Source: Janthinobacterium sp. TB1-E2 (GTDB taxonomy: Bacteria > Pseudomonadota > Gammaproteobacteria > Burkholderiales > Burkholderiaceae_D). Taken from it: a stretch of DNA of 64,000 nucleotides. Of this stretch, positions 1-64,000 are shown piece after piece. How positions within the stretch are numbered: position 1 is the first letter of the stretch; each line of letters starts with the position of its first letter. Under the pieces are notes generated by a model. It saw only the letters and a list, made by a program, of their open reading frames with translations. It did no database searches and was not told the origin of the DNA. The stretch is from contig NZ_CP142523.1 in NCBI RefSeq assembly GCF_036885605.1, positions 4,774,001-4,838,000 on the forward strand. Direction: 5' to 3'. Both the position numbers and the translations under genes were made by a program.

Positions 1-124
1 AAAACGAAAAAGCACACAGGCAGCGGCCCGCCACGCCACACATATTCTCTATATGCAACATGTTATTCGGATAATATCCCCCATGGACACCCCCCTACCC
101 ACAGGCCACCATCGATATCCGCCC

Positions 125-1078
125 ATGACTAAGCTACTGGCAGTGCTATTCATCACCCTGATGCCATTTTCCGCAAGCAAAGCGCAAGCGCTCGCCATCG
201 ATGCGCTGCTGACACCGGACATCGGCGGGATCAAGCAGTTTGTGGAAATCAAGACAGATAACTCAAAAAAACCTGTTCTGCTCTTTTTATCGGGCGGACC
301 GGGAAGTTCAATGCTGAAGAATGCGGATGCCTTCACCGCCATCCTGAAAAACAGATTTACGCTGGTGCAGTGGGATCAGCGCGATGCGGGAAAAACCCTG
401 AAACTCAATCCGTCGCCTAGCCAGCCTTCCGTCGCGCAGATGAAGCAGGACACGTATCAGGTCATCACGTTTCTTCAAAAAGAGCTCAGGCAGGAAAAAA
501 TATACTTGCTGGGCAGCTCCTGGGGCAATGTGCTCGGTTTTCATATCGTCGAACAGCATCCGGAACTGCTGCATGCGTATTTCGCCGTCAATCCCGTCGT
601 CAGTCAGCTGGCCAGCGAAAAGGAATTGCTGGCCAATTTGAAGGCGCATTTCCGGGACGATGCCACCGCCAGCAAGGAACTGGCGCAGGTGCATATTCCC
701 TTTCAACAGGATGAAGACCTGTTTTACCTGCGCAAATGGCTTTTCCATCAGGAGGGTAAGGCTTTTGCGACCAGCGATGGCTTCAAGACCGGCTTTCTGC
801 AATGGTCCAAGGCCTGGTCTCCCGTATGGAACGAAGTGATGCACATCGATTTGCCGAAGACCTTGAAGAAAGTCGACTGCCCGGTCTATTTCTTCGTTGG
901 CAAGAACGACATCCAGACGTCCACCCGCATCACGCAAGACTATTTTGAGCAGCTGCAGGCACCAAGGAAGGGGCTGTTTGTATTTGAACAATCGGGACAC
1001 CAGATACACCAGGATGAACCGGAAAAATTCCAGCAGGCGATCATTGGGACCCTGCCGGCACCAATCGCGGCGCGCTGA
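125..1078 (+). CDS. Secreted alpha/beta hydrolase, proline-iminopeptidase-like
   Basis: Alpha/beta-hydrolase fold protein of 317 residues. A hydrophobic N-terminus (MTKLLAVLFITLMP, cut probably after ASKAQA) suggests export. The oxyanion-loop motif GGPGSS (about residues 57-62), the WDQRDAG motif (83-89), the nucleophile elbow GSSWG with Ser132, and a C-terminal SGHQ that probably carries the catalytic His are all visible. The GGPG and DQRxAG motifs are those of the prolyl aminopeptidase (S33) branch, so an N-terminal-proline peptidase or a related hydrolase is likely; the substrate is not known. Upstream in-frame ATGs at 53 and 83 exist. The start at 125 is chosen because it places the signal peptide at the N-terminus; no strong ribosome binding site decides it. 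Confidence 0.8.
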   Translation: MTKLLAVLFITLMPFSASKAQALAIDALLTPDIGGIKQFVEIKTDNSKKPVLLFLSGGPGSSMLKNADAFTAILKNRFTLVQWDQRDAGKTLKLNPSPSQPSVAQMKQDTYQVITFLQKELRQEKIYLLGSSWGNVLGFHIVEQHPELLHAYFAVNPVVSQLASEKELLANLKAHFRDDATASKELAQVHIPFQQDEDLFYLRKWLFHQEGKAFATSDGFKTGFLQWSKAWSPVWNEVMHIDLPKTLKKVDCPVYFFVGKNDIQTSTRITQDYFEQLQAPRKGLFVFEQSGHQIHQDEPEKFQQAIIGTLPAPIAAR

Positions 1079-1083
1079 AATGC

Positions 1084-1113
1084 AAAAAGCCCAACCGGTA
1101 AAGGCTGGGCTTT
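1084..1113 (-). terminator. Rho-independent terminator of the downstream tRNA-Asn
   Basis: The 8-bp stem AAAGCCCA/TGGGCTTT encloses a 12-base loop. Read on the minus strand it is followed by five T, directly after the tRNA-Asn at 1130-1205. Confidence 0.8.
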
Positions 1114-1129
1114 CTGCTACTACGTGTTC

Positions 1130-1205
1130 TGGCTCCCCGACCTGGACTCGAACCAGGGACCTGCGGATTAACAGTCCGTCGCTCTACCAACTGAGCTATC
1201 AGGGA
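1130..1205 (-). tRNA. tRNA-Asn (GTT), copy 2
   Basis: A 76-nt tRNA on the minus strand that begins TCCCTGATAGCTC and ends GGGGAGCCA with encoded CCA. The anticodon loop CTGTTAA gives anticodon GTT (Asn). The D-loop (AGTTGGTAGAG) and T-loop (GGTTCGAGTCC) are standard and the acceptor stem pairs TCCCTGA with TCGGGGA, which includes one G-T pair. It is identical in sequence to the copy at 1341-1416. Confidence 0.97.
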
Positions 1206-1216
1206 AAAGAGGCCGT

Positions 1217-1245
1217 ATTATATAGGCCAAAGCTGGCCCTGTCCA
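1217..1245 (-). promoter_or_regulatory. Promoter of tRNA-Asn copy 2
   Basis: On the minus strand there is a -35 TGGACA (1240-1245), a 17-bp spacer and a perfect -10 TATAAT (1217-1222), 11 bases before the mature tRNA 5' end. So this copy does not depend on read-through from the first copy. Confidence 0.8.
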
Positions 1246-1302
1246 GATTTCCATAGGGAAAATCTTATCTTGCCGCAAGCCACACGCCGGCGCCGCAAAA
1301 AC

Positions 1303-1333
1303 AAAAAAGGCCACGTTTTTCAACGTGGCCTTT
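1303..1333 (-). terminator. Rho-independent terminator of tRNA-Asn copy 1
   Basis: The 12-bp perfect stem AAAGGCCACGTT/AACGTGGCCTTT is followed on the minus strand by a T run. It sits 7 bases after the tRNA-Asn at 1341-1416. Confidence 0.88.
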
Positions 1334-1340
1334 CGAATTC

Positions 1341-1416
1341 TGGCTCCCCGACCTGGACTCGAACCAGGGACCTGCGGATTAACAGTCCGTCGCTCTACCA
1401 ACTGAGCTATCAGGGA
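1341..1416 (-). tRNA. tRNA-Asn (GTT), copy 1
   Basis: A 76-nt tRNA on the minus strand with anticodon GTT and encoded CCA end, identical to the copy at 1130-1205. The 5' leader (TATAAT ... GCCTCTTTTCCCTG) also matches that of the second copy, so the duplication included the promoter core. The terminators and the -35 regions have diverged. Confidence 0.97.
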
Positions 1417-1427
1417 AAAGAGGCAAT

Positions 1428-1456
1428 ATTATATGTCGCTTGTTCCATATTTGCAA
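1428..1456 (-). promoter_or_regulatory. Promoter of tRNA-Asn copy 1
   Basis: On the minus strand there is a -35 TTGCAA (1451-1456), a 17-bp spacer and a -10 TATAAT (1428-1433), 11 bases before the tRNA 5' end. Confidence 0.8.
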
Positions 1457-1547
1457 GACCGACACTGCATCATCACAAACACGGCCATCGCCGACTTTCT
1501 ACCGCCATCAGCGCCGCACTTGCATGCAGCGCCGAAGAAGCAAGATA

Positions 1548-2762
1548 TTAAAGCACTTTGGCGATCGCGTCAATGACGATGTCGATATTGCGCGAGTTCA
1601 ATGCTGCCACGCAGATACGGCCCGTGTCGACGGCGTAGATCGATTGCTCTCGCAAGGACGCCACCTGCTCCTTGGTGAGACCCGAGTACGAGAACATGCC
1701 GATTTGCTGGCGCACGAATTCGAAGTCGTGGCCTGGCGCCTTGGCTTTCAGCTTTTCCACGAAGGCATTGCGCATTTCACGGATGCGCACGCGCATGCCG
1801 GCCAGTTCCTCTTCCCACAACTGGCGCAGTTCTGGCGTAGCCAGCACGGTGGCGACCACCTTGCCGCCGTGTACTGGCGGATTCGAGTAGTTGGTGCGCA
1901 CGACACGCTTCAGCTGCGACAGCAAACGGGCCGCTTCGTCGGCGCTTGAGGCGACGACGCTCAGGGCGCCCACGCGCTCGCCGTACAGCGAGAACGATTT
2001 CGAGAACGAATTCGATACCAGCAGCGGGCCGCCCGCGTCGGCGAAGCGGCGCACCACGGCGCCGTCTTCGGCGATGCCGTTGGCGAAGCCTTGGTAGGCC
2101 ATGTCCAGGAACGGCACCAGGCCGCGCGAGGTCACCACGCTGATGATCTGATCCCACTGGGCCACGCTCAGGTCGGCGCCGGTCGGGTTGTGACAGCACG
2201 CGTGCAGCACGACGATGGAGCCGGCTGGCATGGCGTTCAGGCTGGCCAGCATGCCGTCGAAGTTCACGCCATGGGTGGCGGCATCGTAGTAGGTGTAGTT
2301 ATTGACGACGAAACCGGCGTTCTCGAACAGCGCGCGGTGGTTTTCCCAGCTCGGGTCGCTGATGTAGACTTGCGCGCCCGGCGCGAAACGCTGCAGGAAG
2401 TCGGCACCGATCTTCAGTGCGCCCGTGCCGCCGATGGCTTGCACGGTGACGGCGCGGCGCTCTTGAATTACGGCGCTATCGGCGCCAAATACGAGTTCTT
2501 GCACAGCCTTGTCGTAGGCGGCAAGGCCTTCGATCGGCAGATAGGTGCGTGGCGCCGCCTGTTCGATCAGGATGGCTTCCGCCTTGCGTACGCAAGCTAA
2601 CAGAGGCACTTTGCCGTTGTCGTCATAATAGACGCCAACGCCCAGATTGATTTTGGCGGGATTCTGGTCCGCGTTAAATGCTTCGGTGATGCCCAGGATC
2701 GGGTCGCGTGGGGCCATCTCGATGGCGCTAAACAGACTGGCAGAAACAGTTGGGTTCGTCAT
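1548..2762 (-). CDS. Class I aromatic/aspartate aminotransferase
   Basis: PLP-dependent transaminase of 404 residues in the AspC/TyrB (class I) family. It would move the amino group between aspartate or an aromatic amino acid and 2-oxoglutarate in the cytoplasm. The N-terminal signature APRDPILG, the cofactor-lysine motif SFSKSFSLYGERVG with Lys255, the HNPTG motif (191-195) and the GRIC motif near the C-terminus are all in place. Length matches the family (about 397-400). The start ATG at 2762 (MTNPTVSASLF) is preferred over an in-frame GTG at 2795 because the family begins close to the SLF..IE motif. Sequence alone does not separate TyrB from AspC specificity. Confidence 0.9.
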   Translation of the reverse strand: MTNPTVSASLFSAIEMAPRDPILGITEAFNADQNPAKINLGVGVYYDDNGKVPLLACVRKAEAILIEQAAPRTYLPIEGLAAYDKAVQELVFGADSAVIQERRAVTVQAIGGTGALKIGADFLQRFAPGAQVYISDPSWENHRALFENAGFVVNNYTYYDAATHGVNFDGMLASLNAMPAGSIVVLHACCHNPTGADLSVAQWDQIISVVTSRGLVPFLDMAYQGFANGIAEDGAVVRRFADAGGPLLVSNSFSKSFSLYGERVGALSVVASSADEAARLLSQLKRVVRTNYSNPPVHGGKVVATVLATPELRQLWEEELAGMRVRIREMRNAFVEKLKAKAPGHDFEFVRQQIGMFSYSGLTKEQVASLREQSIYAVDTGRICVAALNSRNIDIVIDAIAKVL

Positions 2763-2874
2763 GATAAGATTGGATTCGATTGGAAGCAGGTTCACAGCGG
2801 AGTTGTAGACAGCGCCCCAAAATACAACGCCAGGGCCGCCAGCAGAGCACTATTCTAACAAAGGTCTGATTCAC

Positions 2875-4968
2875 ATGCCCGAATTATCTACCGCCAGCGA
2901 GGCGGAAAGCGCAATTATCTCTTTCCCGGACTCCCCGTTCAAGCTGCACCAGCCCTTCCCTCCGGCCGGTGACCAGCCCACGGCAATCGACCAGTTGTCA
3001 GAGGGGATTGCCGACGGACTGGCCTTCCAGACCCTGCTGGGCGTGACCGGTTCGGGCAAGACCTACACCATGGCCAACGTCATCGCGCGCATGGGCCGGC
3101 CCGCCATCGTCTTTGCGCCGAACAAGACCCTGGCCGCGCAGCTGTACAGCGAGTTCCGCGACTTTTTCCCGCAAAACGCGGTCGAATACTTCGTCAGCTA
3201 CTACGATTACTACCAGCCTGAAGCCTACGTGCCGCAGCGCGACCTGTTCATCGAAAAGGACTCGTCGATCAACGAGCATATCGAGCAGATGCGCCTGTCG
3301 TGCACCAAGTCGCTGATGGAACGGCGCGACGTCATCATCGTCGCCACCGTCTCGGCCATCTACGGTATCGGTAACCCGAACGAATACCACCAGATGATCC
3401 TGACGTTGCGCGTCAAAGACAAAGTCGCCCAGCGCGACGTCATCGCGCGCCTGATCCAGATGCAGTACACGCGCAACGAGGTCGATTTCGGCCGCGGCAC
3501 CTTCCGCGTGCGCGGCGATACCATCGACATCTTCCCCGCCGAGCATGCGGAGCTGGCCGTGCGCCTGGAAATGTTCGACGACGAAATCGAATCGATCCAG
3601 CTGTTCGACCCGCTGACGGGCCGCGTACGCCAGAAAATCCCCCGCTTCACCGTGTATCCGGGCTCGCACTATGTGACGCCCCGCTCCACCGTGCTGCGCG
3701 CCGTGGAAACCATCAAGGACGAGCTGCGCGAGCGCCTCGAGTTCTTCCGCAAGGAAAATAAACTGATCGAAGAGCAGCGGCTCGAGCAGCGTACGCGCTT
3801 CGACCTGGAAATGATGGCGGAAATCGGTTTCACCAAGGGTATCGAGAACTACTCGCGCCACCTGTCCGGCGCGCTGCCGGGCGAACCGCCGCCGACCCTG
3901 GTCGACTACCTGCCGCCCGACGCCATCATGTTCCTCGACGAGTCGCACGTGCTGACGGGCCAGTTGAGCGCCATGTACAACGGCGACCGCTCGCGCAAGA
4001 CGAACCTCGTCGACTACGGCTTCCGCCTGCCGTCGGCGCTCGACAACCGGCCCTTGAAATTCGAGGAATTCGAGCAGAAGATGCGCCAGACCGTGTTCGT
4101 CTCGGCCACGCCGGCCGAATACGAAAAGACGCATTCCGACCAGGTGGTCGAACAGGTCGTGCGGCCCACGGGCCTGGTCGACCCGCAGATCATCGTGCGC
4201 CCGGCCAGCAGCCAGGTGGACGACCTGATGTCGGAAATCGTCGAGCGCATCAAGAAGGACGAACGCGTGCTGGTGACGACCCTGACCAAGCGCATGTCCG
4301 AGCAATTGACGGAATACCTGGGCGACCATGGCATCAAGGTGCGCTACCTGCACAGCGATATCGAAACGGTGGAGCGCGTGGAAATCCTGCGCGACCTGCG
4401 CCTGGGCACGTTCGACGTGCTCGTGGGGATCAACCTGCTGCGCGAGGGCCTGGACTTGCCGGAAGTGTCGCTGGTCGCCATCCTCGACGCGGACAAGGAA
4501 GGCTTTTTGCGCTCCGAGCGCAGCCTGATCCAGACCATCGGCCGCGCCGCGCGTAACCTGAACGGCACGGCAATTTTGTACGGCGACCGCATCACGGACT
4601 CCATGCGCCGTGCCATAGACGAGACGGAACGCCGCCGCGCCAAGCAGATCGCCTTCAATACGGCGAATAACATCATCCCGATCGGCGTGAAGAAATCGAT
4701 CCGCGAAATGATCGACGGCGTCTACAGCCCGCAGGAAGCGCGCGAAACCCTGCAAGTGGCGCAGGAAGCGGCCAAGTTCGAAGCCATGAGCGAGAAGCAG
4801 GTCAGCAAGGAAATCAAGCGCCTGGAAAAACTGATGGTCGACCACGCCAAGAACCTCGAGTTCGAAAAGGCGGCGCAAGTGCGCGACCAGCTGCATATCC
4901 TCAAGCAGCAGCTGTTTGGCGCACCGGGCACCGACAATGTGGCATCGATACTGGGTAGGTCGGATTAG
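2875..4968 (+). CDS. uvrB: UvrABC system protein B
   Basis: Helicase-like damage-verification subunit of nucleotide excision repair, 697 residues. It is loaded on DNA by UvrA and recruits UvrC. Visible features are the Walker A GVTGSGKT (56-63), the [13 protein letters not shown] beta-hairpin region, DESH in the Walker B position, helicase motif VI (QTIGRAARN) and the C-terminal UVR domain ([21 protein letters not shown]) that contacts UvrC. Ribosome binding AAAGG lies about 10 bases upstream. The last residues (GRSD) and the TAG stop are encoded by the left end of a REP-type repeat. No clear LexA box is seen upstream, so SOS control is not evident. Confidence 0.98.
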
Positions 4969-5050
4969 GCCCTGCGGGCCGTAATCCGACAACATCGTTG
5001 GCGCCGGTGGCGGTGTCGGATTACGCGGCCTTGCCGCTAATCCGACCTAC
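4955..5050. repeat. REP-type doublet (two inverted palindromic units)
   Basis: The element starts GTAGGTCGGATTAG (4955-4968) and ends with its exact reverse complement CTAATCCGACCTAC (5037-5050). Each end is itself a hairpin: 4959-4990 pairs GTCGGATTA with TAATCCGAC around a GC-rich tip, and 5015-5046 does the same. The two units face each other across 24 bases (4991-5014). It provides the uvrB stop codon and may act as a transcript-end structure. A single related unit lies at 36573-36610. Confidence 0.85.
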
Positions 5051-5102
5051 TTGAAAAGCCTTGACCGCACCAGCGCCTACAGATTGCTGTCCATGCTTTG
5101 CC

Positions 5103-5597
5103 CTACTCCGGCAGCGAATAGTCGATATCGTAGAAATGCTGGCCGTTTTCAATGCGGATGGCCAGCGTCCCGCTGATGCCCGTCAGTTGCCCCGTGCCGG
5201 AATGCGGCACGATGACGATGGACAGCTGCTGCTTGCCATCGGCCATGGTGCCCGCATGCTGCGCCACGAAGCTGCCTTCCCTGCCCTGCAGCACGCCCGT
5301 GATGGCTTCCATGGCGACGTAGCCGGCCGCGCCCTTGGTGTCGGTGACGGCGCTGAGCATCTCCCCCTTGGCCGTGGCGACCAGGTCGCCGGCATAGACT
5401 TTGTCGAGCAGTACCTTGCCCAAGGTCGTGCGCCCCGCACGCTGCGGCGCCGCGGATGGCGTCATGGTGATGCTGAAACTTCCCGTGGCGTGCACTGGCA
5501 TGCGATGATCTCCCTCTGCAGACGAGGCGGCGCCGGCCGGCGCCACCGATAGACAACATGCGGCCAGCACCAGGCCGGACAAGCTGTGTGATTTCAT
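5103..5597 (-). CDS. Secreted DUF3224-like protein
   Basis: Small exported protein of 164 residues. A signal peptide is evident (MKSHSLSGLVLAACCLSVAP, cut near AGAA). The body (ATGSFSITMTP, DKVYAGDLVATAKGEMLSA, GYVAMEAITGVLQGREGSFVAQHAG, GISGTLAIRI) has the pattern I associate with DUF3224 proteins, a small beta-barrel family related to allene-oxide-cyclase-like folds, of unknown role. A ribosome binding site AAGGGG is 4 bases before the ATG. It is divergent from the AraC-type regulator at 5654, which may control it (inference). Confidence 0.75.
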   Translation of the reverse strand: MKSHSLSGLVLAACCLSVAPAGAASSAEGDHRMPVHATGSFSITMTPSAAPQRAGRTTLGKVLLDKVYAGDLVATAKGEMLSAVTDTKGAAGYVAMEAITGVLQGREGSFVAQHAGTMADGKQQLSIVIVPHSGTGQLTGISGTLAIRIENGQHFYDIDYSLPE

Positions 5598-5653
5598 GAT
5601 CCCCTTTCAATCGATGCGAGAGAACCATCTTATTGCCGCGCAGGAGACAAATA

Positions 5654-6496
5654 TTGGATAAAACCGACAACACGCGCAATGTGCTCGCCGCGCGCGGCCA
5701 GGCGCCGAAGGGCATCGTCGACCCGCAGGCGGCGGCGCGCCGCATACGGCTGGCGACCTATGCGCCGGACACCGCGCTGGCGCCGTTCGTCGAGTACTTC
5801 TGGGTGGTGGAATGGGACAGGCGGGGCTGCGCGCCGGAGACGCAGCGCGTGCTGCCGTACCCGAACGCTCACCTGGTGTTCGACCTTGGGCGCACGGCCA
5901 TCCATGGCGTCGTGCGCGGCGCCTTTGACAGGCCGTTGACCGGTGCGGGCAAGGTGCTGGGCGTGCGTTTCGCGCCGGGCGGCCTGCGCCCGTTCATCAG
6001 CCAGCCCCTGTCGTCATTCACCGATACGACCATCGCCGCCGATGCCCTGCTGGACATGCCGGCAGGGCAAGCCGAGGCGCTCGTGCTGGGGCAAGCCGGC
6101 GATGCGGCCATGGTGGCGCAGGCACAGGCGTTGCTGCTGGCCAGGCTGCCGCAGGTCGATGACGCGGCCCTGCTGGCCGCCAGGCTGACTGCCGCGGCGG
6201 CGGCCCACAATGGCCCGGCGAGCGTGGCGCAGCTGTGCGAAAAAATGGATATCGGCGAACGCCGGCTGCAGCGCCTGTTCGCCAACTACGTGGGCGTGCC
6301 GCCGAAGTGGGTGATCCAGCGCTACCGCCTGCAGGAAGCGATCTGGCGCCTGGCGCAGCCCGATGCGCCCGACCTGGCCAGCCTGGCGCATGCACTGGGC
6401 TTTTTTGACCAGGCCCATTTCAGCCGCAGCTTTGTGGAGCTGGTGGGCAGCACGCCGCTCGACTATCGCCGCTCGCAACTGCCGACAGCCGCCTAG
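5654..6496 (+). CDS. AraC-family transcriptional regulator
   Basis: Regulator of 280 residues. The N-terminal half (PFVEYFWVVEWDRRG ... PYPNAHLVFDLG ... GVRFAPGGLRPFI) is the conserved sensor domain found in many AraC-type proteins of this length. The C-terminal half holds two helix-turn-helix units (VAQLCEKMDIGERRLQRLF and LASLAHALGFFDQAHFSRSF) followed by the family ending FVELVGSTPLDYR. A TTG start at 5654 is chosen because AGGAGA lies six bases upstream (5642-5647); an earlier in-frame TTG at 5633 has no such site. The target is unknown. The divergent secreted DUF3224-like gene is the obvious candidate. Confidence 0.85.
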   Translation: MDKTDNTRNVLAARGQAPKGIVDPQAAARRIRLATYAPDTALAPFVEYFWVVEWDRRGCAPETQRVLPYPNAHLVFDLGRTAIHGVVRGAFDRPLTGAGKVLGVRFAPGGLRPFISQPLSSFTDTTIAADALLDMPAGQAEALVLGQAGDAAMVAQAQALLLARLPQVDDAALLAARLTAAAAAHNGPASVAQLCEKMDIGERRLQRLFANYVGVPPKWVIQRYRLQEAIWRLAQPDAPDLASLAHALGFFDQAHFSRSFVELVGSTPLDYRRSQLPTAA

Positions 6497-7476
6497 CCGG
6501 CCGCTTTCACGTCGTCGATATACGCGCGGATGATGCTGGCGAAATCCGCATCGGCCGTCAAGCCCAGCGCCTCGGCGCGTTGGGTATCCCAGGCGCCGGG
6601 CCAGCTCTTGACGATGCGCTCGACGGCCAGATCAGGCGCATAGCTGATGCGCTTTGTTACTTCGCTGCCGGCCACCTGTTCCAGTGCGGCGATCATCTCG
6701 CCCACGCTCACGCTCAAACCCGGCAAGTTCACCGTGCGGCTGGCTCCGAAGGCCTCGCCCGCCAGTTCATGGCCGGCGATCAGCGACGCGATGGCGCCGC
6801 GCGGCGACAGCAGCCACAGACGCAGATCGGTGGACACGGGGCACACGGCCGCCTCGCCATTCAACGGTTCGCGGATGATGCCGCTGGCGAACGACGATGC
6901 CGCCTTGTTCGGTTTGCCGGGACGTATGCTGATGGTCGGCAGGCGCAGCACGCGGCCGTCGACGAAGCCGCGGCGACTGTAATCGTTGAGCAACAATTCG
7001 CCGATGGCCTTTTGCGCGCCGTACGACGATTGCGGGTTCAGGGCGGTGGTGTCCTGCACCACGTCCGGCAGCTTGCCGCCGTACACGGCCACGGAACTGG
7101 TAAACACGACCTTCGGCTTGTGTCCCAGTTCGCGGCAGATGTCGAGCAGCAGTCGCGAGGCGTCAAGGTTGATGCGCATGCCCAGCTCGAAATCGGCTTC
7201 CGCCTGGCCGCTGACGATGGCGGCCAGGTGGAAGATCGAGCTGGTCTGCGCATCGATGGTGGCACGCATCAAGGCGCCGTCGGCGATGTCGCCCGTGACC
7301 ACTTTGACGCGCGCATCGTTAAAGCCATGCGCGGCCACCACGTCGACCAGTACCAGCTCGCTGATCGTTTGCAACTGGCCGTGGCTGTCCGTCAGCTGGC
7401 CTTGCGCCAGCAACTGGCGCGCCAAGCGCTGTCCGAGGAAACCGGCGCCGCCGGTAATCAGTACTTTCATGTTCAT
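6493..7476 (-). CDS. denD: D-erythronate dehydrogenase
   Basis: NAD-dependent short-chain (epimerase-type) dehydrogenase of 327 residues that oxidises D-erythronate at C2 to 2-oxo-tetronate. It has the Rossmann motif GGAGFLG near the N-terminus, the catalytic Ser of [14 protein letters not shown] (catalytic Tyr and Lys) and the substrate-loop [12 protein letters not shown]. The assignment to DenD instead of a sugar epimerase follows from its place as last gene of an otnI-otnC-otnK-ltnD operon. Its start overlaps the otnI stop by 4 bases, so translation is probably coupled. It feeds the same OtnI-OtnK-OtnC route as L-threonate. Confidence 0.88.
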
Positions 7477-8264
7477 GCTCCTTGTTTGTTGTTGTAAGCG
7501 GCCAGCCAGCCCAGGCCATCCTGAGTACGCCCGCGCGGACGGTATTCGCAGCCGATCCAGCCCTCGTAGCCGAGGTCATCCAGCAGTTTGAACAGATACG
7601 GGTAGTTGACTTCGCCATCGTCCGGCTCATTGCGCGCCGGGACGCTGGCGATCTGCACGTGGCCGATGCCGTCGAAGTTGTTCTTGAACGTCATGGCGAT
7701 ATCGCCCTCGACGATCTGCGTGTGGTAAAAATCCATCTGCACCTTGACGTTGGCCGCGCCCGACTCCAGGCGCAGCGCATGGCCCTGTGCCTGCGTGACG
7801 AGGAAGTAGCCGGGCATGTCGCGCCCGTTGATCGGTTCGATCAGCAGCTCAAGGCCATGCTCGCCCACGGCCTGGGCCGCGTACCGCAGGTTGGCCAGGT
7901 AGGTGGCGCGGTGCAGCTTGACGTCGGCGCCCACGGGCAGCAGGCCCGCCATCATGTGCACGCGCGGCGTGCCCAGCGCCAGCGCATACTCGATGGCGCG
8001 TGCCACGCCGGCACGGAATTCTTCTTCGCGGCCCGGCAGCGAAGCGATGCCACGCTCACCGGCCGCCCAGTCGCCCGGCGGCAGGTTGAACAGCACATTT
8101 AGCAAACCGTGCTCGCGCAGCCAGCCGGCCACTTCCTGCGGCGCGTGGTCATACGGGAACAGGAATTCGACGCCTTTAAAACCCGCTTGCGCGGCGGCGG
8201 CAAAGCGCTGCGGGAAAGGGACTTCGTTGAACATCATGGTCAAATTGGCGGCAAAACGGGGCAT
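7473..8264 (-). CDS. otnI: 2-oxo-tetronate isomerase
   Basis: TIM-barrel sugar-acid isomerase of 263 residues in the hydroxypyruvate-isomerase-like family. It would convert 2-oxo-tetronate to 3-oxo-tetronate. Family landmarks are the N-terminal [29 protein letters not shown] (metal-binding Glu), [12 protein letters not shown] and GCEYRPRG near the end (second Glu). In E. coli-type annotation it would be called Hyi, but the neighbours otnC and otnK identify the tetronate pathway. It overlaps denD by 4 bases and follows otnC after a gap of 20 bases. Confidence 0.9.
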
Positions 8265-8284
8265 GCGGTATCTCCTTGGGAATC

Positions 8285-8929
8285 TTATATGTCGAGTTTG
8301 AACGTGTGCTTCAGGTCAGCGATCTGCGCCGCGTCGAGCGGACGCGTGGGCACGTCACGCAGCAGCAGGAACAGCTTGGCCGTCTCTTCCAGTTCCTCGG
8401 CCGCATACACGGCCGCTTCCAGGCTCGTGCCCGATACGACGGGACCGTGGTTGGCCAGCAGCACGGCCGAGTGCTTGCGCGCCATGGCGCTGATCGCACT
8501 GGCCAGCGCCGGGTCACCGGGCCGGTGATACGGCACCAGCGGCAAGCGTCCCACCTTCATCACGAAATATGGCGTGAGCGGCGGAATGCAGTCGTCATGG
8601 TTCAAGCCGCACATGCACGACACGGCGGCCGAATGGGTCGAGTGCAAGTGCACGATGGCGCCGGCGCTGCCCCGCTCTTCATACATGGCGCGGTGCAGGA
8701 ACGCCTCTTTTGACGGCGGCGCGCCGCTGATCAAATTGCCGTCCCAATCGAGCTTGGACAATTGCGCGGGATCGAGCCGTCCCAGGCTGGCGTTCGTCGG
8801 CGTGAGCAGCCAGCCGTCATCCAGGCGCACGCTCAGGTTGCCGCTGCTGCCGGCCGTCAAGCCCCGCTCGAACAGCGACTTGCCGAAGTCGACGATCAGC
8901 TCGCGCTGGCGCGATTCGGTGGCGCTCAT
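8285..8929 (-). CDS. otnC: 3-oxo-tetronate 4-phosphate decarboxylase
   Basis: Class II aldolase/adducin-family enzyme of 214 residues that decarboxylates 3-oxo-tetronate 4-phosphate to dihydroxyacetone phosphate, linking the pathway to glycolysis. Motifs are [13 protein letters not shown] (phosphate-binding), the zinc-ligand motif HLHSTHS and a third ligand in LLANHGPVV. The start ATG at 8929 overlaps the otnK stop in an ATGA, and it matches the family N-terminus ([16 protein letters not shown]). It sits in the middle of the operon. Confidence 0.9.
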
Positions 8930-10227
8930 GCCAGCACCTGCCAGCCCTTGCTGAAAAAATCGACCGTGCCGAAATTGCCGGACTTGAGGGCCAGCGCCAA
9001 CGGCGCCATGCCATCGTCGCCCGGCGCGGGCAAGGCTTGCGTCCACGGCACGCCGGGGTCGATTTCGGGGCCGATGCGCAAGCCCGCCACGCCCAGCGCT
9101 TTCACCACGGCGCCCGAGGTTTCGCCGCCGGCGACGATCAGCTGGCCCACGCCGAGGCGCACGAGGCCTTGCGCGATGGCGGCCAAGGTTTCCTCGACGA
9201 GGGCGCCGGCACGCTCCACGCCCAGCTGCGCCTGCACGGCGCGCACGGCGTCCGGCGTGGCCGTGGCATAGATCAGCACCGGACCTTGCGCCAGGTGCTC
9301 ATCCGCCCATGCCAGCGCCTGCGCGACGACGGCATCGACTACTTCGCCGCCTGCGGCCAACTGCAGCGGATCGACGTGGAACGATGGTGCCAGTTCACGC
9401 AAATGCGCCACCTGCTGCTGCGTGGCCACCGAGCAGCTGCCCGAGATCACGGCGCGCAAACCCGTCGGCGGCGGCAAGCGTCCAGCCTGTCCCGCCGGCG
9501 ATGGCGCCAGCTGTCCCCGCTGGCGGAAATTCTGCGGCAGTCCCAGTGCGATGCCGGAGCCGCCCGTGATCAGTTTCAAGTCCGCGCAGGCGGCGCCGAT
9601 GGCTTCCAGGTCGCGGTTCGAGACGGCATCGACGACGGCGAAATGGCAGCCCTGGCCGCGCAAGTCCGTGAAGCGCTGGGCGATGGCGGCCGCGCCCTTC
9701 TCCACCACGGAGAAATCGGCCAGGCCTACCTTGGCTTGCACCTGCTGCTGCAGCACGCGCACCAGGTTCGAATCCGTCATCGGCGTCAGGGGATGGTCGC
9801 GCATGCCCGATTCGGCCAGCGGCACGTCGCCGACGAACAGGTTGCCCTTGTAGATGGTGCGGCCGTTGGCGGGGAATGCGGGACAGGCGATGGTGAAATC
9901 CGTATCGAGCGCCCGCATCAGCGCTTCGGCCACGTGGCCGATATTGCCGCACGGCGTGGAGTCGAACGTGGAGCAGTACTTGAAGTAGAACTGCTTGCAT
10001 CCGGCTTGCTGCAGCCATGCCAGCGCGGCCAGCGATTCGGCCACGGCTTCCTCGGGCGCATTCGTGCGCGACTTGAGGGCGATGACGACAGCGTCGACGT
10101 CGGCTGGCGGCGGCCCTTGCGGCACGCCGATCAGCTGCACCGTGCGCATGCCGGCCTTGACCAGCATGCCGGCCAGGTCGGTGCCACCCGTGAAATCGTC
10201 GGCGATACATCCCAGTAGTACGGTCAT
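8926..10227 (-). CDS. otnK: 3-oxo-tetronate kinase (DUF1537 family)
   Basis: Four-carbon acid sugar kinase of 433 residues that phosphorylates 3-oxo-tetronate at O4. The N-terminal DUF1537 domain opens GCIADDFTGGTDLAGMLV, continues with the substrate loop KYCSTFDSTPCGNIG, and the C-terminal nucleotide-binding domain has LIVAGGETSGAVV. The ATG at 10227 begins exactly at MTVLLGCIADDF, the family N-terminus; longer upstream extensions of the frame are non-coding. It overlaps ltnD (upstream) and otnC (downstream) by ATGA junctions, so the three are probably translated in a coupled way. Confidence 0.92.
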   Translation of the reverse strand: MTVLLGCIADDFTGGTDLAGMLVKAGMRTVQLIGVPQGPPPADVDAVVIALKSRTNAPEEAVAESLAALAWLQQAGCKQFYFKYCSTFDSTPCGNIGHVAEALMRALDTDFTIACPAFPANGRTIYKGNLFVGDVPLAESGMRDHPLTPMTDSNLVRVLQQQVQAKVGLADFSVVEKGAAAIAQRFTDLRGQGCHFAVVDAVSNRDLEAIGAACADLKLITGGSGIALGLPQNFRQRGQLAPSPAGQAGRLPPPTGLRAVISGSCSVATQQQVAHLRELAPSFHVDPLQLAAGGEVVDAVVAQALAWADEHLAQGPVLIYATATPDAVRAVQAQLGVERAGALVEETLAAIAQGLVRLGVGQLIVAGGETSGAVVKALGVAGLRIGPEIDPGVPWTQALPAPGDDGMAPLALALKSGNFGTVDFFSKGWQVLA

Positions 10228-11147
10228 GATGGTTCCTCTTGATTCAGTAACGCTTGCACCGGCAAAGTAATGCCCGGGAAAGTCTTGATGACGGCCGAGT
10301 CGTCCTCGCCGCCAAAACCTGCCGCCGACGCCTGCATGAACATCTGGTGCGCCGTGGCGGACAGGGGTAATGGAAACACGCTTTTCTTCGCGTAATCGAG
10401 CACGATGCCCAAATCCTTGACGAAGATATTCACGGCCGACAGCGGCGTGTAATCGCCCTTCAAAATGTGCGGCACGCGGTTCTGGAACATCCAGGAACTG
10501 CCGGCGCTGTTTGAAATGACTTCGTACAGGGCGTCCGGGTCGCAGCCGGCGCGCAAGCCCAGCGCCATCGCTTCGGCGGCGGCGGCGATGTGCACGCCGG
10601 CCAGCAACTGGTTGATCATCTTGACCTTCGAACCCTGCCCCGGCTGTTCGCCCAGGCGATACAGCTTGGCGCAGATGGCGTCGAAAATGCCGGCGCAAGC
10701 GTCGAACGCATCGGGCGCGCCGGCCGCCATCACCGACATTTCGCCGGCAGCCGCCTTGGCCGCGCCGCCGGAAATGGGCGCATCGATGAAGCGCAGTCCC
10801 ATGGCCGCCAGACGCGCGCCGAGGGCCTCGGCAAACTCGGGCGCCACGGTGGCGCAGGCGATCACCACGCTGCCCGGCGCCAGGCTGGCAGCCGCACCGT
10901 GTTCGCCAAACAGCACGGCTTCCGTCTGCTGCGCATTGACGACGACGATCAGCAAGGCTTGTACCCGCGCCGCCAGCGCGGCCGGAGACTGCGCCGCATG
11001 GGCGCCCTGGCCGGCCAACGCTTGCACGGTGTCGGCGCGCACGTCGCAGGCATGTACTTCAAAGCCGGCGCGCAGCAACGATTGCGCGATGCCCATGCCC
11101 ATGGCGCCCAGGCCGATCACGCCCACTTTTTTCATTTCTACGTTCAT
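10224..11147 (-). CDS. ltnD: L-threonate dehydrogenase
   Basis: 3-hydroxyisobutyrate-dehydrogenase-family oxidoreductase of 307 residues that oxidises L-threonate to 2-oxo-tetronate with NAD. It has the Rossmann motif GLGAMGMG near the N-terminus, the substrate-binding segment DAPISGGAAKAAAGEM, the catalytic lysine in KVKMINQLLAG and the C-terminal helical domain. The family also holds tartronate-semialdehyde and glycerate dehydrogenases; the otnK-otnC-otnI neighbours point to LtnD. The gap to the transporter gene upstream is 14 bases. Confidence 0.9.
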   Translation of the reverse strand: MNVEMKKVGVIGLGAMGMGIAQSLLRAGFEVHACDVRADTVQALAGQGAHAAQSPAALAARVQALLIVVVNAQQTEAVLFGEHGAAASLAPGSVVIACATVAPEFAEALGARLAAMGLRFIDAPISGGAAKAAAGEMSVMAAGAPDAFDACAGIFDAICAKLYRLGEQPGQGSKVKMINQLLAGVHIAAAAEAMALGLRAGCDPDALYEVISNSAGSSWMFQNRVPHILKGDYTPLSAVNIFVKDLGIVLDYAKKSVFPLPLSATAHQMFMQASAAGFGGEDDSAVIKTFPGITLPVQALLNQEEPS

Positions 11148-11161
11148 CTGCTACTCCAGTT

Positions 11162-12490
11162 TTATTTGTTCACCAACTTGGCCGGCACGCGCATGATGAT
11201 GATGGCGCCGATCACCAGGATGCCGGCCAGCAGGTAGATGGCGATGTCGGTCGACTGCGTCAGGTCCTTGATGGAACCGATCATGTACGGCGCCGCGAAG
11301 CCGGCCAGGTTGCCCACCGAGTTGATGGCGGCGATGCCGGCGGCGGCCGAGACGCCGCCCAGGAAAGCCGTCGGCAGGCTCCAGAACATCGGCGAGGCAG
11401 CCAGGATGCCGCCGGCGGCGATCGTCAGGAAGAAGATGGCCCAGCCCGTGTTGTGGGCGCCGGCCAGCGCACTGCAGACGATGGCGGCGGCACCGACCAC
11501 CAGCGGGATGGCCATGTGCCAGCGGCGTTCGCGGTATTTGTCCGAGCTGCGGCCCAGCAAAATCATCGACGCCACGGCCACCGAGTACGGGATCGCCGTG
11601 AACAGGCCGATATTGAGCACGCCCGTCACGCCGGCCGCCTTGATCAGGCTGGGCAGCCAGAAGGTCAGCGAATACTGGCCCATCACGCAGCAGAAATAAA
11701 TCAGGGCCATGACCCAGATGCGCGGGTCGGCGAACATGGCGCGGATCGACGGGTGCGATACCTTGCCCTGCGCTTCCGTGGCGATGCGCTGTTCGAGGAT
11801 GACTTTTTCGTCTTCCGTCAGCCACTTCGCGGCGCGGATGCTGTTATCGAGGTAGAACAGCACGGCCACGCCCATCAGCGCGGCGGGAATCGCTTCGAGC
11901 ACGAACATCCACTGCCAGCCCGCATAGCCGTGCCAGCCGGCGAAAGTTTCCATGATCCAGCCCGACAGGGGGCCGCCGATCAGGCCCGCCACGGGAATGG
12001 CGGCCATGAAGGTGCACACCATGCGCGCACGGCGCTCGGACGGATACCAGTAGGTCAAATACAGGATGATGCCGGGGAAGAAGCCCGCCTCGGCGATACC
12101 GAGCAGGAAGCGCATGACGTAGAACTGGGTCGGCGTCGTGACGAACATGAAGGCGCCCGAGATGACGGCCCACGTGATCATGATGCGGGCGATCCACACG
12201 CGCGCGCCGATCTTGTGCAGCATCACGTTGCTGGGCACTTCGAACAGGAAGTAGCCGAGGAAGAACACGCCCGCGCCCAGGCCGTATACGGTTTCGGAAA
12301 ACTGCAGATCGGCCAGCATTTGCAGCTTGGCGAAGCCCACGTTCACACGGTCGAGGTAAGCGACGATGTAGCACAGCATGAGGAAGGGAATGATGCGCCA
12401 GGTCACCTTGCGGTAGACGGCGTCGTCGATGGTTTTCTGGCTCGCGGCGGCGCCGGCCGGCTGCCCGGGCAATGCTTGTGATACGTCCAT
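11162..12490 (-). CDS. MFS sugar-acid transporter (anion:cation symporter type)
   Basis: Inner-membrane major-facilitator protein of 442 residues with 12 predicted hydrophobic segments. YIVAYLDRVNVGFA in the first helix region, FFLGYFLFEVPSNVMLHKIGARVWIARI, and GIAEAGFFPGIILYLTYW are hallmarks of the anion:cation symporter (tartrate/phthalate/glucarate permease) group. As first gene of the operon it should import L-threonate and/or D-erythronate with protons (inference from context). AGGAG lies 6 bases before the ATG. Confidence 0.9.
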   Translation of the reverse strand: MDVSQALPGQPAGAAASQKTIDDAVYRKVTWRIIPFLMLCYIVAYLDRVNVGFAKLQMLADLQFSETVYGLGAGVFFLGYFLFEVPSNVMLHKIGARVWIARIMITWAVISGAFMFVTTPTQFYVMRFLLGIAEAGFFPGIILYLTYWYPSERRARMVCTFMAAIPVAGLIGGPLSGWIMETFAGWHGYAGWQWMFVLEAIPAALMGVAVLFYLDNSIRAAKWLTEDEKVILEQRIATEAQGKVSHPSIRAMFADPRIWVMALIYFCCVMGQYSLTFWLPSLIKAAGVTGVLNIGLFTAIPYSVAVASMILLGRSSDKYRERRWHMAIPLVVGAAAIVCSALAGAHNTGWAIFFLTIAAGGILAASPMFWSLPTAFLGGVSAAAGIAAINSVGNLAGFAAPYMIGSIKDLTQSTDIAIYLLAGILVIGAIIIMRVPAKLVNK

Positions 12491-12569
12491 GCTTGTCTCC
12501 TGATCGCTGGGGGATCGACCGTGCCCGGTTTTTATGGTCCACCGGAGGTGGCTGGCAACTTGTCTAAAA

Positions 12570-12630
12570 TTTGTATGGATGTATATTATGTGTGTGTTTT
12601 GTGTGTGTCAAGCTGTATATTCCATATAAT
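12570..12630. promoter_or_regulatory. Divergent promoter and operator region of the tetronate operon
   Basis: On the minus strand a perfect -35 TTGACA (12606-12611), a 17-bp spacer made only of C and A, and a -10 TAATAT (12583-12588) form a strong promoter for the transporter-to-denD operon. Two related 14-15 bp motifs with core TATGGA flanked by TRTA and WRTATA lie around it, one on the plus strand (about 12572-12586) and one on the minus strand (about 12614-12628). They are plausible sites for the GntR-type regulator. TATAAT at 12625-12630 on the plus strand could be the regulator's own -10. Operator identity is inference. Confidence 0.65.
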
Positions 12631-12685
12631 GGCAAGCAGGCAAGCAGGCAAGCCCCATGAGAACCGCTAGCACAAGGATGCACCG

Positions 12686-13498
12686 ATGGACCGCACGTTC
12701 CGCTTTACCCTTCCCCCGCCGGAGCCCGCCGCAGGCAGTTTCACCACCGGCACCCTGGGTGCGCGGGTGGCGGCACGGCTGCGCCAGCAAATCCACAACG
12801 ATGGCCTGGCCGGCGGCACGCGTTTGCCGTCGGAGCAGGCGATGGCCAGCCACTTCGGCGTGAGCCGCACGGTGCTGCGCGAAGCCATCGCCCTGCTGCA
12901 GGCCGACGGCATCCTCGTTACGCGCAAGGGCAGCGGCACCTTCGTGTGCGCGCAAGATGGCGCGAAGACGGGCGAACGGGGCGACGCGCTGACGGAGCAG
13001 TCCGTGCAATCGCTGCTGAACCTGATCGAGGTGCGGCAAGGGCTGGAGGCGGAAATCGCCGCGCTGGCGGCCGTGCGGCGCACGCCGGGCCAGCTGGCCG
13101 ACATCGAGCATGCGTTGCACCGGATCGAGGAAGCCGTGGCGGCCGGCGTCGACGGCGTGGAAGAAGACGTACGCCTGCACCTGTCGATCGCTGAAGCGAC
13201 GGGCAACCCCTATTGGCCGAAATTCGTTGCCATGTTTGCCGACCCGATCCGCTCGGCCGTGAAGGTGACGCGCGCGAATGAAGCGCGGCGCACGGACTTT
13301 TCCATCGAAGTGCGGCGCGAACATGAAAAGATCGTCCAGGCGATTGCCGATGGCGACCCGCAACGGGCGCGCCAGGCGGCCATGGAACACATGCAGCACG
13401 CGGCCGAACGCGTGCGCCTGGCCGACCGCGAATTCTGGCGCGGCGACGGCGGCGCGCTGGCGCGTACACTGGGGCGCGATCCCATCATGCAAAAATAA
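12686..13498 (+). CDS. GntR-family (FadR/FCD) regulator of the tetronate operon
   Basis: Transcription factor of 270 residues. The N-terminal winged helix (GTRLPSEQAMASHFGVSRTVLREAIALLQADG, then KGSGTFV wing) is the GntR type. The C-terminal all-helical FCD ligand domain contains the usual metal-ligand positions in LHLSIAEATGN, REHEKIVQAI and EHMQHA. It diverges from the tetronate operon, so it most likely represses that operon and is released by a pathway acid (inference). A ribosome binding site AAGGA is 8 bases upstream of the ATG. Confidence 0.9.
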   Translation: MDRTFRFTLPPPEPAAGSFTTGTLGARVAARLRQQIHNDGLAGGTRLPSEQAMASHFGVSRTVLREAIALLQADGILVTRKGSGTFVCAQDGAKTGERGDALTEQSVQSLLNLIEVRQGLEAEIAALAAVRRTPGQLADIEHALHRIEEAVAAGVDGVEEDVRLHLSIAEATGNPYWPKFVAMFADPIRSAVKVTRANEARRTDFSIEVRREHEKIVQAIADGDPQRARQAAMEHMQHAAERVRLADREFWRGDGGALARTLGRDPIMQK

Positions 13499-13504
13499 GA
13501 CCGT

Positions 13505-14419
13505 TCATCCCCTCCGCCCCTGCTTGCCTATGCTCGCGCTCATCATGTCGAACAGGGTGCGCGACGCAGGCGGCATCGCATGCTGATGCCGGCTGATCAG
13601 GCCCAGTGTCCGTTTCACGGCGGGATTGACGAGCGGCACGCCGACCACCGTGCCCTGCCGCTCCGGCAAAATCGACAGCCCTGGCACCGCCGCCACGCCC
13701 AAGCCCGACTCCACCAGCGCCAAGATGCCTGACACGTGGTTGATCTCGCACGAGATCCACGGATGCTTTTCCACGCCCGCCAGCGCCGCATCGAGCACGC
13801 TGCGGTTGCCGCTCGACTTGGCCACCGAGATATAGCGTTCATCGACGGTATCCTTCCAGCTCAGCTTTTTGCGCCTGGCCAGCCGGTGGTCGTGCCGCAT
13901 CGCCAGCACGTAGGTTTCGACATAGATGGGCTGGAAATGGATCTCCGGATTTTCCGCGCCTGTAAAACTGATGCCGAAATCCGCCTCGCCCGTCAGCACG
14001 AGGTTGAGCACGTCCTGCGCGCTTTCATCATGCACGCGCACGCGGATCTTCGGAAACTGCGCGCTGAAGCGCTTGAGCACGTCCGGCAGGAAGTGCCACA
14101 CGGCCGATGGCACGCAGGCGAACGTCACCGTCCCGGTGCGGTGCGCGGCCAGGTCGGCGACACCGAGCACGGCATCCTCGAGGCCATTGAGCGCATCGCG
14201 CACGTTCACCAGAAACACCTGCCCCACATTCGTCAGCTGCACGCGCCGGGTGGTGCGTTCGAACAGCTTGACGCCCAGCGCATCCTCGAGTTTTTCAATG
14301 CGGCGGCTCAGTGCCGGCTGCGACAGGAACAGGTCGGCCGCGGCCTGGCGAAAGCTGTTGCGCTCCGCCACGGCCACGAAGGCCTGCAAATCATGAAGTT
14401 CGTAATTGATGCGCTGCAT
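13505..14419 (-). CDS. LysR-family regulator of the porin/transporter operon
   Basis: LysR-type regulator of 304 residues. The N-terminal helix-turn-helix is clear (LHDLQAFVAVAERNSFRQAAADLFLSQPALSRRIEKLEDALG), followed by the linker helix and a type 2 periplasmic-binding effector domain (TVTFACVPSAVWHFLPDVLKRF, GEADFGIS). It is divergent from the porin-binding protein-symporter operon with a 113-base gap, the usual arrangement for LysR control of a neighbour. The inducer is presumably the transported acid (inference). Confidence 0.9.
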   Translation of the reverse strand: MQRINYELHDLQAFVAVAERNSFRQAAADLFLSQPALSRRIEKLEDALGVKLFERTTRRVQLTNVGQVFLVNVRDALNGLEDAVLGVADLAAHRTGTVTFACVPSAVWHFLPDVLKRFSAQFPKIRVRVHDESAQDVLNLVLTGEADFGISFTGAENPEIHFQPIYVETYVLAMRHDHRLARRKKLSWKDTVDERYISVAKSSGNRSVLDAALAGVEKHPWISCEINHVSGILALVESGLGVAAVPGLSILPERQGTVVGVPLVNPAVKRTLGLISRHQHAMPPASRTLFDMMSASIGKQGRRG

Positions 14420-14431
14420 GCATGAATCCCC

Positions 14432-14470
14432 GGAAAAATTGCAATTATCAAATTATGCCATTTCAACGAT
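14432..14470. promoter_or_regulatory. Candidate LysR binding region
   Basis: An AT-rich patch in the divergent LysR/porin intergenic region holds TTGCAATTATCAA and the repeated ATTATC/ATTATG steps, which fit a T-N11-A LysR box. This is a position- and composition-based guess; no -10/-35 pair could be fixed. Confidence 0.35.
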
Positions 14471-14532
14471 GATGGGGCCTTAATGCTGAGCCTCGCCAAG
14501 AAGGCATCACCCCAAAAAAAGATGGAGACACC

Positions 14533-15624
14533 ATGCGACATTGTTCCACTTTCGCGCTGTTGTTCGCGGCCAGCGGCACCTGCCTGGCCCAGAGCGGCGC
14601 GGTTTTGTATGGCATTGCGGATGCCGGCATCCGCTATGGTAAAGGCTTGAACGCCGCCAATGCGCCCACGCCCGGCGGCACCACGCCCGCCGTCAGCAGC
14701 GGCATCAACAACACGAGCCGCTGGGGCCTGCGCGGCCAGGAAGACCTCGGCGGCGGCTGGCAGGCGCTGTACCGCCTCGAGGGCGGCCTGAATCTGGACA
14801 CGGGCAGCGCGGCCAAATCCGACAAGCTGTTCGACCGGCAAGCGTGGGTGGGCCTGAAGTCGCCGCTGGGCTCCGTGACCCTGGGGCGCCAGGCGACCTT
14901 GCTGGCCGACGCCATCGCACCGGTGGACCCGCTGGGCATCCGCTACGCCTCGTTCAATCCGAACGTGAACATCACGGGCTTGAGCAATACGGCTTTTGGC
15001 CGCCACTCGTTCGGCCAGCAATACGGCAGCAGCGGCTATGCCGATAACTTCTACCGGCTCGACAACATGGTGAAAGCCAGCGCCAGCCTCGGGCCGGTGG
15101 TGGCGCGCGCCGCCTACTCGTTCGGCGAGGTGGCGGGCGCCACGTCGCCATTATCGACCTGGGGCGGCGCCCTGACGTACCAGCAGGCGGGGCTGGCCGT
15201 GTCCGGGGCGGCGATGCGCTTTCGCAATCGCGACAACCGCAGCCTCGACGCCGCCACCGTGGGTGCCGCTTACAAGGTGGATGCCTGGCAGTTCAAGGCC
15301 AACCTGGGCGTCAACCGCGCCGACGTGGGCGCCGGCAAGTCGGTCCGACAAGGCGTGATATCGGCCGGCGTGGGACGGCAATTGGCGCCGGACGTGCTGC
15401 TCACAACCGCCTACTACAAGGTACGGCGCAGCGCCACGGGCCACGTCGACGACGGCTTCCAGCGCGCTTTCGCCTACCTGGAAAAAACGCTCTCGCCGCG
15501 CTCCACCCTGTATCTCGAATCGGACTACACCACGTGGCAAGGCGATGCGGCCGGCGTCACGGGAACGCGGGCCAACGACCGCAAAGGCATGGGCTTGACG
15601 CTCGGCCTCATGCATAAATTTTAA
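14533..15624 (+). CDS. Outer-membrane porin (Gram-negative porin family)
   Basis: General porin of 363 residues of the Burkholderiales type, a 16-strand beta-barrel predicted to form trimers in the outer membrane. There is a signal peptide (MRHCSTFALLFAASGTCLAQ), a first strand AVLYGIADAGIRYG, the conserved SRWGLRGQEDLGGGWQALYRLEGG, the YADNFYRLDNMVKASASLG stretch and the terminal-Phe signature (LGLMHKF) needed for BAM recognition. A ribosome binding site GGAG lies just upstream. It is first in an operon with a periplasmic binding protein and an MHS symporter, so it probably admits the same organic acid. Confidence 0.92.
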   Translation: MRHCSTFALLFAASGTCLAQSGAVLYGIADAGIRYGKGLNAANAPTPGGTTPAVSSGINNTSRWGLRGQEDLGGGWQALYRLEGGLNLDTGSAAKSDKLFDRQAWVGLKSPLGSVTLGRQATLLADAIAPVDPLGIRYASFNPNVNITGLSNTAFGRHSFGQQYGSSGYADNFYRLDNMVKASASLGPVVARAAYSFGEVAGATSPLSTWGGALTYQQAGLAVSGAAMRFRNRDNRSLDAATVGAAYKVDAWQFKANLGVNRADVGAGKSVRQGVISAGVGRQLAPDVLLTTAYYKVRRSATGHVDDGFQRAFAYLEKTLSPRSTLYLESDYTTWQGDAAGVTGTRANDRKGMGLTLGLMHKF

Positions 15625-15641
15625 CGACAGGAGAAACAACC

Positions 15642-16457
15642 ATGCTTCAACAGACCCTCGTGCGGCGCTCCGCCCCCCTACTGGCCGGCTTCATGCTGCT
15701 CGCCGCCGGCGCGGCCCATGCCGCCGACATCCGCGTGGTCAGCTCGGGCGGTTTCGCCCAGGCCTACAAAAATCTGGCGCCCGCCTACGAGCGCGCCAGC
15801 GGCGACCATCTGGTTTCCGAATGGGGACCGTCGATGGGGACGACCAAGAATGCGATCCCGGCGCGCCTGGCGCGCGGCGAGCCGATCGACGTCGTCATCA
15901 TGGTGGGCGACGCGCTCGACAAGCTGATGCAGGAAGGCCGCCTGGTCCCCGGCAGCAAGGTGGTGCTGGCCAATTCGCCGATTGCCTGCGCCGTGCGGCG
16001 CGGCGCGGCCAAGCCCGACATCAGCACCACCGAGGGCTTGCGCAGCGCTTTCCTGAAGGCGGACAAGGTCGCCTATTCGGACAGCGCCAGCGGCGTCTAC
16101 ATCGAGACGCAGCTGATGAACAAGTTGCAGATTTCGGAGCAGATGCAAGGCAAGGCCGCAAAAATTCCCGCCACCCCCGTCGGCGAAATCATCGCCCATG
16201 GCCAGGCCGATTTCGGCTGCCAGCAGCGCAGCGAGCTGCTGCCGGTCGAGGGCATCGATATCGTCGGCCTGCTGCCGCCGGAAGTGCAAAAGATGACGCA
16301 GTTTTCGGCGGCGCTGGCCCCGGGCGGCAAACAGCCTGAAGCGGGCCGCGCCCTGCTGCGCTTCCTCGCCTCCCCTGACAACGCCGGCGTGATCGAGGCG
16401 ACCGGTCTGGAACCGGCGGCGGCGGCGGCGCCGGCGCCAACGCCAGCAATGCACTAG
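15642..16457 (+). CDS. Periplasmic substrate-binding protein (ModA-like fold)
   Basis: Exported type 2 periplasmic-binding protein of 271 residues with a signal peptide ending AAHAA. The body (IRVVSSGGFAQAYKNLAPAYE, GEPIDVVIMV, SDSASGVYIETQLM, KIPATPVGEIIAHGQADFG) follows the molybdate-binding (ModA) fold but is found with no ABC permease or ATPase. Its tail is Ala/Pro-rich. It lies 17 bases after the porin and 35 before the MHS symporter, with a strong AGGAG site. It may bind an organic anion; whether it serves transport or sensing is open. Confidence 0.8.
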   Translation: MLQQTLVRRSAPLLAGFMLLAAGAAHAADIRVVSSGGFAQAYKNLAPAYERASGDHLVSEWGPSMGTTKNAIPARLARGEPIDVVIMVGDALDKLMQEGRLVPGSKVVLANSPIACAVRRGAAKPDISTTEGLRSAFLKADKVAYSDSASGVYIETQLMNKLQISEQMQGKAAKIPATPVGEIIAHGQADFGCQQRSELLPVEGIDIVGLLPPEVQKMTQFSAALAPGGKQPEAGRALLRFLASPDNAGVIEATGLEPAAAAAPAPTPAMH

Positions 16458-16492
16458 GCGTGCGTCACTCATCTTTCATCAATAGGTAAATC

Positions 16493-17827
16493 ATGGACAT
16501 TCCCTCCACCGCCGCACCCATCGCCAAGGCCGCAACGCCGCGCGCGCAAGTGCGTCCGCCCTCCCGCATCGCCACCGTCATCCGGGTGACGAGCGGGAAC
16601 TTCATCGAAATGTACGATTTTTTCCTGTTCGGCTTTTACGCCACGTACATTGCCAAGGCCTTCTTCCCGGCCACCAGCGAATACGCGGCCCTGATGATGA
16701 CGTTCGCTACCTTCGGCGCGGGGTTTTTCATGCGGCCGCTGGGCGCCATCATCCTCGGCAGCTATATCGACCGCATCGGCCGCCGCAAGGGCCTGGTGCT
16801 GACCCTGGCCATCATGGCTTCCGGCACGGCGCTGATCGCCTTCGTGCCCGGCTATGCCACCATCGGATTGCTGGCGCCGTTCCTCGTGCTGATCGGGCGT
16901 TTGCTGCAAGGCTTTTCCGCCGGCGTGGAACTGGGGGGCGTGTCCGTCTACCTGTCCGAAATGGCGACACCCGGCAACAAGGGATATTACGTCAGCTGGC
17001 AATCGGCCAGCCAGCAGGTGGCCATCATCTTTTCCGCCGCGCTCGGCTACTATCTCAACGAAACCTTGAGCAAGGAATTCATCGCGGACTGGGGCTGGCG
17101 CATCCCGTTCTTCATCGGCTGCTCCATCATCCCCGTGGTGTTCTACATCCGCCGTTCGCTGCAGGAGACGGAGGCCTACCTGACGCGCAAGTCGCATCCC
17201 ACGTTCCGGCAAATGCTGGGGACGATCGCCCTCAACTGGCCGCTGGTGGTCACCGGAACGATGCTGATCGTGCTGACGACGGTCGCGTTCTACCTGATCA
17301 CCGTCTACACGCCGACCTTCGGCAAGAACGTACTCAAGCTGAGCACCGAGGAAAGCCTGCTCGTCACCTTGTGCATCGGCCTGTCGAACTTCATCTGGCT
17401 GCCCGTCATGGGGGCGCTGTCCGACCGCATCGGCCGCTGGCCCATCATGGCCGTGTGCTCGGCGCTGACGGTGCTGACCGCGTATCCGGCCCTGTCGTGG
17501 CTGGTCGCCCATCCCAGTTTCGACCACATGCTGATGGTGGAGCTGTGGCTGTCCTTCCTGTACGGCAGCTACAACGGGGCCACCATCGTCGCGCTGACGG
17601 AAATCATCCCGGCCAGCGTCAGGACCACGGGCTTTTCGCTGGCCTACAGCCTGGCCACGGCGCTGTTCGGCGGCATGACGCCGCTGGTGTCGACCCTGCT
17701 GATCGAGAGCACCGGCGACAAGGCGGCGCCAGGCTACTGGATGGCCGGCGCCGGCGCCATCAGCCTGGTGGCGACGTGGCTGATCTATCGCGGCATCGTC
17801 AGGGAGCGCCATCCGCTCCCTGCATGA
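16493..17827 (+). CDS. MHS-family proton symporter, citrate/tricarballylate-like
   Basis: Inner-membrane transporter of 444 residues, major facilitator superfamily, metabolite:H+ symporter branch. The N-terminus ([28 protein letters not shown]), the loop motif [33 protein letters not shown] and the [10 protein letters not shown] segment are characteristic of citrate (CitA/CitH) and tricarballylate (TcuC) symporters. With the porin and binding protein it forms one operon under the divergent LysR protein, so uptake of a tri- or dicarboxylate is the likely role. Confidence 0.88.
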
Positions 17828-17829
17828 TG

Positions 17830-18456
17830 TTACGGCCAGGCGGGCCGGCGCATGTGGAACAGGCTGTCCGGCCCGATCTCGAAATAATCGGCCGGACCGC
17901 CGCCGCGCAAGATCGGCGCGGCGGCCGCCGTGTCGTACACGCCATCGTTGAGCAGGTGGCGCGCGATGTGCACGCCCACCACTTCCCCCAGCACCAGCCA
18001 GCTGCCGACACCGTCGCCATTGACGCCTTGCAGCTCGATGATCTGCGTGCGCCGGCATTCGAAGGAGACGGGACTTTCCGCCACGCGCGGCACATTGACG
18101 ATGCGCGAGGCGGCCGGCGTCAGGCCGGCCAGCGCGAATTCATCGACTTCGGGCGGCGCCGGTGCGCAGCTGGTATTCATCGCGTCGGCCAGTGGGCGCG
18201 TGGCCAGGTTCCACACGAATTCGCCCGTCTGTTCGATATTGCGCAGGGTATCCTTGCGGCCGATACTGGAAAAACCGATCAGCGGCGGATGGTAATTGAA
18301 GGCGTTGAAAAAGCTGTACGGCGCCAGATTGAGCACGCCCTCGCTGCTGTGCGAAGCGATCCAGCCGATGGGCCGCGGCCCCACGATGGCATTGAAAGGG
18401 TCATGCGGCAAGCCATGGCCCTGTGCAGGTTCATAAAAGTGAATATTGTCGGCCAC
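17830..18456 (-). CDS. Flavin reductase-like domain protein (DIM6/NTAB type)
   Basis: FMN-binding split-barrel protein of 208 residues. Family landmarks are AIVGPRPIGWIAS near the N-terminus, LAPYSFFNAFNYHPPLIGFSS, KDTLRNIEQTGEFVWNLA, and HIARHLLNDGVYD. Related proteins act as flavin reductases for two-component monooxygenases or as stand-alone oxidoreductases; no partner is adjacent. A GTG start at 18456 is chosen because AGGA lies 6 bases upstream and homologues begin near HFYEPAQGHGLPHDPF. An in-frame TTG at 18480 is the alternative. It converges on the MHS symporter gene with a 2-base gap. Confidence 0.78.
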   Translation of the reverse strand: MADNIHFYEPAQGHGLPHDPFNAIVGPRPIGWIASHSSEGVLNLAPYSFFNAFNYHPPLIGFSSIGRKDTLRNIEQTGEFVWNLATRPLADAMNTSCAPAPPEVDEFALAGLTPAASRIVNVPRVAESPVSFECRRTQIIELQGVNGDGVGSWLVLGEVVGVHIARHLLNDGVYDTAAAAPILRGGGPADYFEIGPDSLFHMRRPAWP

Positions 18457-18653
18457 GCGCGTTCCTGAAGTCAAAGTCAACAGCGCCCGGGATGGAACGC
18501 CTGGAGCGACAGCTTACTGGAATTGCCGCCACCGCGCTGTCAGACCGCCGGCGCCAGGTGCGCTCGCGCACGCATCGAGACAATTGTATGGCGCGCCGCA
18601 CCATGCCTCGCTTATGATGGGACAACTCAACCCTTATCATTCCGCTACCGCCC

Positions 18654-19715
18654 ATGCCTACCCTCACGCTGCACCAGAAAGTGTTCCTGCTCCTCCTGAG
18701 CATCGTCACCATCGGCTTCGGCTGGATACTGGCGCCGTATGCGGGCGCCATCTTCTGGGGCGTCATCCTGGCGATCCTGTTCGCGCCCGTGTACCGCTGG
18801 CTGCTGCTGAAAACTCGGGGCCGCGCCGGCCTGGCGTCGCTGCTGACCTTGCTGCTGATTATCGTCATCGTCATCCTGCCGCTGTCGCTCATTTCCGTAT
18901 CGCTCGTGAACCAGGCGGCCAGCGTCGTGGAAATGGTGCGTTCGGGCGAAATCACGGTTGCCATGTTCTTCAATAAAATCATGGCGGTGCTGCCGCAATG
19001 GCTGATCAACTTGCTCGACCGTTTCAACCTGACCAGCCTGGCCAGCCTGCAGGACAAGCTGGCCGAGGGCGCCACGCAGGTGAGCCAGGTGGTGGCGGTG
19101 AAAGCCATCAACGTGGGCCTGTACACCTTCGAATTTCTCACCAGCCTGTGCATCATGCTGTACCTGCTGTTTTTCCTCATGCGCGATGGCTCGACCCTGT
19201 CGGCCCGCATCAAGGGTGCCGTGCCGCTGAGCCGCAAGTACAAGCAGCGCCTGTTCACCAATTTCACCACCGTGATCCGTGCCACGGTGAAAGGCAACAT
19301 CCTCGTGGCGATCGCCCAAGGCGCCCTCGGCGGCCTGGCGTTCTGGTTCCTCGACGTGCCGGCACCCCTGCTGTGGGCCGTGCTGATGGCCTTCCTGTCG
19401 CTGCTGCCGGCCGTCGGCGCCGCCCTCGTCTGGGCGCCCGTGGCCGTCTACTTCCTGGCCACGGGCGCCATCTGGCAAGGCGCGGGCCTGGCCGCCTTCG
19501 GCGTCTTCGTCATCGGCCTGGTCGACAACGTGCTGCGCCCTATCCTGGTGGGCAAGGACACCAAGATGCCCGACTACGTGGTGCTGCTGTCGACCGTGGG
19601 CGGCATGGCCCTGTTTGGCCTGAACGGCTTTGTCATCGGCCCCGTGGTCGCGGCCCTGTTCATCGCCTCGTGGGACCTGTTCGTCTCGGCCAGCGAGTTC
19701 CAGGCCGAGGATTGA
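18654..19715 (+). CDS. AI-2E family (PerM/UPF0118) membrane transporter
   Basis: Polytopic inner-membrane protein of 353 residues with about eight hydrophobic segments in the AI-2 exporter superfamily pattern: an N-terminal pair (ILAPYAGAIFWGVILAILFAPVYRWLL), a long middle amphipathic region, then FVIGLVDNVLRPILVGKDTKMPDYVVLLSTVGGMALFGLNGFVIGP, which is the most conserved block. Some members export autoinducer-2, others are Na+/H+ antiporters or of unknown role, so the substrate is left open. The gene is alone, with a gap of about 200 bases from the divergent flavin reductase gene. Confidence 0.85.
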   Translation: MPTLTLHQKVFLLLLSIVTIGFGWILAPYAGAIFWGVILAILFAPVYRWLLLKTRGRAGLASLLTLLLIIVIVILPLSLISVSLVNQAASVVEMVRSGEITVAMFFNKIMAVLPQWLINLLDRFNLTSLASLQDKLAEGATQVSQVVAVKAINVGLYTFEFLTSLCIMLYLLFFLMRDGSTLSARIKGAVPLSRKYKQRLFTNFTTVIRATVKGNILVAIAQGALGGLAFWFLDVPAPLLWAVLMAFLSLLPAVGAALVWAPVAVYFLATGAIWQGAGLAAFGVFVIGLVDNVLRPILVGKDTKMPDYVVLLSTVGGMALFGLNGFVIGPVVAALFIASWDLFVSASEFQAED

Positions 19716-19870
19716 GGCGCCGTCCCAGCCTGCAAAAATAAACCATCCGGAACCCGGCCTGCGGGCGGCGCCACTTGCGCTTCCAGAATCAGGCAAGAAC
19801 CGCCTGGCGGCAGAGTGTCCGCCGGCGCCGGCCAGCCTCGGCAACTATCCACATGAGACCACATTTCATA

Positions 19871-19907
19871 GCAACTATCATGTTGCAATAGTATACATTT
19901 AGCAACA
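19871..19907. promoter_or_regulatory. Inverted-repeat operator candidate upstream of the DyP operon
   Basis: GCAAC (19871-19875), GTTGC (19882-19886) and AGCAAC (19901-19906) form two nested inverted repeats: GCAAC-N6-GTTGC and TGTTGC-N15-GCAACA. The second pair brackets TATACA. It lies about 85 bases before the small gene that starts the DyP operon, so it may be a regulator site; no regulator is adjacent. Confidence 0.4.
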
Positions 19908-19990
19908 AATGCAAAAATATAGTTTTTGACGCAGCAGGAGCCGCGGCGTAGTGTCGGTCGTCCCGACAACCACGTAATGAGGAGCCTTCC

Positions 19991-20449
19991 ATGGCAAATC
20001 CACTGTGCTTAATGATGCCGGTACTACCCGGCACCAATCCGATCTCCATCGCCGCAGCATTGCAGGAATACCAGACGAAGATCAATACCGCCCTCACCAA
20101 CATCGGTACCGTGCACTTTGCCCGCTTCGTCCTGTTTGACCGCTCGCAGGCCAATCTCTTGCCCAACATTGGCAAGACGGGCACTTCCGATACCCTGATC
20201 ATCGGCGTCATCACCGAGTATGACGGCAGCTTCAACGGCTACATCGAGGATTTCGTGGCCCAGCTGGGCGAAGTATTCGACGCGCTGCTGCAGTTTGTCG
20301 TGGGCGGCAAGGCGCTGATGCCCGTTGCCGACCATGTGGCCGCATTCGAAGCCTTCATCACCGCCAACGACGCCGCGCAGCACGTGCCCAACACGGGCCT
20401 GTATAACGCCTATCCGCAGACCGTCCAGCAAATCCTCGCTTCCGTCTAA
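19991..20449 (+). CDS. Small conserved protein paired with DyP peroxidase
   Basis: Cytoplasmic protein of 152 residues with no signal peptide. I do not recognise a named function. The stretch VHFARFVLFDRS ... DTLIIGVITEYDGSFNGYIEDFVAQLGEVFDALL recalls a small alpha/beta (ferredoxin-like) module that I associate with DyP peroxidases, as a separate gene or fused domain. It sits 61 bases upstream of the peroxidase gene on the same strand, with AGGAG upstream of its ATG, so the two are probably one operon. A role in substrate or haem handling would be inference only. Confidence 0.7.
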   Translation: MANPLCLMMPVLPGTNPISIAAALQEYQTKINTALTNIGTVHFARFVLFDRSQANLLPNIGKTGTSDTLIIGVITEYDGSFNGYIEDFVAQLGEVFDALLQFVVGGKALMPVADHVAAFEAFITANDAAQHVPNTGLYNAYPQTVQQILASV

Positions 20450-20510
20450 AGAAAACGCCACGCCGGGGCTGCGCAAGCGGCCCCATCACCCCAGCCCCCG
20501 GAGAAACAGC

Positions 20511-21944
20511 ATGGCCGATCCCACCATCGATTACGACGACGTGCAAGGCACGATCCTGCGCGGCTACCGCGTCAACCTGGCGCGCCATTTCATCTTCAGC
20601 ATCACGGATGCGGCGCAGGCGCGGCGCACTATCGCGGCCCTGCTCGACGGCAGCGACGGGCTGCCGTCCATTACCACCGCGCGCCATATCCACCCCAAGC
20701 CGCCCTGCTTCCTGAACCTCAGCTTTACCGCTCCCGGCCTGTCGGCTCTGGGGATAACCGCGGCCGAGCTGGCCACCTTTGACCAGGCATTTCAACGGGG
20801 TGCGGCCGATCCGGCCAGCGTCGCCGCCGTGGGCGACGTGGGCGATAGCGCCCCCGAACACTGGCTCGGCAACCTGGGGCCGGCCACCACAGCCGGCCAG
20901 GTGCATGCGATGCTGAGCCTGTGGGTCAGCGAATCGGAGGAAGTGCTGCAGGCAACGTCGGCCAAGCTGCGCGGCGCCTTTGCCGCCGGCTGGCGTGAAC
21001 TGTATGCGCACGACGGCGTGGCCCTGCCAGGCAACCGCGTGCATTTCGGCTACCGCGACAACATCGCCCAGCCGGACGTCGACGGCGCCCCGCCGCGCAA
21101 GCACGAACGCGCATACGACCCGGACCCGCTCAACAGCGTCAAGACGGGCGAATTCCTGCTCGGCTATCCGAATGAAAACGGCGGCACCTACCAGGTGCAG
21201 CCGCCGCAACTGTCCACCAATGGCAGCTATGCCGCCTTCCGCATCCTGGAGCAGGACGTACCCCTGTTCGACAGTATTCTGAGCCAGGGCGCGGCCAGCT
21301 CCGGACTCAGTACCGAGATGGTGGCCGCCAAGATGTGCGGGCGCTGGCGCAACGGCAATCCGCTCGTGCTCGCGCCGGACGAACCGGGGCCCGTGCTGCC
21401 GAAAGCCAGCCTGAACCGCTTTCACTATGTCGATGCGCAGCCGGAACTGGACGACACGCTGGGCCTGAAATGCCCGGTCGGCGCGCATATCCGGCGCAAC
21501 AATCCGCGCGACGAAGGCGTCGTGGGCACCTCGGCCCGCCACCACCGCATCGTGCGGCGCGCCATGCCCTACGGCAGCGAATACGATCCGGTGACATCCA
21601 TCGCAGAGCAGCGGGGATTGGTCGGCTATTTCATCAACGCCAACCTGCGCAATCAGTTCGAATTCCTGATGCAGCAATGGAACGATGACGCTACCTTCGT
21701 CAAATCGGCCGTCGGCCCGGCCGGTCCCGAGGCGGGCAATGCCACGCTCAACATCAGCGGCCAGGACGTGTTCCTGGGAATCAACGCCCCGAGCGTCAGC
21801 TCCTTCACCTTGCCCGGCGTGGGCGCCAAGGGCAGCGGCAATACGAAACTGCAGCATTTTTCGCGCAGCGTCATCACGCGCGGCGGCGTGTATTGCTTCT
21901 TCCCCAGCATCACGGGATTGCGCTACCTGGCAAACCTGAGTTAG
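20511..21944 (+). CDS. DyP-type haem peroxidase
   Basis: Dye-decolourising peroxidase of 477 residues, of the long (C/D-like) class. Haem-site landmarks are the distal GxxD motif GYRDN (Asp183; the usual GxxDG Gly is Asn here), the proximal His326 in CPVGAHIRRNNPRD and the distal Arg in NGSYAAFRILEQD (Arg244). There is no twin-arginine or Sec signal, so it is cytoplasmic or loaded into a compartment. The start at 20511 (MADPTIDYDDVQG) has GGAG just upstream; the longer open frame before it is not coding. It is second in an operon after a small partner protein. Confidence 0.92.
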   Translation: MADPTIDYDDVQGTILRGYRVNLARHFIFSITDAAQARRTIAALLDGSDGLPSITTARHIHPKPPCFLNLSFTAPGLSALGITAAELATFDQAFQRGAADPASVAAVGDVGDSAPEHWLGNLGPATTAGQVHAMLSLWVSESEEVLQATSAKLRGAFAAGWRELYAHDGVALPGNRVHFGYRDNIAQPDVDGAPPRKHERAYDPDPLNSVKTGEFLLGYPNENGGTYQVQPPQLSTNGSYAAFRILEQDVPLFDSILSQGAASSGLSTEMVAAKMCGRWRNGNPLVLAPDEPGPVLPKASLNRFHYVDAQPELDDTLGLKCPVGAHIRRNNPRDEGVVGTSARHHRIVRRAMPYGSEYDPVTSIAEQRGLVGYFINANLRNQFEFLMQQWNDDATFVKSAVGPAGPEAGNATLNISGQDVFLGINAPSVSSFTLPGVGAKGSGNTKLQHFSRSVITRGGVYCFFPSITGLRYLANLS

Positions 21945-22059
21945 GCGGCGGGCGGGCAACAGATGCAAGCGGAACGGCCCGGACCGCTTGCATTGATCCT
22001 GTCATTGCACTATCGTTGCCACACGCGCGTGTTGCCAACCTTGCACAGGAGATTCCACC

Positions 22060-22719
22060 GTGTCGCTGATCCTCTACGGCCATCCCTTTTCCTCGTACAC
22101 GCAAAAGGTGCTCGTCGCCCTGTACGAAAACGCCATACCGTTCGATTTCCGCTGCCTGGCGCCGGACATGCAGCAACACTTGCGGCAATGGCTGGAGCGC
22201 TGGCCGCTGCGCAAATTCCCGCTGCTGGTGGACGGCGAGCGCAACGTCGCCGAGACCAGCATCATCATCGAATACCTGCAACTGGCTCATCCGGGTCCCC
22301 TGCGCCTACTGCCGGACGACGCCATGCAGGCGCTGGACGTGCGTTTTCTCGACCGCTATTTCGACCTGCACGTCATGACACCTGTGCAGCATGCCGTCGG
22401 CGCCGCCTTGAGCGGCGACGCGGCGAAGACCGAGGAAGGCCGCGCGTTCGCAGGCGACAAGCTGGACCTCGCCTACGCCTGGCTGGAAACCCATCTGGCC
22501 GGCAAGACGTGGGCCGCCGGCGACCACTTTACGCTGGCCGACTGCGCCGCCGCGCCCTCGCTGTTCTATGCGGACTGGACGCAGCCGATTCCCGCGGCGC
22601 TGCCCCTGCTGCACGCCTACCGCGCGCGCCTGCTGGCCCGCCCGTCGTTCGCCCGCGCGGTCGAAGAGGCGCGACCGTACCGCCACCTCTTCCCACTGGG
22701 CGCGCCGCAGCGCGATTGA
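22060..22719 (+). CDS. Glutathione S-transferase family protein
   Basis: Glutathione transferase of 219 residues. The N-terminal thioredoxin-like domain (LILYGHPFSSYTQKVLVALYENAIPFDF, FPLLVDGERNVAETSIIIEYL) has the conserved ETS glutathione-binding motif, and the C-terminal helical domain contains AGDHFTLADCAAAPSLFYADW. A catalytic Ser is likely in HPFSSYTQK. It follows the DyP gene by 115 bases on the same strand, so co-transcription is possible but not shown. The substrate is unknown. Confidence 0.88.
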   Translation: MSLILYGHPFSSYTQKVLVALYENAIPFDFRCLAPDMQQHLRQWLERWPLRKFPLLVDGERNVAETSIIIEYLQLAHPGPLRLLPDDAMQALDVRFLDRYFDLHVMTPVQHAVGAALSGDAAKTEEGRAFAGDKLDLAYAWLETHLAGKTWAAGDHFTLADCAAAPSLFYADWTQPIPAALPLLHAYRARLLARPSFARAVEEARPYRHLFPLGAPQRD

Positions 22720-22725
22720 CCCTGT

Positions 22726-23031
22726 TCAGGCAAACACGGGACGGAAGAAACTGCGCTCATAGCTGACGATGCAGCGCGTCTCTTCCGCATAGCGGAAGGC
22801 GGCCTGGCATTCGGCGTCCTGCATCGAGTCGCTGCGGTACTGCTCGTACAAGGCCAGGCTGGGAAACGAGAACATGGCCAGCGCCACGTTGCTGGCGCCT
22901 TCGGACGGCAAAAAGTAGCCGTGGTGCTGGCCGCCGAAGCGTTCGACCAGCGGTATCCACAGCTTGCCGTAGGCTTCGAATTCCCGCAATTTGTATGGGT
23001 CGATGATGTAACGCAGGTAGCAGGTGATCAT
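22726..23031 (-). CDS. NIPSNAP family protein
   Basis: Small protein of 101 residues. It has the dimeric alpha/beta-barrel NIPSNAP pattern: ITCYLRYIIDPYKLREFEAYGKLWIPLVERFGGQHHGYFLPSEGASNVALAMFSFPSLALYEQYR. The family function is unsettled. Its ATG overlaps the stop of the beta-propeller gene in an ATGA, so the two are probably coupled. Confidence 0.82.
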   Translation of the reverse strand: MITCYLRYIIDPYKLREFEAYGKLWIPLVERFGGQHHGYFLPSEGASNVALAMFSFPSLALYEQYRSDSMQDAECQAAFRYAEETRCIVSYERSFFRPVFA

Positions 23032-23954
23032 GGGGTTTCCTTGTGAACGTTCAGATCCATCAGCATGCCAGACTCCCAGGAACCGATGGCGGCCAATGGC
23101 GAGCCAGGCAAAAAGTCCAGTGCGCAGGGATACGTAAAATCTTCCTGCGCCACGACGCCGAGCCCCGGCCAGGCATAGAACAGCAGCTTGCCCTTGCCGA
23201 TGCGTCCCAGCGCGCTGCCGTCGGGCAGCCAGCGCAGGGCGTCGCCCGTGCCGCCGCCCGCTTCCACGGGCGCCGTGGCCAGACAGCGGCCATCGTCCAT
23301 CGCATGCACCGATAAGAATTCCTCGCTGCCTGCGTAATGCAGCACGGCCAGACGCGCGCCATCGGGCGATGGTGCGCACGACGCCAGCTTGGGCAGCGAC
23401 AGCACCACGCGCCCGCCTCCCGCTTGCAATGGCCAGTCCCACACGCTGCAGTAGTCGGGCGGCTGCACCTGCCCTTCCTCCACCGACTTGACGCCATGCA
23501 GGACCAGCAAACGCCGCCCGCCATCGATGGACCAGACACCGCGCAGCATCTCGCCCGGGTGCTCGTGCATGAACAGCAGGTCGCCCGTCTGCGCATCGCG
23601 CACGCGCAGGCGTCCATCCCAGCCGCCATCGACAAGATACCGGCCGCACGGCGACCACGCGGGGCCGCAGCCTTCGCCATCTTTTTTGTTCTGGAAGTTC
23701 ACGAGCAACTGGCCCGCCTGCGCATCCACCACGGCCATCTGGCCCGTCGTGCTCTTGATGGCCAGCCGGCCGCCATCGGGCGAAAAGGCCATGCTGGAAC
23801 AGTGGGCGATGAACTTGCCGCGCCACAGTTTCTGGCGTGCCGCCACGTCCCACAGGACCAGGTCGCGCCCCAGCACGGCCAGGCGCGTGCCATCGGGCGA
23901 AAACCGCACGCCGTAGGCGCAGCCCAGCGTCAAGGACTTCGGCCTTGCCGTCAT
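23028..23954 (-). CDS. WD40-like beta-propeller protein
   Basis: Protein of 308 residues without signal peptide, built of propeller-blade repeats of the type VRFSPDGTRLAVLGRDLVLWDV, MAFSPDGGRLAIKS, AWSPCGRYLVDGG and CAPSPDGARLAVLHY. It is predicted to be a cytoplasmic beta-propeller and no enzyme motif is visible. It lies between a GNAT acetyltransferase and a NIPSNAP gene with 4-base overlaps at both ends, so the three proteins probably act together. The process is not known. Confidence 0.75.
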   Translation of the reverse strand: MTARPKSLTLGCAYGVRFSPDGTRLAVLGRDLVLWDVAARQKLWRGKFIAHCSSMAFSPDGGRLAIKSTTGQMAVVDAQAGQLLVNFQNKKDGEGCGPAWSPCGRYLVDGGWDGRLRVRDAQTGDLLFMHEHPGEMLRGVWSIDGGRRLLVLHGVKSVEEGQVQPPDYCSVWDWPLQAGGGRVVLSLPKLASCAPSPDGARLAVLHYAGSEEFLSVHAMDDGRCLATAPVEAGGGTGDALRWLPDGSALGRIGKGKLLFYAWPGLGVVAQEDFTYPCALDFLPGSPLAAIGSWESGMLMDLNVHKETP

Positions 23955-24460
23955 GGGCGCGCCAGGCGGTACACGACGCTATCGATATCGTAATGGCGTT
24001 CCATGCCCACGTATTGCATGCCCAGCCGCGTCATGACCTTGATCGAGGCGGCATTGTCCGGGTGCGCCACGGCCACCACTTCGGGCGCGCCGACGACGTT
24101 GAACGCATGCGCGACGATGGCGGCCGCCGCTTCGCTGGCATAGCCCTGGCCCCAGCCCGTGCGGGCCAGACGCCAGCCGATTTCGTGCGGCTTGCTCTTG
24201 TCGCCATCGAGATGCTGCAGGCAGGCCATGCCCACCATCTCGCCATCATCGAGGCGTATCAGCGCCCACCACGAATAGCCCCACTCGGCCCAGCGGCCCG
24301 TGACGCGCTTGACGGCGGCGCGCGTGTCCTCTTCCTTTTCGGGCTGGCCCGCGTTCAGGTAGGTCATCACCTCGGGATCGGTGTTGAGCGTGCGCATGCG
24401 CTCGTAGTGGTTTTCCGTAATCGGTTCCAGGCGCAGGCGCGCCGTCGTCAGTATGGTCAT
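23951..24460 (-). CDS. GNAT family N-acetyltransferase (RimJ/RimL type)
   Basis: Acetyltransferase of 169 residues. LTTARLRLEPITENHYERMRTLNTDPEVMTYL is the RimJ/RimL-like N-terminus, and the acetyl-CoA pyrophosphate loop is near ARTGWGQGYASEAAAAIVAHAF, ending with NAASIKVMTRLGM. The ATG at 24460 is used because the family begins there, although the frame stays open further upstream. The target is unknown. It is the first gene of a three-gene overlapping operon with the beta-propeller and NIPSNAP genes. Confidence 0.85.
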   Translation of the reverse strand: MTILTTARLRLEPITENHYERMRTLNTDPEVMTYLNAGQPEKEEDTRAAVKRVTGRWAEWGYSWWALIRLDDGEMVGMACLQHLDGDKSKPHEIGWRLARTGWGQGYASEAAAAIVAHAFNVVGAPEVVAVAHPDNAASIKVMTRLGMQYVGMERHYDIDSVVYRLARP

Positions 24461-24476
24461 CGCATTTCCTTGGACG

Positions 24477-24509
24477 AAAAAAAAGACGATACACGATCGT
24501 CTTTTTTTT
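24477..24509. terminator. Bidirectional terminator after the phosphoribosyltransferase gene
   Basis: The stem GACGAT/ATCGTC with a 5-base loop is flanked by eight A and eight T. It lies between the end of the phosphoribosyltransferase gene and the start of the GNAT operon, both on the minus strand, and so separates them. Confidence 0.88.
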
Positions 24510-24525
24510 GCAAGCGCGCACGCAA

Positions 24526-25071
24526 TTACTTGCCTGCTTCGCCCTTCTTGATCCACGCCGCCAGCTGGTGCGGACGCAGGCCGTCGTAGTCTTCGAATGG
24601 CTGGTGGATCCACGGATTGTGCGGCAATTCGTCGAGGAAGTAGTCGGGACGCACGACGGAGCAGCCCTTCAGCCAGATCACGGCCGATTTGACTTCGGTC
24701 ACGTCAGGGAAGTTTTCCTTCAGGTGACGCGTGACCTTGTCCAGGGTGACGCCCGAATCGGCCAGGTCGTCGACCAGCAGGATGCGGCCGGCCAGCGGGC
24801 CCTTGGTCATGGTCATGTACTTGGCGATATCGAGGTCGCCGCGCACCGTGCCCGCGTCTTCGCGGTAGGAGCTGGTCGACAGGATAGCCAGTGGCAAATC
24901 AAAAATGCGCGAGAATACGTCGCCGGGACGCACGCCACCGCGCGCCAGGCACAATACCTGGTCGAATTTCCAGCCCGATTCGTAGACCTTGAGCGCCAGG
25001 CGCTCGATCAGGCGGTGGTATTCTTCCCAGTTGACCCAAAGGTGTTGATCGTTCGATTGTGGGGTAGTCAT
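24526..25071 (-). CDS. Purine phosphoribosyltransferase
   Basis: Type I phosphoribosyltransferase of 181 residues. The PRPP-binding loop is clear (RILLVDDLADSGVTLDKV), as are the N-terminal LCLARGGVRPGDVFSRIF and the C-terminal PHNPWIHQPFEDYDG. It would salvage a purine base (hypoxanthine, guanine or xanthine) using PRPP. It follows purA on the same strand after a terminator, and this Xpt/Gpt-like gene is often found there in betaproteobacteria. Base specificity cannot be read from the sequence. Confidence 0.85.
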   Translation of the reverse strand: MTTPQSNDQHLWVNWEEYHRLIERLALKVYESGWKFDQVLCLARGGVRPGDVFSRIFDLPLAILSTSSYREDAGTVRGDLDIAKYMTMTKGPLAGRILLVDDLADSGVTLDKVTRHLKENFPDVTEVKSAVIWLKGCSVVRPDYFLDELPHNPWIHQPFEDYDGLRPHQLAAWIKKGEAGK

Positions 25072-25100
25072 GATAGTGGAATCTTATTATTAGCGTGATT

Positions 25101-25125
25101 AAAAAAATCCGCCTTGCGGCGGATT
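25101..25125 (-). terminator. purA terminator
   Basis: The 8-bp stem AATCCGCC/GGCGGATT with a tetraloop is followed on the minus strand by a run of T. It begins 13 bases after the purA stop. Confidence 0.88.
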
Positions 25126-25137
25126 GTGTCCAGCAGC

Positions 25138-26454
<1,317 letters not shown>

Positions 26455-27615
26455 TTAACCTAAGTTTTTAAGAATCCAGCTACTACCATTATCGGCAAGT
26501 ACCAGCACGCGATCGCACTCGAACTCGTCTTGTTCATTACTGTGACCCGGCATACTCTGGATCACGACCTCGCCCGCCTTGCGCAACTCGGCGATTTTTT
26601 CCTTCAATTCTGGCGCACTGCCCCACGGCGCGCGGATCGAATGCTTCCGTTCCGCGGTCGGCAACAGGCGCGCCAGTTCGCGCAAATCGAGCGAGAAGCC
26701 GGTCGCGGGACGTGCCCGGCCGAACGCTTCGCCGACGTGGTCATAACGGCCGCCGCGCGCAACCGCGTTCGGCAAGCCAGGTACATACAGCGCAAACATC
26801 GCGCCACTTTCATATTGGTAGCCGCGCAGGTCGGCCAGGTCGATCGCCACTTCGGCGCGGCCCAGGGCAGATCCTGCCAGCGCGGCCAGTTCGGCCAGCG
26901 CCTTCAACACGCCCGGCAACGGCGGCAGCACTTCGCGCGCACGCGCCAGCACGTCGATGTCGCCATACAGGTTCGGCAAGGCCAGCAGCGCATCGCGCGT
27001 GACGGCATCGTAGGATGCCGTCAGGGCGCGCAGGCCCGGCGCATCTTTCGCGCGCAGCAAGGCGTACAGCGCAGCTTCGTCGCGCTCGGCGGCGGCGTCT
27101 TGCGCAATGATAGCGCGCAACAGGCCGACGTGCGACAAATCCAGGCGGACGCTATCGAAACCGGCCAGTGCCAGCGAGGCAAGCGCCAGCTCCTGGATCT
27201 CGGCATCGGCTTCCAGGCCGGCGTGGCCATAGATTTCGGCGCCGATCTGCAGCGGTTCGCGGGTGGCGTGCAAACCCGACGGACGGGTATGCAGCACGCT
27301 GCCGGCGTAGCACAGGCGGGTGACGGTGGCACGGTTCAGCAGGTGGGCGTCGATGCGCGCCACTTGCGTCGTCATGTCGGCGCGCAGGCCGAGCATGCGG
27401 CCCGACAGCTGGTCGACCAGTTTGAACGTGCGCAGGTCGGTATCCTTGCCAGCGCCGGTCATCAGCGATTCCAGATACTCGAGCAGCGGCGGCATCACCA
27501 GTTCATATCCGTACAGACGGAAATTATCCAGCATGAGGCGGCGCAGCTCTTCGATCTTGCGCGCTTCCGACGGCAGAACATCGGCAATATTTTCGGGCAA
27601 AAGCCAATTCGGCAT
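26455..27615 (-). CDS. hisZ: ATP phosphoribosyltransferase regulatory subunit
   Basis: HisRS-like protein of 386 residues that pairs with the short form of HisG to make the first enzyme of histidine synthesis histidine-sensitive. Motif 2-like [17 protein letters not shown] and [15 protein letters not shown] are present, while the tRNA anticodon-binding domain and the charging residues of true HisRS are missing. The start at 27615 ([15 protein letters not shown]) is the family N-terminus. In this lineage hisZ sits between hflC and purA, as here. Confidence 0.94.
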
Positions 27616-27805
27616 GAGGGAGCGAGATACGGAAGAAAGTTGAAAAAATGCATCATGCGAGGCAGCGGCGGGCGCGCCAGGCAAGAGGCCGAACCTGATA
27701 TTTTACGCGAAAACACGGGCCTTTAGGGATAAGTTGTCCGAAACGCTGCCGCGCAGCCCTAAAAACAGGGAATTTTACGCCTTCCCGCAACAACCTGGCG
27801 GGCAC

Positions 27806-27838
27806 AAAAAAACGGGGCCGGCATTGATGCCGGCCCCG
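27806..27838 (-). terminator. hflC terminator
   Basis: A 12-bp perfect stem CGGGGCCGGCAT/ATGCCGGCCCCG is followed by seven T on the minus strand. It ends the hfq-hflX-hflK-hflC transcript and implies a separate promoter for hisZ-purA; a TAAAAT hexamer inside 27,700-27,720 is a possible -10. Confidence 0.9.
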
Positions 27839-27884
27839 CTGCTACTGCCCCGTCGTTGCGGACGGGGGCAGTCCCGATGCTGTC

Positions 27885-28772
27885 TTACTTCTTGGCCGAA
27901 CCGGCTGCGCCGCCGCCCTTGAAGTACTTGAAGAATTCCGAACTCGGATCGACCACCATCACGTCGCCCTTGTCCTTGAACGTGGCGCGGTAGGCTTCCA
28001 GGCTGCGATAGAACTTGTAGAACTCCGGATTCTTGCCAAACGCTTCCGCATAGATCTGCGATGCCTTGGCATCGCCCTCGCCGCGGATCTTCTCGGCTTC
28101 GCGGTACGCTTCGGCCAGGATCACCGTGCGCTGCTTGTCGGCGTCGGCGCGGATCTTCTCGGAGTCGGCCGAACCGGTCGAACGCAGCTCGTTGGCCACG
28201 CGCACGCGCTCGGACTTCATGCGCTCGTACACGGAGTTGTTGATCTGCTCGACGTAGTCGACGCGTTTCAGGCGCACGTCGACGATTTCCACGCCGATGG
28301 CCTTCGCTTCCGCCGAGACCTTCGCCAGGATCGCTTCCATCACCTTGCCGCGCTGGCCCGAGATCACTTCGCGCACGGTGCGCTTTGTGATTTCATCGTT
28401 CAGCGCCGCCTTGACGATTTGCGACATGCGGTTGCGGGCCGGCTTTTCATCGCCGCCGAAGCTGCGGAAATACAGGCGCGGATCGGCGATGCGCCATTTC
28501 ACGTACGCGTCGACAAGAATGTTTTTCTTCTCGGCCGTGATGAAGCGTTCCGGTTCCGGCGTATCCAAGGTCAGGATGCGCTTGTCCAGGTACAGCACGT
28601 TCTGGAACGGCGGCGGCAGCTTGAAGTACAGACCCGGCGTGCTGATGACTTCCTTGACTTCGCCGAGGGCGAAGACGACCGCATACTTACGCTGGTCGAC
28701 CACGAACACGGTCGAGGACAAGAGCATGATCGCGATAAAGCCCGCGATCAGGGCGGCTACGATACGATTCAT
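27885..28772 (-). CDS. hflC: FtsH-modulating protein HflC
   Basis: Prohibitin/SPFH-domain membrane protein of 295 residues that forms a large complex with HflK around the FtsH protease in the inner membrane. It has one N-terminal transmembrane segment (IVAALIAGFIAIMLLSSTVFVV), then the SPFH domain (VDQRKYAVVFALGEVKEVISTPGLYFKLP) and a coiled-coil (AEAYREAEKIRGEGDAKASQIYAEAFGKNPEFYKFYRSLEAY). Its ATG overlaps the hflK stop (TAATG), pointing to coupled translation. Confidence 0.97.
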   Translation of the reverse strand: MNRIVAALIAGFIAIMLLSSTVFVVDQRKYAVVFALGEVKEVISTPGLYFKLPPPFQNVLYLDKRILTLDTPEPERFITAEKKNILVDAYVKWRIADPRLYFRSFGGDEKPARNRMSQIVKAALNDEITKRTVREVISGQRGKVMEAILAKVSAEAKAIGVEIVDVRLKRVDYVEQINNSVYERMKSERVRVANELRSTGSADSEKIRADADKQRTVILAEAYREAEKIRGEGDAKASQIYAEAFGKNPEFYKFYRSLEAYRATFKDKGDVMVVDPSSEFFKYFKGGGAAGSAKK

Positions 28773-30064
28773 TAGCGGCTCTCCCGTTCACGCGAAGAGC
28801 GGCTGTCGCGGCGCTGATTGACTTCTACTGTCGGCATGGCTTCCTGTGGCAAAACGGTGTTGGCTGCGGGTGTCGCGGCAGCACGGGCGGCGGCAGCGGC
28901 AGCGTCGGTGGCCGCCGTCTGGGCGATCAGCTTGTCGAGCGGCAGGTACAGCAGATTGCTGCCCGTCTTCGCGTCGACCATGACCTTGCTGGCACTGCTG
29001 AACACTTGCTGCATCGTTTCCAGGTACATGCGGTCACGCGTGACAACCGGCGCCTTCTGGTACTCGACCAGCACCTGCTTGAAGCGCGAAGCATTACCTG
29101 CCGCGTTCTCGGTCACCATCGCGCTGTACGCTGCGGCTTCCTCCATCAGGCGGAAAGCGGCACCGCGGGCTTTTGGAATGACGTCGTTGGCGTAAGCCTG
29201 GCCTTCATTCTTCTGGCGTTCGCGGTCCTGGCCTGCCTTGACGGCGTCGTCGAAGGCGGCTTGCACCTGCTCCGGCGGCTGCACGGCCTGCATCGTCACG
29301 TTGGTGATGACGGCGCCGACCTTGTAGCGGTCGAGGATCTGCTGCATCAGCTGCTGCGTATCGTAGGCCACCTTTTCGCGGCCCTCGTACAGCACGAAGT
29401 CCATCTTGCTGCGGCCGACCACTTCGCGGATCGCCGTTTCGGCGACCTGGCGCAAGGTATCTTCCTGGTCGCGCGTGTTGAACAGCCACGCCACGGGATC
29501 TTTCAGGGTGTATTGCACCGCGAACTGGATGTCGATGATGTTTTCATCGTCCGTCAGCATCAGCGACTCGCTGGCCTGCTTGTTGCGCAGCGACTGGCGG
29601 TAACCCACTTCCACCGTACGCACCTGCGACACGTTGACGGTTTCGTCGGTCTGGAACGGGTACGGCCAGCGCCAGTTGAAACCGGCCGGCGTGGTGTGGC
29701 TGTACTTGCCGAACGTGAGCACGACGCCGTTCTGGCCCTCTTGCACGATGAAGGCGCCGCTGGCGAGCCAGATGAAGACGGCGATCACGCCGACCACGCC
29801 TGCGGTGATGCCGGCGCCCTTCATGTCTGGGCGCGGACCACCGCCACCGCCGTTGTTATTGCCGCCGTTGTCGGGACGGTTCTTCTGTCCGAAAAAGGCG
29901 TTCAGGCGCTGATTGAAATCGCGCCACAACTGATCGAGGTCCGGCGGACCTTCGCCGGGCTTTTTGCCTTCTTGGGCTTTCTTGCCGTCGTCCTTGCGAT
30001 TGCCCCAGCGGGGATCGTTCAGGGACAACTTCAAGCCTGTTTTTTTGAGTAGGGAGACAAGCAT
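28772..30064 (-). CDS. hflK: FtsH-modulating protein HflK
   Basis: SPFH-domain partner of HflC, 430 residues. A hydrophilic Gly/Asn-rich N-terminal tail (DPRWGNRKDDG ... NNNGGGGG) is followed by one transmembrane segment (GVVGVIAVFIWLASGAFIV), the SPFH domain (VQEGQNGVVLTFGKYSHTTPAGFNWRWPYP) and a coiled coil. The N-terminal glycine-rich tail is usual for HflK. It begins 2 bases after the hflX stop. Confidence 0.97.
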   Translation of the reverse strand: MLVSLLKKTGLKLSLNDPRWGNRKDDGKKAQEGKKPGEGPPDLDQLWRDFNQRLNAFFGQKNRPDNGGNNNGGGGGPRPDMKGAGITAGVVGVIAVFIWLASGAFIVQEGQNGVVLTFGKYSHTTPAGFNWRWPYPFQTDETVNVSQVRTVEVGYRQSLRNKQASESLMLTDDENIIDIQFAVQYTLKDPVAWLFNTRDQEDTLRQVAETAIREVVGRSKMDFVLYEGREKVAYDTQQLMQQILDRYKVGAVITNVTMQAVQPPEQVQAAFDDAVKAGQDRERQKNEGQAYANDVIPKARGAAFRLMEEAAAYSAMVTENAAGNASRFKQVLVEYQKAPVVTRDRMYLETMQQVFSSASKVMVDAKTGSNLLYLPLDKLIAQTAATDAAAAAARAAATPAANTVLPQEAMPTVEVNQRRDSRSSRERESR

Positions 30065-30066
30065 AA

Positions 30067-31290
30067 CTATCGTGTTCCGACTTGGGAGTGGGTGGAAATC
30101 CTATCGTCCTCGCCAGGCTCTTCGTCCTGGTCCGGGGCGGCGCCATCGTGCTGGTCGTACTGACCGTCAAACTGATCTTCCTGCGGTGCTTCGTCGTTCT
30201 GATACAGGTGGGCCGAACCGGGCGCCTTCCTGGCCATCTCGACGATCGCATCGCGCAGCAGGTCGAGCCCGCTGCCCTTCTGCGCACTGACGAACACGCG
30301 ACTGATCGTAGCATATTCGTCGCGCTCCACCGAAGGCTCCAGCCCGGCCGCATCGATCTTGTTCCACACGAGGATTTGCGGAATATGATCGGCGCCGATC
30401 TCTTTCAAGACCAGGTTGACCTGCTCGATCTGCTCCATGCGCACCGGCGACGCGGCGTCGACGACGTGCAGCAGCAGATCGGCATGGATGGTTTCTTCGA
30501 GCGTGGCGCGGAATGCGGCCACCAGCTGATGCGGCAATTCGCGCACGAAGCCGACCGTGTCGGAGATCACCACGTTACCCACTTCCTGGCCCAGGTAAAC
30601 CCGGCGCGAGGTGGTGTCGAGCGTGGCGAACAACTGGTCGGCGACGTACACGCCGGCCTTGGTCACGGCATTGAACAGGGTCGACTTGCCGGCATTGGTA
30701 TAGCCGACCAGGGACACCGAGAATGTGTGATTGCGGCCGCGCGCGCGGCGCTGCGTTTCGCGCTGCTTGTGCAGCTTTTCCAGACGGGCGCGCAAGGCCT
30801 TGACGCGGTCGCCGATCAGCCGGCGGTCGGTCTCGAGCTGCGTCTCGCCGGGACCGCGCAAGCCGATACCGCCCTTTTGCCGCTCAAGGTGGGTCCAGCC
30901 GCGGATCAGGCGCGTGGCCAGATGCTGCAGCTGGGCCAACTCGACTTGCAGCTTGCCCTCGTGGCTCTTGGCGCGCTGCGCAAAGATGTCGAGGATCAGG
31001 CTGGTACGGTCGAGCACGCGCACATTCAGGCGCTTTTCCAGATTGCGCTGCTGGGCAGGCGAGAGGGCATGATTGAAGATGACGATTTCCAGGCCATCGT
31101 TGACGACGACGTCGCCAATTTCATCGGCCTTGCCGCTGCCGACGAAATATGCGGAATCGGGACTCGAACGCTTGGCCGTGATGGTGGAAATCGGGTCCGC
31201 GCCAGCAGAACGCGACAACAGCATGAGTTCCTCCATGCTGGCGGCGAAGTCGCTGTGACCGAAGTCAACTCCGACTAGTGCCGCGCGCAT
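30067..31290 (-). CDS. hflX: Ribosome-associated GTPase HflX
   Basis: GTPase of 407 residues that binds and splits 70S/100S ribosomes under stress. It has the N-terminal HflX domain (VGSGKADEI, IVIFNHALSPAQQRNLEKRL), the basic linker helix GPGETQLETDRR, the P-loop GYTNAGKST, G3 DTVGFV and G4 NKID. The C-terminus is a long acidic tail rich in Asp, Glu and Gln, longer than in E. coli. It follows hfq after 114 bases and precedes hflK by 2. Confidence 0.97.
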   Translation of the reverse strand: MRAALVGVDFGHSDFAASMEELMLLSRSAGADPISTITAKRSSPDSAYFVGSGKADEIGDVVVNDGLEIVIFNHALSPAQQRNLEKRLNVRVLDRTSLILDIFAQRAKSHEGKLQVELAQLQHLATRLIRGWTHLERQKGGIGLRGPGETQLETDRRLIGDRVKALRARLEKLHKQRETQRRARGRNHTFSVSLVGYTNAGKSTLFNAVTKAGVYVADQLFATLDTTSRRVYLGQEVGNVVISDTVGFVRELPHQLVAAFRATLEETIHADLLLHVVDAASPVRMEQIEQVNLVLKEIGADHIPQILVWNKIDAAGLEPSVERDEYATISRVFVSAQKGSGLDLLRDAIVEMARKAPGSAHLYQNDEAPQEDQFDGQYDQHDGAAPDQDEEPGEDDRISTHSQVGTR

Positions 31291-31404
31291 GATGGCATCT
31301 GATGAGTTGTGGCGGACGCCGACGCCGATGCAAACGCATCAGCGCCGCTGGCGCGGACGGGGGCGATGGACGGTGAAAGGCGCTGGGCCGTCAAGCTCAA
31401 CGCT

Positions 31405-31641
31405 TTACTCCGCTTCAGATTCAATATTGAGATTGACGGCACGGGCCGGCACCACTGTCGAGATGGCATGCTTGTACACCATCTGTGTCACCGTATTGCG
31501 CAGCAATACGACATATTGATCGAACGATTCGATATGGCCCTGCAATTTAATGCCATTGACCAGGTAGATCGAGACAGGAACATGCTCTTTGCGTAATGCA
31601 TTGAGGAATGGGTCTTGTAACAGTTGCCCTTTGTTGCTCAT
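31405..31641 (-). CDS. hfq: RNA chaperone Hfq
   Basis: Hexameric Sm-like protein of 78 residues that pairs small regulatory RNAs with mRNAs. The Sm1 ([35 protein letters not shown]) and Sm2 ([11 protein letters not shown]) motifs are complete. Key residues are Gln near the N-terminus and YKHA in the proximal RNA site. The C-terminal tail is very short. It begins the hfq-hflX-hflK-hflC group. Confidence 0.98.
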
Positions 31642-31826
31642 AACAGCTCCGTTGTTTATGTTGTTGTGTAAGAATTGGAGGCGACTCGCTTGATTTCAAG
31701 TGCTCTCACACCTTTCAAAGAAAGAAAGATGCGTCATAGCTACTGTAACCTGTTTTCGCGATCGCTGTCGCGCATGGCGCATTAACACTTTATTATTTTC
31801 GTGCAAACAGCCATTAAATGACTGTC

Positions 31827-31851
31827 GGCGCCGCATTATCTCCGCGGCGCC
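31827..31851 (-). terminator. Hairpin after der
   Basis: An 8-bp perfect stem GGCGCCGC/GCGGCGCC with a 9-base loop lies 32 bases after the der stop. No T run follows, so it is a weak terminator or an RNA-stabilising hairpin. Confidence 0.45.
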
Positions 31852-31882
31852 TTAATATGCACTTAATTCAGCATTTAAAACA

Positions 31883-33229
31883 TTACTTGCTTGGCGTGCG
31901 TGCAAACGGGTTTTTACCCGTACGCAATTCAATGCGCAGCGGCGTGCCGACCAGGGCAAACGTATCGCGGAAATGTTTTTCCAGATAGCGTTTGTACGGG
32001 TCGCCAACGGCGTCGAGCGCATTGCCGTGAATAACGATCACAGGCGGGTTCATGCCGCCCTGGTGCGCATAGCGCAGCTTCGGACGGATCGAACCCTTGC
32101 GGCGCGGCTCCTGCTTTTCCACGGCCTCGATCAGGGCGCGCGTCAGCTTCGGCGTCGACAGGTCGCACATGGCGGCCGCATACGCGGCGTTGAGCGACTT
32201 CATCAGTGGACCGATGTTGGTGCCTTTCAGCGCGGAAATGAAATGCATCTGCGCGAACGACAGGAAATCGAGCTTGCGGTCGATATCGATCTTGATTTCA
32301 TCGCGCTCGTGCGATTGCAAGCCATCCCATTTATTCACGGCCACGACCAGCGCGCGGCCCGATTCCAGGATGAAGCCGGCGATATGCGCGTCTTGCTCCG
32401 AGATATCCTGCTGCGCGTCGAGCATCAGCACGACCACGTTGGCTTCGGAAATCGACTGCAGCGTTTTCACGACAGAGAATTTCTCGATCGCTTCGAACAC
32501 CTTGCCGCGGCGGCGGATACCGGCCGTGTCGATCAAGGTGTATTGCTGGCCATCGCGCTCGAACGGGATTTCGATCGAATCGCGCGTCGTGCCCGGCATG
32601 TCGAAGGCGATCACGCGCTCTTCGCCCAGCAGGGTATTGATCAAGGTCGACTTGCCCACGTTCGGACGGCCGACGAGGGCGATCTTGATGCCGCGGTCGG
32701 TCTTTTCCAGCTCTTCAGGCTCATCCGGACGCTGCGCGAACGCCAGGTCCAGCATCACTTCGACGAGGTCGTTGACGCCGTCGCCGTGCGCCGACGAGAT
32801 CGCATACGGATCGCCCATGCCCAATTCATAGAATTCGGACACGACGGCCGTGTAGCGCATGCCTTCGCTTTTGTTGACCACCAGCAAGACCGGACGGCCG
32901 CTCTTGCGCAGGAAGTCGACGATGGTCTTGTCATGCGGGGTCAGGCCTTGACGGCCGTCCACGATGAATACCACCACGTCGGCCTCGGCCACGGCCTGCT
33001 TGGTCTGCAGTGCCATCTGGTGCATGATGCCTTCCTTGGCGACGGGTTCGAAACCACCCGTATCGATGACGAGGAAGGGACGTTCGCCGACACGGCCTTC
33101 GCCATAGTGACGATCGCGCGTCAACCCAGGCAAATCCGCCACCAGCGCGTCGCGCGAGCGGGTCAGACGATTGAATAAAGTCGATTTCCCAACATTGGGT
33201 CGACCTACTAGTGCAATTACCGGCTTCAT
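31883..33229 (-). CDS. der: Ribosome assembly GTPase Der (EngA)
   Basis: Essential double GTPase of 448 residues that matures the 50S subunit. It holds two G domains in tandem, each with the P-loop GRPNVGKST (9-17 and about 188-196), G3 DTGGF and DTAGI, and G4 NKSE and NKWD, followed by a KH-like C-terminal domain ([31 protein letters not shown]). It lies 4 bases after bamB, as in many proteobacteria. Confidence 0.98.
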
Positions 33230-33233
33230 TGTA

Positions 33234-34379
33234 TTACTCGACCGCGAGAGCGGTCACTGTCCCTGATTGGGTTTGAAAAATCAAATTCGAACCGGCAACA
33301 ACGGGAGCCGAAACAATCGGGCTACCGTCGGTGCTGACACGACCTATTAATGCACCATCTTCCCGTGACAGGAAGTGGATGTAACCTTGATAATCGCCAA
33401 CGGCGACGCTGCGGCCGTAAGAGGCCGGCGTCGACAGGCGGCGGCGCGCCAGCGCGTCATTCTTCCAGGCGCTCTGGCCGCCTTCGCGGCTGAACGCCAC
33501 GACGGCGCCCTGGTCATCGGCGGTGAACACGAAACGCTGGTCGACGGCCACGCCCACATCGGACGAGATCGGCTTGGTCCAGCGCGGCACGCCCGTGGCG
33601 GCATCGAAACAACCCGCCTTGCCCTGGTATGTGACAGCGCACACTTCGCCTTCGTACACCACCGGCGTGCCGGCGATGTCGGAGACGCGCTCCAGTTCGG
33701 TGGCGCCGCGCGGTTCGCTGACGACGACCTCCCAGCGTACCACACCGGTGGCCGCCGTCAGTGCCAGCAGCTTGCCGCCCGGCTGGGCCACGTAGATGTT
33801 CGCGCCGCCCAGCGCCATGCCCGGCGCATTGCGCAAGGTCAATGCCGGCGTGACGCGCTGCACCGTCCACTTGCGCTCGCCCGTCTTGGCGTCGAAGCCG
33901 ACGATGCGGTTGTCCACGCTGCGCACCACGACCACGCCCTGTCCCACGACGGGCGCCGTCAATACTTCGCTGGACGCCTGCGCCTTCCACAGCTGCTTGC
34001 CATCGGCGTCAAACGCCAGCACGGCACCCTTGGCGGCGCCGACGGCCACGACCGTGCCATCGCTGCCGGGGCTCGACGTGATGTCGCTGCCGGCCTTGAC
34101 GCGCCACGTTTCACGGCCGCTGGCCGCATCGAGGCGCGCCAGCGCGCCATCGGCGCTGACCACGTACAGGCTGCTGCCAGCCAGCGCAGGCGTAAACGCG
34201 TACACGCCAGCCTTGCCGATCGAATACTTCCAGGCGTCGCGCACGGCGATGCTCGATTTTAACTCGACCAGCTTGGCCGGCTCGGTTTTCGGATCTTTCG
34301 AGGCGAACGGGTTCCAGGACGAGCAACCGGCCATCAGGGCCAACAGACTTGCAGCTACCAGCTTTTCAGTGACACGCAT
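33234..34379 (-). CDS. bamB: Outer-membrane assembly lipoprotein BamB
   Basis: Eight-bladed beta-propeller lipoprotein of 381 residues in the BAM complex. A lipoprotein signal is clear ([22 protein letters not shown], lipid-attachment Cys at 19). Blades repeat the PQQ-like pattern ([63 protein letters not shown]). The ATG at 34379 gives the signal at the N-terminus; upstream in-frame codons are ignored. It stands in the usual yfgM-bamB-der order. Confidence 0.95.
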
Positions 34380-34464
34380 AAGTGTTATCCAACCTTTTTC
34401 TTGTACTTGTAAGGGCAAGGCGGGCGGCGCACAACGCCACCCGGCCCCGCCATCAGTGTTCCTG

Positions 34465-35133
34465 TCAGGCGGCGGCCTTGTCAGCCTTGGCCTTGTCTTC
34501 CGGTACCGTACCACCGATCGCTTCCAGTTTGACCTGGATCAGCTGACGGCCTGGATTGTTTTTGTCCGTCGCGGCCAGAGCGGCCAGGTAAGCCGTGCGG
34601 GCATCGGCCAGCTTGTTTTGCGCCACCAGGATGTCGCCCTTGCGGTCGGCCACGGCACCGGCAAATTGCGCCACGGAAGCCGTTGCCAGCACTTTCAGCG
34701 CTTCATCGTAGGCTTTTTCATCCAGCAGGACACCGGCCAGGCGCAGCTTGGCGATGGCCTTGTACTCTTCCGTGCCATGCTCGGCCACCCACTGCAGCTG
34801 GGTCTTGGCCGTTTTCAGGTCGTTCGCGTCGAACGCCACCTTGGCCGCGGCCAGGGCGCTCATCTGCGCATACGCCGTGCCGCTGAAACGCGATTGCATG
34901 TCGCCGGCCGCGCGCATCACCTTGGCCGTGTCCTTGGCGGCGATGGCGTTCTGCAGTTCGTCGTACAGCTGGCCCGCTTGCGCAGCCTGCGTGCGCTGGT
35001 AGTACTGCCAGCCAGCCCAGCCGCTGTAGCCTGCCAGCGCCACGATCAGGACCCAGGAGGTCAGATTGCCATTGCGCTGCCACCAGGCTTTGAGGGTTGC
35101 CAGTTGTTCTTGTTCTTCGTGATCGTATGCCAT
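34465..35133 (-). CDS. yfgM: YfgM-type tetratricopeptide ancillary SecYEG protein
   Basis: Inner-membrane protein of 222 residues with a short cytoplasmic N-terminus (MAYDHEEQEQLATLKAWWQRNG), one transmembrane segment (LTSWVLIVALAGYSGWAGWQYY) and a periplasmic TPR-like domain rich in Ala. In E. coli YfgM works with PpiD at the SecYEG translocon. The gene lies between hisS and bamB, where yfgM is always found. The C-terminal tail is Lys/Ala-rich. Confidence 0.9.
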   Translation of the reverse strand: MAYDHEEQEQLATLKAWWQRNGNLTSWVLIVALAGYSGWAGWQYYQRTQAAQAGQLYDELQNAIAAKDTAKVMRAAGDMQSRFSGTAYAQMSALAAAKVAFDANDLKTAKTQLQWVAEHGTEEYKAIAKLRLAGVLLDEKAYDEALKVLATASVAQFAGAVADRKGDILVAQNKLADARTAYLAALAATDKNNPGRQLIQVKLEAIGGTVPEDKAKADKAAA

Positions 35134-35187
35134 GGGTCGTCAGTTTTAATGAGTAGTTGATCGAGGGTAGAACGGTCTTGCGTCAAA

Positions 35188-36549
35188 TCAGTGGTGATGA
35201 TGCACGTGGCCGCCAGGACCGTGGTCATGGCCGCAATCGTGGTCGCCGATGATCTGGTCTACCACGTAATCGACGACATCGTCGAACGGCACCGTGTTCT
35301 GCTGTGCGCCCGCATCGGCTTCGCGCATGGCTTTCACCGTCGCGACATGGTTGGCGATTTCATCGTCGCCCATGATCACGGCAAATGCCGCACCGCTGGC
35401 GTCCGCCTTTTTCATTTGCGTCTTGAAGCTGCCGCCACCGTTGCTCGCTGCGCAATGTAGCACAACGTCCAGGCCGGCATCGCGAATCCGCTCGGCCAGC
35501 ACGAACGCTTGCAAGCCTGCCTGCTCGCCCTGGTGCACCAGGTAGACGTCGCACTGGGCCGGCTGCTCCGGCTCGGCCGCGTCCTTCATCAGCAGCACCA
35601 GGCGTTCGACGCCCATGCCGAAACCGACGGCGGGCGTCGATTTGCCGCCAAACATTTCCACCATGCCGTCATAGCGGCCGCCGGCGCAGACCGTGCCTTG
35701 CGCGCCCAGCTTGTCGCTGACCCACTCGAACACCGTGCGGTTGTAGTAATCGAGGCCGCGCACCAGGCGTGGATTGATGATGAATGGAATATTGTTGTGG
35801 TTCAGAATCTTCTGCACGCCGTGGAAATGGGCCAGCGATTCCTCGCCCAGGTACTCGAGCAGCTTCGGCGCGCCATTGACCAGATCCTGCATGGCAGGAT
35901 TCTTGGTATCCAAAATGCGCAGCGGGTTGCTGTGCAGGCGGCGCTTGGCTTCTTCGTCGAGCAGCTCGCTGTGGCTTTCCAGGTAGGCGATCAGGTCGGC
36001 GCGGTGGCGCAGGCGCTCGGCCGCGTCGCCGATCGAGTTCAGTTCCAGGCGGATGCCTTCCAGGCCCAGGTCATCCCACAGGCGGCGCGTCATCATGATC
36101 AGCTCGGCGTCGATGTCCGGGCCCGTGAAGCCGATGGCTTCCGCGCCGAACTGGTGGAACTGGCGGTAGCGGCCCTTTTGCGGACGCTCGTGGCGGAACA
36201 TCTGGCCCTTGTACCACAGGCGTTTCGGGCCTTCGTAGACGAGGTTGTGCTCGACAACGGCGCGCACCACGCCGGCCGTGCCTTCAGGACGCAGGGTCAG
36301 GTTGTCGCCGTTCATCGAATCGGTGAACGAATACATTTCCTTTTCCACGATATCGGTCACGGCGCCGATGGCGCGCGCGAACAATTTCGTTTCTTCCACG
36401 ATCGGCGTGCGGATCTGCTGGAAGCCATAGCTTTGCAGTACGGATTGCGCCGTGTTTTCAAACAATTCCCACAGCGGGGCGTCAGCTGGCAGGATATCGT
36501 TCATGCCTTTGACGGCGGTGATTTTGTCGAGCTTTTTATTTTCGGACAT
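35188..36549 (-). CDS. hisS: Histidyl-tRNA synthetase with a His-rich tail
   Basis: Class II aminoacyl-tRNA synthetase of 453 residues that charges tRNA-His. It has motif 2 ([13 protein letters not shown]), the histidine-specific motifs [15 protein letters not shown] and [14 protein letters not shown], motif 3 (GFGMGVERL) and the anticodon-binding domain. The unusual part is the extreme C-terminus after the anticodon domain: about 18 residues rich in His and Gly (from [10 protein letters not shown] to HHHH) that E. coli HisRS lacks. It is encoded in frame before the stop, so it is not a frameshift product. Confidence 0.97.
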
Positions 36550-36572
36550 AGTGTTCTTCTTTGCTTTAACTT

Positions 36573-36610
36573 GATTGCCGGATGACGCGCACAGCGCTAA
36601 TCCGACCTAC
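36573..36610. repeat. Single REP-type palindromic unit
   Basis: On the minus strand it reads GTAGGTCGGATTAGCGC, a 4-base tip, then GCGTCATCCGGC, an imperfect hairpin. The first 14 bases are identical to the ends of the doublet at 4955-5050. The ispG stop codon TAG lies inside its first bases. Confidence 0.75.
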
Positions 36611-37881
36611 GCCGTTGCCGTAGCGGCGGCGCCGTAATGGCTTTTAACATAATTGAGGACGATGTCCTGGAATTCCTCGACGATGCGTTCGCCGCGCAGG
36701 GTGACGACTTTTTCACCGTCGACAAACACGGGCGCGGCAGGCGACTCGCCCGTGCCGGGCAGGCTGATGCCGATGTTCGCATGCTTCGATTCGCCGGGAC
36801 CGTTGACGATGCAGCCCATGACGGCCACGTTCATCGCTTCCACGCCCGGATACGATTTCTTCCACTCCGGCATCTGCTCGCGCAGATACGTCTGGATGTT
36901 GTCGGCCAGCTCCTGGAAGGTGGTCGACGTCGTGCGGCCGCAACCAGGACAGGCGATGACCATGGGCGCGAACTTGCGCAAGCCCATGGTTTGCAAAATT
37001 TCCTGGCCGACGATGACTTCACGCGTGCGGTCGCCGCCCGGTTCGGGCGTGAGCGAAATGCGGATGGTGTCGCCGATGCCTTCCTGCAGCAGCACGGCCA
37101 GGGCCGCCGTCGAGGCGACGATGCCCTTGCTGCCCATGCCCGCTTCCGTCAGGCCCAGGTGCAGCGGATAGTCGCAGCGCTGCGCCAGTTCGCGGTACAC
37201 GGCGATCAGGTCCTGCACGCCAGAGACCTTGCACGACAGGATGATCTTGTCGCGCGCCAGGCCCAGCTCTTCGGCGCGCACGGCGTTTTCAATCGCCGAC
37301 GTCACCAGCGCTTCGTACATGACGGCTTGCGCCGGCCACGGTTCGGCGCGGCCGGCGTTTTCATCCATGATACGTGCCAGCAAGGCTTGATCGAGGCTGC
37401 CCCAGTTCACGCCGATGCGCACCGGCTTGTCGTAGCGGCAAGCCGCTTCGATCATTTGCGCAAATTGCGTGTCGCGCTTGGCGCCCTTGCCCACGTTGCC
37501 CGGATTGATGCGGTACTTCGACAGCGCGCGCGCGCAATCGGGGTAGTCGTTGAGCAGGGTATGGCCGTTATAGTGGAAATCGCCGACCAGCGGCACGTCG
37601 ATATCCATCTTGTCGAGCTGCTCGCGGATGTAGGGCACGGCCGCAGCCGCTTCCGGACGGTCCACCGTCAGGCGCACCAGTTCCGAACCGGCACGCGCCA
37701 GTTCCTTGATCTGGATCGCCGTGCCGATGGCGTCGGCCGTATCCGTGTTCGTCATCGACTGCACCACCACGGGGGCGTCGCCGCCCACCCAGATCTGGCG
37801 CTGGCCGTGCGCGATCAGCACCTTGCGGCTGTCGCGCCGGCCGGATGGACCGGAGCCGATCGCTGTTTTCGAGGTAGCCAT
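36607..37881 (-). CDS. ispG: 4-hydroxy-3-methylbut-2-en-1-yl diphosphate synthase
   Basis: Iron-sulfur enzyme of 424 residues in the MEP isoprenoid pathway that reduces MEcPP to HMBPP. Landmarks are [13 protein letters not shown], the TIM-barrel substrate site ([11 protein letters not shown]), ISLTPEP, the [4Fe-4S] cysteines in ACPGCGRT and GCIVNGPGE, and the C-terminal VVTLRG. The tail ATATA and the TAG stop run into a REP unit. It lies between rodZ and hisS, the conserved order. Confidence 0.97.
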
Positions 37882-37919
37882 AATATTATCTTCTGAGTTT
37901 GCTTGAACGGTTACTGCAA

Positions 37920-38915
37920 TTATTTGATGCTGACGCGCGAGATCGTGCCGCCGGCAACGGTCGGCAGCTCCAGCTTGGCGCCGCGCAAGGTTGCCTGCAC
38001 CACACCGGGCTTGCCCACCACCAGGGTGGCCGGGCCCGTGATATCGAACGTTTCCGTGCTGCCCGCCTTGACCATGCGCGAAATCAGCGGCGTGCTGCCA
38101 GGGCGGCGGATTTCCACCCAGGAATCCTGCTCCACTTTCAGCACCAGCGCATTCGCGCCCACGGCAGGGGCAGCCACGGGCGGCGTGACGGCAGCCGTCG
38201 CGGCTGTCGCAGGGGCTGGCACGGCGACTGGCGGCACGGCGGCGGCCGGCGCCGAAGCGATGGCGGAAGCCGGAGCGCCCGTCTGCGTATCGTTGCCTGG
38301 TGGCGGCGGTACGGAAATCAGGGGCACGGACGGCGACTGCACGGGCGTCAAGTCCTGGCCCGGCTTGACCAGGGTCGTTTCCACGGGGCCCACTTCCGCA
38401 TGCGATGTTTCCTTCCCGGCCTGCGAGGACAGCAGGCTGGCCGGCACATAACCGAGTTTATACGCGCCAAAGGCGGCCGCCACGACGACGGCCACGGCGC
38501 CGGCGATCCACAGGGGCGTCTGGTTCGACGAGCGCTGCGTCATCGACGGGAAGCGCGATTCGGAAAACGTGGCGGAAATCTCGCGCCGTACGGGCGCGGC
38601 CGGGTCTTGCGCCGGCGCCGGGTGGACTTCGATCATGGCCACCAGCGGTGCCGCGTCGAGACGCACGACCTTGGCGTAGGCGCGCACGAAACCGCGCACC
38701 ACGGCCAGGTTCGGCAAGGCCGCCATGTCGCCCTCTTCCAGCGCGACCACCTGGCGCGGCGCCAGCTTGAGCTGGTCGGCCACCTGCTCCACCGGCCAGC
38801 CCAGCGCTTCGCGCTGCGCCTTCAACTGCGCGCCTGCCAACGCCAGATTGCCCTGGGGCTGCTGCTGAGGCGTTTCTGCCCACTCTGAATTCATTGGTAT
38901 CCCTGTCTCACTCAT
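37920..38915 (-). CDS. rodZ: Cytoskeletal protein RodZ-like
   Basis: Bitopic inner-membrane protein of 331 residues that links MreB to the peptidoglycan elongation machinery. It has an N-terminal helix-turn-helix ([35 protein letters not shown]), a single transmembrane segment ([22 protein letters not shown]), a Pro/Ala-rich periplasmic linker and the C-terminal beta domain ([41 protein letters not shown]). The ATG at 38915 overlaps the pilF stop by 8 bases; a second ATG at 38894 is possible. Confidence 0.92.
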
Positions 38916-39696
38916 CAAACGCCCCATTTTGATAAGCAGCATATTCGGGGGAGCCGGCATGGTGGTTGCGCAAATGCGCCCCCAGGCCAGCTTCCGCACC
39001 CGCATCCCCGAGCTTATGCTGCACCTTGATCCCGAGCCACAGCACATCGGCCGTCTGGCTCTCCATTGTTACTATCTTACCGAGCCGCTGCAAATAATAA
39101 GCCGCCTGCCGGTAGTCTTGCTGTTGGTAATACACGCGCACCAGGCCGGCGTTCGTCACTGCCACGTCCGGTGCGATGCGTACGGCGCGCATCCAATACG
39201 CGCCCGCACGCGGGTAATCGTTCAGGGCCAGGCTGCAAGCGCCCCCATTGTTGAGCGCTTTTTCCGGCGACACATACGCCGCATCCGCCAATGCCGCATC
39301 GAAATACGCCAGCGATTGCGCGGCGCGTCCCGTCTGGCACAAAAACAGGCCGTAATTATTGCTCAACTCAGGATTGTGGGGCGCAAGGTGCAAAGCGTAA
39401 AGGAAATCTTTCTCGGCAGACGCAGTTTGCCGCTGGGCCGCAAGGATCAGGGCGCGCACGCCATACGCTTGCGCATCGTTCGGCGCCAGTTGCACGGCTT
39501 GCTGCGCTTCGGCCAGGGCCACGTCGAGCTGGCCTTGCGCATAGTACGCGCTGGCCAGCTGCAAGCGCAGCGCGGCGCGTTCCGGCGCACCCGCCTGCAC
39601 GTCTCTGGCGACCGTGTCCGGCGTGGAAGAGGCACAGCCGACCAGCAGCACGGCCAGGCAAACAGCGGCCACAGCAAGCGAGCGTTGGTAAGCCAT
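38908..39696 (-). CDS. pilF: Type IV pilus pilotin PilF/PilW
   Basis: Outer-membrane lipoprotein of 262 residues that helps the PilQ secretin assemble. The lipoprotein signal ends LLVGC (Cys21), followed by about six TPR motifs (LASAYYAQGQLDVALAEAQQAVQLAPNDAQAYGVRALILA, DFLYALHLAPHNPELSNNYGLFLCQTGR). The ATG at 39696 has GGAAGG a few bases upstream and gives a proper signal peptide; an ATG at 39708 overlaps the rlmN stop. It lies between rlmN and rodZ as usual. Confidence 0.93.
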   Translation of the reverse strand: MAYQRSLAVAAVCLAVLLVGCASSTPDTVARDVQAGAPERAALRLQLASAYYAQGQLDVALAEAQQAVQLAPNDAQAYGVRALILAAQRQTASAEKDFLYALHLAPHNPELSNNYGLFLCQTGRAAQSLAYFDAALADAAYVSPEKALNNGGACSLALNDYPRAGAYWMRAVRIAPDVAVTNAGLVRVYYQQQDYRQAAYYLQRLGKIVTMESQTADVLWLGIKVQHKLGDAGAEAGLGAHLRNHHAGSPEYAAYQNGAFDE

Positions 39697-39707
39697 GCCT
39701 TCCCTCA

Positions 39708-40883
39708 TCAGGAGCGGATCTCCACGATCTTGCCGAAATTAGCGCCAAATTTCTGTTGATACTCAGTCATCTTTTCCATGCGTTCCTGCACCCGGGTGCG
39801 GTCCTTGACTTCGCCGGCCAGCTGGCCGCAGGCCGCATCGATATCATCGCCGCGCGTCTTGCGCACGGTGGTGATGATGCCGCCATCCATCAGCACCTGG
39901 GCAAACGCCTTGATGCGCGGGTTTTTCGAACGGAACAGGCCCGACTCGGGGAAGGGGTTGAACGGGATCAGGTTGAACTTGCAGTTCACGCCGAACTCGC
40001 GGTCTTGCACCAGCGCCAGCAGCTCACGCGCGTGCTCGTCGCTGTCGTTGACGCCGTCGAGCATGCAGTATTCAAACGTGATGAAATCGCGCGGGGCGAA
40101 TTCCAGGTAGCGCTTGCAGGCCGCCATCAATTCCTTCAGCGGGTATTTCTTGTTCAGTGGAATCAAGCCATCGCGCAAGGCATCGTTCGAGGCGTGCAGC
40201 GAGACGGCCAGGGCCACCGGCACTTCCTGCGACAGCTTGTCCATCATCGGCACGACGCCCGACGTCGACAGGGTCACGCGGCGGCGCGACAGGCCGTAGG
40301 CGTTGTCGTCGAGCATCAATTTCAGGGCCGTGACGGTCGGCTCGAAGTTCAGCAGGGGCTCGCCCATGCCCATCATGACCACGTTGGTGATCTGGCGCTC
40401 GCCTTTCGGGCCCGGTTCGATGCCCTTGGTGCGGCGCAATTCAAATTCCGCCATCCACAGCTGGCCGATGATTTCGCCGACACTGAGGTTGCGGTTGAAG
40501 CCTTGCTTGCCCGTCGAGCAGAAACGGCAGTTCACGGCGCAGCCGGCCTGGGTCGAGATGCATAGGGTGCCGCGGTTTTCTTCCGGAATGAACACGGTTT
40601 CCACGGCATTGCCATTGCCCACGTCGACCAGCCACTTGCGCGTGCCATCCGTCGACGTGTGGTCGCTGATGATGGCCGGGGCGCGCACTTCGGCGCGCGT
40701 GGCCAGCTTGTCGCGCAGCGACTTGGCCAGGTCCGTCATGGCGTCAAAGTCGGAGGCGCCGAACTGGTGTATCCAACGTTGCAATTGTTTCGCACGAAAC
40801 GGTTTCTCCCCCAACTCGGCGCAGTAGGCGATGAGTTGCGCGGGATCGAGGTCCAGCAAGTTGGTGAGGGTCGTCGTATTCAT
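39708..40883 (-). CDS. rlmN: Dual-specificity RNA methyltransferase RlmN
   Basis: Radical-SAM enzyme of 391 residues that methylates C2 of A2503 in 23S rRNA and A37 of some tRNAs. The 4Fe-4S motif CAVNCRFC (Cys115, Cys119, Cys122), the GMGEPLLN motif and the C-terminal ILTTVRK-type segment with [11 protein letters not shown] are in place. It overlaps the pilF gene in a TGATG region. Confidence 0.97.
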
Positions 40884-41008
40884 GATCTTGTCTATTCTAA
40901 AAATCCGTCCCCGCGCGCATTCGGAGCGAAAACTCCACAGCGCAGCGGGAACAGGGGGTGATAAGTTATTTCACAGATAACGCCAGGAAATAACGTTATC
41001 TAAGGCAA

Positions 41009-41425
41009 TTAAGCCTTCAGTTCTGGGAAGAAGTAAGCGATTTCCACTTTAGCAGCTTCGACAGCGTCGGAACCGTGTACGGCGTTTGCGTCGATCGAAT
41101 CGGCGAAATCGGCGCGGATCGTGCCTTTTTCTGCTTTCTTCGGATCGGTCGCGCCCATCAGGTCACGGTGGGCCAGAACGGCGTTTTCGCCTTCCAGGGC
41201 TTGAATCATGACTGGACCGGAAACCATGAAGTCGACCAGATCCTTGAAGAAACCGCGTTCTTTGTGCGCTGCGTAGAAGCCTTCAGCTTGTTCGCGCGAC
41301 AGTTGGGTCATGCGTGCTGCAACGATTTTCAGGCCAGCGTTTTCAAAACGCGAGTAGATTTGACCGATTACATTTTTTGCAACTGCGTCTGGTTTGATGA
41401 TCGACAGGGTGCGTTCGATTGCCAT
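41009..41425 (-). CDS. ndk: Nucleoside diphosphate kinase
   Basis: Enzyme of 138 residues that transfers the terminal phosphate between nucleoside triphosphates and diphosphates through a phospho-His. It starts [19 protein letters not shown] and holds the conserved RAMMGATDP-type loop ([16 protein letters not shown]) and the active-site His in VHGSD. The ATG at 41425 is preferred to 41482 on family grounds; GGAG lies 9 bases upstream. It starts the conserved ndk-rlmN-pilF block. Confidence 0.97.
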
Positions 41426-41576
41426 GTGTGAAAACTCCAATAAAAAGTAAGGTTTAAAACGGTAAATTGAGAACTCAATCAACCTTTGATTTTACCATAC
41501 TCCACCCCATATCACCCAGACGGGCAGGGGCATCTTGCCGCCCTCCCCCTGTTTAATGAAATCTTAAGCTGCTTTT

Positions 41577-41605
41577 TTGGCAAATTCCGGCCCTCATGCT
41601 ATCCT
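41577..41605 (+). promoter_or_regulatory. Promoter of the YccA-family gene
   Basis: -35 TTGGCA (41577-41582), a 17-bp spacer and -10 TATCCT (41600-41605), about 40 bases before the ATG of the YccA-like gene, with GGAGG further down as the ribosome binding site. Confidence 0.6.
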
Positions 41606-41645
41606 TGAGTAAAGCAGTAATTTGAATTGACAACACGGAGGCACT

Positions 41646-42332
41646 ATGAATCAGAACATGCAACGCACCTTTGACCTGTCGGGGGGCATGCAGCAAGTCC
41701 GCCATCAGGTCTTGCGCAACACTTACTGGCTGCTGGCGCTGTCCATGATCCCGACCGTGCTGGGCGCCTTCATCGGCGTGCAAATGCATTTGCCGATGCT
41801 GACCGGCGGCATGGGCTTCATCATCTTCATGGCCGTCGCATTCGGCTTCATGTACGCGATTGAAAAGACGAAGAACTCGGGCCTCGGCGTCGCCGTCCTG
41901 CTGGGCTTCACCTTCTTCATGGGCCTGATGCTTACGCCACTGCTGACGCGCACGCTCGGCTACTCAAACGGCGGCATGCTGATCATGACGGCATTCGGCG
42001 GCACGGCCACCATCCTGGCCGTGATGGCGACGATCGCCACGGTCTCGAAGCGCGACTTCTCGGCCATGGGCAAATGGCTGTTTGCTGGCGTGATCGTGCT
42101 GATCCTGGCATCGGTGGCAAATATTTTCCTGGGCCTGTCGGCACTGTCGATCGTGATCTCCATGGTCGCCATCGCCATCTTCTCGGCCTACATCCTGTAT
42201 GACGTGCAGCAAATCATCAACGGCGGCGAGACCAACTACATCTCGGCAACCCTGCGCATCTACCTGGACGTGTACAACATCTTCACCAGCCTGTTGTCTT
42301 TGCTGGGCTTCGCCGGCGGCAGCCGCGACTAA
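41646..42332 (+). CDS. Bax inhibitor-1/YccA family membrane protein
   Basis: Inner-membrane protein of 228 residues with seven hydrophobic segments, in the BI-1 (TMBIM) family. In E. coli YccA it inhibits FtsH by binding to it. Conserved parts are the N-terminal VLRNTYWLLALSM, the FTFFMGLMLTPLL helix and the C-terminal SAYILYDVQQIINGGETNYISATLRIYLDVYNIFTSLL, with acidic residues in the last loop. Link to the nearby HflKC/FtsH regulators is suggestive but not proven. Confidence 0.92.
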   Translation: MNQNMQRTFDLSGGMQQVRHQVLRNTYWLLALSMIPTVLGAFIGVQMHLPMLTGGMGFIIFMAVAFGFMYAIEKTKNSGLGVAVLLGFTFFMGLMLTPLLTRTLGYSNGGMLIMTAFGGTATILAVMATIATVSKRDFSAMGKWLFAGVIVLILASVANIFLGLSALSIVISMVAIAIFSAYILYDVQQIINGGETNYISATLRIYLDVYNIFTSLLSLLGFAGGSRD

Positions 42333-42340
42333 GCGCTAGC

Positions 42341-42427
42341 GCAAAAACGCCCAGGGCGGCGTTGCAGTGCCTCGCCGTACTAGTCGTACTGTCTTCGGCA
42401 CCGCGCCTTGCCCTGAACGTTTTATGC
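42341..42427. repeat. Long imperfect palindromic element
   Basis: The arms GCAAAAACGCCCAGGGCGGCG and the complement of CGCCTTGCCCTGAACGTTTT pair with few mismatches, around a centre GTAC-TAGTC-GTAC. It starts 8 bases after the yccA-like stop and precedes a normal terminator. It looks like a dispersed intergenic repeat family; only one copy is seen here. Confidence 0.6.
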
Positions 42428-42453
42428 TCTGCGCTTATGCGCATGAGCAGGAT

Positions 42454-42484
42454 AAAAAAAGCCGACCTTCGGGTCGGCTTTTTT
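42454..42484. terminator. Bidirectional terminator between yccA-like and LysR genes
   Basis: The 7-bp stem GCCGACC/GGTCGGC with a TTCG tetraloop is flanked by seven A and six T, so it works in both directions for two convergent genes. Confidence 0.95.
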
Positions 42485-42497
42485 ACGTCTGTCACAT

Positions 42498-43343
42498 CTA
42501 CTTGATCTTCTCCGCCACCTCAAGCAGGCAGGCGCGGGCGCGGTCCAGGGTCCGGTTGTCGCGCTGGGCCGCGTAGACGGCGTAGGCGGAATGCGAGAAT
42601 TCGGGCGCGTCGCGCACGCGGTGCAGCAAGCCCGCATCGAGATAGGGTTGCGCGCTGCCGATGCGGAAGTAACTGGCGCCGCCCACTTCCAGCAGGTAGA
42701 CGAGGGCCAGCGGGCCCAGCGAGATCGACACGGGCGGGCTGCTCAGTTCCGGATACGCGGCCTGGTGGTTCGCGGCAAACGCCGGCCCCCAGTCCACGTA
42801 CACATAGGTATCGGCATGCATCTGCCCGTCGGCGCGCGTGGTCACCATCACGAGCTTTTCCTCGGCCAGCAGTTCGCTGGCCAGGCCCGGGCGTTGCGGC
42901 GGGTTGTACAGGACGGCCAGGTCGAGCGAGCCGTCGTGCACGGCGTCGAGCAGGCGCGCGGGACTGTCGACTTCCGCGCGCAAGGCGATCTCGGGACAGT
43001 CGCGGCTCATGCGTATCAGCCAGTCGCCCAGCAGCGGCGGCCACAAGCTCAATTCGCAGCCGATGCTGACGGCGTCGTCGCGCCCCGGCGGCAAGGCCAC
43101 CTGATGGCGCGCCCGCTCCCACACTTGCACCATCGTGGCCGCATGGCGCATGAAGCGCTCGCCGGCCGGCGTCAGGCGCGCGCCCGCCTTGTTGCGCACG
43201 AACAGCTGGCGCCCCAGCTGCTGCTCCAGGGTGCGGATGCGGGCGCTGACGGCCGTCTGCGTCACGTGCATGCGTTCGGCGGCCATGATGAAGCTGCCGC
43301 ACGACGCCACTTCGAGGAAGGTACGCGCTTGATTGATATCCAT
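42498..43343 (-). CDS. LysR-family transcriptional regulator
   Basis: LysR-type regulator of 281 residues. The N-terminal helix-turn-helix (MDINQARTFLEVASCGSFIMAAERMHVTQTAVSARIRTLEQQLG) is clear and is followed by the effector domain (VSIGCELSLWPPLLGDWL, DLAVLYNPPQ). It lies 12 bases after the cyclopropane synthase gene on the same strand, so it is probably co-transcribed with it. This differs from the usual divergent LysR layout. The inducer and targets are unknown. Confidence 0.9.
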   Translation of the reverse strand: MDINQARTFLEVASCGSFIMAAERMHVTQTAVSARIRTLEQQLGRQLFVRNKAGARLTPAGERFMRHAATMVQVWERARHQVALPPGRDDAVSIGCELSLWPPLLGDWLIRMSRDCPEIALRAEVDSPARLLDAVHDGSLDLAVLYNPPQRPGLASELLAEEKLVMVTTRADGQMHADTYVYVDWGPAFAANHQAAYPELSSPPVSISLGPLALVYLLEVGGASYFRIGSAQPYLDAGLLHRVRDAPEFSHSAYAVYAAQRDNRTLDRARACLLEVAEKIK

Positions 43344-43355
43344 CAGTCCATGATA

Positions 43356-44531
43356 TCAGCTGACACGAACATACCCGCCCAGCACGCCCTGCTTCGACAG
43401 CACCCACTGCCACAGCTGCAGGTCGCGCGCGCGGAAAGCACCGGCGCAGGACAGCAGATAGTATGACCACATGCGGTGGAAGCGCTCGCCCAGCTGGGCG
43501 GCAAAGCGCGGCCACGCCAGCTCAAAATTTGTATGCCAGGCCATCAGGGTCTTGTCATAGTCGGCGCCGAAGTTGTGCAAGTCCTCGGCCACGAACAGAT
43601 CGTCCATGGCGTCGCCGATCTGGCCGACCGATGGCAGGTCGCCATTCGGGAAGATGTATTTGTCGATCCACGGGTCACACGTGGAATGGCGCTTGTTTTT
43701 GCCGATCGTGTGCAGCAGGAACAGGCCGTCGTCTTCCAGGCAGCGGTGCGCCACTTCCATGAAGGTGCGGTGATTCTTGTGGCCCACGTGCTCGAACATG
43801 CCGATGCTGACGATGCGGTCGAATTTTTCATCGGTGTCGCGGTAATCCTGCAGGCGGATGTCCAGGTGCTCGCCGCCCGGCATGGCGCGCGCATACGCGG
43901 CCTGCTCTTGCGAAATCGTCACGCCCACGCACCGCACCTGGTATTTTTCCGCCGCATAGCGCATGAAACTGCCCCAGCCGCAGCCGATATCGAGCACGCG
44001 CATGCCCGGTTCCAGGCGCAGCTTGCGGCAGACCAGATCGAGCTTGGCTTCCTGCGCCTCGGCCAGGCTGGCCGCATCCTTCCAGTAGCCGCACGTGTAC
44101 GTCATGCGCGGGTCGAGCATGGCCGCATAGAAGGCGTTGCCCAGGTCGTAGTGTTCCTTGCCCACCATCCAGGCGCGGCGCTCCGTCTGCAGGTTGAACA
44201 GGCGCGCGGTCAGGGCGTGGAAGGCCAGGCGCATGGGGCGCACGTCGTCGGCCACCCGGGCGCGCAGCAGATGGCAAAAGAATTCGTCAAGCTGCTGCGC
44301 ATCCCAGTCGCCGTCCATATAGGCCTCGCCGAGACCCAGGTTGCCGCTGGCGAAGGCGCGCTCCGGCACGCCCGGTTTGCGCAGCTGCATGTCCCACGCG
44401 GCGCGGCCGTTCAAATGAATGTCGGCCCTGGCCAGCAATTCGGCCGCTTCGCGGGTCAGCCTTGTGTCGAGCCGAAGTTCGGTACGACCTGCTGCTGCTT
44501 GCCGTAACTGTGTCATGTGCTGCGTGTTCAT
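43356..44531 (-). CDS. cfa: Cyclopropane-fatty-acyl-phospholipid synthase
   Basis: SAM-dependent enzyme of 391 residues that adds a methylene bridge to cis double bonds of membrane phospholipids, usually as cells enter stationary phase. It has the SAM-binding motif VLDIGCGWGSF, the HYDLGNAFYAAMLDPRMTYTCGYW block, the IVSIGMFEHVGHKN segment and the catalytic-site FLLHTIGKN with the C-terminal HNFGADYDKTLMAWHTNF. Co-transcription with a LysR gene is likely. RpoS control is known for E. coli cfa but is not shown here. Confidence 0.95.
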   Translation of the reverse strand: MNTQHMTQLRQAAAGRTELRLDTRLTREAAELLARADIHLNGRAAWDMQLRKPGVPERAFASGNLGLGEAYMDGDWDAQQLDEFFCHLLRARVADDVRPMRLAFHALTARLFNLQTERRAWMVGKEHYDLGNAFYAAMLDPRMTYTCGYWKDAASLAEAQEAKLDLVCRKLRLEPGMRVLDIGCGWGSFMRYAAEKYQVRCVGVTISQEQAAYARAMPGGEHLDIRLQDYRDTDEKFDRIVSIGMFEHVGHKNHRTFMEVAHRCLEDDGLFLLHTIGKNKRHSTCDPWIDKYIFPNGDLPSVGQIGDAMDDLFVAEDLHNFGADYDKTLMAWHTNFELAWPRFAAQLGERFHRMWSYYLLSCAGAFRARDLQLWQWVLSKQGVLGGYVRVS

Positions 44532-44710
44532 GCCCTGCCGCCTCCAGATGTTGTCGGTGCTGGCGCCGCGCCAGCCATCAAATTATCCGCCCGCCATGAG
44601 CATCTGGATAATGAAACATCGTGGCCATTCATATCAAAATAATTGCTGCAAAATGATTTGAATCAATTATTTTATGGAAATATCTTATCCAAGAAGCGCA
44701 CCGTAGCATG

Positions 44711-44734
44711 AAAAAAGCCGCCCGTAAGGCGGCT
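44711..44734 (-). terminator. Terminator of the JmjC-like cupin gene
   Basis: A 7-bp stem AGCCGCC/GGCGGCT with a 5-base loop is followed by a T run on the minus strand, 24 bases after the cupin gene stop. Confidence 0.85.
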
Positions 44735-44758
44735 GTTCGCGGCATCTTGGCCCCGCCA

Positions 44759-45793
44759 TCAGAAGTCGTGATTCGATGGATACTTGCTGTAAAAATCGTT
44801 ATTCCATCTGAAATTGGTAAACGCCACCGTCATCGATACGTCGAGCGCTTCGACGAAATGCCAGCAGCCGACGGGTAAAAACAGGATCTCGCCCGGCGCC
44901 AGCACGCATTCGCGCACCTGCACGTCGGCCATCAGCGGGTAGCGCCGCACGTCGATGTCGCGCCCGTCGACGGGCGTAAAACAGTGGCGCTGGTTGTACA
45001 CGCGCGCCACCTCGCAGGCGGCCATGATGCGCAGGCGCTTGCGCCCTTTGACCTGGGCCATGAAGTTGTTCGTCAGGTCGTGGTGGAATGGCGTCACGGT
45101 GCCGGCCGGGCCGAACCACAGAAAGCCCGTGGGGCCGCCATCCTGCTTCAGGTATTCGGGCAGCTGGCCGATATCGTCCCATAGCTCGCGCAGGGCTTGC
45201 CGGTTCTGCGAATTGTTATTCGCCGTCATATAGAAATCGTTGGTCGCGCCGCTGCCCTCGACCAGGCTGGCATACTCGCCAAATGCCATCTTGCGCTTGT
45301 GGGCCACGCTGTTCATTTCGTACTGCGCATCGGCTTCGCGGCCGAACTGCACCTCCACTTCGCGCTGCGCGTAATGCTCGCGGAAATAGGCGGGACTCCA
45401 CTTGGCCAAGGCGGGCCAGTCGTCCATCATGCCAGTGATGATAACAGGCTGGTTGGTGGAGTAGTACTCGTCGAGGAATTCCTGCGCCGTCAATTTGTCG
45501 CGGCGGGGAATCTCGGGGTCGCGCAGCTGGTTCAGCTTGCGCTGGATGTCGATCACCCAGTCGCGCTTGGCCAGACGGTTCGACAGGCGCACGGCGCCGG
45601 CAAGATACGGGCTTTGCAGCGCCAGCTCGATTTCGCGGCGCGCCAGGGGCTCCGCGATGCCGGCCTGTTGCAGCACCGGCATCAGCGCCGACGGGTGGCT
45701 GCCCAGCATGAGGTTTTCCGCAATCCAGCTGCGCCACTCGCGGCTCAGTTCCTGTTCCGGATGTTTTACTCCGAATGTCGATACCGCCGCCAT
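44759..45793 (-). CDS. JmjC-like cupin (Cupin_8) hydroxylase family protein
   Basis: Protein of 344 residues of the Fe(II)/2-oxoglutarate-dependent cupin family to which FIH and JMJD5-type hydroxylases belong. The N-terminus is helical. The core has EFLDEYYSTNQPVIITGMMDDWPALAKW, the iron-ligand HxD motif in TPFHHDLTNNFMAQVKGRKRLRI and the distal His in GCWHFVEALD. It is predicted to be a cytoplasmic dioxygenase acting on a protein or small molecule; the substrate is unknown. The ATG at 45793 starts MAAVSTFG; no close partner gene is evident. Confidence 0.82.
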   Translation of the reverse strand: MAAVSTFGVKHPEQELSREWRSWIAENLMLGSHPSALMPVLQQAGIAEPLARREIELALQSPYLAGAVRLSNRLAKRDWVIDIQRKLNQLRDPEIPRRDKLTAQEFLDEYYSTNQPVIITGMMDDWPALAKWSPAYFREHYAQREVEVQFGREADAQYEMNSVAHKRKMAFGEYASLVEGSGATNDFYMTANNNSQNRQALRELWDDIGQLPEYLKQDGGPTGFLWFGPAGTVTPFHHDLTNNFMAQVKGRKRLRIMAACEVARVYNQRHCFTPVDGRDIDVRRYPLMADVQVRECVLAPGEILFLPVGCWHFVEALDVSMTVAFTNFRWNNDFYSKYPSNHDF

Positions 45794-45870
45794 CGCCCGT
45801 CTCCTGTTTTTTATGTGAACAAGCGGCCGGGCAGCAATGCCGCCCGGCCGCATCTTACTCTACTCCAGTG

Positions 45871-47826
45871 TTACCGCACTTTCCACACCTCGGTCGCCAG
45901 CACGCCATTCGCGTCGCCATCGAGTTCCCACGAGAACGCGCCGCGCAAGCCCTGGTCCTTCACATATTTCACCTTGGTGCCAATGACGGTCGGATCGTCA
46001 TAGCTCCACCACTGGCCACCCGCACCCGTGTACAGGTACAGCTGCTTGGTCACGGGATGGTAGTAGCGCGTACCGGCCTTGGCGACGAGGATTTTATAGT
46101 CCTCGATGCCCGACTCGTACGTGCCCGGCGCCGTGCCCGTGGCCGCCTGGTACAGGCCATCGCCGTTCGGCCCTGGCGCCACGCCCGTCCAGCCGCGGCC
46201 ATAGAACGGTATGCCCAGCAGCAGTTTGTCGCGCGGCACGCCGGCGGCAATCATGTACTGCACCGCCTTGTCGCCCACGTATTCGCGCGCCATGCCCGTC
46301 GACGGGTCGGCAGGGTCGGCAAACAGCTGGGCGTTGAAGTTGGTGCTCGTTTCCCAGCCGCCGTGGAAGTCGTAGGTCATCAGGTTGATCCAATCCATGT
46401 ACTGCGAGTACAGGGCCGGTTCCGTGTTGTCGATCTTGTCCTTGCCGGCGCCGACTGCCGCCGTCAACAGGTAGCGCTTGCCGTTGGCGGCACCGAGCGC
46501 ATCGAGCTGGCTGCGGAATTCCGCCATCAGCAAGGTGAAATTGCGCTTGTCGTTCGGGCTGACCGTGTTGTACGGCTGGCCACCGCCGACCGGATATTCC
46601 CAGTCGATGTCGATGCCGTCAAAGATGTTGGCCGCCGCGCCCACGCCGCCGCGACCGCCCTGCACCGGCAGGTTGCCCTTGATGTAGATATCGATGCAGG
46701 AACGCACCATCTGCTTGCGCAGCGCATCCGTGGCCGAACCGACGGAGAAGTTCTTCGACCAGCTCCAGCCGCCCAGCGAGATGAACAGCTTCAGGTTCGG
46801 ATGCGCCGCCTTCAGCTTTTTCAGCTGCAGGAAGTTGCCCGACAATGGAGCGTCCCATGGAATGACCTGGCCATCGACGGTGCGCTTCGGCGTGCGGATG
46901 TAGTCGGCCTCGGCATCGCCGCCCGTGCCCGCATCGGGCGAATTCGGATTTGTCGCGCCCGGCTCGGCCTTGGTGATCATGCCGCATTCATAGCCACCGT
47001 TTTTCGGGTAGATATTGCCGAAGGCGTAGTTGATGAAGGTTAGCTTGTCGGCTACGCCGCTCGTGTGCACGTTCGCCACTTCATAGTCGCGGCCATACAC
47101 GCCCCACTGCGCGAAATAGGAACCGACTTCGCGGCCCGTTGGCGTTGGCGTTGGAGTAGGTGTCGGCGTTGGAGTCGGTGTTGGAGTCGGTGTTGGAGTC
47201 GGTGTTGGAGTTGGAGTCGGTGTTGGAGTAGGCGTCGGAGTCGGGGTCGGCGTGGTGCTGCAGATCTCCTGGCTGGTCCATGGCTTGCCCGTGCCGGCGC
47301 CGCCGCTGCTGGTCGACGGGTTGTCGCCCTGCGTCCAGTAATTGGCGCGGTAATTCGTGCCAGCATAGCTGACAGTGGCGCCCGCACTGTAAGCCGTGCC
47401 GGCCGCCCACGCCAGTGCGCAGGTGCCGCCGGTTGGCGTCGGGGTCGGCGTAGGCGTTGGGGTCGGCGTTGGCTCCGGTGTCGGGGTGGGAGTCGGCGTC
47501 GGGGTCGGCGTGGTGCCGCCGTCGCAGGTGCCGCCGGCGCTCCACAGGCTCGGCGTGGAGACGGGATTCCAGCCCGAGCCCACATGATCGGTCTGCGTCA
47601 CCAGGGCCGTGTAGTTGGCCCCCAGATACGTGACCACCGTGCCCGCGTTGTAGGTGCCGCCCTCCTGCCACGGCACGCAAGCGACGACCGTGCTGGCCGC
47701 CAGCAATTGCGAACCAGCCGGCGCGCCGGCGTCACCGCCACCGCCACCGCATGCCGCCAGCACGCCGCCGCTGGCCAGACATACCATCATGTTCCTGATT
47801 GTTTTTTTGAGTATTAAATTTTCCAC
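45871..47826 (-). CDS. Secreted GH18 chitinase lipoprotein with two CBM5/12 modules
   Basis: Chitin-degrading enzyme of 651 residues. It has a lipoprotein-type signal (lipobox LAAC, Cys26, then a Gly-rich stretch), a first CBM5/12 chitin-binding module (about 46-101), a Pro-Thr linker (about 106-132), a second CBM5/12 (about 135-190), a longer Pro-Thr linker (about 192-232), and a GH18 catalytic domain from residue 235. The GH18 active-site motif DGIDIDWE is at 405-412 with Glu412 as the acid/base; SLGGW (352-356) is the second family motif. It starts with GTG at 47826 with AGGAG 6 bases upstream. It should digest chitin at the cell surface or in the medium. Confidence 0.94.
   Translation of the reverse strand: MENLILKKTIRNMMVCLASGGVLAACGGGGGDAGAPAGSQLLAASTVVACVPWQEGGTYNAGTVVTYLGANYTALVTQTDHVGSGWNPVSTPSLWSAGGTCDGGTTPTPTPTPTPTPEPTPTPTPTPTPTPTGGTCALAWAAGTAYSAGATVSYAGTNYRANYWTQGDNPSTSSGGAGTGKPWTSQEICSTTPTPTPTPTPTPTPTPTPTPTPTPTPTPTPTPTPTPTPTGREVGSYFAQWGVYGRDYEVANVHTSGVADKLTFINYAFGNIYPKNGGYECGMITKAEPGATNPNSPDAGTGGDAEADYIRTPKRTVDGQVIPWDAPLSGNFLQLKKLKAAHPNLKLFISLGGWSWSKNFSVGSATDALRKQMVRSCIDIYIKGNLPVQGGRGGVGAAANIFDGIDIDWEYPVGGGQPYNTVSPNDKRNFTLLMAEFRSQLDALGAANGKRYLLTAAVGAGKDKIDNTEPALYSQYMDWINLMTYDFHGGWETSTNFNAQLFADPADPSTGMAREYVGDKAVQYMIAAGVPRDKLLLGIPFYGRGWTGVAPGPNGDGLYQAATGTAPGTYESGIEDYKILVAKAGTRYYHPVTKQLYLYTGAGGQWWSYDDPTVIGTKVKYVKDQGLRGAFSWELDGDANGVLATEVWKVR
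47138..47255. repeat. Pro-Thr coding repeat, second linker of the chitinase
   Basis: Tandem six-base units (Pro-Thr codons) with longer 12-base period copies such as GTTGGAGTCGGT, in frame. Near-identical units make this a likely slippage site. Confidence 0.85.
47430..47516. repeat. Pro-Thr coding repeat, first linker of the chitinase
   Basis: Six-base Pro-Thr units, less uniform than the second linker and broken by one Pro-Glu. It separates the two chitin-binding modules. Confidence 0.8.
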
Positions 47827-47934
47827 GTTGTCTCCTGTTCAGGTTTGCAGAAATGCCACTCTGCCTCGTAAATAACTACCCTGTGATCTTGTTTTTTTGC
47901 AGTTGCAAGAACAGCATGCTGCTGAAAAAATAGG

Positions 47935-48118
47935 CGGTCAAGTGGTTTTGAAGTGGCATCAAAGTGAGCAATACCACTTCGAACAGAAAGCGCAGCGGAG
48001 GGTGCAAACGGCGTGTTGTCCTACTGGACAATGAAAAAACGGCAGAGGGAGGATGAAAAAAGACGCTGGAACGGGAAAAGACAGACCAGTTTTATAACAC
48101 GGTGTAAGTGGTATTGCG
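47935..48118. promoter_or_regulatory. Cluster of AAGTGG/CCACTT half-sites upstream of the chitinase
   Basis: This lies in the 361-base gene-free stretch 47,827-48,187 between the chitinase and rlmD. GAAGTGG (47951-47957) and CCACTTC (47975-47981) form an inverted repeat with a 17-base spacer. GCAATACCACTT (47969-47980) has its exact reverse complement AAGTGGTATTGC at 48106-48117, and AAGTGG recurs at 47941. AGACCAGT near 48083-48090 matches half of the DasR-type site. These resemble operators of the HutC/DasR/NagQ regulators of chitin and GlcNAc genes; the link is inference. Confidence 0.5.
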
Positions 48119-48187
48119 ACAGCTTGCTGCGCCGCTGAATGCGGCAACGGCGGGTGCCTGCCTGGCCACCCGCCGTATCAGACAGAC

Positions 48188-49531
48188 TTACTGAGGCAAA
48201 TCAAATACAGCCATCGATTCGACATGCGAGGTATGCGGGAACATGTTGACCACGCCCGCCTTGCTCAGCACATAACCGGCTTCCAGCGCCAGGATGCCGG
48301 CGTCGCGCGCCAGGGTCGACGGGCTGCACGAGACGTAGACGATGCGTTTCGGCATCAGATCGGGACGCACTTGCGACAGGCCGACCAGCGCCTGGCACAG
48401 GGCCATGGCGCCGTCGCGCGGCGGGTCGACGAGGATGCGGTCGAACTTGCCCAGCGCGATCAGATCGTCCGTCGTCACTTCGAACAGGTTACGCGTCGAG
48501 AACGAGGTTTTTTCCGCCAGGCCATTGGCCAGCGCGTTTTCCAGCGCCCGCTCCGTCAGGGTGGTGCTGCCTTCGATGCCGACCACTTCGCTGCCTTGCG
48601 TGGCCAGCGGCAAGGTGAAATTGCCCAGACCACAGAACAGGTCGGCCACGCGGTCCGTCGGCTGCACTTCCAGCAGGCGCAGTGCTTTCGATACCAGTAC
48701 GCGGTTGATGTGGTGGTTCACCTGCGTGAAATCGACGGGCTTGAACGGCATCTTGACGCCGAATTCCGGCAGCAGGTAATGCAATTGCTTGTCGAGCGGG
48801 TAGAACGGCACGGCCGTTTCCGGGCCTTTCACCTGCAACCACCATTGCACGCCATACTCGTCGGCAAAGGCCTTCAATTTCGTTTCGTCATCCGCCGTCA
48901 ACGGCGCCATGATGCGCAAGACCATGGCGGTCACGTCTTCGCCCACGGCCAGCTCGATCTGCGGCATCTGATCGAAGATGGACAGCGAAGCAATCAATCC
49001 ACGCAGGGGCAGCAGCATGGCCGAGATATGCGGCGGCAGGATTTCGCAGCTATCCATGTCGGCGACAAACGCCGATTTCTTTTCATGGAAACCCACCAGC
49101 ACAGCGTCTTTCTTCTTGACGTGGCGCACGGACAGGCGCGCGCGGTAGCGGTAGCCCCACGTCGGGCCATACATGGGGCGCATGATGCTTTGCGGACGCA
49201 CCTTGCCGATATGCCACAGATTGTCTTCCAGCACGCGCTGCTTGATCGCCACCTGCGCCGACGGTTCCAGATGCTGCATCGAGCAGCCGCCGCAATTGTC
49301 GAAATGCTTGCACTTGGGCGTCACGCGCATAGCCGATTCGCGGTGCAGCGCCGTCATGCGGGCCATTTCCCAGTTCTTCTTTTTCTTGAACGTCACAAAG
49401 CTCACGCGCTCGCCCGGCAATGCGCCTTCGACAAACACAACCTTGCCCGGCGAGCCGTCTTCGTTCTCAATATGGCCAACGCCACGGGCGTCCATGTCGA
49501 GCGATTTGATTTCGATGATATTTTCTTGCAT
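48188..49531 (-). CDS. rlmD: 23S rRNA (uracil-1939-C5)-methyltransferase RlmD
   Basis: RNA methyltransferase of 447 residues with an N-terminal TRAM domain (IIEIKSLDMDARGVGHIENEDG), a 4Fe-4S site (cysteines in CKHFDNCGGCSMQH and one near residue 160), a SAM-binding domain (DLFCGLGNFTLPLA) and the catalytic Cys in VSCSPSTLARD, next to DPPRDGA. The ATG at 49531 is chosen over an in-frame TTG at 49540. It lies after the rpoS group on the same strand, 132 bases downstream. Confidence 0.95.
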   Translation of the reverse strand: MQENIIEIKSLDMDARGVGHIENEDGSPGKVVFVEGALPGERVSFVTFKKKKNWEMARMTALHRESAMRVTPKCKHFDNCGGCSMQHLEPSAQVAIKQRVLEDNLWHIGKVRPQSIMRPMYGPTWGYRYRARLSVRHVKKKDAVLVGFHEKKSAFVADMDSCEILPPHISAMLLPLRGLIASLSIFDQMPQIELAVGEDVTAMVLRIMAPLTADDETKLKAFADEYGVQWWLQVKGPETAVPFYPLDKQLHYLLPEFGVKMPFKPVDFTQVNHHINRVLVSKALRLLEVQPTDRVADLFCGLGNFTLPLATQGSEVVGIEGSTTLTERALENALANGLAEKTSFSTRNLFEVTTDDLIALGKFDRILVDPPRDGAMALCQALVGLSQVRPDLMPKRIVYVSCSPSTLARDAGILALEAGYVLSKAGVVNMFPHTSHVESMAVFDLPQ

Positions 49532-49663
49532 AGCGATCAATAGGTAAGAGTGGGCCAGGACGCAAGGCCGCGCTGGAACTTGAAAGAATGGGGGAAAGGT
49601 CAGGCGCCGCGAGCGGGGCGTATGATAGCAGATGCGGCCCCGGAAATACCGGGACCGGGCGTC

Positions 49664-50695
49664 CTACAATAATGAGTCGCGCACGACGCCGCGTGCGGCC
49701 ATTGCCCGTTTGAGCTTGATCAAGGCTTCCTGCTGGATCTGGCGCACGCGCTCGCGCGTCACGCCCATCTCCTCGGCCAGGGTTTCCAGGGTGGCCGGAT
49801 CGTCGTTGTCGAGGCCGAAACGGCGCATGATGACGACGCGCTGCTTGTCGGGCAGCTTGGTCAGCCAGTCGCGCACCAGCACCGTCATTTCATGGTGTTC
49901 CGCGCGCGCGTCGGGGCTGTCTTCGCTGGCGCCGGGCAGCATGTCCATCAGCGACGACTGCGGGTCGTTGTCGAGCGGCGCGTCGAGCGAGGTGGCGTGC
50001 TCGGACAGGGCCAGGATATCCTGCACCTCCTCCACGGGACGGCCCACCAGATGGGCGATGTCTTCCGCGGTGGCATCCTTGCCGTCGTGGTGCTGGGCTT
50101 CCAGGTGGTATTTGCCACGCAGGATCTGGTTCAGTTCGCGCACCATGTGCACGGGCAGGCGCACCGTGCGCGCCTGGTTCATGATGGCGCGCTCGATGCT
50201 CTGGCGTATCCACCAGGTGGCGTAGGTAGAGAAACGGAAACCGCGTTCGGGCTCGAACTTGTCGATGGCGCGCATCAGGCCGATGTTGCCCTCCTCGATC
50301 ATGTCGAGCAAGACCACGCCGCGGTTGATGTAATGCTTGGCGATCGACACGACGAGGCGCAGGTTGTGCTCGATCATGGTTTGCCGGGCTTCGAAATTGC
50401 CCTGCTTGGCAAGGGTGGCGTAATGCACCTCTTGCGGCGCCGTCAGCAGGGGCCGCGTGCCGATCTGGTTCAGATAGTGCTGCGTGGTATCGGTCGACAG
50501 CTCGGCCGCCAGCACTTTTTTCAATTCATCGACACTTTCGACCACCACGCTGACGCTGGCCACCTCGCCGCCCTCGCCCGCGTCGACGGCGTCAATGCCG
50601 TCGAGCTCGCCGATATCGTCCGTCACGACTTCGTCTGCCCCGTCTTCCGGCAGTTCCGGGTCATCTTCCAGCTGATCGTGCGGCGCGTGTGTCAT
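49664..50695 (-). CDS. rpoS: RNA polymerase sigma factor RpoS
   Basis: Sigma-70 family factor of 343 residues that directs stationary-phase and stress genes. Region 2 ([70 protein letters not shown]) and region 4 ([36 protein letters not shown]) are complete. Regions 1.2 and 3 match RpoS, with [14 protein letters not shown]. The N-terminal 60 residues are acidic. It stands in the surE-pcm-nlpD-rpoS order; in E. coli the main rpoS promoter lies inside nlpD, which may hold here. Confidence 0.97.
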
Positions 50696-50703
50696 TGCTT
50701 TAC

Positions 50704-51630
50704 CTAACGGTTAGGCAGGAATTTCGAAGGGTCGACGGGCTTGCCCTGCTGGCGGATTTCAAAGTGCAGCTTCACGCGGTCGGCATCGGAATCGCCCATT
50801 TCAGCGATGGCCTGGCCTTTGTTGACGTTCTGCCCTTCCTTCACCAGGATGCTGCGGTTATGCGCATACGCCGACAATAAACTATTACTGTGCTTCACGA
50901 TGACAAGATTACCATAACCACGGATTCCGCTCCCGGCATACATGACTTTTCCCGCGCCGGCGGCCACCACTTGCTGGCCCGCCTTGCCGGCGATATCGAC
51001 GCCCTTGTTCTTGCCTTCGTCGAAAGTGCCGATGACCTTGCCTTCGGAAGGCCACATCCAGCTGATCTTGTCTTCGCCAGGCGCCGATGCGGCAGGGGCT
51101 GCCGCGGCGGCGGAAGCCGGTGCAGCGGCGACGGTTGCCGCCGGCGCTGGCGCCGGTTTGGCGTCGCTGGTGCCGCCATCGGCGCGCAGCTCGGCCAGGG
51201 TGGCGTCGGAATAGGCGCGCTTCTCGCCGCGCGGACCCGTTTTCTTCGGCACGACAGGCGCGGCCGGCTTGATTTCCGTCGACGGCGGCATGACGATGGC
51301 CGACGTTTGCGCGCCGCCCGTGTCGCCAGTTGGCGGCAGCACGCGCAGCACCTGGTCGACCTTGATGTCGTTCGGGTTGCTCAAGTCGTTCCAGGTCACC
51401 AGGTCGCGGTAATTCTGCCCGTGCTCGAGGGCGATGCGCAACAGGGTGTCGCCGCGCTTGACCGTGTAATAGGCCGGGTCGCGGTCGCGCGGATCGCTGG
51501 CGGCGGCGCTGCTGCTCGATGGGTGGCGCTCCACGACGGGCGCCTGGACGCCCGTCGTGCCGCAACCGCTCAACAGCGCGGCCAAGGTGATGCTACATAG
51601 AAGTATGTTACTTTTCTTAATCATTCGCAT
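50704..51630 (-). CDS. nlpD: Murein hydrolase activator NlpD
   Basis: Lipoprotein of 308 residues with a lipobox (LLSGC), a LysM peptidoglycan-binding module ([30 protein letters not shown]), an Ala-rich middle and a C-terminal LytM/M23 domain ([24 protein letters not shown] ... [17 protein letters not shown]). The first zinc ligand (H of HxxxD) is replaced by N in NKGVD, and the HxH near the end is KLH, so it is a degenerate, non-catalytic activator of amidases, as E. coli NlpD is. An ATG at 51624 is also possible. Confidence 0.95.
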
Positions 51631-51666
51631 GTAATTGTATGTCCTGCTTGCTAGCTGATCCGGGGA

Positions 51667-52557
51667 TCATATGGTGCCCGGGCGCAAAGGCACGAAATGG
51701 CAATCTTCTAGGGTCTGGCTGGTCCATTCCATTTTCCCCACCCGGGTAATGAGTTGTAAGTGTTGCAATTTAGCCCCCACCGGCGCAACCAGACGCCCGC
51801 CGGGCGCCAGCTGTTCCAGCAGGGCTTGCGGGACTTCCAGGCCGGCTGCGGCAAGGATGATCCCGTCGAAGGGCGCCGCCTGCGGCAGGCCAAGCATACC
51901 ATCTCCGTACTGCAAGCGCAGATTCGACACGCGCAGCGGGCGTAGATTGGCCTTCGCCAGCTCGTGCAGAGGCCGGATGCGCTCGATCGAATACACCTCC
52001 TTCGCCACCAGCGACAGCACCGCCGCCTGGTAGCCGCAACCGGTGCCGATTTCCAGCACGCGCTGCAGCTTGCCGCCCTGGCGCATCACTTCGATCATGC
52101 GCGCCACGATGTACGGCTGCGAAATGGTCTGGTGGTGGCCGATGGGCAAGGAGGCGTCGATATACGCCTGCGACGCCAGCGCCTCGTCCATGAACATGTG
52201 GCGCGGCACGGCTTGCAGCGCGTCGAGCACGACCTGGTCCTTGACGCCCTGCTTCGCCACGCGGGCCACCATGGCCCGGCGCACGGCTTCCGAGACGAGC
52301 GGGTTTTGCCGCGGCGGCGACACGACGGCCGGCTGCGCCCGCTCATTGGCGATCGCTTGCGCGCGCGACGGCGCGATGGCCGCATGCGCGCCATACGGCT
52401 GCGCCACGCCGCGCGCCGCGTTCTGCGCCGCATTCTGCGTGGCCGTCTGCGGCGTGGCGATCCGGGACTGGGCCAGCGACTGCCCCCCGCCCTGCCTGGC
52501 GGGCTTGCCGGCCAGCGAATCGAGGGAAAGGGGGAAGGTACGCGGCTTGTCAGTCAT
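51667..52557 (-). CDS. pcm: Protein-L-isoaspartate O-methyltransferase
   Basis: SAM-dependent repair enzyme of 296 residues that methylates L-isoaspartyl residues so they can return to aspartate. The catalytic domain covers the C-terminal 210 residues ([66 protein letters not shown]). The N-terminal 85 residues are an Ala/Gln-rich low-complexity extension ([19 protein letters not shown] ...) absent from the 208-residue E. coli protein. It follows surE by 9 bases. Confidence 0.94.
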
Positions 52558-52566
52558 AGTGAGCGG

Positions 52567-53304
52567 TCATGCCAGGCCTTTTGCCAGCGCATCGAGTTGG
52601 GTGGTATGGGTCAGGTCGATCTGCAGCGGCGTGATCGATACTTTTCCATGTTCAACGGCATGGAAGTCCGTGCCCGGACCGCCTTCCTTGGCCGCGCCGG
52701 CCGGGCCGATCCAGAAGATTTCACGGCCACGCGGGTCGAGCGCGCGGATGACGGGCTCGGCCGAATGGCGCTTGCCCAGGCGCGTGGCCACCACGCCTTG
52801 CAATTGCTCGTAAGGGATGGCCGGGATGTTCACGTTCAGCAGATACGGTTTTTGCAGGGCGTCAAACTGGCGCTCGACGATTTCCCTGGCCACGCGGGCG
52901 GCCGCGTCCAGATTGGCCCAGCCGAACTGCGACTGGGAAAAGGCGATGGCGGGAATGCCGAACAGATAGCCTTCCGTGGCGGCCGCGACGGTGCCCGAGT
53001 ACAGGGTGTCGTCGCCCATGTTGGGGCCGTTGTTGATGCCGGAGACCACCAGGTCGGGGCGCTCGATGAGCATGCCCGTCAGCGCCACGTGCACGCAGTC
53101 GGTGGGCGTGCCGTTGACAAAGTAAAAGCCGTTGGCGGCCTTGTGCACGGACAAGGGCCGGTCCAGGGACAGCGAATTGGACGCGCCCGAACGGTTGCTG
53201 TCGGGCGCCACCACGACGATGTCGGCGATGGGTGCGAGCGCGTCGGCCAATGCCGCCAGGCCGGGCGCCAGGTAACCGTCGTCGTTACTGATAAGAATTC
53301 TCAT
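52567..53304 (-). CDS. surE: 5'/3'-nucleotidase SurE
   Basis: Metal-dependent nucleotidase of 245 residues that removes phosphate from nucleoside monophosphates under stress. The N-terminal [16 protein letters not shown] gives metal-site Asp residues; [14 protein letters not shown] and [11 protein letters not shown] and [26 protein letters not shown] are family motifs. It begins the surE-pcm-nlpD-rpoS block. Confidence 0.97.
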
Positions 53305-53399
53305 AACGAGATTTTACCTGAAGCAATGCCCACACTGCGCATGCCGCACGCCGATAGGCAGCATTTTTTGTGCCGCCGCGCGAAGATGGCGCACCCAGG

Positions 53400-55865
53400 T
53401 CAGCGCTGCTCGATGCGCGCTTCCGACAACGCCCCTTCCAGCGCCTGCACTTCATCTTCCTGCAAGGCCAGCAAGGCATTCAGGTCTCCTTGCAACTTGT
53501 ACATCCTTTTCAGCTGCGCCATGCCGCGCCGGCGCAGCTTGCCTGGCACGCCTGGGCGCAGCAGGCAAGACTTCAAATGTTCGGCCAGTTCGCCCGCCTG
53601 CGCATACTGTTCCCGCTCGATCATGCCTTGCAACATCGAGATCATGCTGGCCAGGGTGTCCGGCTCGGCCCCTTCGTGGCCGTTGGCGCGGCCGGCCAGG
53701 ATGGTTTCCTGCAAATGCCGCGCGCCGTCGAGCACGCTGTCCGCATGCCCGGTGACGGGGGCGTTCAACAGCCGGTCGCTACCGCTGAGCACGGCGTCTT
53801 CGAGCAGGCGCGCCGCCTCGCTGTCGCCCTGCTGCTGCAGGGTGCCGGCCAATTGCGTCTTGCTGTGCAAGGTGTCGAGGTGGTCTTCGCCCAGCAGGCG
53901 CGCATGCACTTCCAGCACCTGCTCCTGCACACTGCGCGCCGCATCGAGTTCACCGCGCCGCAGCAGCGCCTCGGCCAGCTTGCGCTGGCTCATCAGGGTT
54001 TCCGGATGGTCGAGCCCGCGCGTGCGCTCGCGCGCCGCCACCTGGTCTTCGTGCAGTTGGCGCGCGCCGGCCCAGTCGCCCTGCCCGGCCACGACGTCGG
54101 CCAGCAAGTCGCGCGTGGACAAGGTGGCCGCATGGTCGCTGCCCAGGCGCCGCTCCTGTACCTGCAGCACGGCGGCGAGCAGGCGCCGCGCACCCTCCAG
54201 GTCGCCTTCGCGCCCCAGCGCCTGCGCCAGGGCCAGCTTGCTGCGCAAGGTATCGCCATGTTCGGCGCCAAACAGGCGCTCGCGCGCCGCCACCACCGTG
54301 CCCAGCACTTGCTGCGCCTGCGCCAGCCGGCCCATGCGCAGCAAGGTGGCGGCGCGGCCATCCATCGCATCGAGGGTCAGCGGATGCTCGCCGCCCAGCT
54401 GGCGCGCATAGGTGGCCAGCACCGTATCCTGCAGCAGCAGCGCCGCCGCCAGTTCGCCCTGCAGCAACAGGGTTTGCGCCAGGCAGGCCCGGGCGGCCAG
54501 GGTGTCGGGATGTTCGCTGCCCAGCACGCGCTCGCGCACGTCGAGCACGTCTTCTTCCAGGAAGCGGGCTTCATCGAACTTGCCCAGCTGGCGCAGCAGG
54601 CGCGCCATGCCGCTCTTGCATGCCAGGCTGTCGGGATGCTCCTCACCGAGCAGGCGCACGCGGATCTCGACGCTCTGGCGGAAGGCGTCGAGCGCCTGGG
54701 CGCTGCGCCCATCCTTGCGGTACAGCTCGCCCAAACGGGCCAGGTCGCGCGCCAGCGGCAAGGCCACGGCGCGGCCCGGCTCGGCCAGCAAGGCCTGGCG
54801 CGCTTCGCTGATGGCGCCCAGCAAGGCGATTTCACGGCTCGACTGCCAGGGGAAGTAGCCACCCGTCAGCCACTGCAAAAAGGCTTCGAAGGTGCGCGTG
54901 AGGGAAAAGCGGTCGCCGCCCTGGTCGATGCGCACGGCCAGCTGCTCGCCATAGGCAAAGGTTTTCGTCTGCTGCAGCTGGACTTCGTCGAAATAGCTGT
55001 CGAGGGCGATCTGCGGCAAACCATAGGAAGTGCGCAGCAGGCGCTCGAACATGGGCTGGAAACCGGCGATGCCCTTGTGCGCGTCGCCGCGGCGCCACTC
55101 GGCGCGCTGCGCGCCATCGCCCATTTCTATGCGCGAGGGCAAGGGATACACGAGCAGCGGGCGCTGTTCGTCTTCATGGCTGCGGCGGTACTCGATGGCC
55201 CGGGTGACGAGCGCGTCGACGCCTTCCAGGCTTTGCCGGTTCGGCGTGAAGACCACCACGAGCTTTTTCGGCAGCAAGGTGGTGCAGATGCCGGCGCTGT
55301 CCGTGCGGCCCGTGCGCGAATCGACGAGCACATAGCGGAAATGCTGGGCCAGGGTATCGGCGAAGCAGCGGAACAGGGCCGGGCACGTGTCGAACAATTG
55401 ATCCCAGCGCATCTGCGCCAGGCGCTCGCTGTAGCTGGCGTCGAAGCGTCCCGCGCGCATCAGGTACAGCGGGCTGCCCTGGTCGACACGCACCACGTAC
55501 TGCTGCCAGTCGATGGCGTCGAGCACGCGCTGGGCCAGCGCCGCGTCTTCGCGTCCTGTGCCCTGCCCGCCGGCGCGCCCGCCCGCCGTTTCCAGGCTGA
55601 TGCGTTCGAGCTGCTGGCGGCACGCTTCGAAGAACTCGAGCACGCCCGGCCGCTCTTCGTGCTGCTCGAAATAATGGTGCAAGCCCGGCGCTTCCATGTC
55701 CCAGTCCAGCATCAGCACGGGCACGCTGGCGTTTTCACGGCGCGCCAGCAGGACGGCGATATTCGACAGGGCCATGGTGCGGCCGGTACCGCCCTTGTAG
55801 GAATAGAAAGTGACGACTTCGCCAGGGGCGCTCAAAGGCGGCAGGGAGAGGCGTTGGCATTCCAT
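53400..55865 (-). CDS. ParA/MinD-like KGGxGRT ATPase fused to TPR repeats
   Basis: Protein of 821 residues in two parts. The N-terminal part (about 17-215) is a SIMIBI ATPase like ParA or MinD: deviant Walker A KGGTGRT (24-30; the usual GK is GR), Walker B-like LMLDWDMEAPG (51-61) and switch-II-like LVDSRTGRTD (180-189). The C-terminal part from about 365 holds seven repeats at exactly 42 residues, marked by LGxEHPDTL-type signatures at 405, 447, 489, 531, 573, 615 and 657, a kinesin-light-chain type TPR array, then helices. It follows the TIR gene by 19 bases and has AAAGG upstream of its ATG. Similar ATPase-TPR proteins accompany TIR-like proteins in actinobacterial FxSxx-COOH clusters (from memory); the function here is unknown. 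Confidence 0.82.
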   Translation of the reverse strand: MECQRLSLPPLSAPGEVVTFYSYKGGTGRTMALSNIAVLLARRENASVPVLMLDWDMEAPGLHHYFEQHEERPGVLEFFEACRQQLERISLETAGGRAGGQGTGREDAALAQRVLDAIDWQQYVVRVDQGSPLYLMRAGRFDASYSERLAQMRWDQLFDTCPALFRCFADTLAQHFRYVLVDSRTGRTDSAGICTTLLPKKLVVVFTPNRQSLEGVDALVTRAIEYRRSHEDEQRPLLVYPLPSRIEMGDGAQRAEWRRGDAHKGIAGFQPMFERLLRTSYGLPQIALDSYFDEVQLQQTKTFAYGEQLAVRIDQGGDRFSLTRTFEAFLQWLTGGYFPWQSSREIALLGAISEARQALLAEPGRAVALPLARDLARLGELYRKDGRSAQALDAFRQSVEIRVRLLGEEHPDSLACKSGMARLLRQLGKFDEARFLEEDVLDVRERVLGSEHPDTLAARACLAQTLLLQGELAAALLLQDTVLATYARQLGGEHPLTLDAMDGRAATLLRMGRLAQAQQVLGTVVAARERLFGAEHGDTLRSKLALAQALGREGDLEGARRLLAAVLQVQERRLGSDHAATLSTRDLLADVVAGQGDWAGARQLHEDQVAARERTRGLDHPETLMSQRKLAEALLRRGELDAARSVQEQVLEVHARLLGEDHLDTLHSKTQLAGTLQQQGDSEAARLLEDAVLSGSDRLLNAPVTGHADSVLDGARHLQETILAGRANGHEGAEPDTLASMISMLQGMIEREQYAQAGELAEHLKSCLLRPGVPGKLRRRGMAQLKRMYKLQGDLNALLALQEDEVQALEGALSEARIEQR

Positions 55866-55884
55866 GACAGGACCTTTTACGTGA

Positions 55885-56490
55885 TTAACGTGGAAAGTGG
55901 GGAGGCGGAATGGCGCGCCATTCCGGTGGAATATCGGGCAACACGAAACGGCTGCAATCGTGGCCGGGCGGTGTTGACCGCTTGAGCAAGTGGTAATGCG
56001 TGGCGATGCGCTGCACGATGCGTTCGATGTCGGGCAGATATTGAGGGTTTGACTTCAGGTCGCCGCTGGCCAGCGTATAGCCGGAAAAATCGACGTACAG
56101 GCCCGACTCGGTGATTTGCGGCGGCAAGCCGTCCGGATGGCGCGTCATGATGATGGGAATGATCAGGTGGCTGGGCAGTTCATACCAGGCGCGCCGCTCC
56201 TGTTCGATCAGCTGCATGGCGGCAAATTCGCGCCGCGTATAGCCGTGCGCTTCATATTTGGGCGTGTACAGCACGATCATGCAGACGCTCTGGCACATGG
56301 CGCGCGCCACGCGCAAGTCGATATCGTCGCCGCCGCCCAGCTGCTCGCTGTCGATGAACAGGACCTCCTCGCGGTCCAGGTGCGGCTCCAGATAGCACGC
56401 CAGCGCCTCGATGAGGTCATTCTTGAACTTGTTCATGAACGCATATTGGCCGTGTGCATAACTCAAGAAACAGCCGTAGCGGATCTCCAT
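55885..56490 (-). CDS. TIR-domain protein
   Basis: Cytoplasmic protein of 201 residues with a TIR domain in residues 1-150. It starts MEIRYGCFLSYAHG (the BB/alpha-A FxSY signature), has VLFIDSEQLGGGDDID, the SVCMIVLYTPKY strand and YTRREF, where Glu88 sits in the position of the NADase catalytic Glu. The remainder (IIMTRHPDGLPPQI ... DIERIVQRIATHYHLL) is not recognised. Family knowledge: many bacterial TIR proteins degrade or convert NAD+ in anti-phage defence. The start at 56490 gives the family N-terminus; an ATG at 56523 is possible. It is the first gene of a two-gene operon with the ATPase-TPR gene. Confidence 0.82.
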   Translation of the reverse strand: MEIRYGCFLSYAHGQYAFMNKFKNDLIEALACYLEPHLDREEVLFIDSEQLGGGDDIDLRVARAMCQSVCMIVLYTPKYEAHGYTRREFAAMQLIEQERRAWYELPSHLIIPIIMTRHPDGLPPQITESGLYVDFSGYTLASGDLKSNPQYLPDIERIVQRIATHYHLLKRSTPPGHDCSRFVLPDIPPEWRAIPPPHFPR

Positions 56491-56628
56491 GGCATCCCCC
56501 TGTTCCCAGTGCGGCCCTGCCATCGCCGCGCCTTGCCCCTGTAAGGCATGGGCTCACTGTAGACCGCTCAGCAACAACCCTTTTGCGCTGGCGCAAAGAT
56601 GTGTCTGGCGTCCTGGACATGCGTCACA

Positions 56629-56666
56629 ATGCCAGAAACTGGCGTGATCGCGCCGCTTTCTGGCAT
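56629..56666. promoter_or_regulatory. Perfect 10-bp inverted repeat upstream of the TIR operon
   Basis: ATGCCAGAAA (56629-56638) and TTTCTGGCAT (56657-56666) are exact inverted repeats with an 18-base spacer, and the spacer holds another GGCG/CGCC pair. It lies 139 bases upstream of the TIR start and 95 bases downstream of the dinG stop. It may be an operator for the TIR operon; no clear -10/-35 was fixed. Confidence 0.45.
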
Positions 56667-56731
56667 ACCAGGCGCGCAAGCGGGCGCCGTGTGAAAAAGC
56701 GCTACTCGCTTGATAATAAAGGGAAATAAGC

Positions 56732-56753
56732 CGGCGCGCGGATGGCGCCGGCA
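56732..56753 (-). terminator. dinG terminator
   Basis: The stem GCCGGCGC/GCGCCGGC, with a 6-base loop, is followed on the minus strand by TTATTTCCCTTTATT. It ends the DinG-family gene before the TIR operon. Confidence 0.75.
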
Positions 56754-56761
56754 AGCGGGGC

Positions 56762-58816
56762 TTAAGCGCCCTTGGCGGGCAGGTTGCGGAAGAACTCCAC
56801 CACTTCGGCGGTATCGCGCGTGCGCTTGAACGGCGGCAAGCTTTGCCAGATGCGCTTGCCATACGGCTTGGAAATGAGACGCGGATCGCAAATCATCAGT
56901 ACGCCCCGGTCGCCTTCGTCGCGGATCAGGCGGCCCGCGCCCTGCTTCAGGTTGATGATCGCTTCCGGCAGCGAGTGGTGCATGAAACCGTTCTTGCCCT
57001 GCTTTTCCATCACTTCGATGCGCGCGGCCAGCACGGGGTCGTCGGGCGGTGCGAACGGCAGCTTGTCGATGATGACGAGGGACAGCGCATCGCCGCGCAC
57101 GTCGACGCCTTCCCAGAAGCTCTGGCTACCGATCAGCACGCCATTGCCGGCCGCGCGGAACTGGTCGAGCAATTCCGTGCGGCCCTTTTCTCCCTGCACG
57201 AACAGGGGGAAGTTCAGGCCCCGCTGCCGGAATTCGTCGGCCAGGCGCTCGGCGGCCCGCTTGACGGCGCGCAAGGTGGTGCACAGGAAGAAGGTGCGCC
57301 CGCCCGCCGCCTCGATGATGGGCAAGGCGCAGTCGATGACGGCGTCCGTGTAGCCGAGCGAGTTCGGTTGCGGCAGGTTTTGCGGCACGAACAGCAAGCC
57401 CTGCTGGCCATAGTCGAACGGCGACGGCCACGTATGCGACGGCTCGCCCGTCAAGCCCATCTGTTCGGAAAAATGCTTGAAATCGTTTTTCACGGCCAGG
57501 GTGGCGGACGTGAAAATCCAGCTGCGCGGCGTGCCTTCGCGCTGGTTGTTGAAGATCGGCGCGATCGACAATGGCGTTTTATGCAACTGCAGGGAGCTGG
57601 AAAACGCTTCCACCCAGAACACGGCTTCCTCGCCGGCCGCTACCTTGGCCTTCGGATCGAACTTCCAGCCGCTCAGCTGCTGCGCCAGCTCGACGCCGCG
57701 CACTCTGCACTGCTCCAGCGTTTCCGCCCGTTCCGCCTGGGTTTCCAGCACGGCCACCATGCCATCGAGCTCATCCTTGAGGGTGTCGAGCGCGGGGAAA
57801 AAGTCGCTCGACGGGGCGATCTGCGGCAGGGACATGCGCACGATGTCTTGCGGGAAGGTCAGACGCAGGTCGCGCGCCGCCTTTTCCACCACCGTGACGG
57901 TCTTGGCCCAGTCGATGCCACGGGCGTGCGCGAGGCCTTCGGCCAGCACGTCGCGGCACAGTTCGAGGATTTGCGAGGTCGACACCGTATTGCCAAAGAA
58001 CAAAGTGGCCGTATCGGGCAGCTGGTGCGCCTCATCGAAGATGATGGTATTGGCCGACGGCAGCAATTCCGCCACGCCCGTGTCCTTCAGGGCCACGTCG
58101 GCAAAGAACAAATGATGGTTGACCACCACCACGTCAGCCTGCTGGGCTTCCTTGCGGGCCTTCATCACGAAGCAATCCTGGTAGTACTGGCACTCGGCGC
58201 CCATGCAGGTATCGCGCGTGGACGTCACCAGGTTCCAGATCATGGCGTTTTCCGGCACCTTGGCCAGCTCGGCCTTGTCGCCGGAACTGGTCATCTTGAT
58301 GAAGCGCGAGATTTCGCGCAGATGGCCCACGTCGTCGCGCGACGTCATGCGGCCGTTCTGCAGCGTGCGTTCCAAATGATAGTGGCAGACGTAGTTCGAG
58401 CGGCCCTTGAGCAAGGCAACGGAAACGGGCGCCTGCAGCGCGGCGCGCACGGTGGGGATATCGCGCAGGAACAATTGATCCTGCAAGTTCTTCGTGCCCG
58501 TGGATACGATGGTCTTGCCGCCCCACATCAGGGCCGGCACCAGATAAGCGAAGGTTTTGCCGGTGCCCGTGCCCGCCTCGGCGATCAGGGTCGTCTGGCT
58601 GTCGATGGCGCTGGCGATGGCTTTCGCCATTTCCGTTTGCGAACGGCGCGGCTTGTAGCTGCCCACGGCGGGACCGAGCGGGCCGCCGGCGCCAAACAGG
58701 CGCTCGATGTCGGCATCGTGCTTGCCAGGCGCCGCCTGCGGTTCGGCTGGCAGACTGGCTTGCAGATCGGCCGGCTGGCCATCTGGGCTTACTGGCAATG
58801 AATTGTGATCGGTCAA
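56762..58816 (-). CDS. DinG-family ATP-dependent DNA helicase
   Basis: XPD/DinG-type superfamily 2 helicase of 684 residues that unwinds DNA 5'-3'. It has Walker A AGTGTGKT (81-88), the Fe-S cluster cysteines (CHYHLERTL, DTCMGAEC, YQDCF), the DEAH box (DEAHQLPD) and the C-terminal motifs (SQSFWEGVDVRGDALSLVIIDKLPF, QGAGRLIRDEGDRGV). E. coli has two homologues, DinG and YoaA; this one is closer to YoaA in length but the name is left open. It follows the ydcH-like gene by 43 bases. Confidence 0.9.
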   Translation of the reverse strand: MTDHNSLPVSPDGQPADLQASLPAEPQAAPGKHDADIERLFGAGGPLGPAVGSYKPRRSQTEMAKAIASAIDSQTTLIAEAGTGTGKTFAYLVPALMWGGKTIVSTGTKNLQDQLFLRDIPTVRAALQAPVSVALLKGRSNYVCHYHLERTLQNGRMTSRDDVGHLREISRFIKMTSSGDKAELAKVPENAMIWNLVTSTRDTCMGAECQYYQDCFVMKARKEAQQADVVVVNHHLFFADVALKDTGVAELLPSANTIIFDEAHQLPDTATLFFGNTVSTSQILELCRDVLAEGLAHARGIDWAKTVTVVEKAARDLRLTFPQDIVRMSLPQIAPSSDFFPALDTLKDELDGMVAVLETQAERAETLEQCRVRGVELAQQLSGWKFDPKAKVAAGEEAVFWVEAFSSSLQLHKTPLSIAPIFNNQREGTPRSWIFTSATLAVKNDFKHFSEQMGLTGEPSHTWPSPFDYGQQGLLFVPQNLPQPNSLGYTDAVIDCALPIIEAAGGRTFFLCTTLRAVKRAAERLADEFRQRGLNFPLFVQGEKGRTELLDQFRAAGNGVLIGSQSFWEGVDVRGDALSLVIIDKLPFAPPDDPVLAARIEVMEKQGKNGFMHHSLPEAIINLKQGAGRLIRDEGDRGVLMICDPRLISKPYGKRIWQSLPPFKRTRDTAEVVEFFRNLPAKGA

Positions 58817-58859
58817 AATATACTTAGGTGAAGGCTGGACTGGACGCTACTGGCGCCCC

Positions 58860-59060
58860 TCAGGCGGGAACGTCGGGCACCAACTGCATTTTCAGCAAGG
58901 TGATGTGATCCTTCAATTGCAATTTGCGCTTTTTCAGGCGGCGCAGCTGCAGCTCGTCATGGTGGCCATCGAGTATCAGCAACTCGATGACGGCATCGAG
59001 GTCGCGGTGTTCCACGTTGAGTTCAATCAGGCGCCGCTCTATTTGCTGTGCATCGCTCAT
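58860..59060 (-). CDS. YdcH-like small protein (DUF465)
   Basis: Small helical protein of 66 residues. SDAQQIERRLIELNVEHRDLDAVIELLI and DELQLRRLKKRKLQLKDHITLLKMQL are the DUF465 pattern, predicted to form a helical hairpin or coiled coil. The function is not known. The ATG at 59060 is used, because the frame upstream of it has no family match. Confidence 0.82.
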   Translation of the reverse strand: MSDAQQIERRLIELNVEHRDLDAVIELLILDGHHDELQLRRLKKRKLQLKDHITLLKMQLVPDVPA

Positions 59061-59188
59061 GTGTTGCGTTCCAGGCAGTGTTAGTAACAATGTTGGGAAA
59101 CCGGCGCGCGCAGGCAGCCATGGTGCGTAGTTTAACCTGCCGCGCGCCTTAGGGCACGCCATTTCCGGCGCACCCTTGCACGGCAGTC

Positions 59189-59908
59189 TTAATTGGCCGG
59201 CGGCACAGGCACAACGGCCGGCGCGCTGGCAGCGGCGGCCGCCGCCTTGGCAGCCTTGGCCTGCGCTTCGGCCTGGCGCTCGGCCAGGCGTTGCGCCACC
59301 CGTTTCTGGCGCTCCACGGCATCCGCCTGTTTTTTCGCATAGGCGGCTTCACGGGCCGCGCGGCGCGGTGCTTCGGCCGCATCGTCGGCAGCCTGTTTCG
59401 CCACCTTCGCCGCTTGCTCGGCCTCGCGTTCGGCAAGGCTCTTGCCTTGCGGCTTGGGCGGCGCCGGCTCGGGCGTAACCACTTTCACGGGCTTGGGCAC
59501 GGCGGCGGCTCGCTGCTCGGCGTCGAGGCGCGCACTTTCCTGCGTCCTGGCCAGGTCGATATCGCGCAGGCGCACGGATTCGGCCCGCTTGAAATAGTTC
59601 GCTTCCGCATCGACGGCGCGCAGGCGCACGAGGATCAGGCGGCGCTTTTCCTTGGCCTTGTCCAGGCAGTTATTCACGAAAAACTTGTCGTAGCACGCGA
59701 GTTCGCGCGCGGCAAACTCGTTTTCCGCCGCTTCGCGCTCGCTGGCCGACTGCTTCAGTTTGGCGTCCGCTTCTTCCACGGACAGGGTCGCGGGCACCTG
59801 CGGTGCACCGACCTCATCCAATGCCGCGGCGCCCTGGTGCGCGCAGGCGGACAACGCCAGGACCAGGCCCAGCGCCGCACCCAGTTTATATAGTGTATTT
59901 GCCATCAT
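59189..59908 (-). CDS. Putative coiled-coil lipoprotein
   Basis: Exported protein of 239 residues that I do not recognise as a named family. The N-terminus (MANTLYKLGAALGLVLALSACAHQ) ends in a lipobox (LSAC). The mature part is a long charged helix with coiled-coil character (EEADAKLKQSASEREAAENEFAARELACYDKFFVNNCLDKAKEKRRLILVRLRAVDAEANYFKRAE), then a Pro-rich stretch and an Ala/Gln/Arg-rich helical tail ending in Pro. Two cysteines lie in the ACYDKF and NNCLDK segments. Starts at 59914 and 59905 are possible. It follows zapE by 16 bases. Confidence 0.7.
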   Translation of the reverse strand: MMANTLYKLGAALGLVLALSACAHQGAAALDEVGAPQVPATLSVEEADAKLKQSASEREAAENEFAARELACYDKFFVNNCLDKAKEKRRLILVRLRAVDAEANYFKRAESVRLRDIDLARTQESARLDAEQRAAAVPKPVKVVTPEPAPPKPQGKSLAEREAEQAAKVAKQAADDAAEAPRRAAREAAYAKKQADAVERQKRVAQRLAERQAEAQAKAAKAAAAAASAPAVVPVPPAN

Positions 59909-59924
59909 GTTCATTATCCCTGCC

Positions 59925-61022
59925 TCAAACGATCGCGTCGGCCGCGCCGCGCTGTTCTTTTTCCATGTATTCGCGCGATTGCATCTCGATGATACGCGAA
60001 ACGGTGCGGTGAAACTCGTTGGCCAGCATGCCGTTCGTGTACAGCTCATCCGGCGGCACTTCGGCCGACATGATCAGCTTGACCTTCTGGTCATAAAACA
60101 CGTCGATCAACCACGTGAAGCGGCGCGCCTCGGACGACTGCGCCGCCGACATGGCCGGTATGCCGGACAATATCACCGTATGGAAGCGGCTGGCGATTTC
60201 CAGGTAATCATTTTGCGAACGGGGGCCGCCGCACAAGGTGGCGAAATCGAACCAGATGATGCCGCCGGCGCGGCGCAGGCAATGGATTTCGCGGCTCTCG
60301 ATGCGGATGCGCGCGTCTTCGTCGGCCGTCTCGGCGATGCGCGTGTAGGCGTCGCGCAGGGCCTTGTCGGTCTCCGCGCCCAGCGGGGTATAGTAGCTTT
60401 CCACCTGTTCCAGCGCGCGGCCGCGGTAATCGACGCCGGCGTCGACGTTCATCACGTCGAGCTTGTCCTTGAGCAGCGCGATGGTCGGCAGCATGCGGTC
60501 GCGGTGCAGGCCGTCCGGATACAGCAGGTCCGGATCGTAATTCGACGTCATGATGAAGGACACGCCATTGGCGAACAGGGCCGACAGCAGGTTGTACAGG
60601 ATCATCGCGTCGGCGATGTCGGAAACGTGGAATTCATCGAAACAGATGAGGCGGTATTTCTTGGCGATGCGCTTGGCCACCTCGTCGAGCGGGTCGGCCA
60701 CGCCTTTCAATTCATCGAGCTGCTGGTGCACGCCGCGCATGAATTCGTGGAAGTGCAAACGCGTCTTGCGCACGAGGGGCACGACCGAGTAAAAACTGTC
60801 CATCAGGAACGATTTACCGCGCCCCACCCCGCCCCACATATACACGCCTTTCGGCACGGCAGGACGGTTCAGCAGGCGCTTGAAGGTGCTCGAGCGCTGG
60901 CCCTTGTAGGCCACCCACTCGTCATAGCACAGCTGCAGGCGGTCGACCGCGCGCCGCTGGGCGGCATCGGCCTTGAAATCACGCTTCTGCAGCGCGTGCT
61001 GGTAAAACTCTTCTACGTTCAT
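59925..61022 (-). CDS. zapE: Cell-division ATPase ZapE (AFG1-like)
   Basis: AAA+ type ATPase of 365 residues that binds FtsZ and destabilises its polymers. It holds the Walker A GGVGRGKS (64-71), VYMWGGVGRG, HFHEFMRGVH, the Walker B ICFDEFHVSD and the sensor FIMTSNYDPDLLYPDGL. The ATG at 61022 begins MNVEEFYQHALQKRDF. It lies 70 bases after lpdA on the same strand, in the order seen in Burkholderiales. Confidence 0.95.
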   Translation of the reverse strand: MNVEEFYQHALQKRDFKADAAQRRAVDRLQLCYDEWVAYKGQRSSTFKRLLNRPAVPKGVYMWGGVGRGKSFLMDSFYSVVPLVRKTRLHFHEFMRGVHQQLDELKGVADPLDEVAKRIAKKYRLICFDEFHVSDIADAMILYNLLSALFANGVSFIMTSNYDPDLLYPDGLHRDRMLPTIALLKDKLDVMNVDAGVDYRGRALEQVESYYTPLGAETDKALRDAYTRIAETADEDARIRIESREIHCLRRAGGIIWFDFATLCGGPRSQNDYLEIASRFHTVILSGIPAMSAAQSSEARRFTWLIDVFYDQKVKLIMSAEVPPDELYTNGMLANEFHRTVSRIIEMQSREYMEKEQRGAADAIV

Positions 61023-61092
61023 GGGATTCGCTTTAACGCACAAGGGCGCCGGCGGAAAAAATCCGCGAGCGCCCCTGCAGGACTAACTACAA

Positions 61093-62523
61093 TTAAAAGT
61101 TCAACGTACGCTTGTCAACAGCCAATGCCGCTTCCTTGGTCGCTTCCGACAGGGATGGGTGGGCGTGGCAGATGCGCGCGATGTCTTCGGCCGAGGCCTT
61201 GAATTCCATCGCCACGACGGCTTCGGAAATCAGTTCGGACGCCATCGGGCCGACAATGTGCACGCCGAGGATTTCATCGGTGGTCGCATCGGCCAGGAAT
61301 TTCACCATGCCCGAGGTGTCGCCCAGCGCGCGCGCACGGCCGTTGGCCATGAACGGGAAGGTGCCGGCCTTGTAGGCGATGCCTTCGGCCTTCAGGGTTT
61401 GCTCGGTCTTGCCGACCCACGCGATTTCCGGCGAGGTGTAGATGACCCACGGAATCGTGTTGAAGTTGGTGTGGCCATGCTGGCCGGCGATACGCTCGGC
61501 CACAGCGACGCCTTCTTCTTCCGCCTTGTGCGCCAGCATCGGGCCGCGCACGACGTCGCCCACCGCCCAGACGTTCGGCAGGTTGGTCTTGCAGTCGCCG
61601 TCGACGGCGATGAAGCCGCGCTCGTCCAGCTGCAGGCCGACTTTGTCAGCGCCCAGGCCGTTGGTGTTCGGCGTACGGCCGATCGAGATGATCAGCTTGT
61701 CGAACACGGCTTTTTGCGCTTCACCCTTGGCGTCCACGAATTCCACGGTGACGTCTTTCTTGCCTGGCGTGATCGCACCGATCTTGCAACCGAGGTTGAT
61801 CTTCAAGCCTTGCTTGGTGAACAGCTTCGACGCTTCCTTGGCGATCTGCTCGTCGACGGCGCCCAGGAAGACCGGCAGGCCTTCCAGTACGGTGACGTCC
61901 GAACCCAGGCGGCGCCAGACGCTGCCCATTTCCAGACCGATCACGCCGGCACCGATGACGCCCAGCTTGGCTGGTACGGCGTCGATGGCCAGTGCGCCCG
62001 TGTTCGACAGGATCAGTTTCTCGTCGAATGGTGCACCCGGCAGTTCGCGCGCGTTCGAACCCGTGGCGATGACCACGTGCTTGGCCGTCAGGGTTTCGTT
62101 GGCTTCGCCCGTCACGCTGATGTCATACGTGCCAGCGGCGGCGGCAGCGAAAGCGGCGCGGCCATGGAAGAAGGCGATCTTGTTCTTCTTGAACAGGTAC
62201 AGGATGCCGTCGTTGTTTTGCTTGACGACGGTGTCCTTGCGCTTGAGCATCTGGCCCAGGTTCAGCTTCAGGCCGGCGACGTCGATGCCGTGCTCGGCGA
62301 AGCTGTGGCCCGCGTGTTCGAAATGCTCGGACGATTGCAGCAGCGCTTTCGACGGGATGCAGCCGACGTTGGTGCAGGTACCGCCAGGAGCGGCGCCGCC
62401 CTTGGCGTTCGACCACTCGTCGACGCAAGCGACGGAAAAGCCCAGCTGCGCTGCGCGGATGGCGGCGATGTAGCCGCCAGGGCCCGCACCGATGACAACT
62501 ACGTCAAATTGTTTAGTACTCAT
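61093..62523 (-). CDS. lpdA: Dihydrolipoyl dehydrogenase (E3)
   Basis: FAD-dependent enzyme of 476 residues that reoxidises the lipoyl arm of the 2-oxoglutarate (and possibly pyruvate) dehydrogenase complex with NAD+. It has the FAD motif GAGPGGY, the redox disulfide in CTNVGCIPSK (Cys50, Cys55), the NAD-binding GAGVIGLEMG and the C-terminal HAHPSLSEATKEA with the catalytic His. It is the odhL copy of the odhAB operon. Its start overlaps the PspC-type gene by 11 bases. Confidence 0.97.
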   Translation of the reverse strand: MSTKQFDVVVIGAGPGGYIAAIRAAQLGFSVACVDEWSNAKGGAAPGGTCTNVGCIPSKALLQSSEHFEHAGHSFAEHGIDVAGLKLNLGQMLKRKDTVVKQNNDGILYLFKKNKIAFFHGRAAFAAAAAGTYDISVTGEANETLTAKHVVIATGSNARELPGAPFDEKLILSNTGALAIDAVPAKLGVIGAGVIGLEMGSVWRRLGSDVTVLEGLPVFLGAVDEQIAKEASKLFTKQGLKINLGCKIGAITPGKKDVTVEFVDAKGEAQKAVFDKLIISIGRTPNTNGLGADKVGLQLDERGFIAVDGDCKTNLPNVWAVGDVVRGPMLAHKAEEEGVAVAERIAGQHGHTNFNTIPWVIYTSPEIAWVGKTEQTLKAEGIAYKAGTFPFMANGRARALGDTSGMVKFLADATTDEILGVHIVGPMASELISEAVVAMEFKASAEDIARICHAHPSLSEATKEAALAVDKRTLNF

Positions 62524-62902
62524 GTTTTGTTATTCCAATCTCTTCGTCTGGTACGAAAATCCACAATAGAAGGTAAATCACCACGCCGAAGCCGAAGGTC
62601 AATGTAAACAGGACGAAGACGAGGCGCCAGATCCACGCTTCCATGCCGGAAGCGCGTCCCAGGCCGCCGCAGACGCCGCCGAGCCAGCGGTCGTTGCGCG
62701 AACGGCGCAGGCGGTTGAATTCCTGCACCAGGTCGTTCGCCGGACCGGCGGCCGCATCGGCGCCGGCGCCGGACGTGCTGCCCGGCTTGTCCAGGTTGAT
62801 ATTGCTCAGGAGCTTGGCTTTCGCTTGCGCGAATTCCGCGTCGCTCAGGGCGCCCGCCAGGTGCAACTCGTGCAGACGCTTGATTTCTTCAGAGATGTTC
62901 AT
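62513..62902 (-). CDS. PspC-domain membrane protein
   Basis: Protein of 129 residues. The N-terminus is a short SHOCT-like helical motif (IKRLHELHLAGALSDAEFAQAKAKLL), followed by a Gly/Ala linker and a PspC domain (RNDRWLGGVCGGLGRASGMEAWIWRLVFVLFTLTFGFGVVIYLLLWIFVP) with two hydrophobic segments. PspC proteins sense inner-membrane stress with PspA. It lies between odhB and lpdA, overlapping lpdA by 11 bases; this location is unusual. Confidence 0.88.
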   Translation of the reverse strand: MNISEEIKRLHELHLAGALSDAEFAQAKAKLLSNINLDKPGSTSGAGADAAAGPANDLVQEFNRLRRSRNDRWLGGVCGGLGRASGMEAWIWRLVFVLFTLTFGFGVVIYLLLWIFVPDEEIGITKHEY

Positions 62903-62965
62903 AGGAATCCTCTTTCATTGAGATCAGCCAGCTGCGTCTTCTGGCAAGGGGTATCAGCTACATTG

Positions 62966-62985
62966 CCCCGGCGGCTACGCCGGGG
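62966..62985. other. Hairpin between odhB and the PspC gene
   Basis: The 8-bp perfect stem CCCCGGCG/CGCCGGGG has a 4-base loop. No T run follows, so it may be a pause, processing or partial attenuation site that sets the level of the downstream genes. Confidence 0.5.
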
Positions 62986-62996
62986 GACTACAGTGC

Positions 62997-64000
62997 TTAC
63001 AGGTCCAGCAGCAGGCGTGCAGGATCTTCCAGCGCTTCTTTCATCGCCACCAGGCCCAGGACGGCTTCGCGGCCGTCGATGATGCGGTGGTCGTAGGACA
63101 TGGCCAGGTAGTTCATCGGACGTACCACGATCTGACCGTTTTCGACGACAGCGCGGTCCTTGGTCGCATGCACGCCCAGGATGGCCGATTGTGGCGGGTT
63201 GATGATCGGGGTCGACAGCATGGAGCCGAAGGTACCGCCGTTCGAGATCGAGAACGTGCCGCCCGTCAGGTCGTCCAGGGTCAGCTTGCCTTCCTTGGCT
63301 TTCGCGCCGAATTCACCGATTTTTTTCTCGATGTCGGCGATCGACAGCTGGTCCGCGTTGCGGATGATAGGCACGACCAGGCCGCGTGGCGAACCGACAG
63401 CGATACCGATGTCGAAGTAGCCGTGGTAGACGATGTCATTGCCGTCAACGGAGGCATTGATGATCGGGTACTTTTTCAGGGCGGCGACGGCGGCCTTGAC
63501 GAAGAACGACATGAAGCCCAGCTTGACGCCGTGCTCTTTCTCGAACTTGTCCTTGTACTTGTTGCGCAGGTCGATGACCGGCTGCATGTTCACTTCATTG
63601 AACGTGGTCAGGATGGCGTTCGTCGATTGCGATTGCAGCAGGCGCTCGGCGATACGTGCGCGCAGGCGGCTCATCGGCACGCGCTCTTCAGGACGGTCGC
63701 CCAGGTTGGCGGCCGACGGCGTGGCAACTTGTTGCAGCGCTGGCTTGGCAGCGGCTGGCGCCAGCGGCGCGACAGCTGGCTTGGCGGAAGCGGCCAGGGC
63801 GTCGCCCTTGGTCACGCGGCCGTCTTTGCCCGAACCGGCGACGTCGCCAGCGGACAGGCCTTTTTCGGACAGGATCTTGGCAGCGGCAGGCATGGCGACA
63901 TCGCCTTTGGTCGCAGCGGCTGGAGCGGACGCGCTCGAAGCGTCTTGCGCGGCGGCGGCCAGGGCTGGCGCAGGCACGGCCGACACTTCCATCGGGCTGA
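62997..64000 (-). CDS. odhB: 2-oxoglutarate dehydrogenase E2 (dihydrolipoyl succinyltransferase), partial
   Basis: The C-terminal 333 residues of the E2 core of the 2-oxoglutarate dehydrogenase complex. The 5' part, with the lipoyl domain, lies outside the window. Visible parts are an Ala-rich linker, the E3/E1-binding domain ([31 protein letters not shown]) and the catalytic acyltransferase domain ([77 protein letters not shown] with the active-site His and Asp). Reading continues past base 64,000 without a stop. Confidence 0.95.

Follow-up and report, generated by a model that had tools for sequence, protein, structure and literature searches.

A TIR gene and a ParA-like/TPR partner gene next to surE: a core locus of five genera and a candidate resident sensor-effector module

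Bacterial TIR genes are usually regarded as accessory, fast-turning defence genes. Here, in the window (the whole stretch of 64,000 nucleotides from Janthinobacterium sp. TB1-E2 that was analysed), a TIR gene is found that is fixed in a whole group of genera and under housekeeping-like constraint. It forms a pair with a gene encoding an ATPase/TPR protein (the partner), and the pair adjoins the surE-pcm-nlpD-rpoS cluster. The question raised by this locus is whether the pair is an accessory immune system or whether an immune-looking two-gene module, near-universal in the Janthinobacterium-Duganella-Massilia group, may have become a resident cell component. The features of the locus are given in Table 1.

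Table 1. Features of the TIR-partner locus. Positions are those of the window.
Feature	Positions	Strand	Characteristics
TIR-domain protein	55885..56490	minus	201 aa; Pfam TIR_2
Features of the TIR protein			aromatic-x3-Glu site Tyr84/Glu88; BB-loop LGGGDD; conserved C-terminal tail
Partner ORF, ATPase/TPR	53400..55865	minus	821 aa
ParA/MinD-like core of the partner	54831..55865	minus	residues 1-345; deviant P-loop KGGTGRT, residues 24-30
KLC-type TPR superhelix of the partner	53400..54830	minus	residues 346-821; 42-aa period; length differs between species
Palindrome TTTGCG-N4-CGCAAA	56582..56597	minus	upstream of the TIR gene
-10-like hexamer TACAGT	56556..56561	minus	20 nt after the palindrome
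Terminator-like hairpin after dinG	56730..56752	minus	one of six in the scanned stretch; 3.4 expected by chance
Promoter-like element of surE, TTGCTTCAGGTAAAAT	53305..53326	minus	continues beyond the given letters; TAAAAT near surE

The TIR gene comes first and the partner gene follows 19 nt on, both on the minus strand. A reading of the locus made from sequence only had described a TIR ORF and an ATPase/TPR ORF at this spacing, without giving the strand. It is borne out by the ORF coordinates, by the TIR_2 match (35.5 bits for a Pfam gathering cut-off of 28 bits), which places the first protein in the TIR family, and by the match of the partner to NCBIfam AAA_KGGVGR (122.1 bits for a cut-off of 90). 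The deviant Walker A motif reported as KGGxGRT is indeed present, as KGGTGRT. The description of seven exact 42-residue TPR repeats holds for the spacing (constant units of 42 aa, i.e. 126 nt) and not for the sequence: the mean pairwise identity of eight such units is 0.34 (range 0.17-0.48), and Tandem Repeats Finder listed no array over the TPR region. Pfam TPR_10 matches the partner in seven stretches. Across loci, the gap between the two genes is 8-23 nt in 70/77, and the partner ranges from 346 to 912 aa (broken copies left out), with few or no TPRs in some.

Glu88, previously singled out as possibly catalytic, is invariant in the 79 aligned TIR sequences (window included), all of which also have Tyr or Phe at position 84; Glu88 and the aromatic residue at -4 are taken to be the catalytic positions of NADase TIRs. 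Searched with the TIR profile, the PDB sequences yielded four weak matches (E 0.31 to 0.75). Where HMMER weakly aligns the TIR with solved TIR domains (E 0.31-0.75), the residue opposite Glu88 is a glutamate, and Tyr/Phe84 and Glu88 are aligned to the Trp and Glu of AbTir (weak match, E 0.75). The TIR fold was found by comparing a predicted model with the TIR domains of SPARTA TIR-APAZ, AbTir and SARM1; one AlphaFold TIR model out of five is confident (mean pLDDT 87.1; others, 73.1 to 38.6), and Foldseek, at E up to 0.001, also matches the TIR model to a non-TIR oxidoreductase (3k1y). A structure prediction lacking a TIR fold or an NADase pocket had been named as evidence against a defence role; the fold is present by model comparison and the NADase-type glutamate is intact. 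Its fold and site make the TIR protein a probable NAD+-cleaving enzyme.

A profile search matched the TIR gene in 163/392 genomes of the family, belonging to 5/44 genera (the genus of each genome was assigned from the surE search). Within these five genera, 163/172 genomes have a match (36/40 in the genus of the window; 5/5, 17/17, 51/56 and 54/54 in the others); in the rest of the family, 0/220. The 163 matches include a decayed remnant (G395) and a weak match (3.0e-15) in a draft genome (G261). The named scan of TIR carriers (best 80 of 146) gave Janthinobacterium, Duganella, Rugamonas, Pseudoduganella and Massilia. The phylum-wide TIR search (1e-10) matched 2/349 genomes, both of these five genera. 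The partner was matched (1e-20) in 167/392 genomes of the family and in ten genera, the matches beyond the five genera being weak (about 1e-25 to 1e-33). Another TIR gene of the same genome, taken as a control, was found in 1/25 congeners, and the TIR gene of the pair in 22 of the same 25.

The 78 loci that were pulled, hand-picked from the listed matches for spread, have a single gene order, with surE in 74 and dinG in 74; the pair adjoins surE in all 74 loci where surE is on the stretch. The stretches that lack surE end at contig ends (L103, L104, L127) or extend about 1.6 kb past the partner without surE (L134). Those that lack dinG begin near contig ends (L134, L135) or have no dinG within about 8 kb (L093, L094); the last two reflect a local rearrangement. 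The distance from the partner stop to surE is 54-481 nt in 72/73 loci and 3,830 nt in one. The suggestion that the locus may be strain-variable was wrong: the locus belongs to the core genome of the group, between fixed neighbours. The sequence-only reading had also considered a defence role unlikely if the pair were present in every related genome with housekeeping partners, and the neighbourhood comparison comes close to this (163/172 genomes; surE in 74/74). The pair occupies one locus, and the patchy, mobile distribution expected of an accessory anti-phage system was not found.

In a FastTree phylogeny of six flanking proteins (95 rows; of 101, two 10-base placeholders and four short stretches were excluded), the carriers group in a single clade and the 12 non-carrier outgroup rows fall outside it. 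TIR presence changes five times on this tree, most simply through one gain and four losses; L157, labelled as a non-carrier on the tree, has both genes and is counted as a TIR carrier. Pairwise distances (L117 and L137 left out) are correlated with those of the flanking genes for the TIR (r = 0.77, 72 rows; best of 500 permutations, 0.09) and for the partner core (r = 0.87, 72 rows). Within the genus of the window, median dN/dS against the window (Nei-Gojobori, hand-picked pairs with a dS filter, 19 or 20 loci per gene; not a site test) is 0.060 for the TIR, 0.053 for the partner core and 0.185 for the TPR part, whose rate is roughly three times that of the core. The values for the neighbours are 0.045 (dinG), 0.062 (zapE), 0.044 (rlmD), 0.073 (rpoS), 0.080 (surE), 0.139 (nlpD) and 0.140 (pcm). 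The flanking-gene tree, the distances and dN/dS indicate an apparent single gain, vertical descent (drawn from the distances, the synteny and the tree) and housekeeping-like constraint on the pair. A strain-variable or mobile island was rejected on the distribution, the synteny and the flanking-gene tree.

The pair is dispensable, since nine of the 172 genomes have no TIR match and a tenth (G395) has a remnant only, in which a deletion has brought the TPR part directly behind the first part of the TIR and Glu88 is gone. In the genus of the window, the dinG and surE matches are 82-148 bp apart in three genomes without TIR match (G021, G026, G013); in a fourth (G001), the contig starts beside surE, so that loss is not judgeable. 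In another genus (g42), three genomes (G181, G262, G290) have 214-236 bp between dinG and surE, one (G387) retains a partner fragment and one (G155) has 1.3 kb at the site that match neither TIR nor partner. An intact TIR gene, changed in its last part, is found with no partner match in G003 (locus L062). Assembly errors may explain the frameshifts seen in L117 and L137, and G284 is 48% complete.

The Walker A motif of ParA/MinD proteins is KGGxGK[ST]. The partner belongs to ParA/MinD by its fold and does not carry both lysines of this motif: 76/78 partners have Arg at position 29, and Lys24 is found in 0/38 of one half of the group. In the half that includes Janthinobacterium and Duganella (clade B), Lys24 is kept in 36/39 (2 Arg, 1 Gln). 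In the other, Massilia-like half (clade A), the 38 non-gap rows have an acidic residue at position 24 (32 Glu, 6 Asp), and Gly28 is absent in 38/38; the P-loop motif is changed too in the deepest row of this clade (L157). Lys24 changes four times in total on the flanking-gene tree. The P-loop was lost at the base of clade A, i.e. in about half of the sampled members, with an intact TIR site. Because a whole sub-clade has lost it while keeping this site, classical ParA ATP hydrolysis would be unneeded for the conserved job, and selection across the group does not maintain classical ParA ATP cycling. The earlier proposal that the ATPase licenses the TIR fits poorly, as far as ATP turnover is concerned, with a P-loop missing from half of the clade. 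Residual nucleotide binding by the partner may persist, given the near-invariant Arg29 and Asp54 (the latter in 77/77 non-gap rows). Median dN/dS is higher in clade A than in clade B for the partner core (0.278 versus 0.082; 14 and 13 pairs) and for the TIR (0.104 versus 0.052; 14 and 13 pairs). The constraint on the clade A core is weaker yet still purifying, and this weakening could be slow decay. At this one locus, natural variants include copies with and without the P-loop, copies that have lost the TPRs, a TIR gene on its own and sites with neither gene, so that what the ATPase core, the TPRs and the TIR each contribute is testable by comparing native genes.

The palindrome upstream of the TIR gene was compared in 79 loci: all 12 fixed positions are found in 36, at least 10 in 68 and at least 8 in 79, for 0, 8 and 613, respectively, of 1,580 shuffled upstream stretches, the 11 lowest loci being not significant from the shuffle test alone. 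A hexamer TANA[GT]T (a form picked after viewing the rows) follows it in 79/79 loci, at 20 nt in 69 and 21 nt in 10; over three offsets, it is found at such a spacing in 0.4% of the shuffles. According to this spacing, the centre of the palindrome would lie near -40.5 relative to a candidate TIR promoter. Class II activators sit near -40.5, and the half-site presumably resembles Crp/Fnr sites. The pair is probably expressed from its own promoter with a palindrome in activator position; the candidate promoter is defined by its conservation, a consensus scan having found no sigma-70-type promoter in 52400-57000. A palindrome regulon was considered and not kept (7 exact sites genome-wide, for 1 with a reversed-pattern control). 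Three of the six further exact sites are inside ORFs and three between ORFs; the latter precede ORFs that resemble, by eye, an alcohol dehydrogenase, an unnamed 465-aa protein, and a phasin and an amidohydrolase.

On the other side of the pair, the scan listed no terminator-like site between partner and surE. TAAAAT is found within 22 nt upstream of surE in 103/104 loci, whether the pair is present or absent, and the element is also found in the seven outgroup rows shown, which have no pair. Co-transcription with surE-rpoS was rejected as the reason for the location, surE having retained its own promoter-like element; no functional link between the pair and surE is therefore claimed.

What the comparison shows is the order of the genes, their distribution, the constraint on them, the loss of the motif and the conservation of the promoter. 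Of these, the distribution and the constraint speak for a function that is resident in the cell, be it immune or not. The preferred reading, to which an even chance is given, sees the pair as a TIR sensor-effector module that is resident and inherited vertically, with a TPR scaffold gating the TIR without ParA-type ATP cycling. Its most likely history is a single entry directly upstream of surE in the common ancestor of Janthinobacterium, Duganella, Rugamonas, Pseudoduganella and Massilia, with few losses since. In the mechanism inferred here, the partner would be an activating scaffold: its TPR superhelix would bind a protein or peptide cue, its ParA-like core would dock or cluster TIR molecules, and the putative TIR enzyme would be gated through this contact and clustering, not through an ATPase cycle, to give its presumed output. 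More tentatively, an immune-descended TIR module may, through domestication, have become part of a core signalling or stress pathway linked to NAD+ in the whole group, with its own conserved activator-type promoter and, in half of the group, a pseudo-ATPase partner whose acidic residue 24 could pair with Arg29 and lock the fold without nucleotide.

The main rival is a fixed anti-phage abortive-infection system, whose TPR partner would sense a phage product and trigger NAD+ depletion by the TIR. It would agree with the NADase-type site, with a SPARTA defence TIR among the closest folds, with the matches of 17/41 TIRs to Thoeris ThcB4 (E up to 0.001), with the faster evolution of the TPR part, with kin of the partner core in conflict-type neighbourhoods on plasmids and with the match of the partner to the PADLOC candidate family PDC-M28B (3.1e-14). 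It is nevertheless considered unlikely: the locus is fixed, with an apparent single gain and housekeeping-like dN/dS; the PADLOC matches of the pair are to candidate families only (PDC-S66, E 0.05; PDC-M28B, 3.1e-14 and 2.9e-05) and to no named system; the TIR has no match in the plasmid or the phage collection (E up to 0.01), and its single match on a viral contig was set aside as chance, the ORF resembling by eye a phage portal protein. The partner core has no match in the phage collection at 1e-6. An immune job of the resident module is plausible by analogy with the plasmid KGGVGR kin that lie near TIR, SIR2 and caspase genes. A toxin-antidote pair, in which the partner would restrain a toxic TIR, suits the two-gene layout and its short gap but is highly improbable given L062, where the TIR gene is intact and has no partner match, and given a fixed locus with a vertical pattern. 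It is also rather doubtful that the pair is a non-enzymatic TIR assembly module acting as a scaffold, e.g. for positioning as in ParA/McdA systems, as a pure scaffold would not need Glu88 and the aromatic residue at -4.

Literature searches recognised no publication as describing this pair, and relatives of its two proteins are found in several known systems. SPARTA TIR-APAZ, AbTir and SARM1 TIRs have the fold in common by model, with about 10-18% identity and other partners; the window TIR scores 14.6 of the 220 bits required for ThcB4 of Thoeris type III. The KGGVGR-motif variant AAA ATPases (NF047398) are a domain family whose library entry gives no function. The window partner passes this entry, 28/28 relatives match it at E up to 0.001, the three clade A partners scanned are under the cut-off (70.7-79.2 bits), and 35/299 genomes of the phylum have a match over it. 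No TIR-profile ORF (E up to 0.1; the profile is narrow) was found within about 1.5 kb of 29 KGGVGR loci of the phylum (L249-L277). Distant relatives of the partner core (26-36% identical) are found on nine plasmid records. In the rhizobial/cyanobacterial plasmid KGGVGR set, the same core is joined to a TIR domain in a neighbourhood with further TIR genes (L280), lies near SIR2 and P-loop NTPase genes (L281), or is fused to EAD10 and an NTPase, with an adjoining caspase gene (L284); Pfam finds no TPR in these three at E up to 0.01.

The actinobacterial FxSxx-COOH gene set, already named in the sequence-only reading as the nearest described layout, is supported as such. These systems likewise have a TIR-like protein (FxsC, NF040588) and a TPR protein (FxsT, NF040586); FxsC_Nterm is matched by 41/41 aligned TIRs and FxSxx_TPR by 26/28 partners (E up to 0.001). 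In contrast to them, the window pair belongs to a different phylum and has no NB-ARC/AP-ATPase domain (Pfam scan, E up to 0.1). It is below the curated cut-offs (FxsC, 38.4 of 130 bits; FxsT, 173.3 of 300 bits), and no radical SAM FxsB is over the cut-off in the genome (two weak matches, 35.4 and 23 bits of 370). Kaur et al. (2020, PMC7159879) describe FxSxx peptide systems that comprise TIR domains, AP-ATPase-TPR proteins and inactive MinD/ParA domains; they also describe stand-alone systems for peptide processing, to which an AP-ATPase carrying an inactive MinD/ParA-like domain is coupled. While not filed as a member, the pair is akin to an FxSxx-type module and could work alike.

Altered forms of the pair occur at the locus. 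The partners of L093, L094 and L096 (346-350 aa) lack the TPR part, their KGGVGRT motif is intact, and each is adjoined by a normal TIR gene. At L155, only a decayed remnant is left by a deletion that removed both Glu88, the putative catalytic residue of the TIR protein, and the core of the partner.

The element preceding surE is kept in nearly all relatives, including the outgroups (genomes without the pair). That it lies so close to the ATG suggests that the surE transcript is leaderless.

Features of the locus and related loci. L-numbers, loci from relatives or other records; coordinates are those of the window or of the locus.
Feature	Position	Remarks
Palindrome and -10-like hexamer	window 56556-56597	5' of the TIR gene; fixed spacing
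Conserved element TTGCTTC..GTAAAAT	window 53305-53326	3' end lies a few bases 5' of the surE start codon
Decayed remnant	L155:7209-7616	TIR start fused in frame to the TPR part; product of deletion
Quinone-oxidoreductase-like gene (named by eye)	L142:7569-8549	outgroup; between dinG and surE, opposite strand
Quinone-oxidoreductase-like gene (named by eye)	L118:7648-8793	clade A (Massilia-like) genome; between dinG and TIR, opposite strand
Two TIR-domain genes side by side	L055:877-2684	outside the window, at about 3.53 Mb in the same genome
Second KGGVGR protein	L263:202-2658	G077 contig 3; genome of the same family as the window

No quinone-oxidoreductase-like gene is found at the corresponding place next to dinG in the window. 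The 257-aa TIR gene of the L055 two has a match in none of 40 other relatives.

The second KGGVGR protein of G077 is preceded (5') by an ORF that is MqsA-like by eye. On a Rhizobium phaseoli plasmid (L282), an annotated MqsA-family antitoxin is followed by a KGGVGR protein. Such an ORF and a KGGVGR protein possibly form a separate two-gene system.
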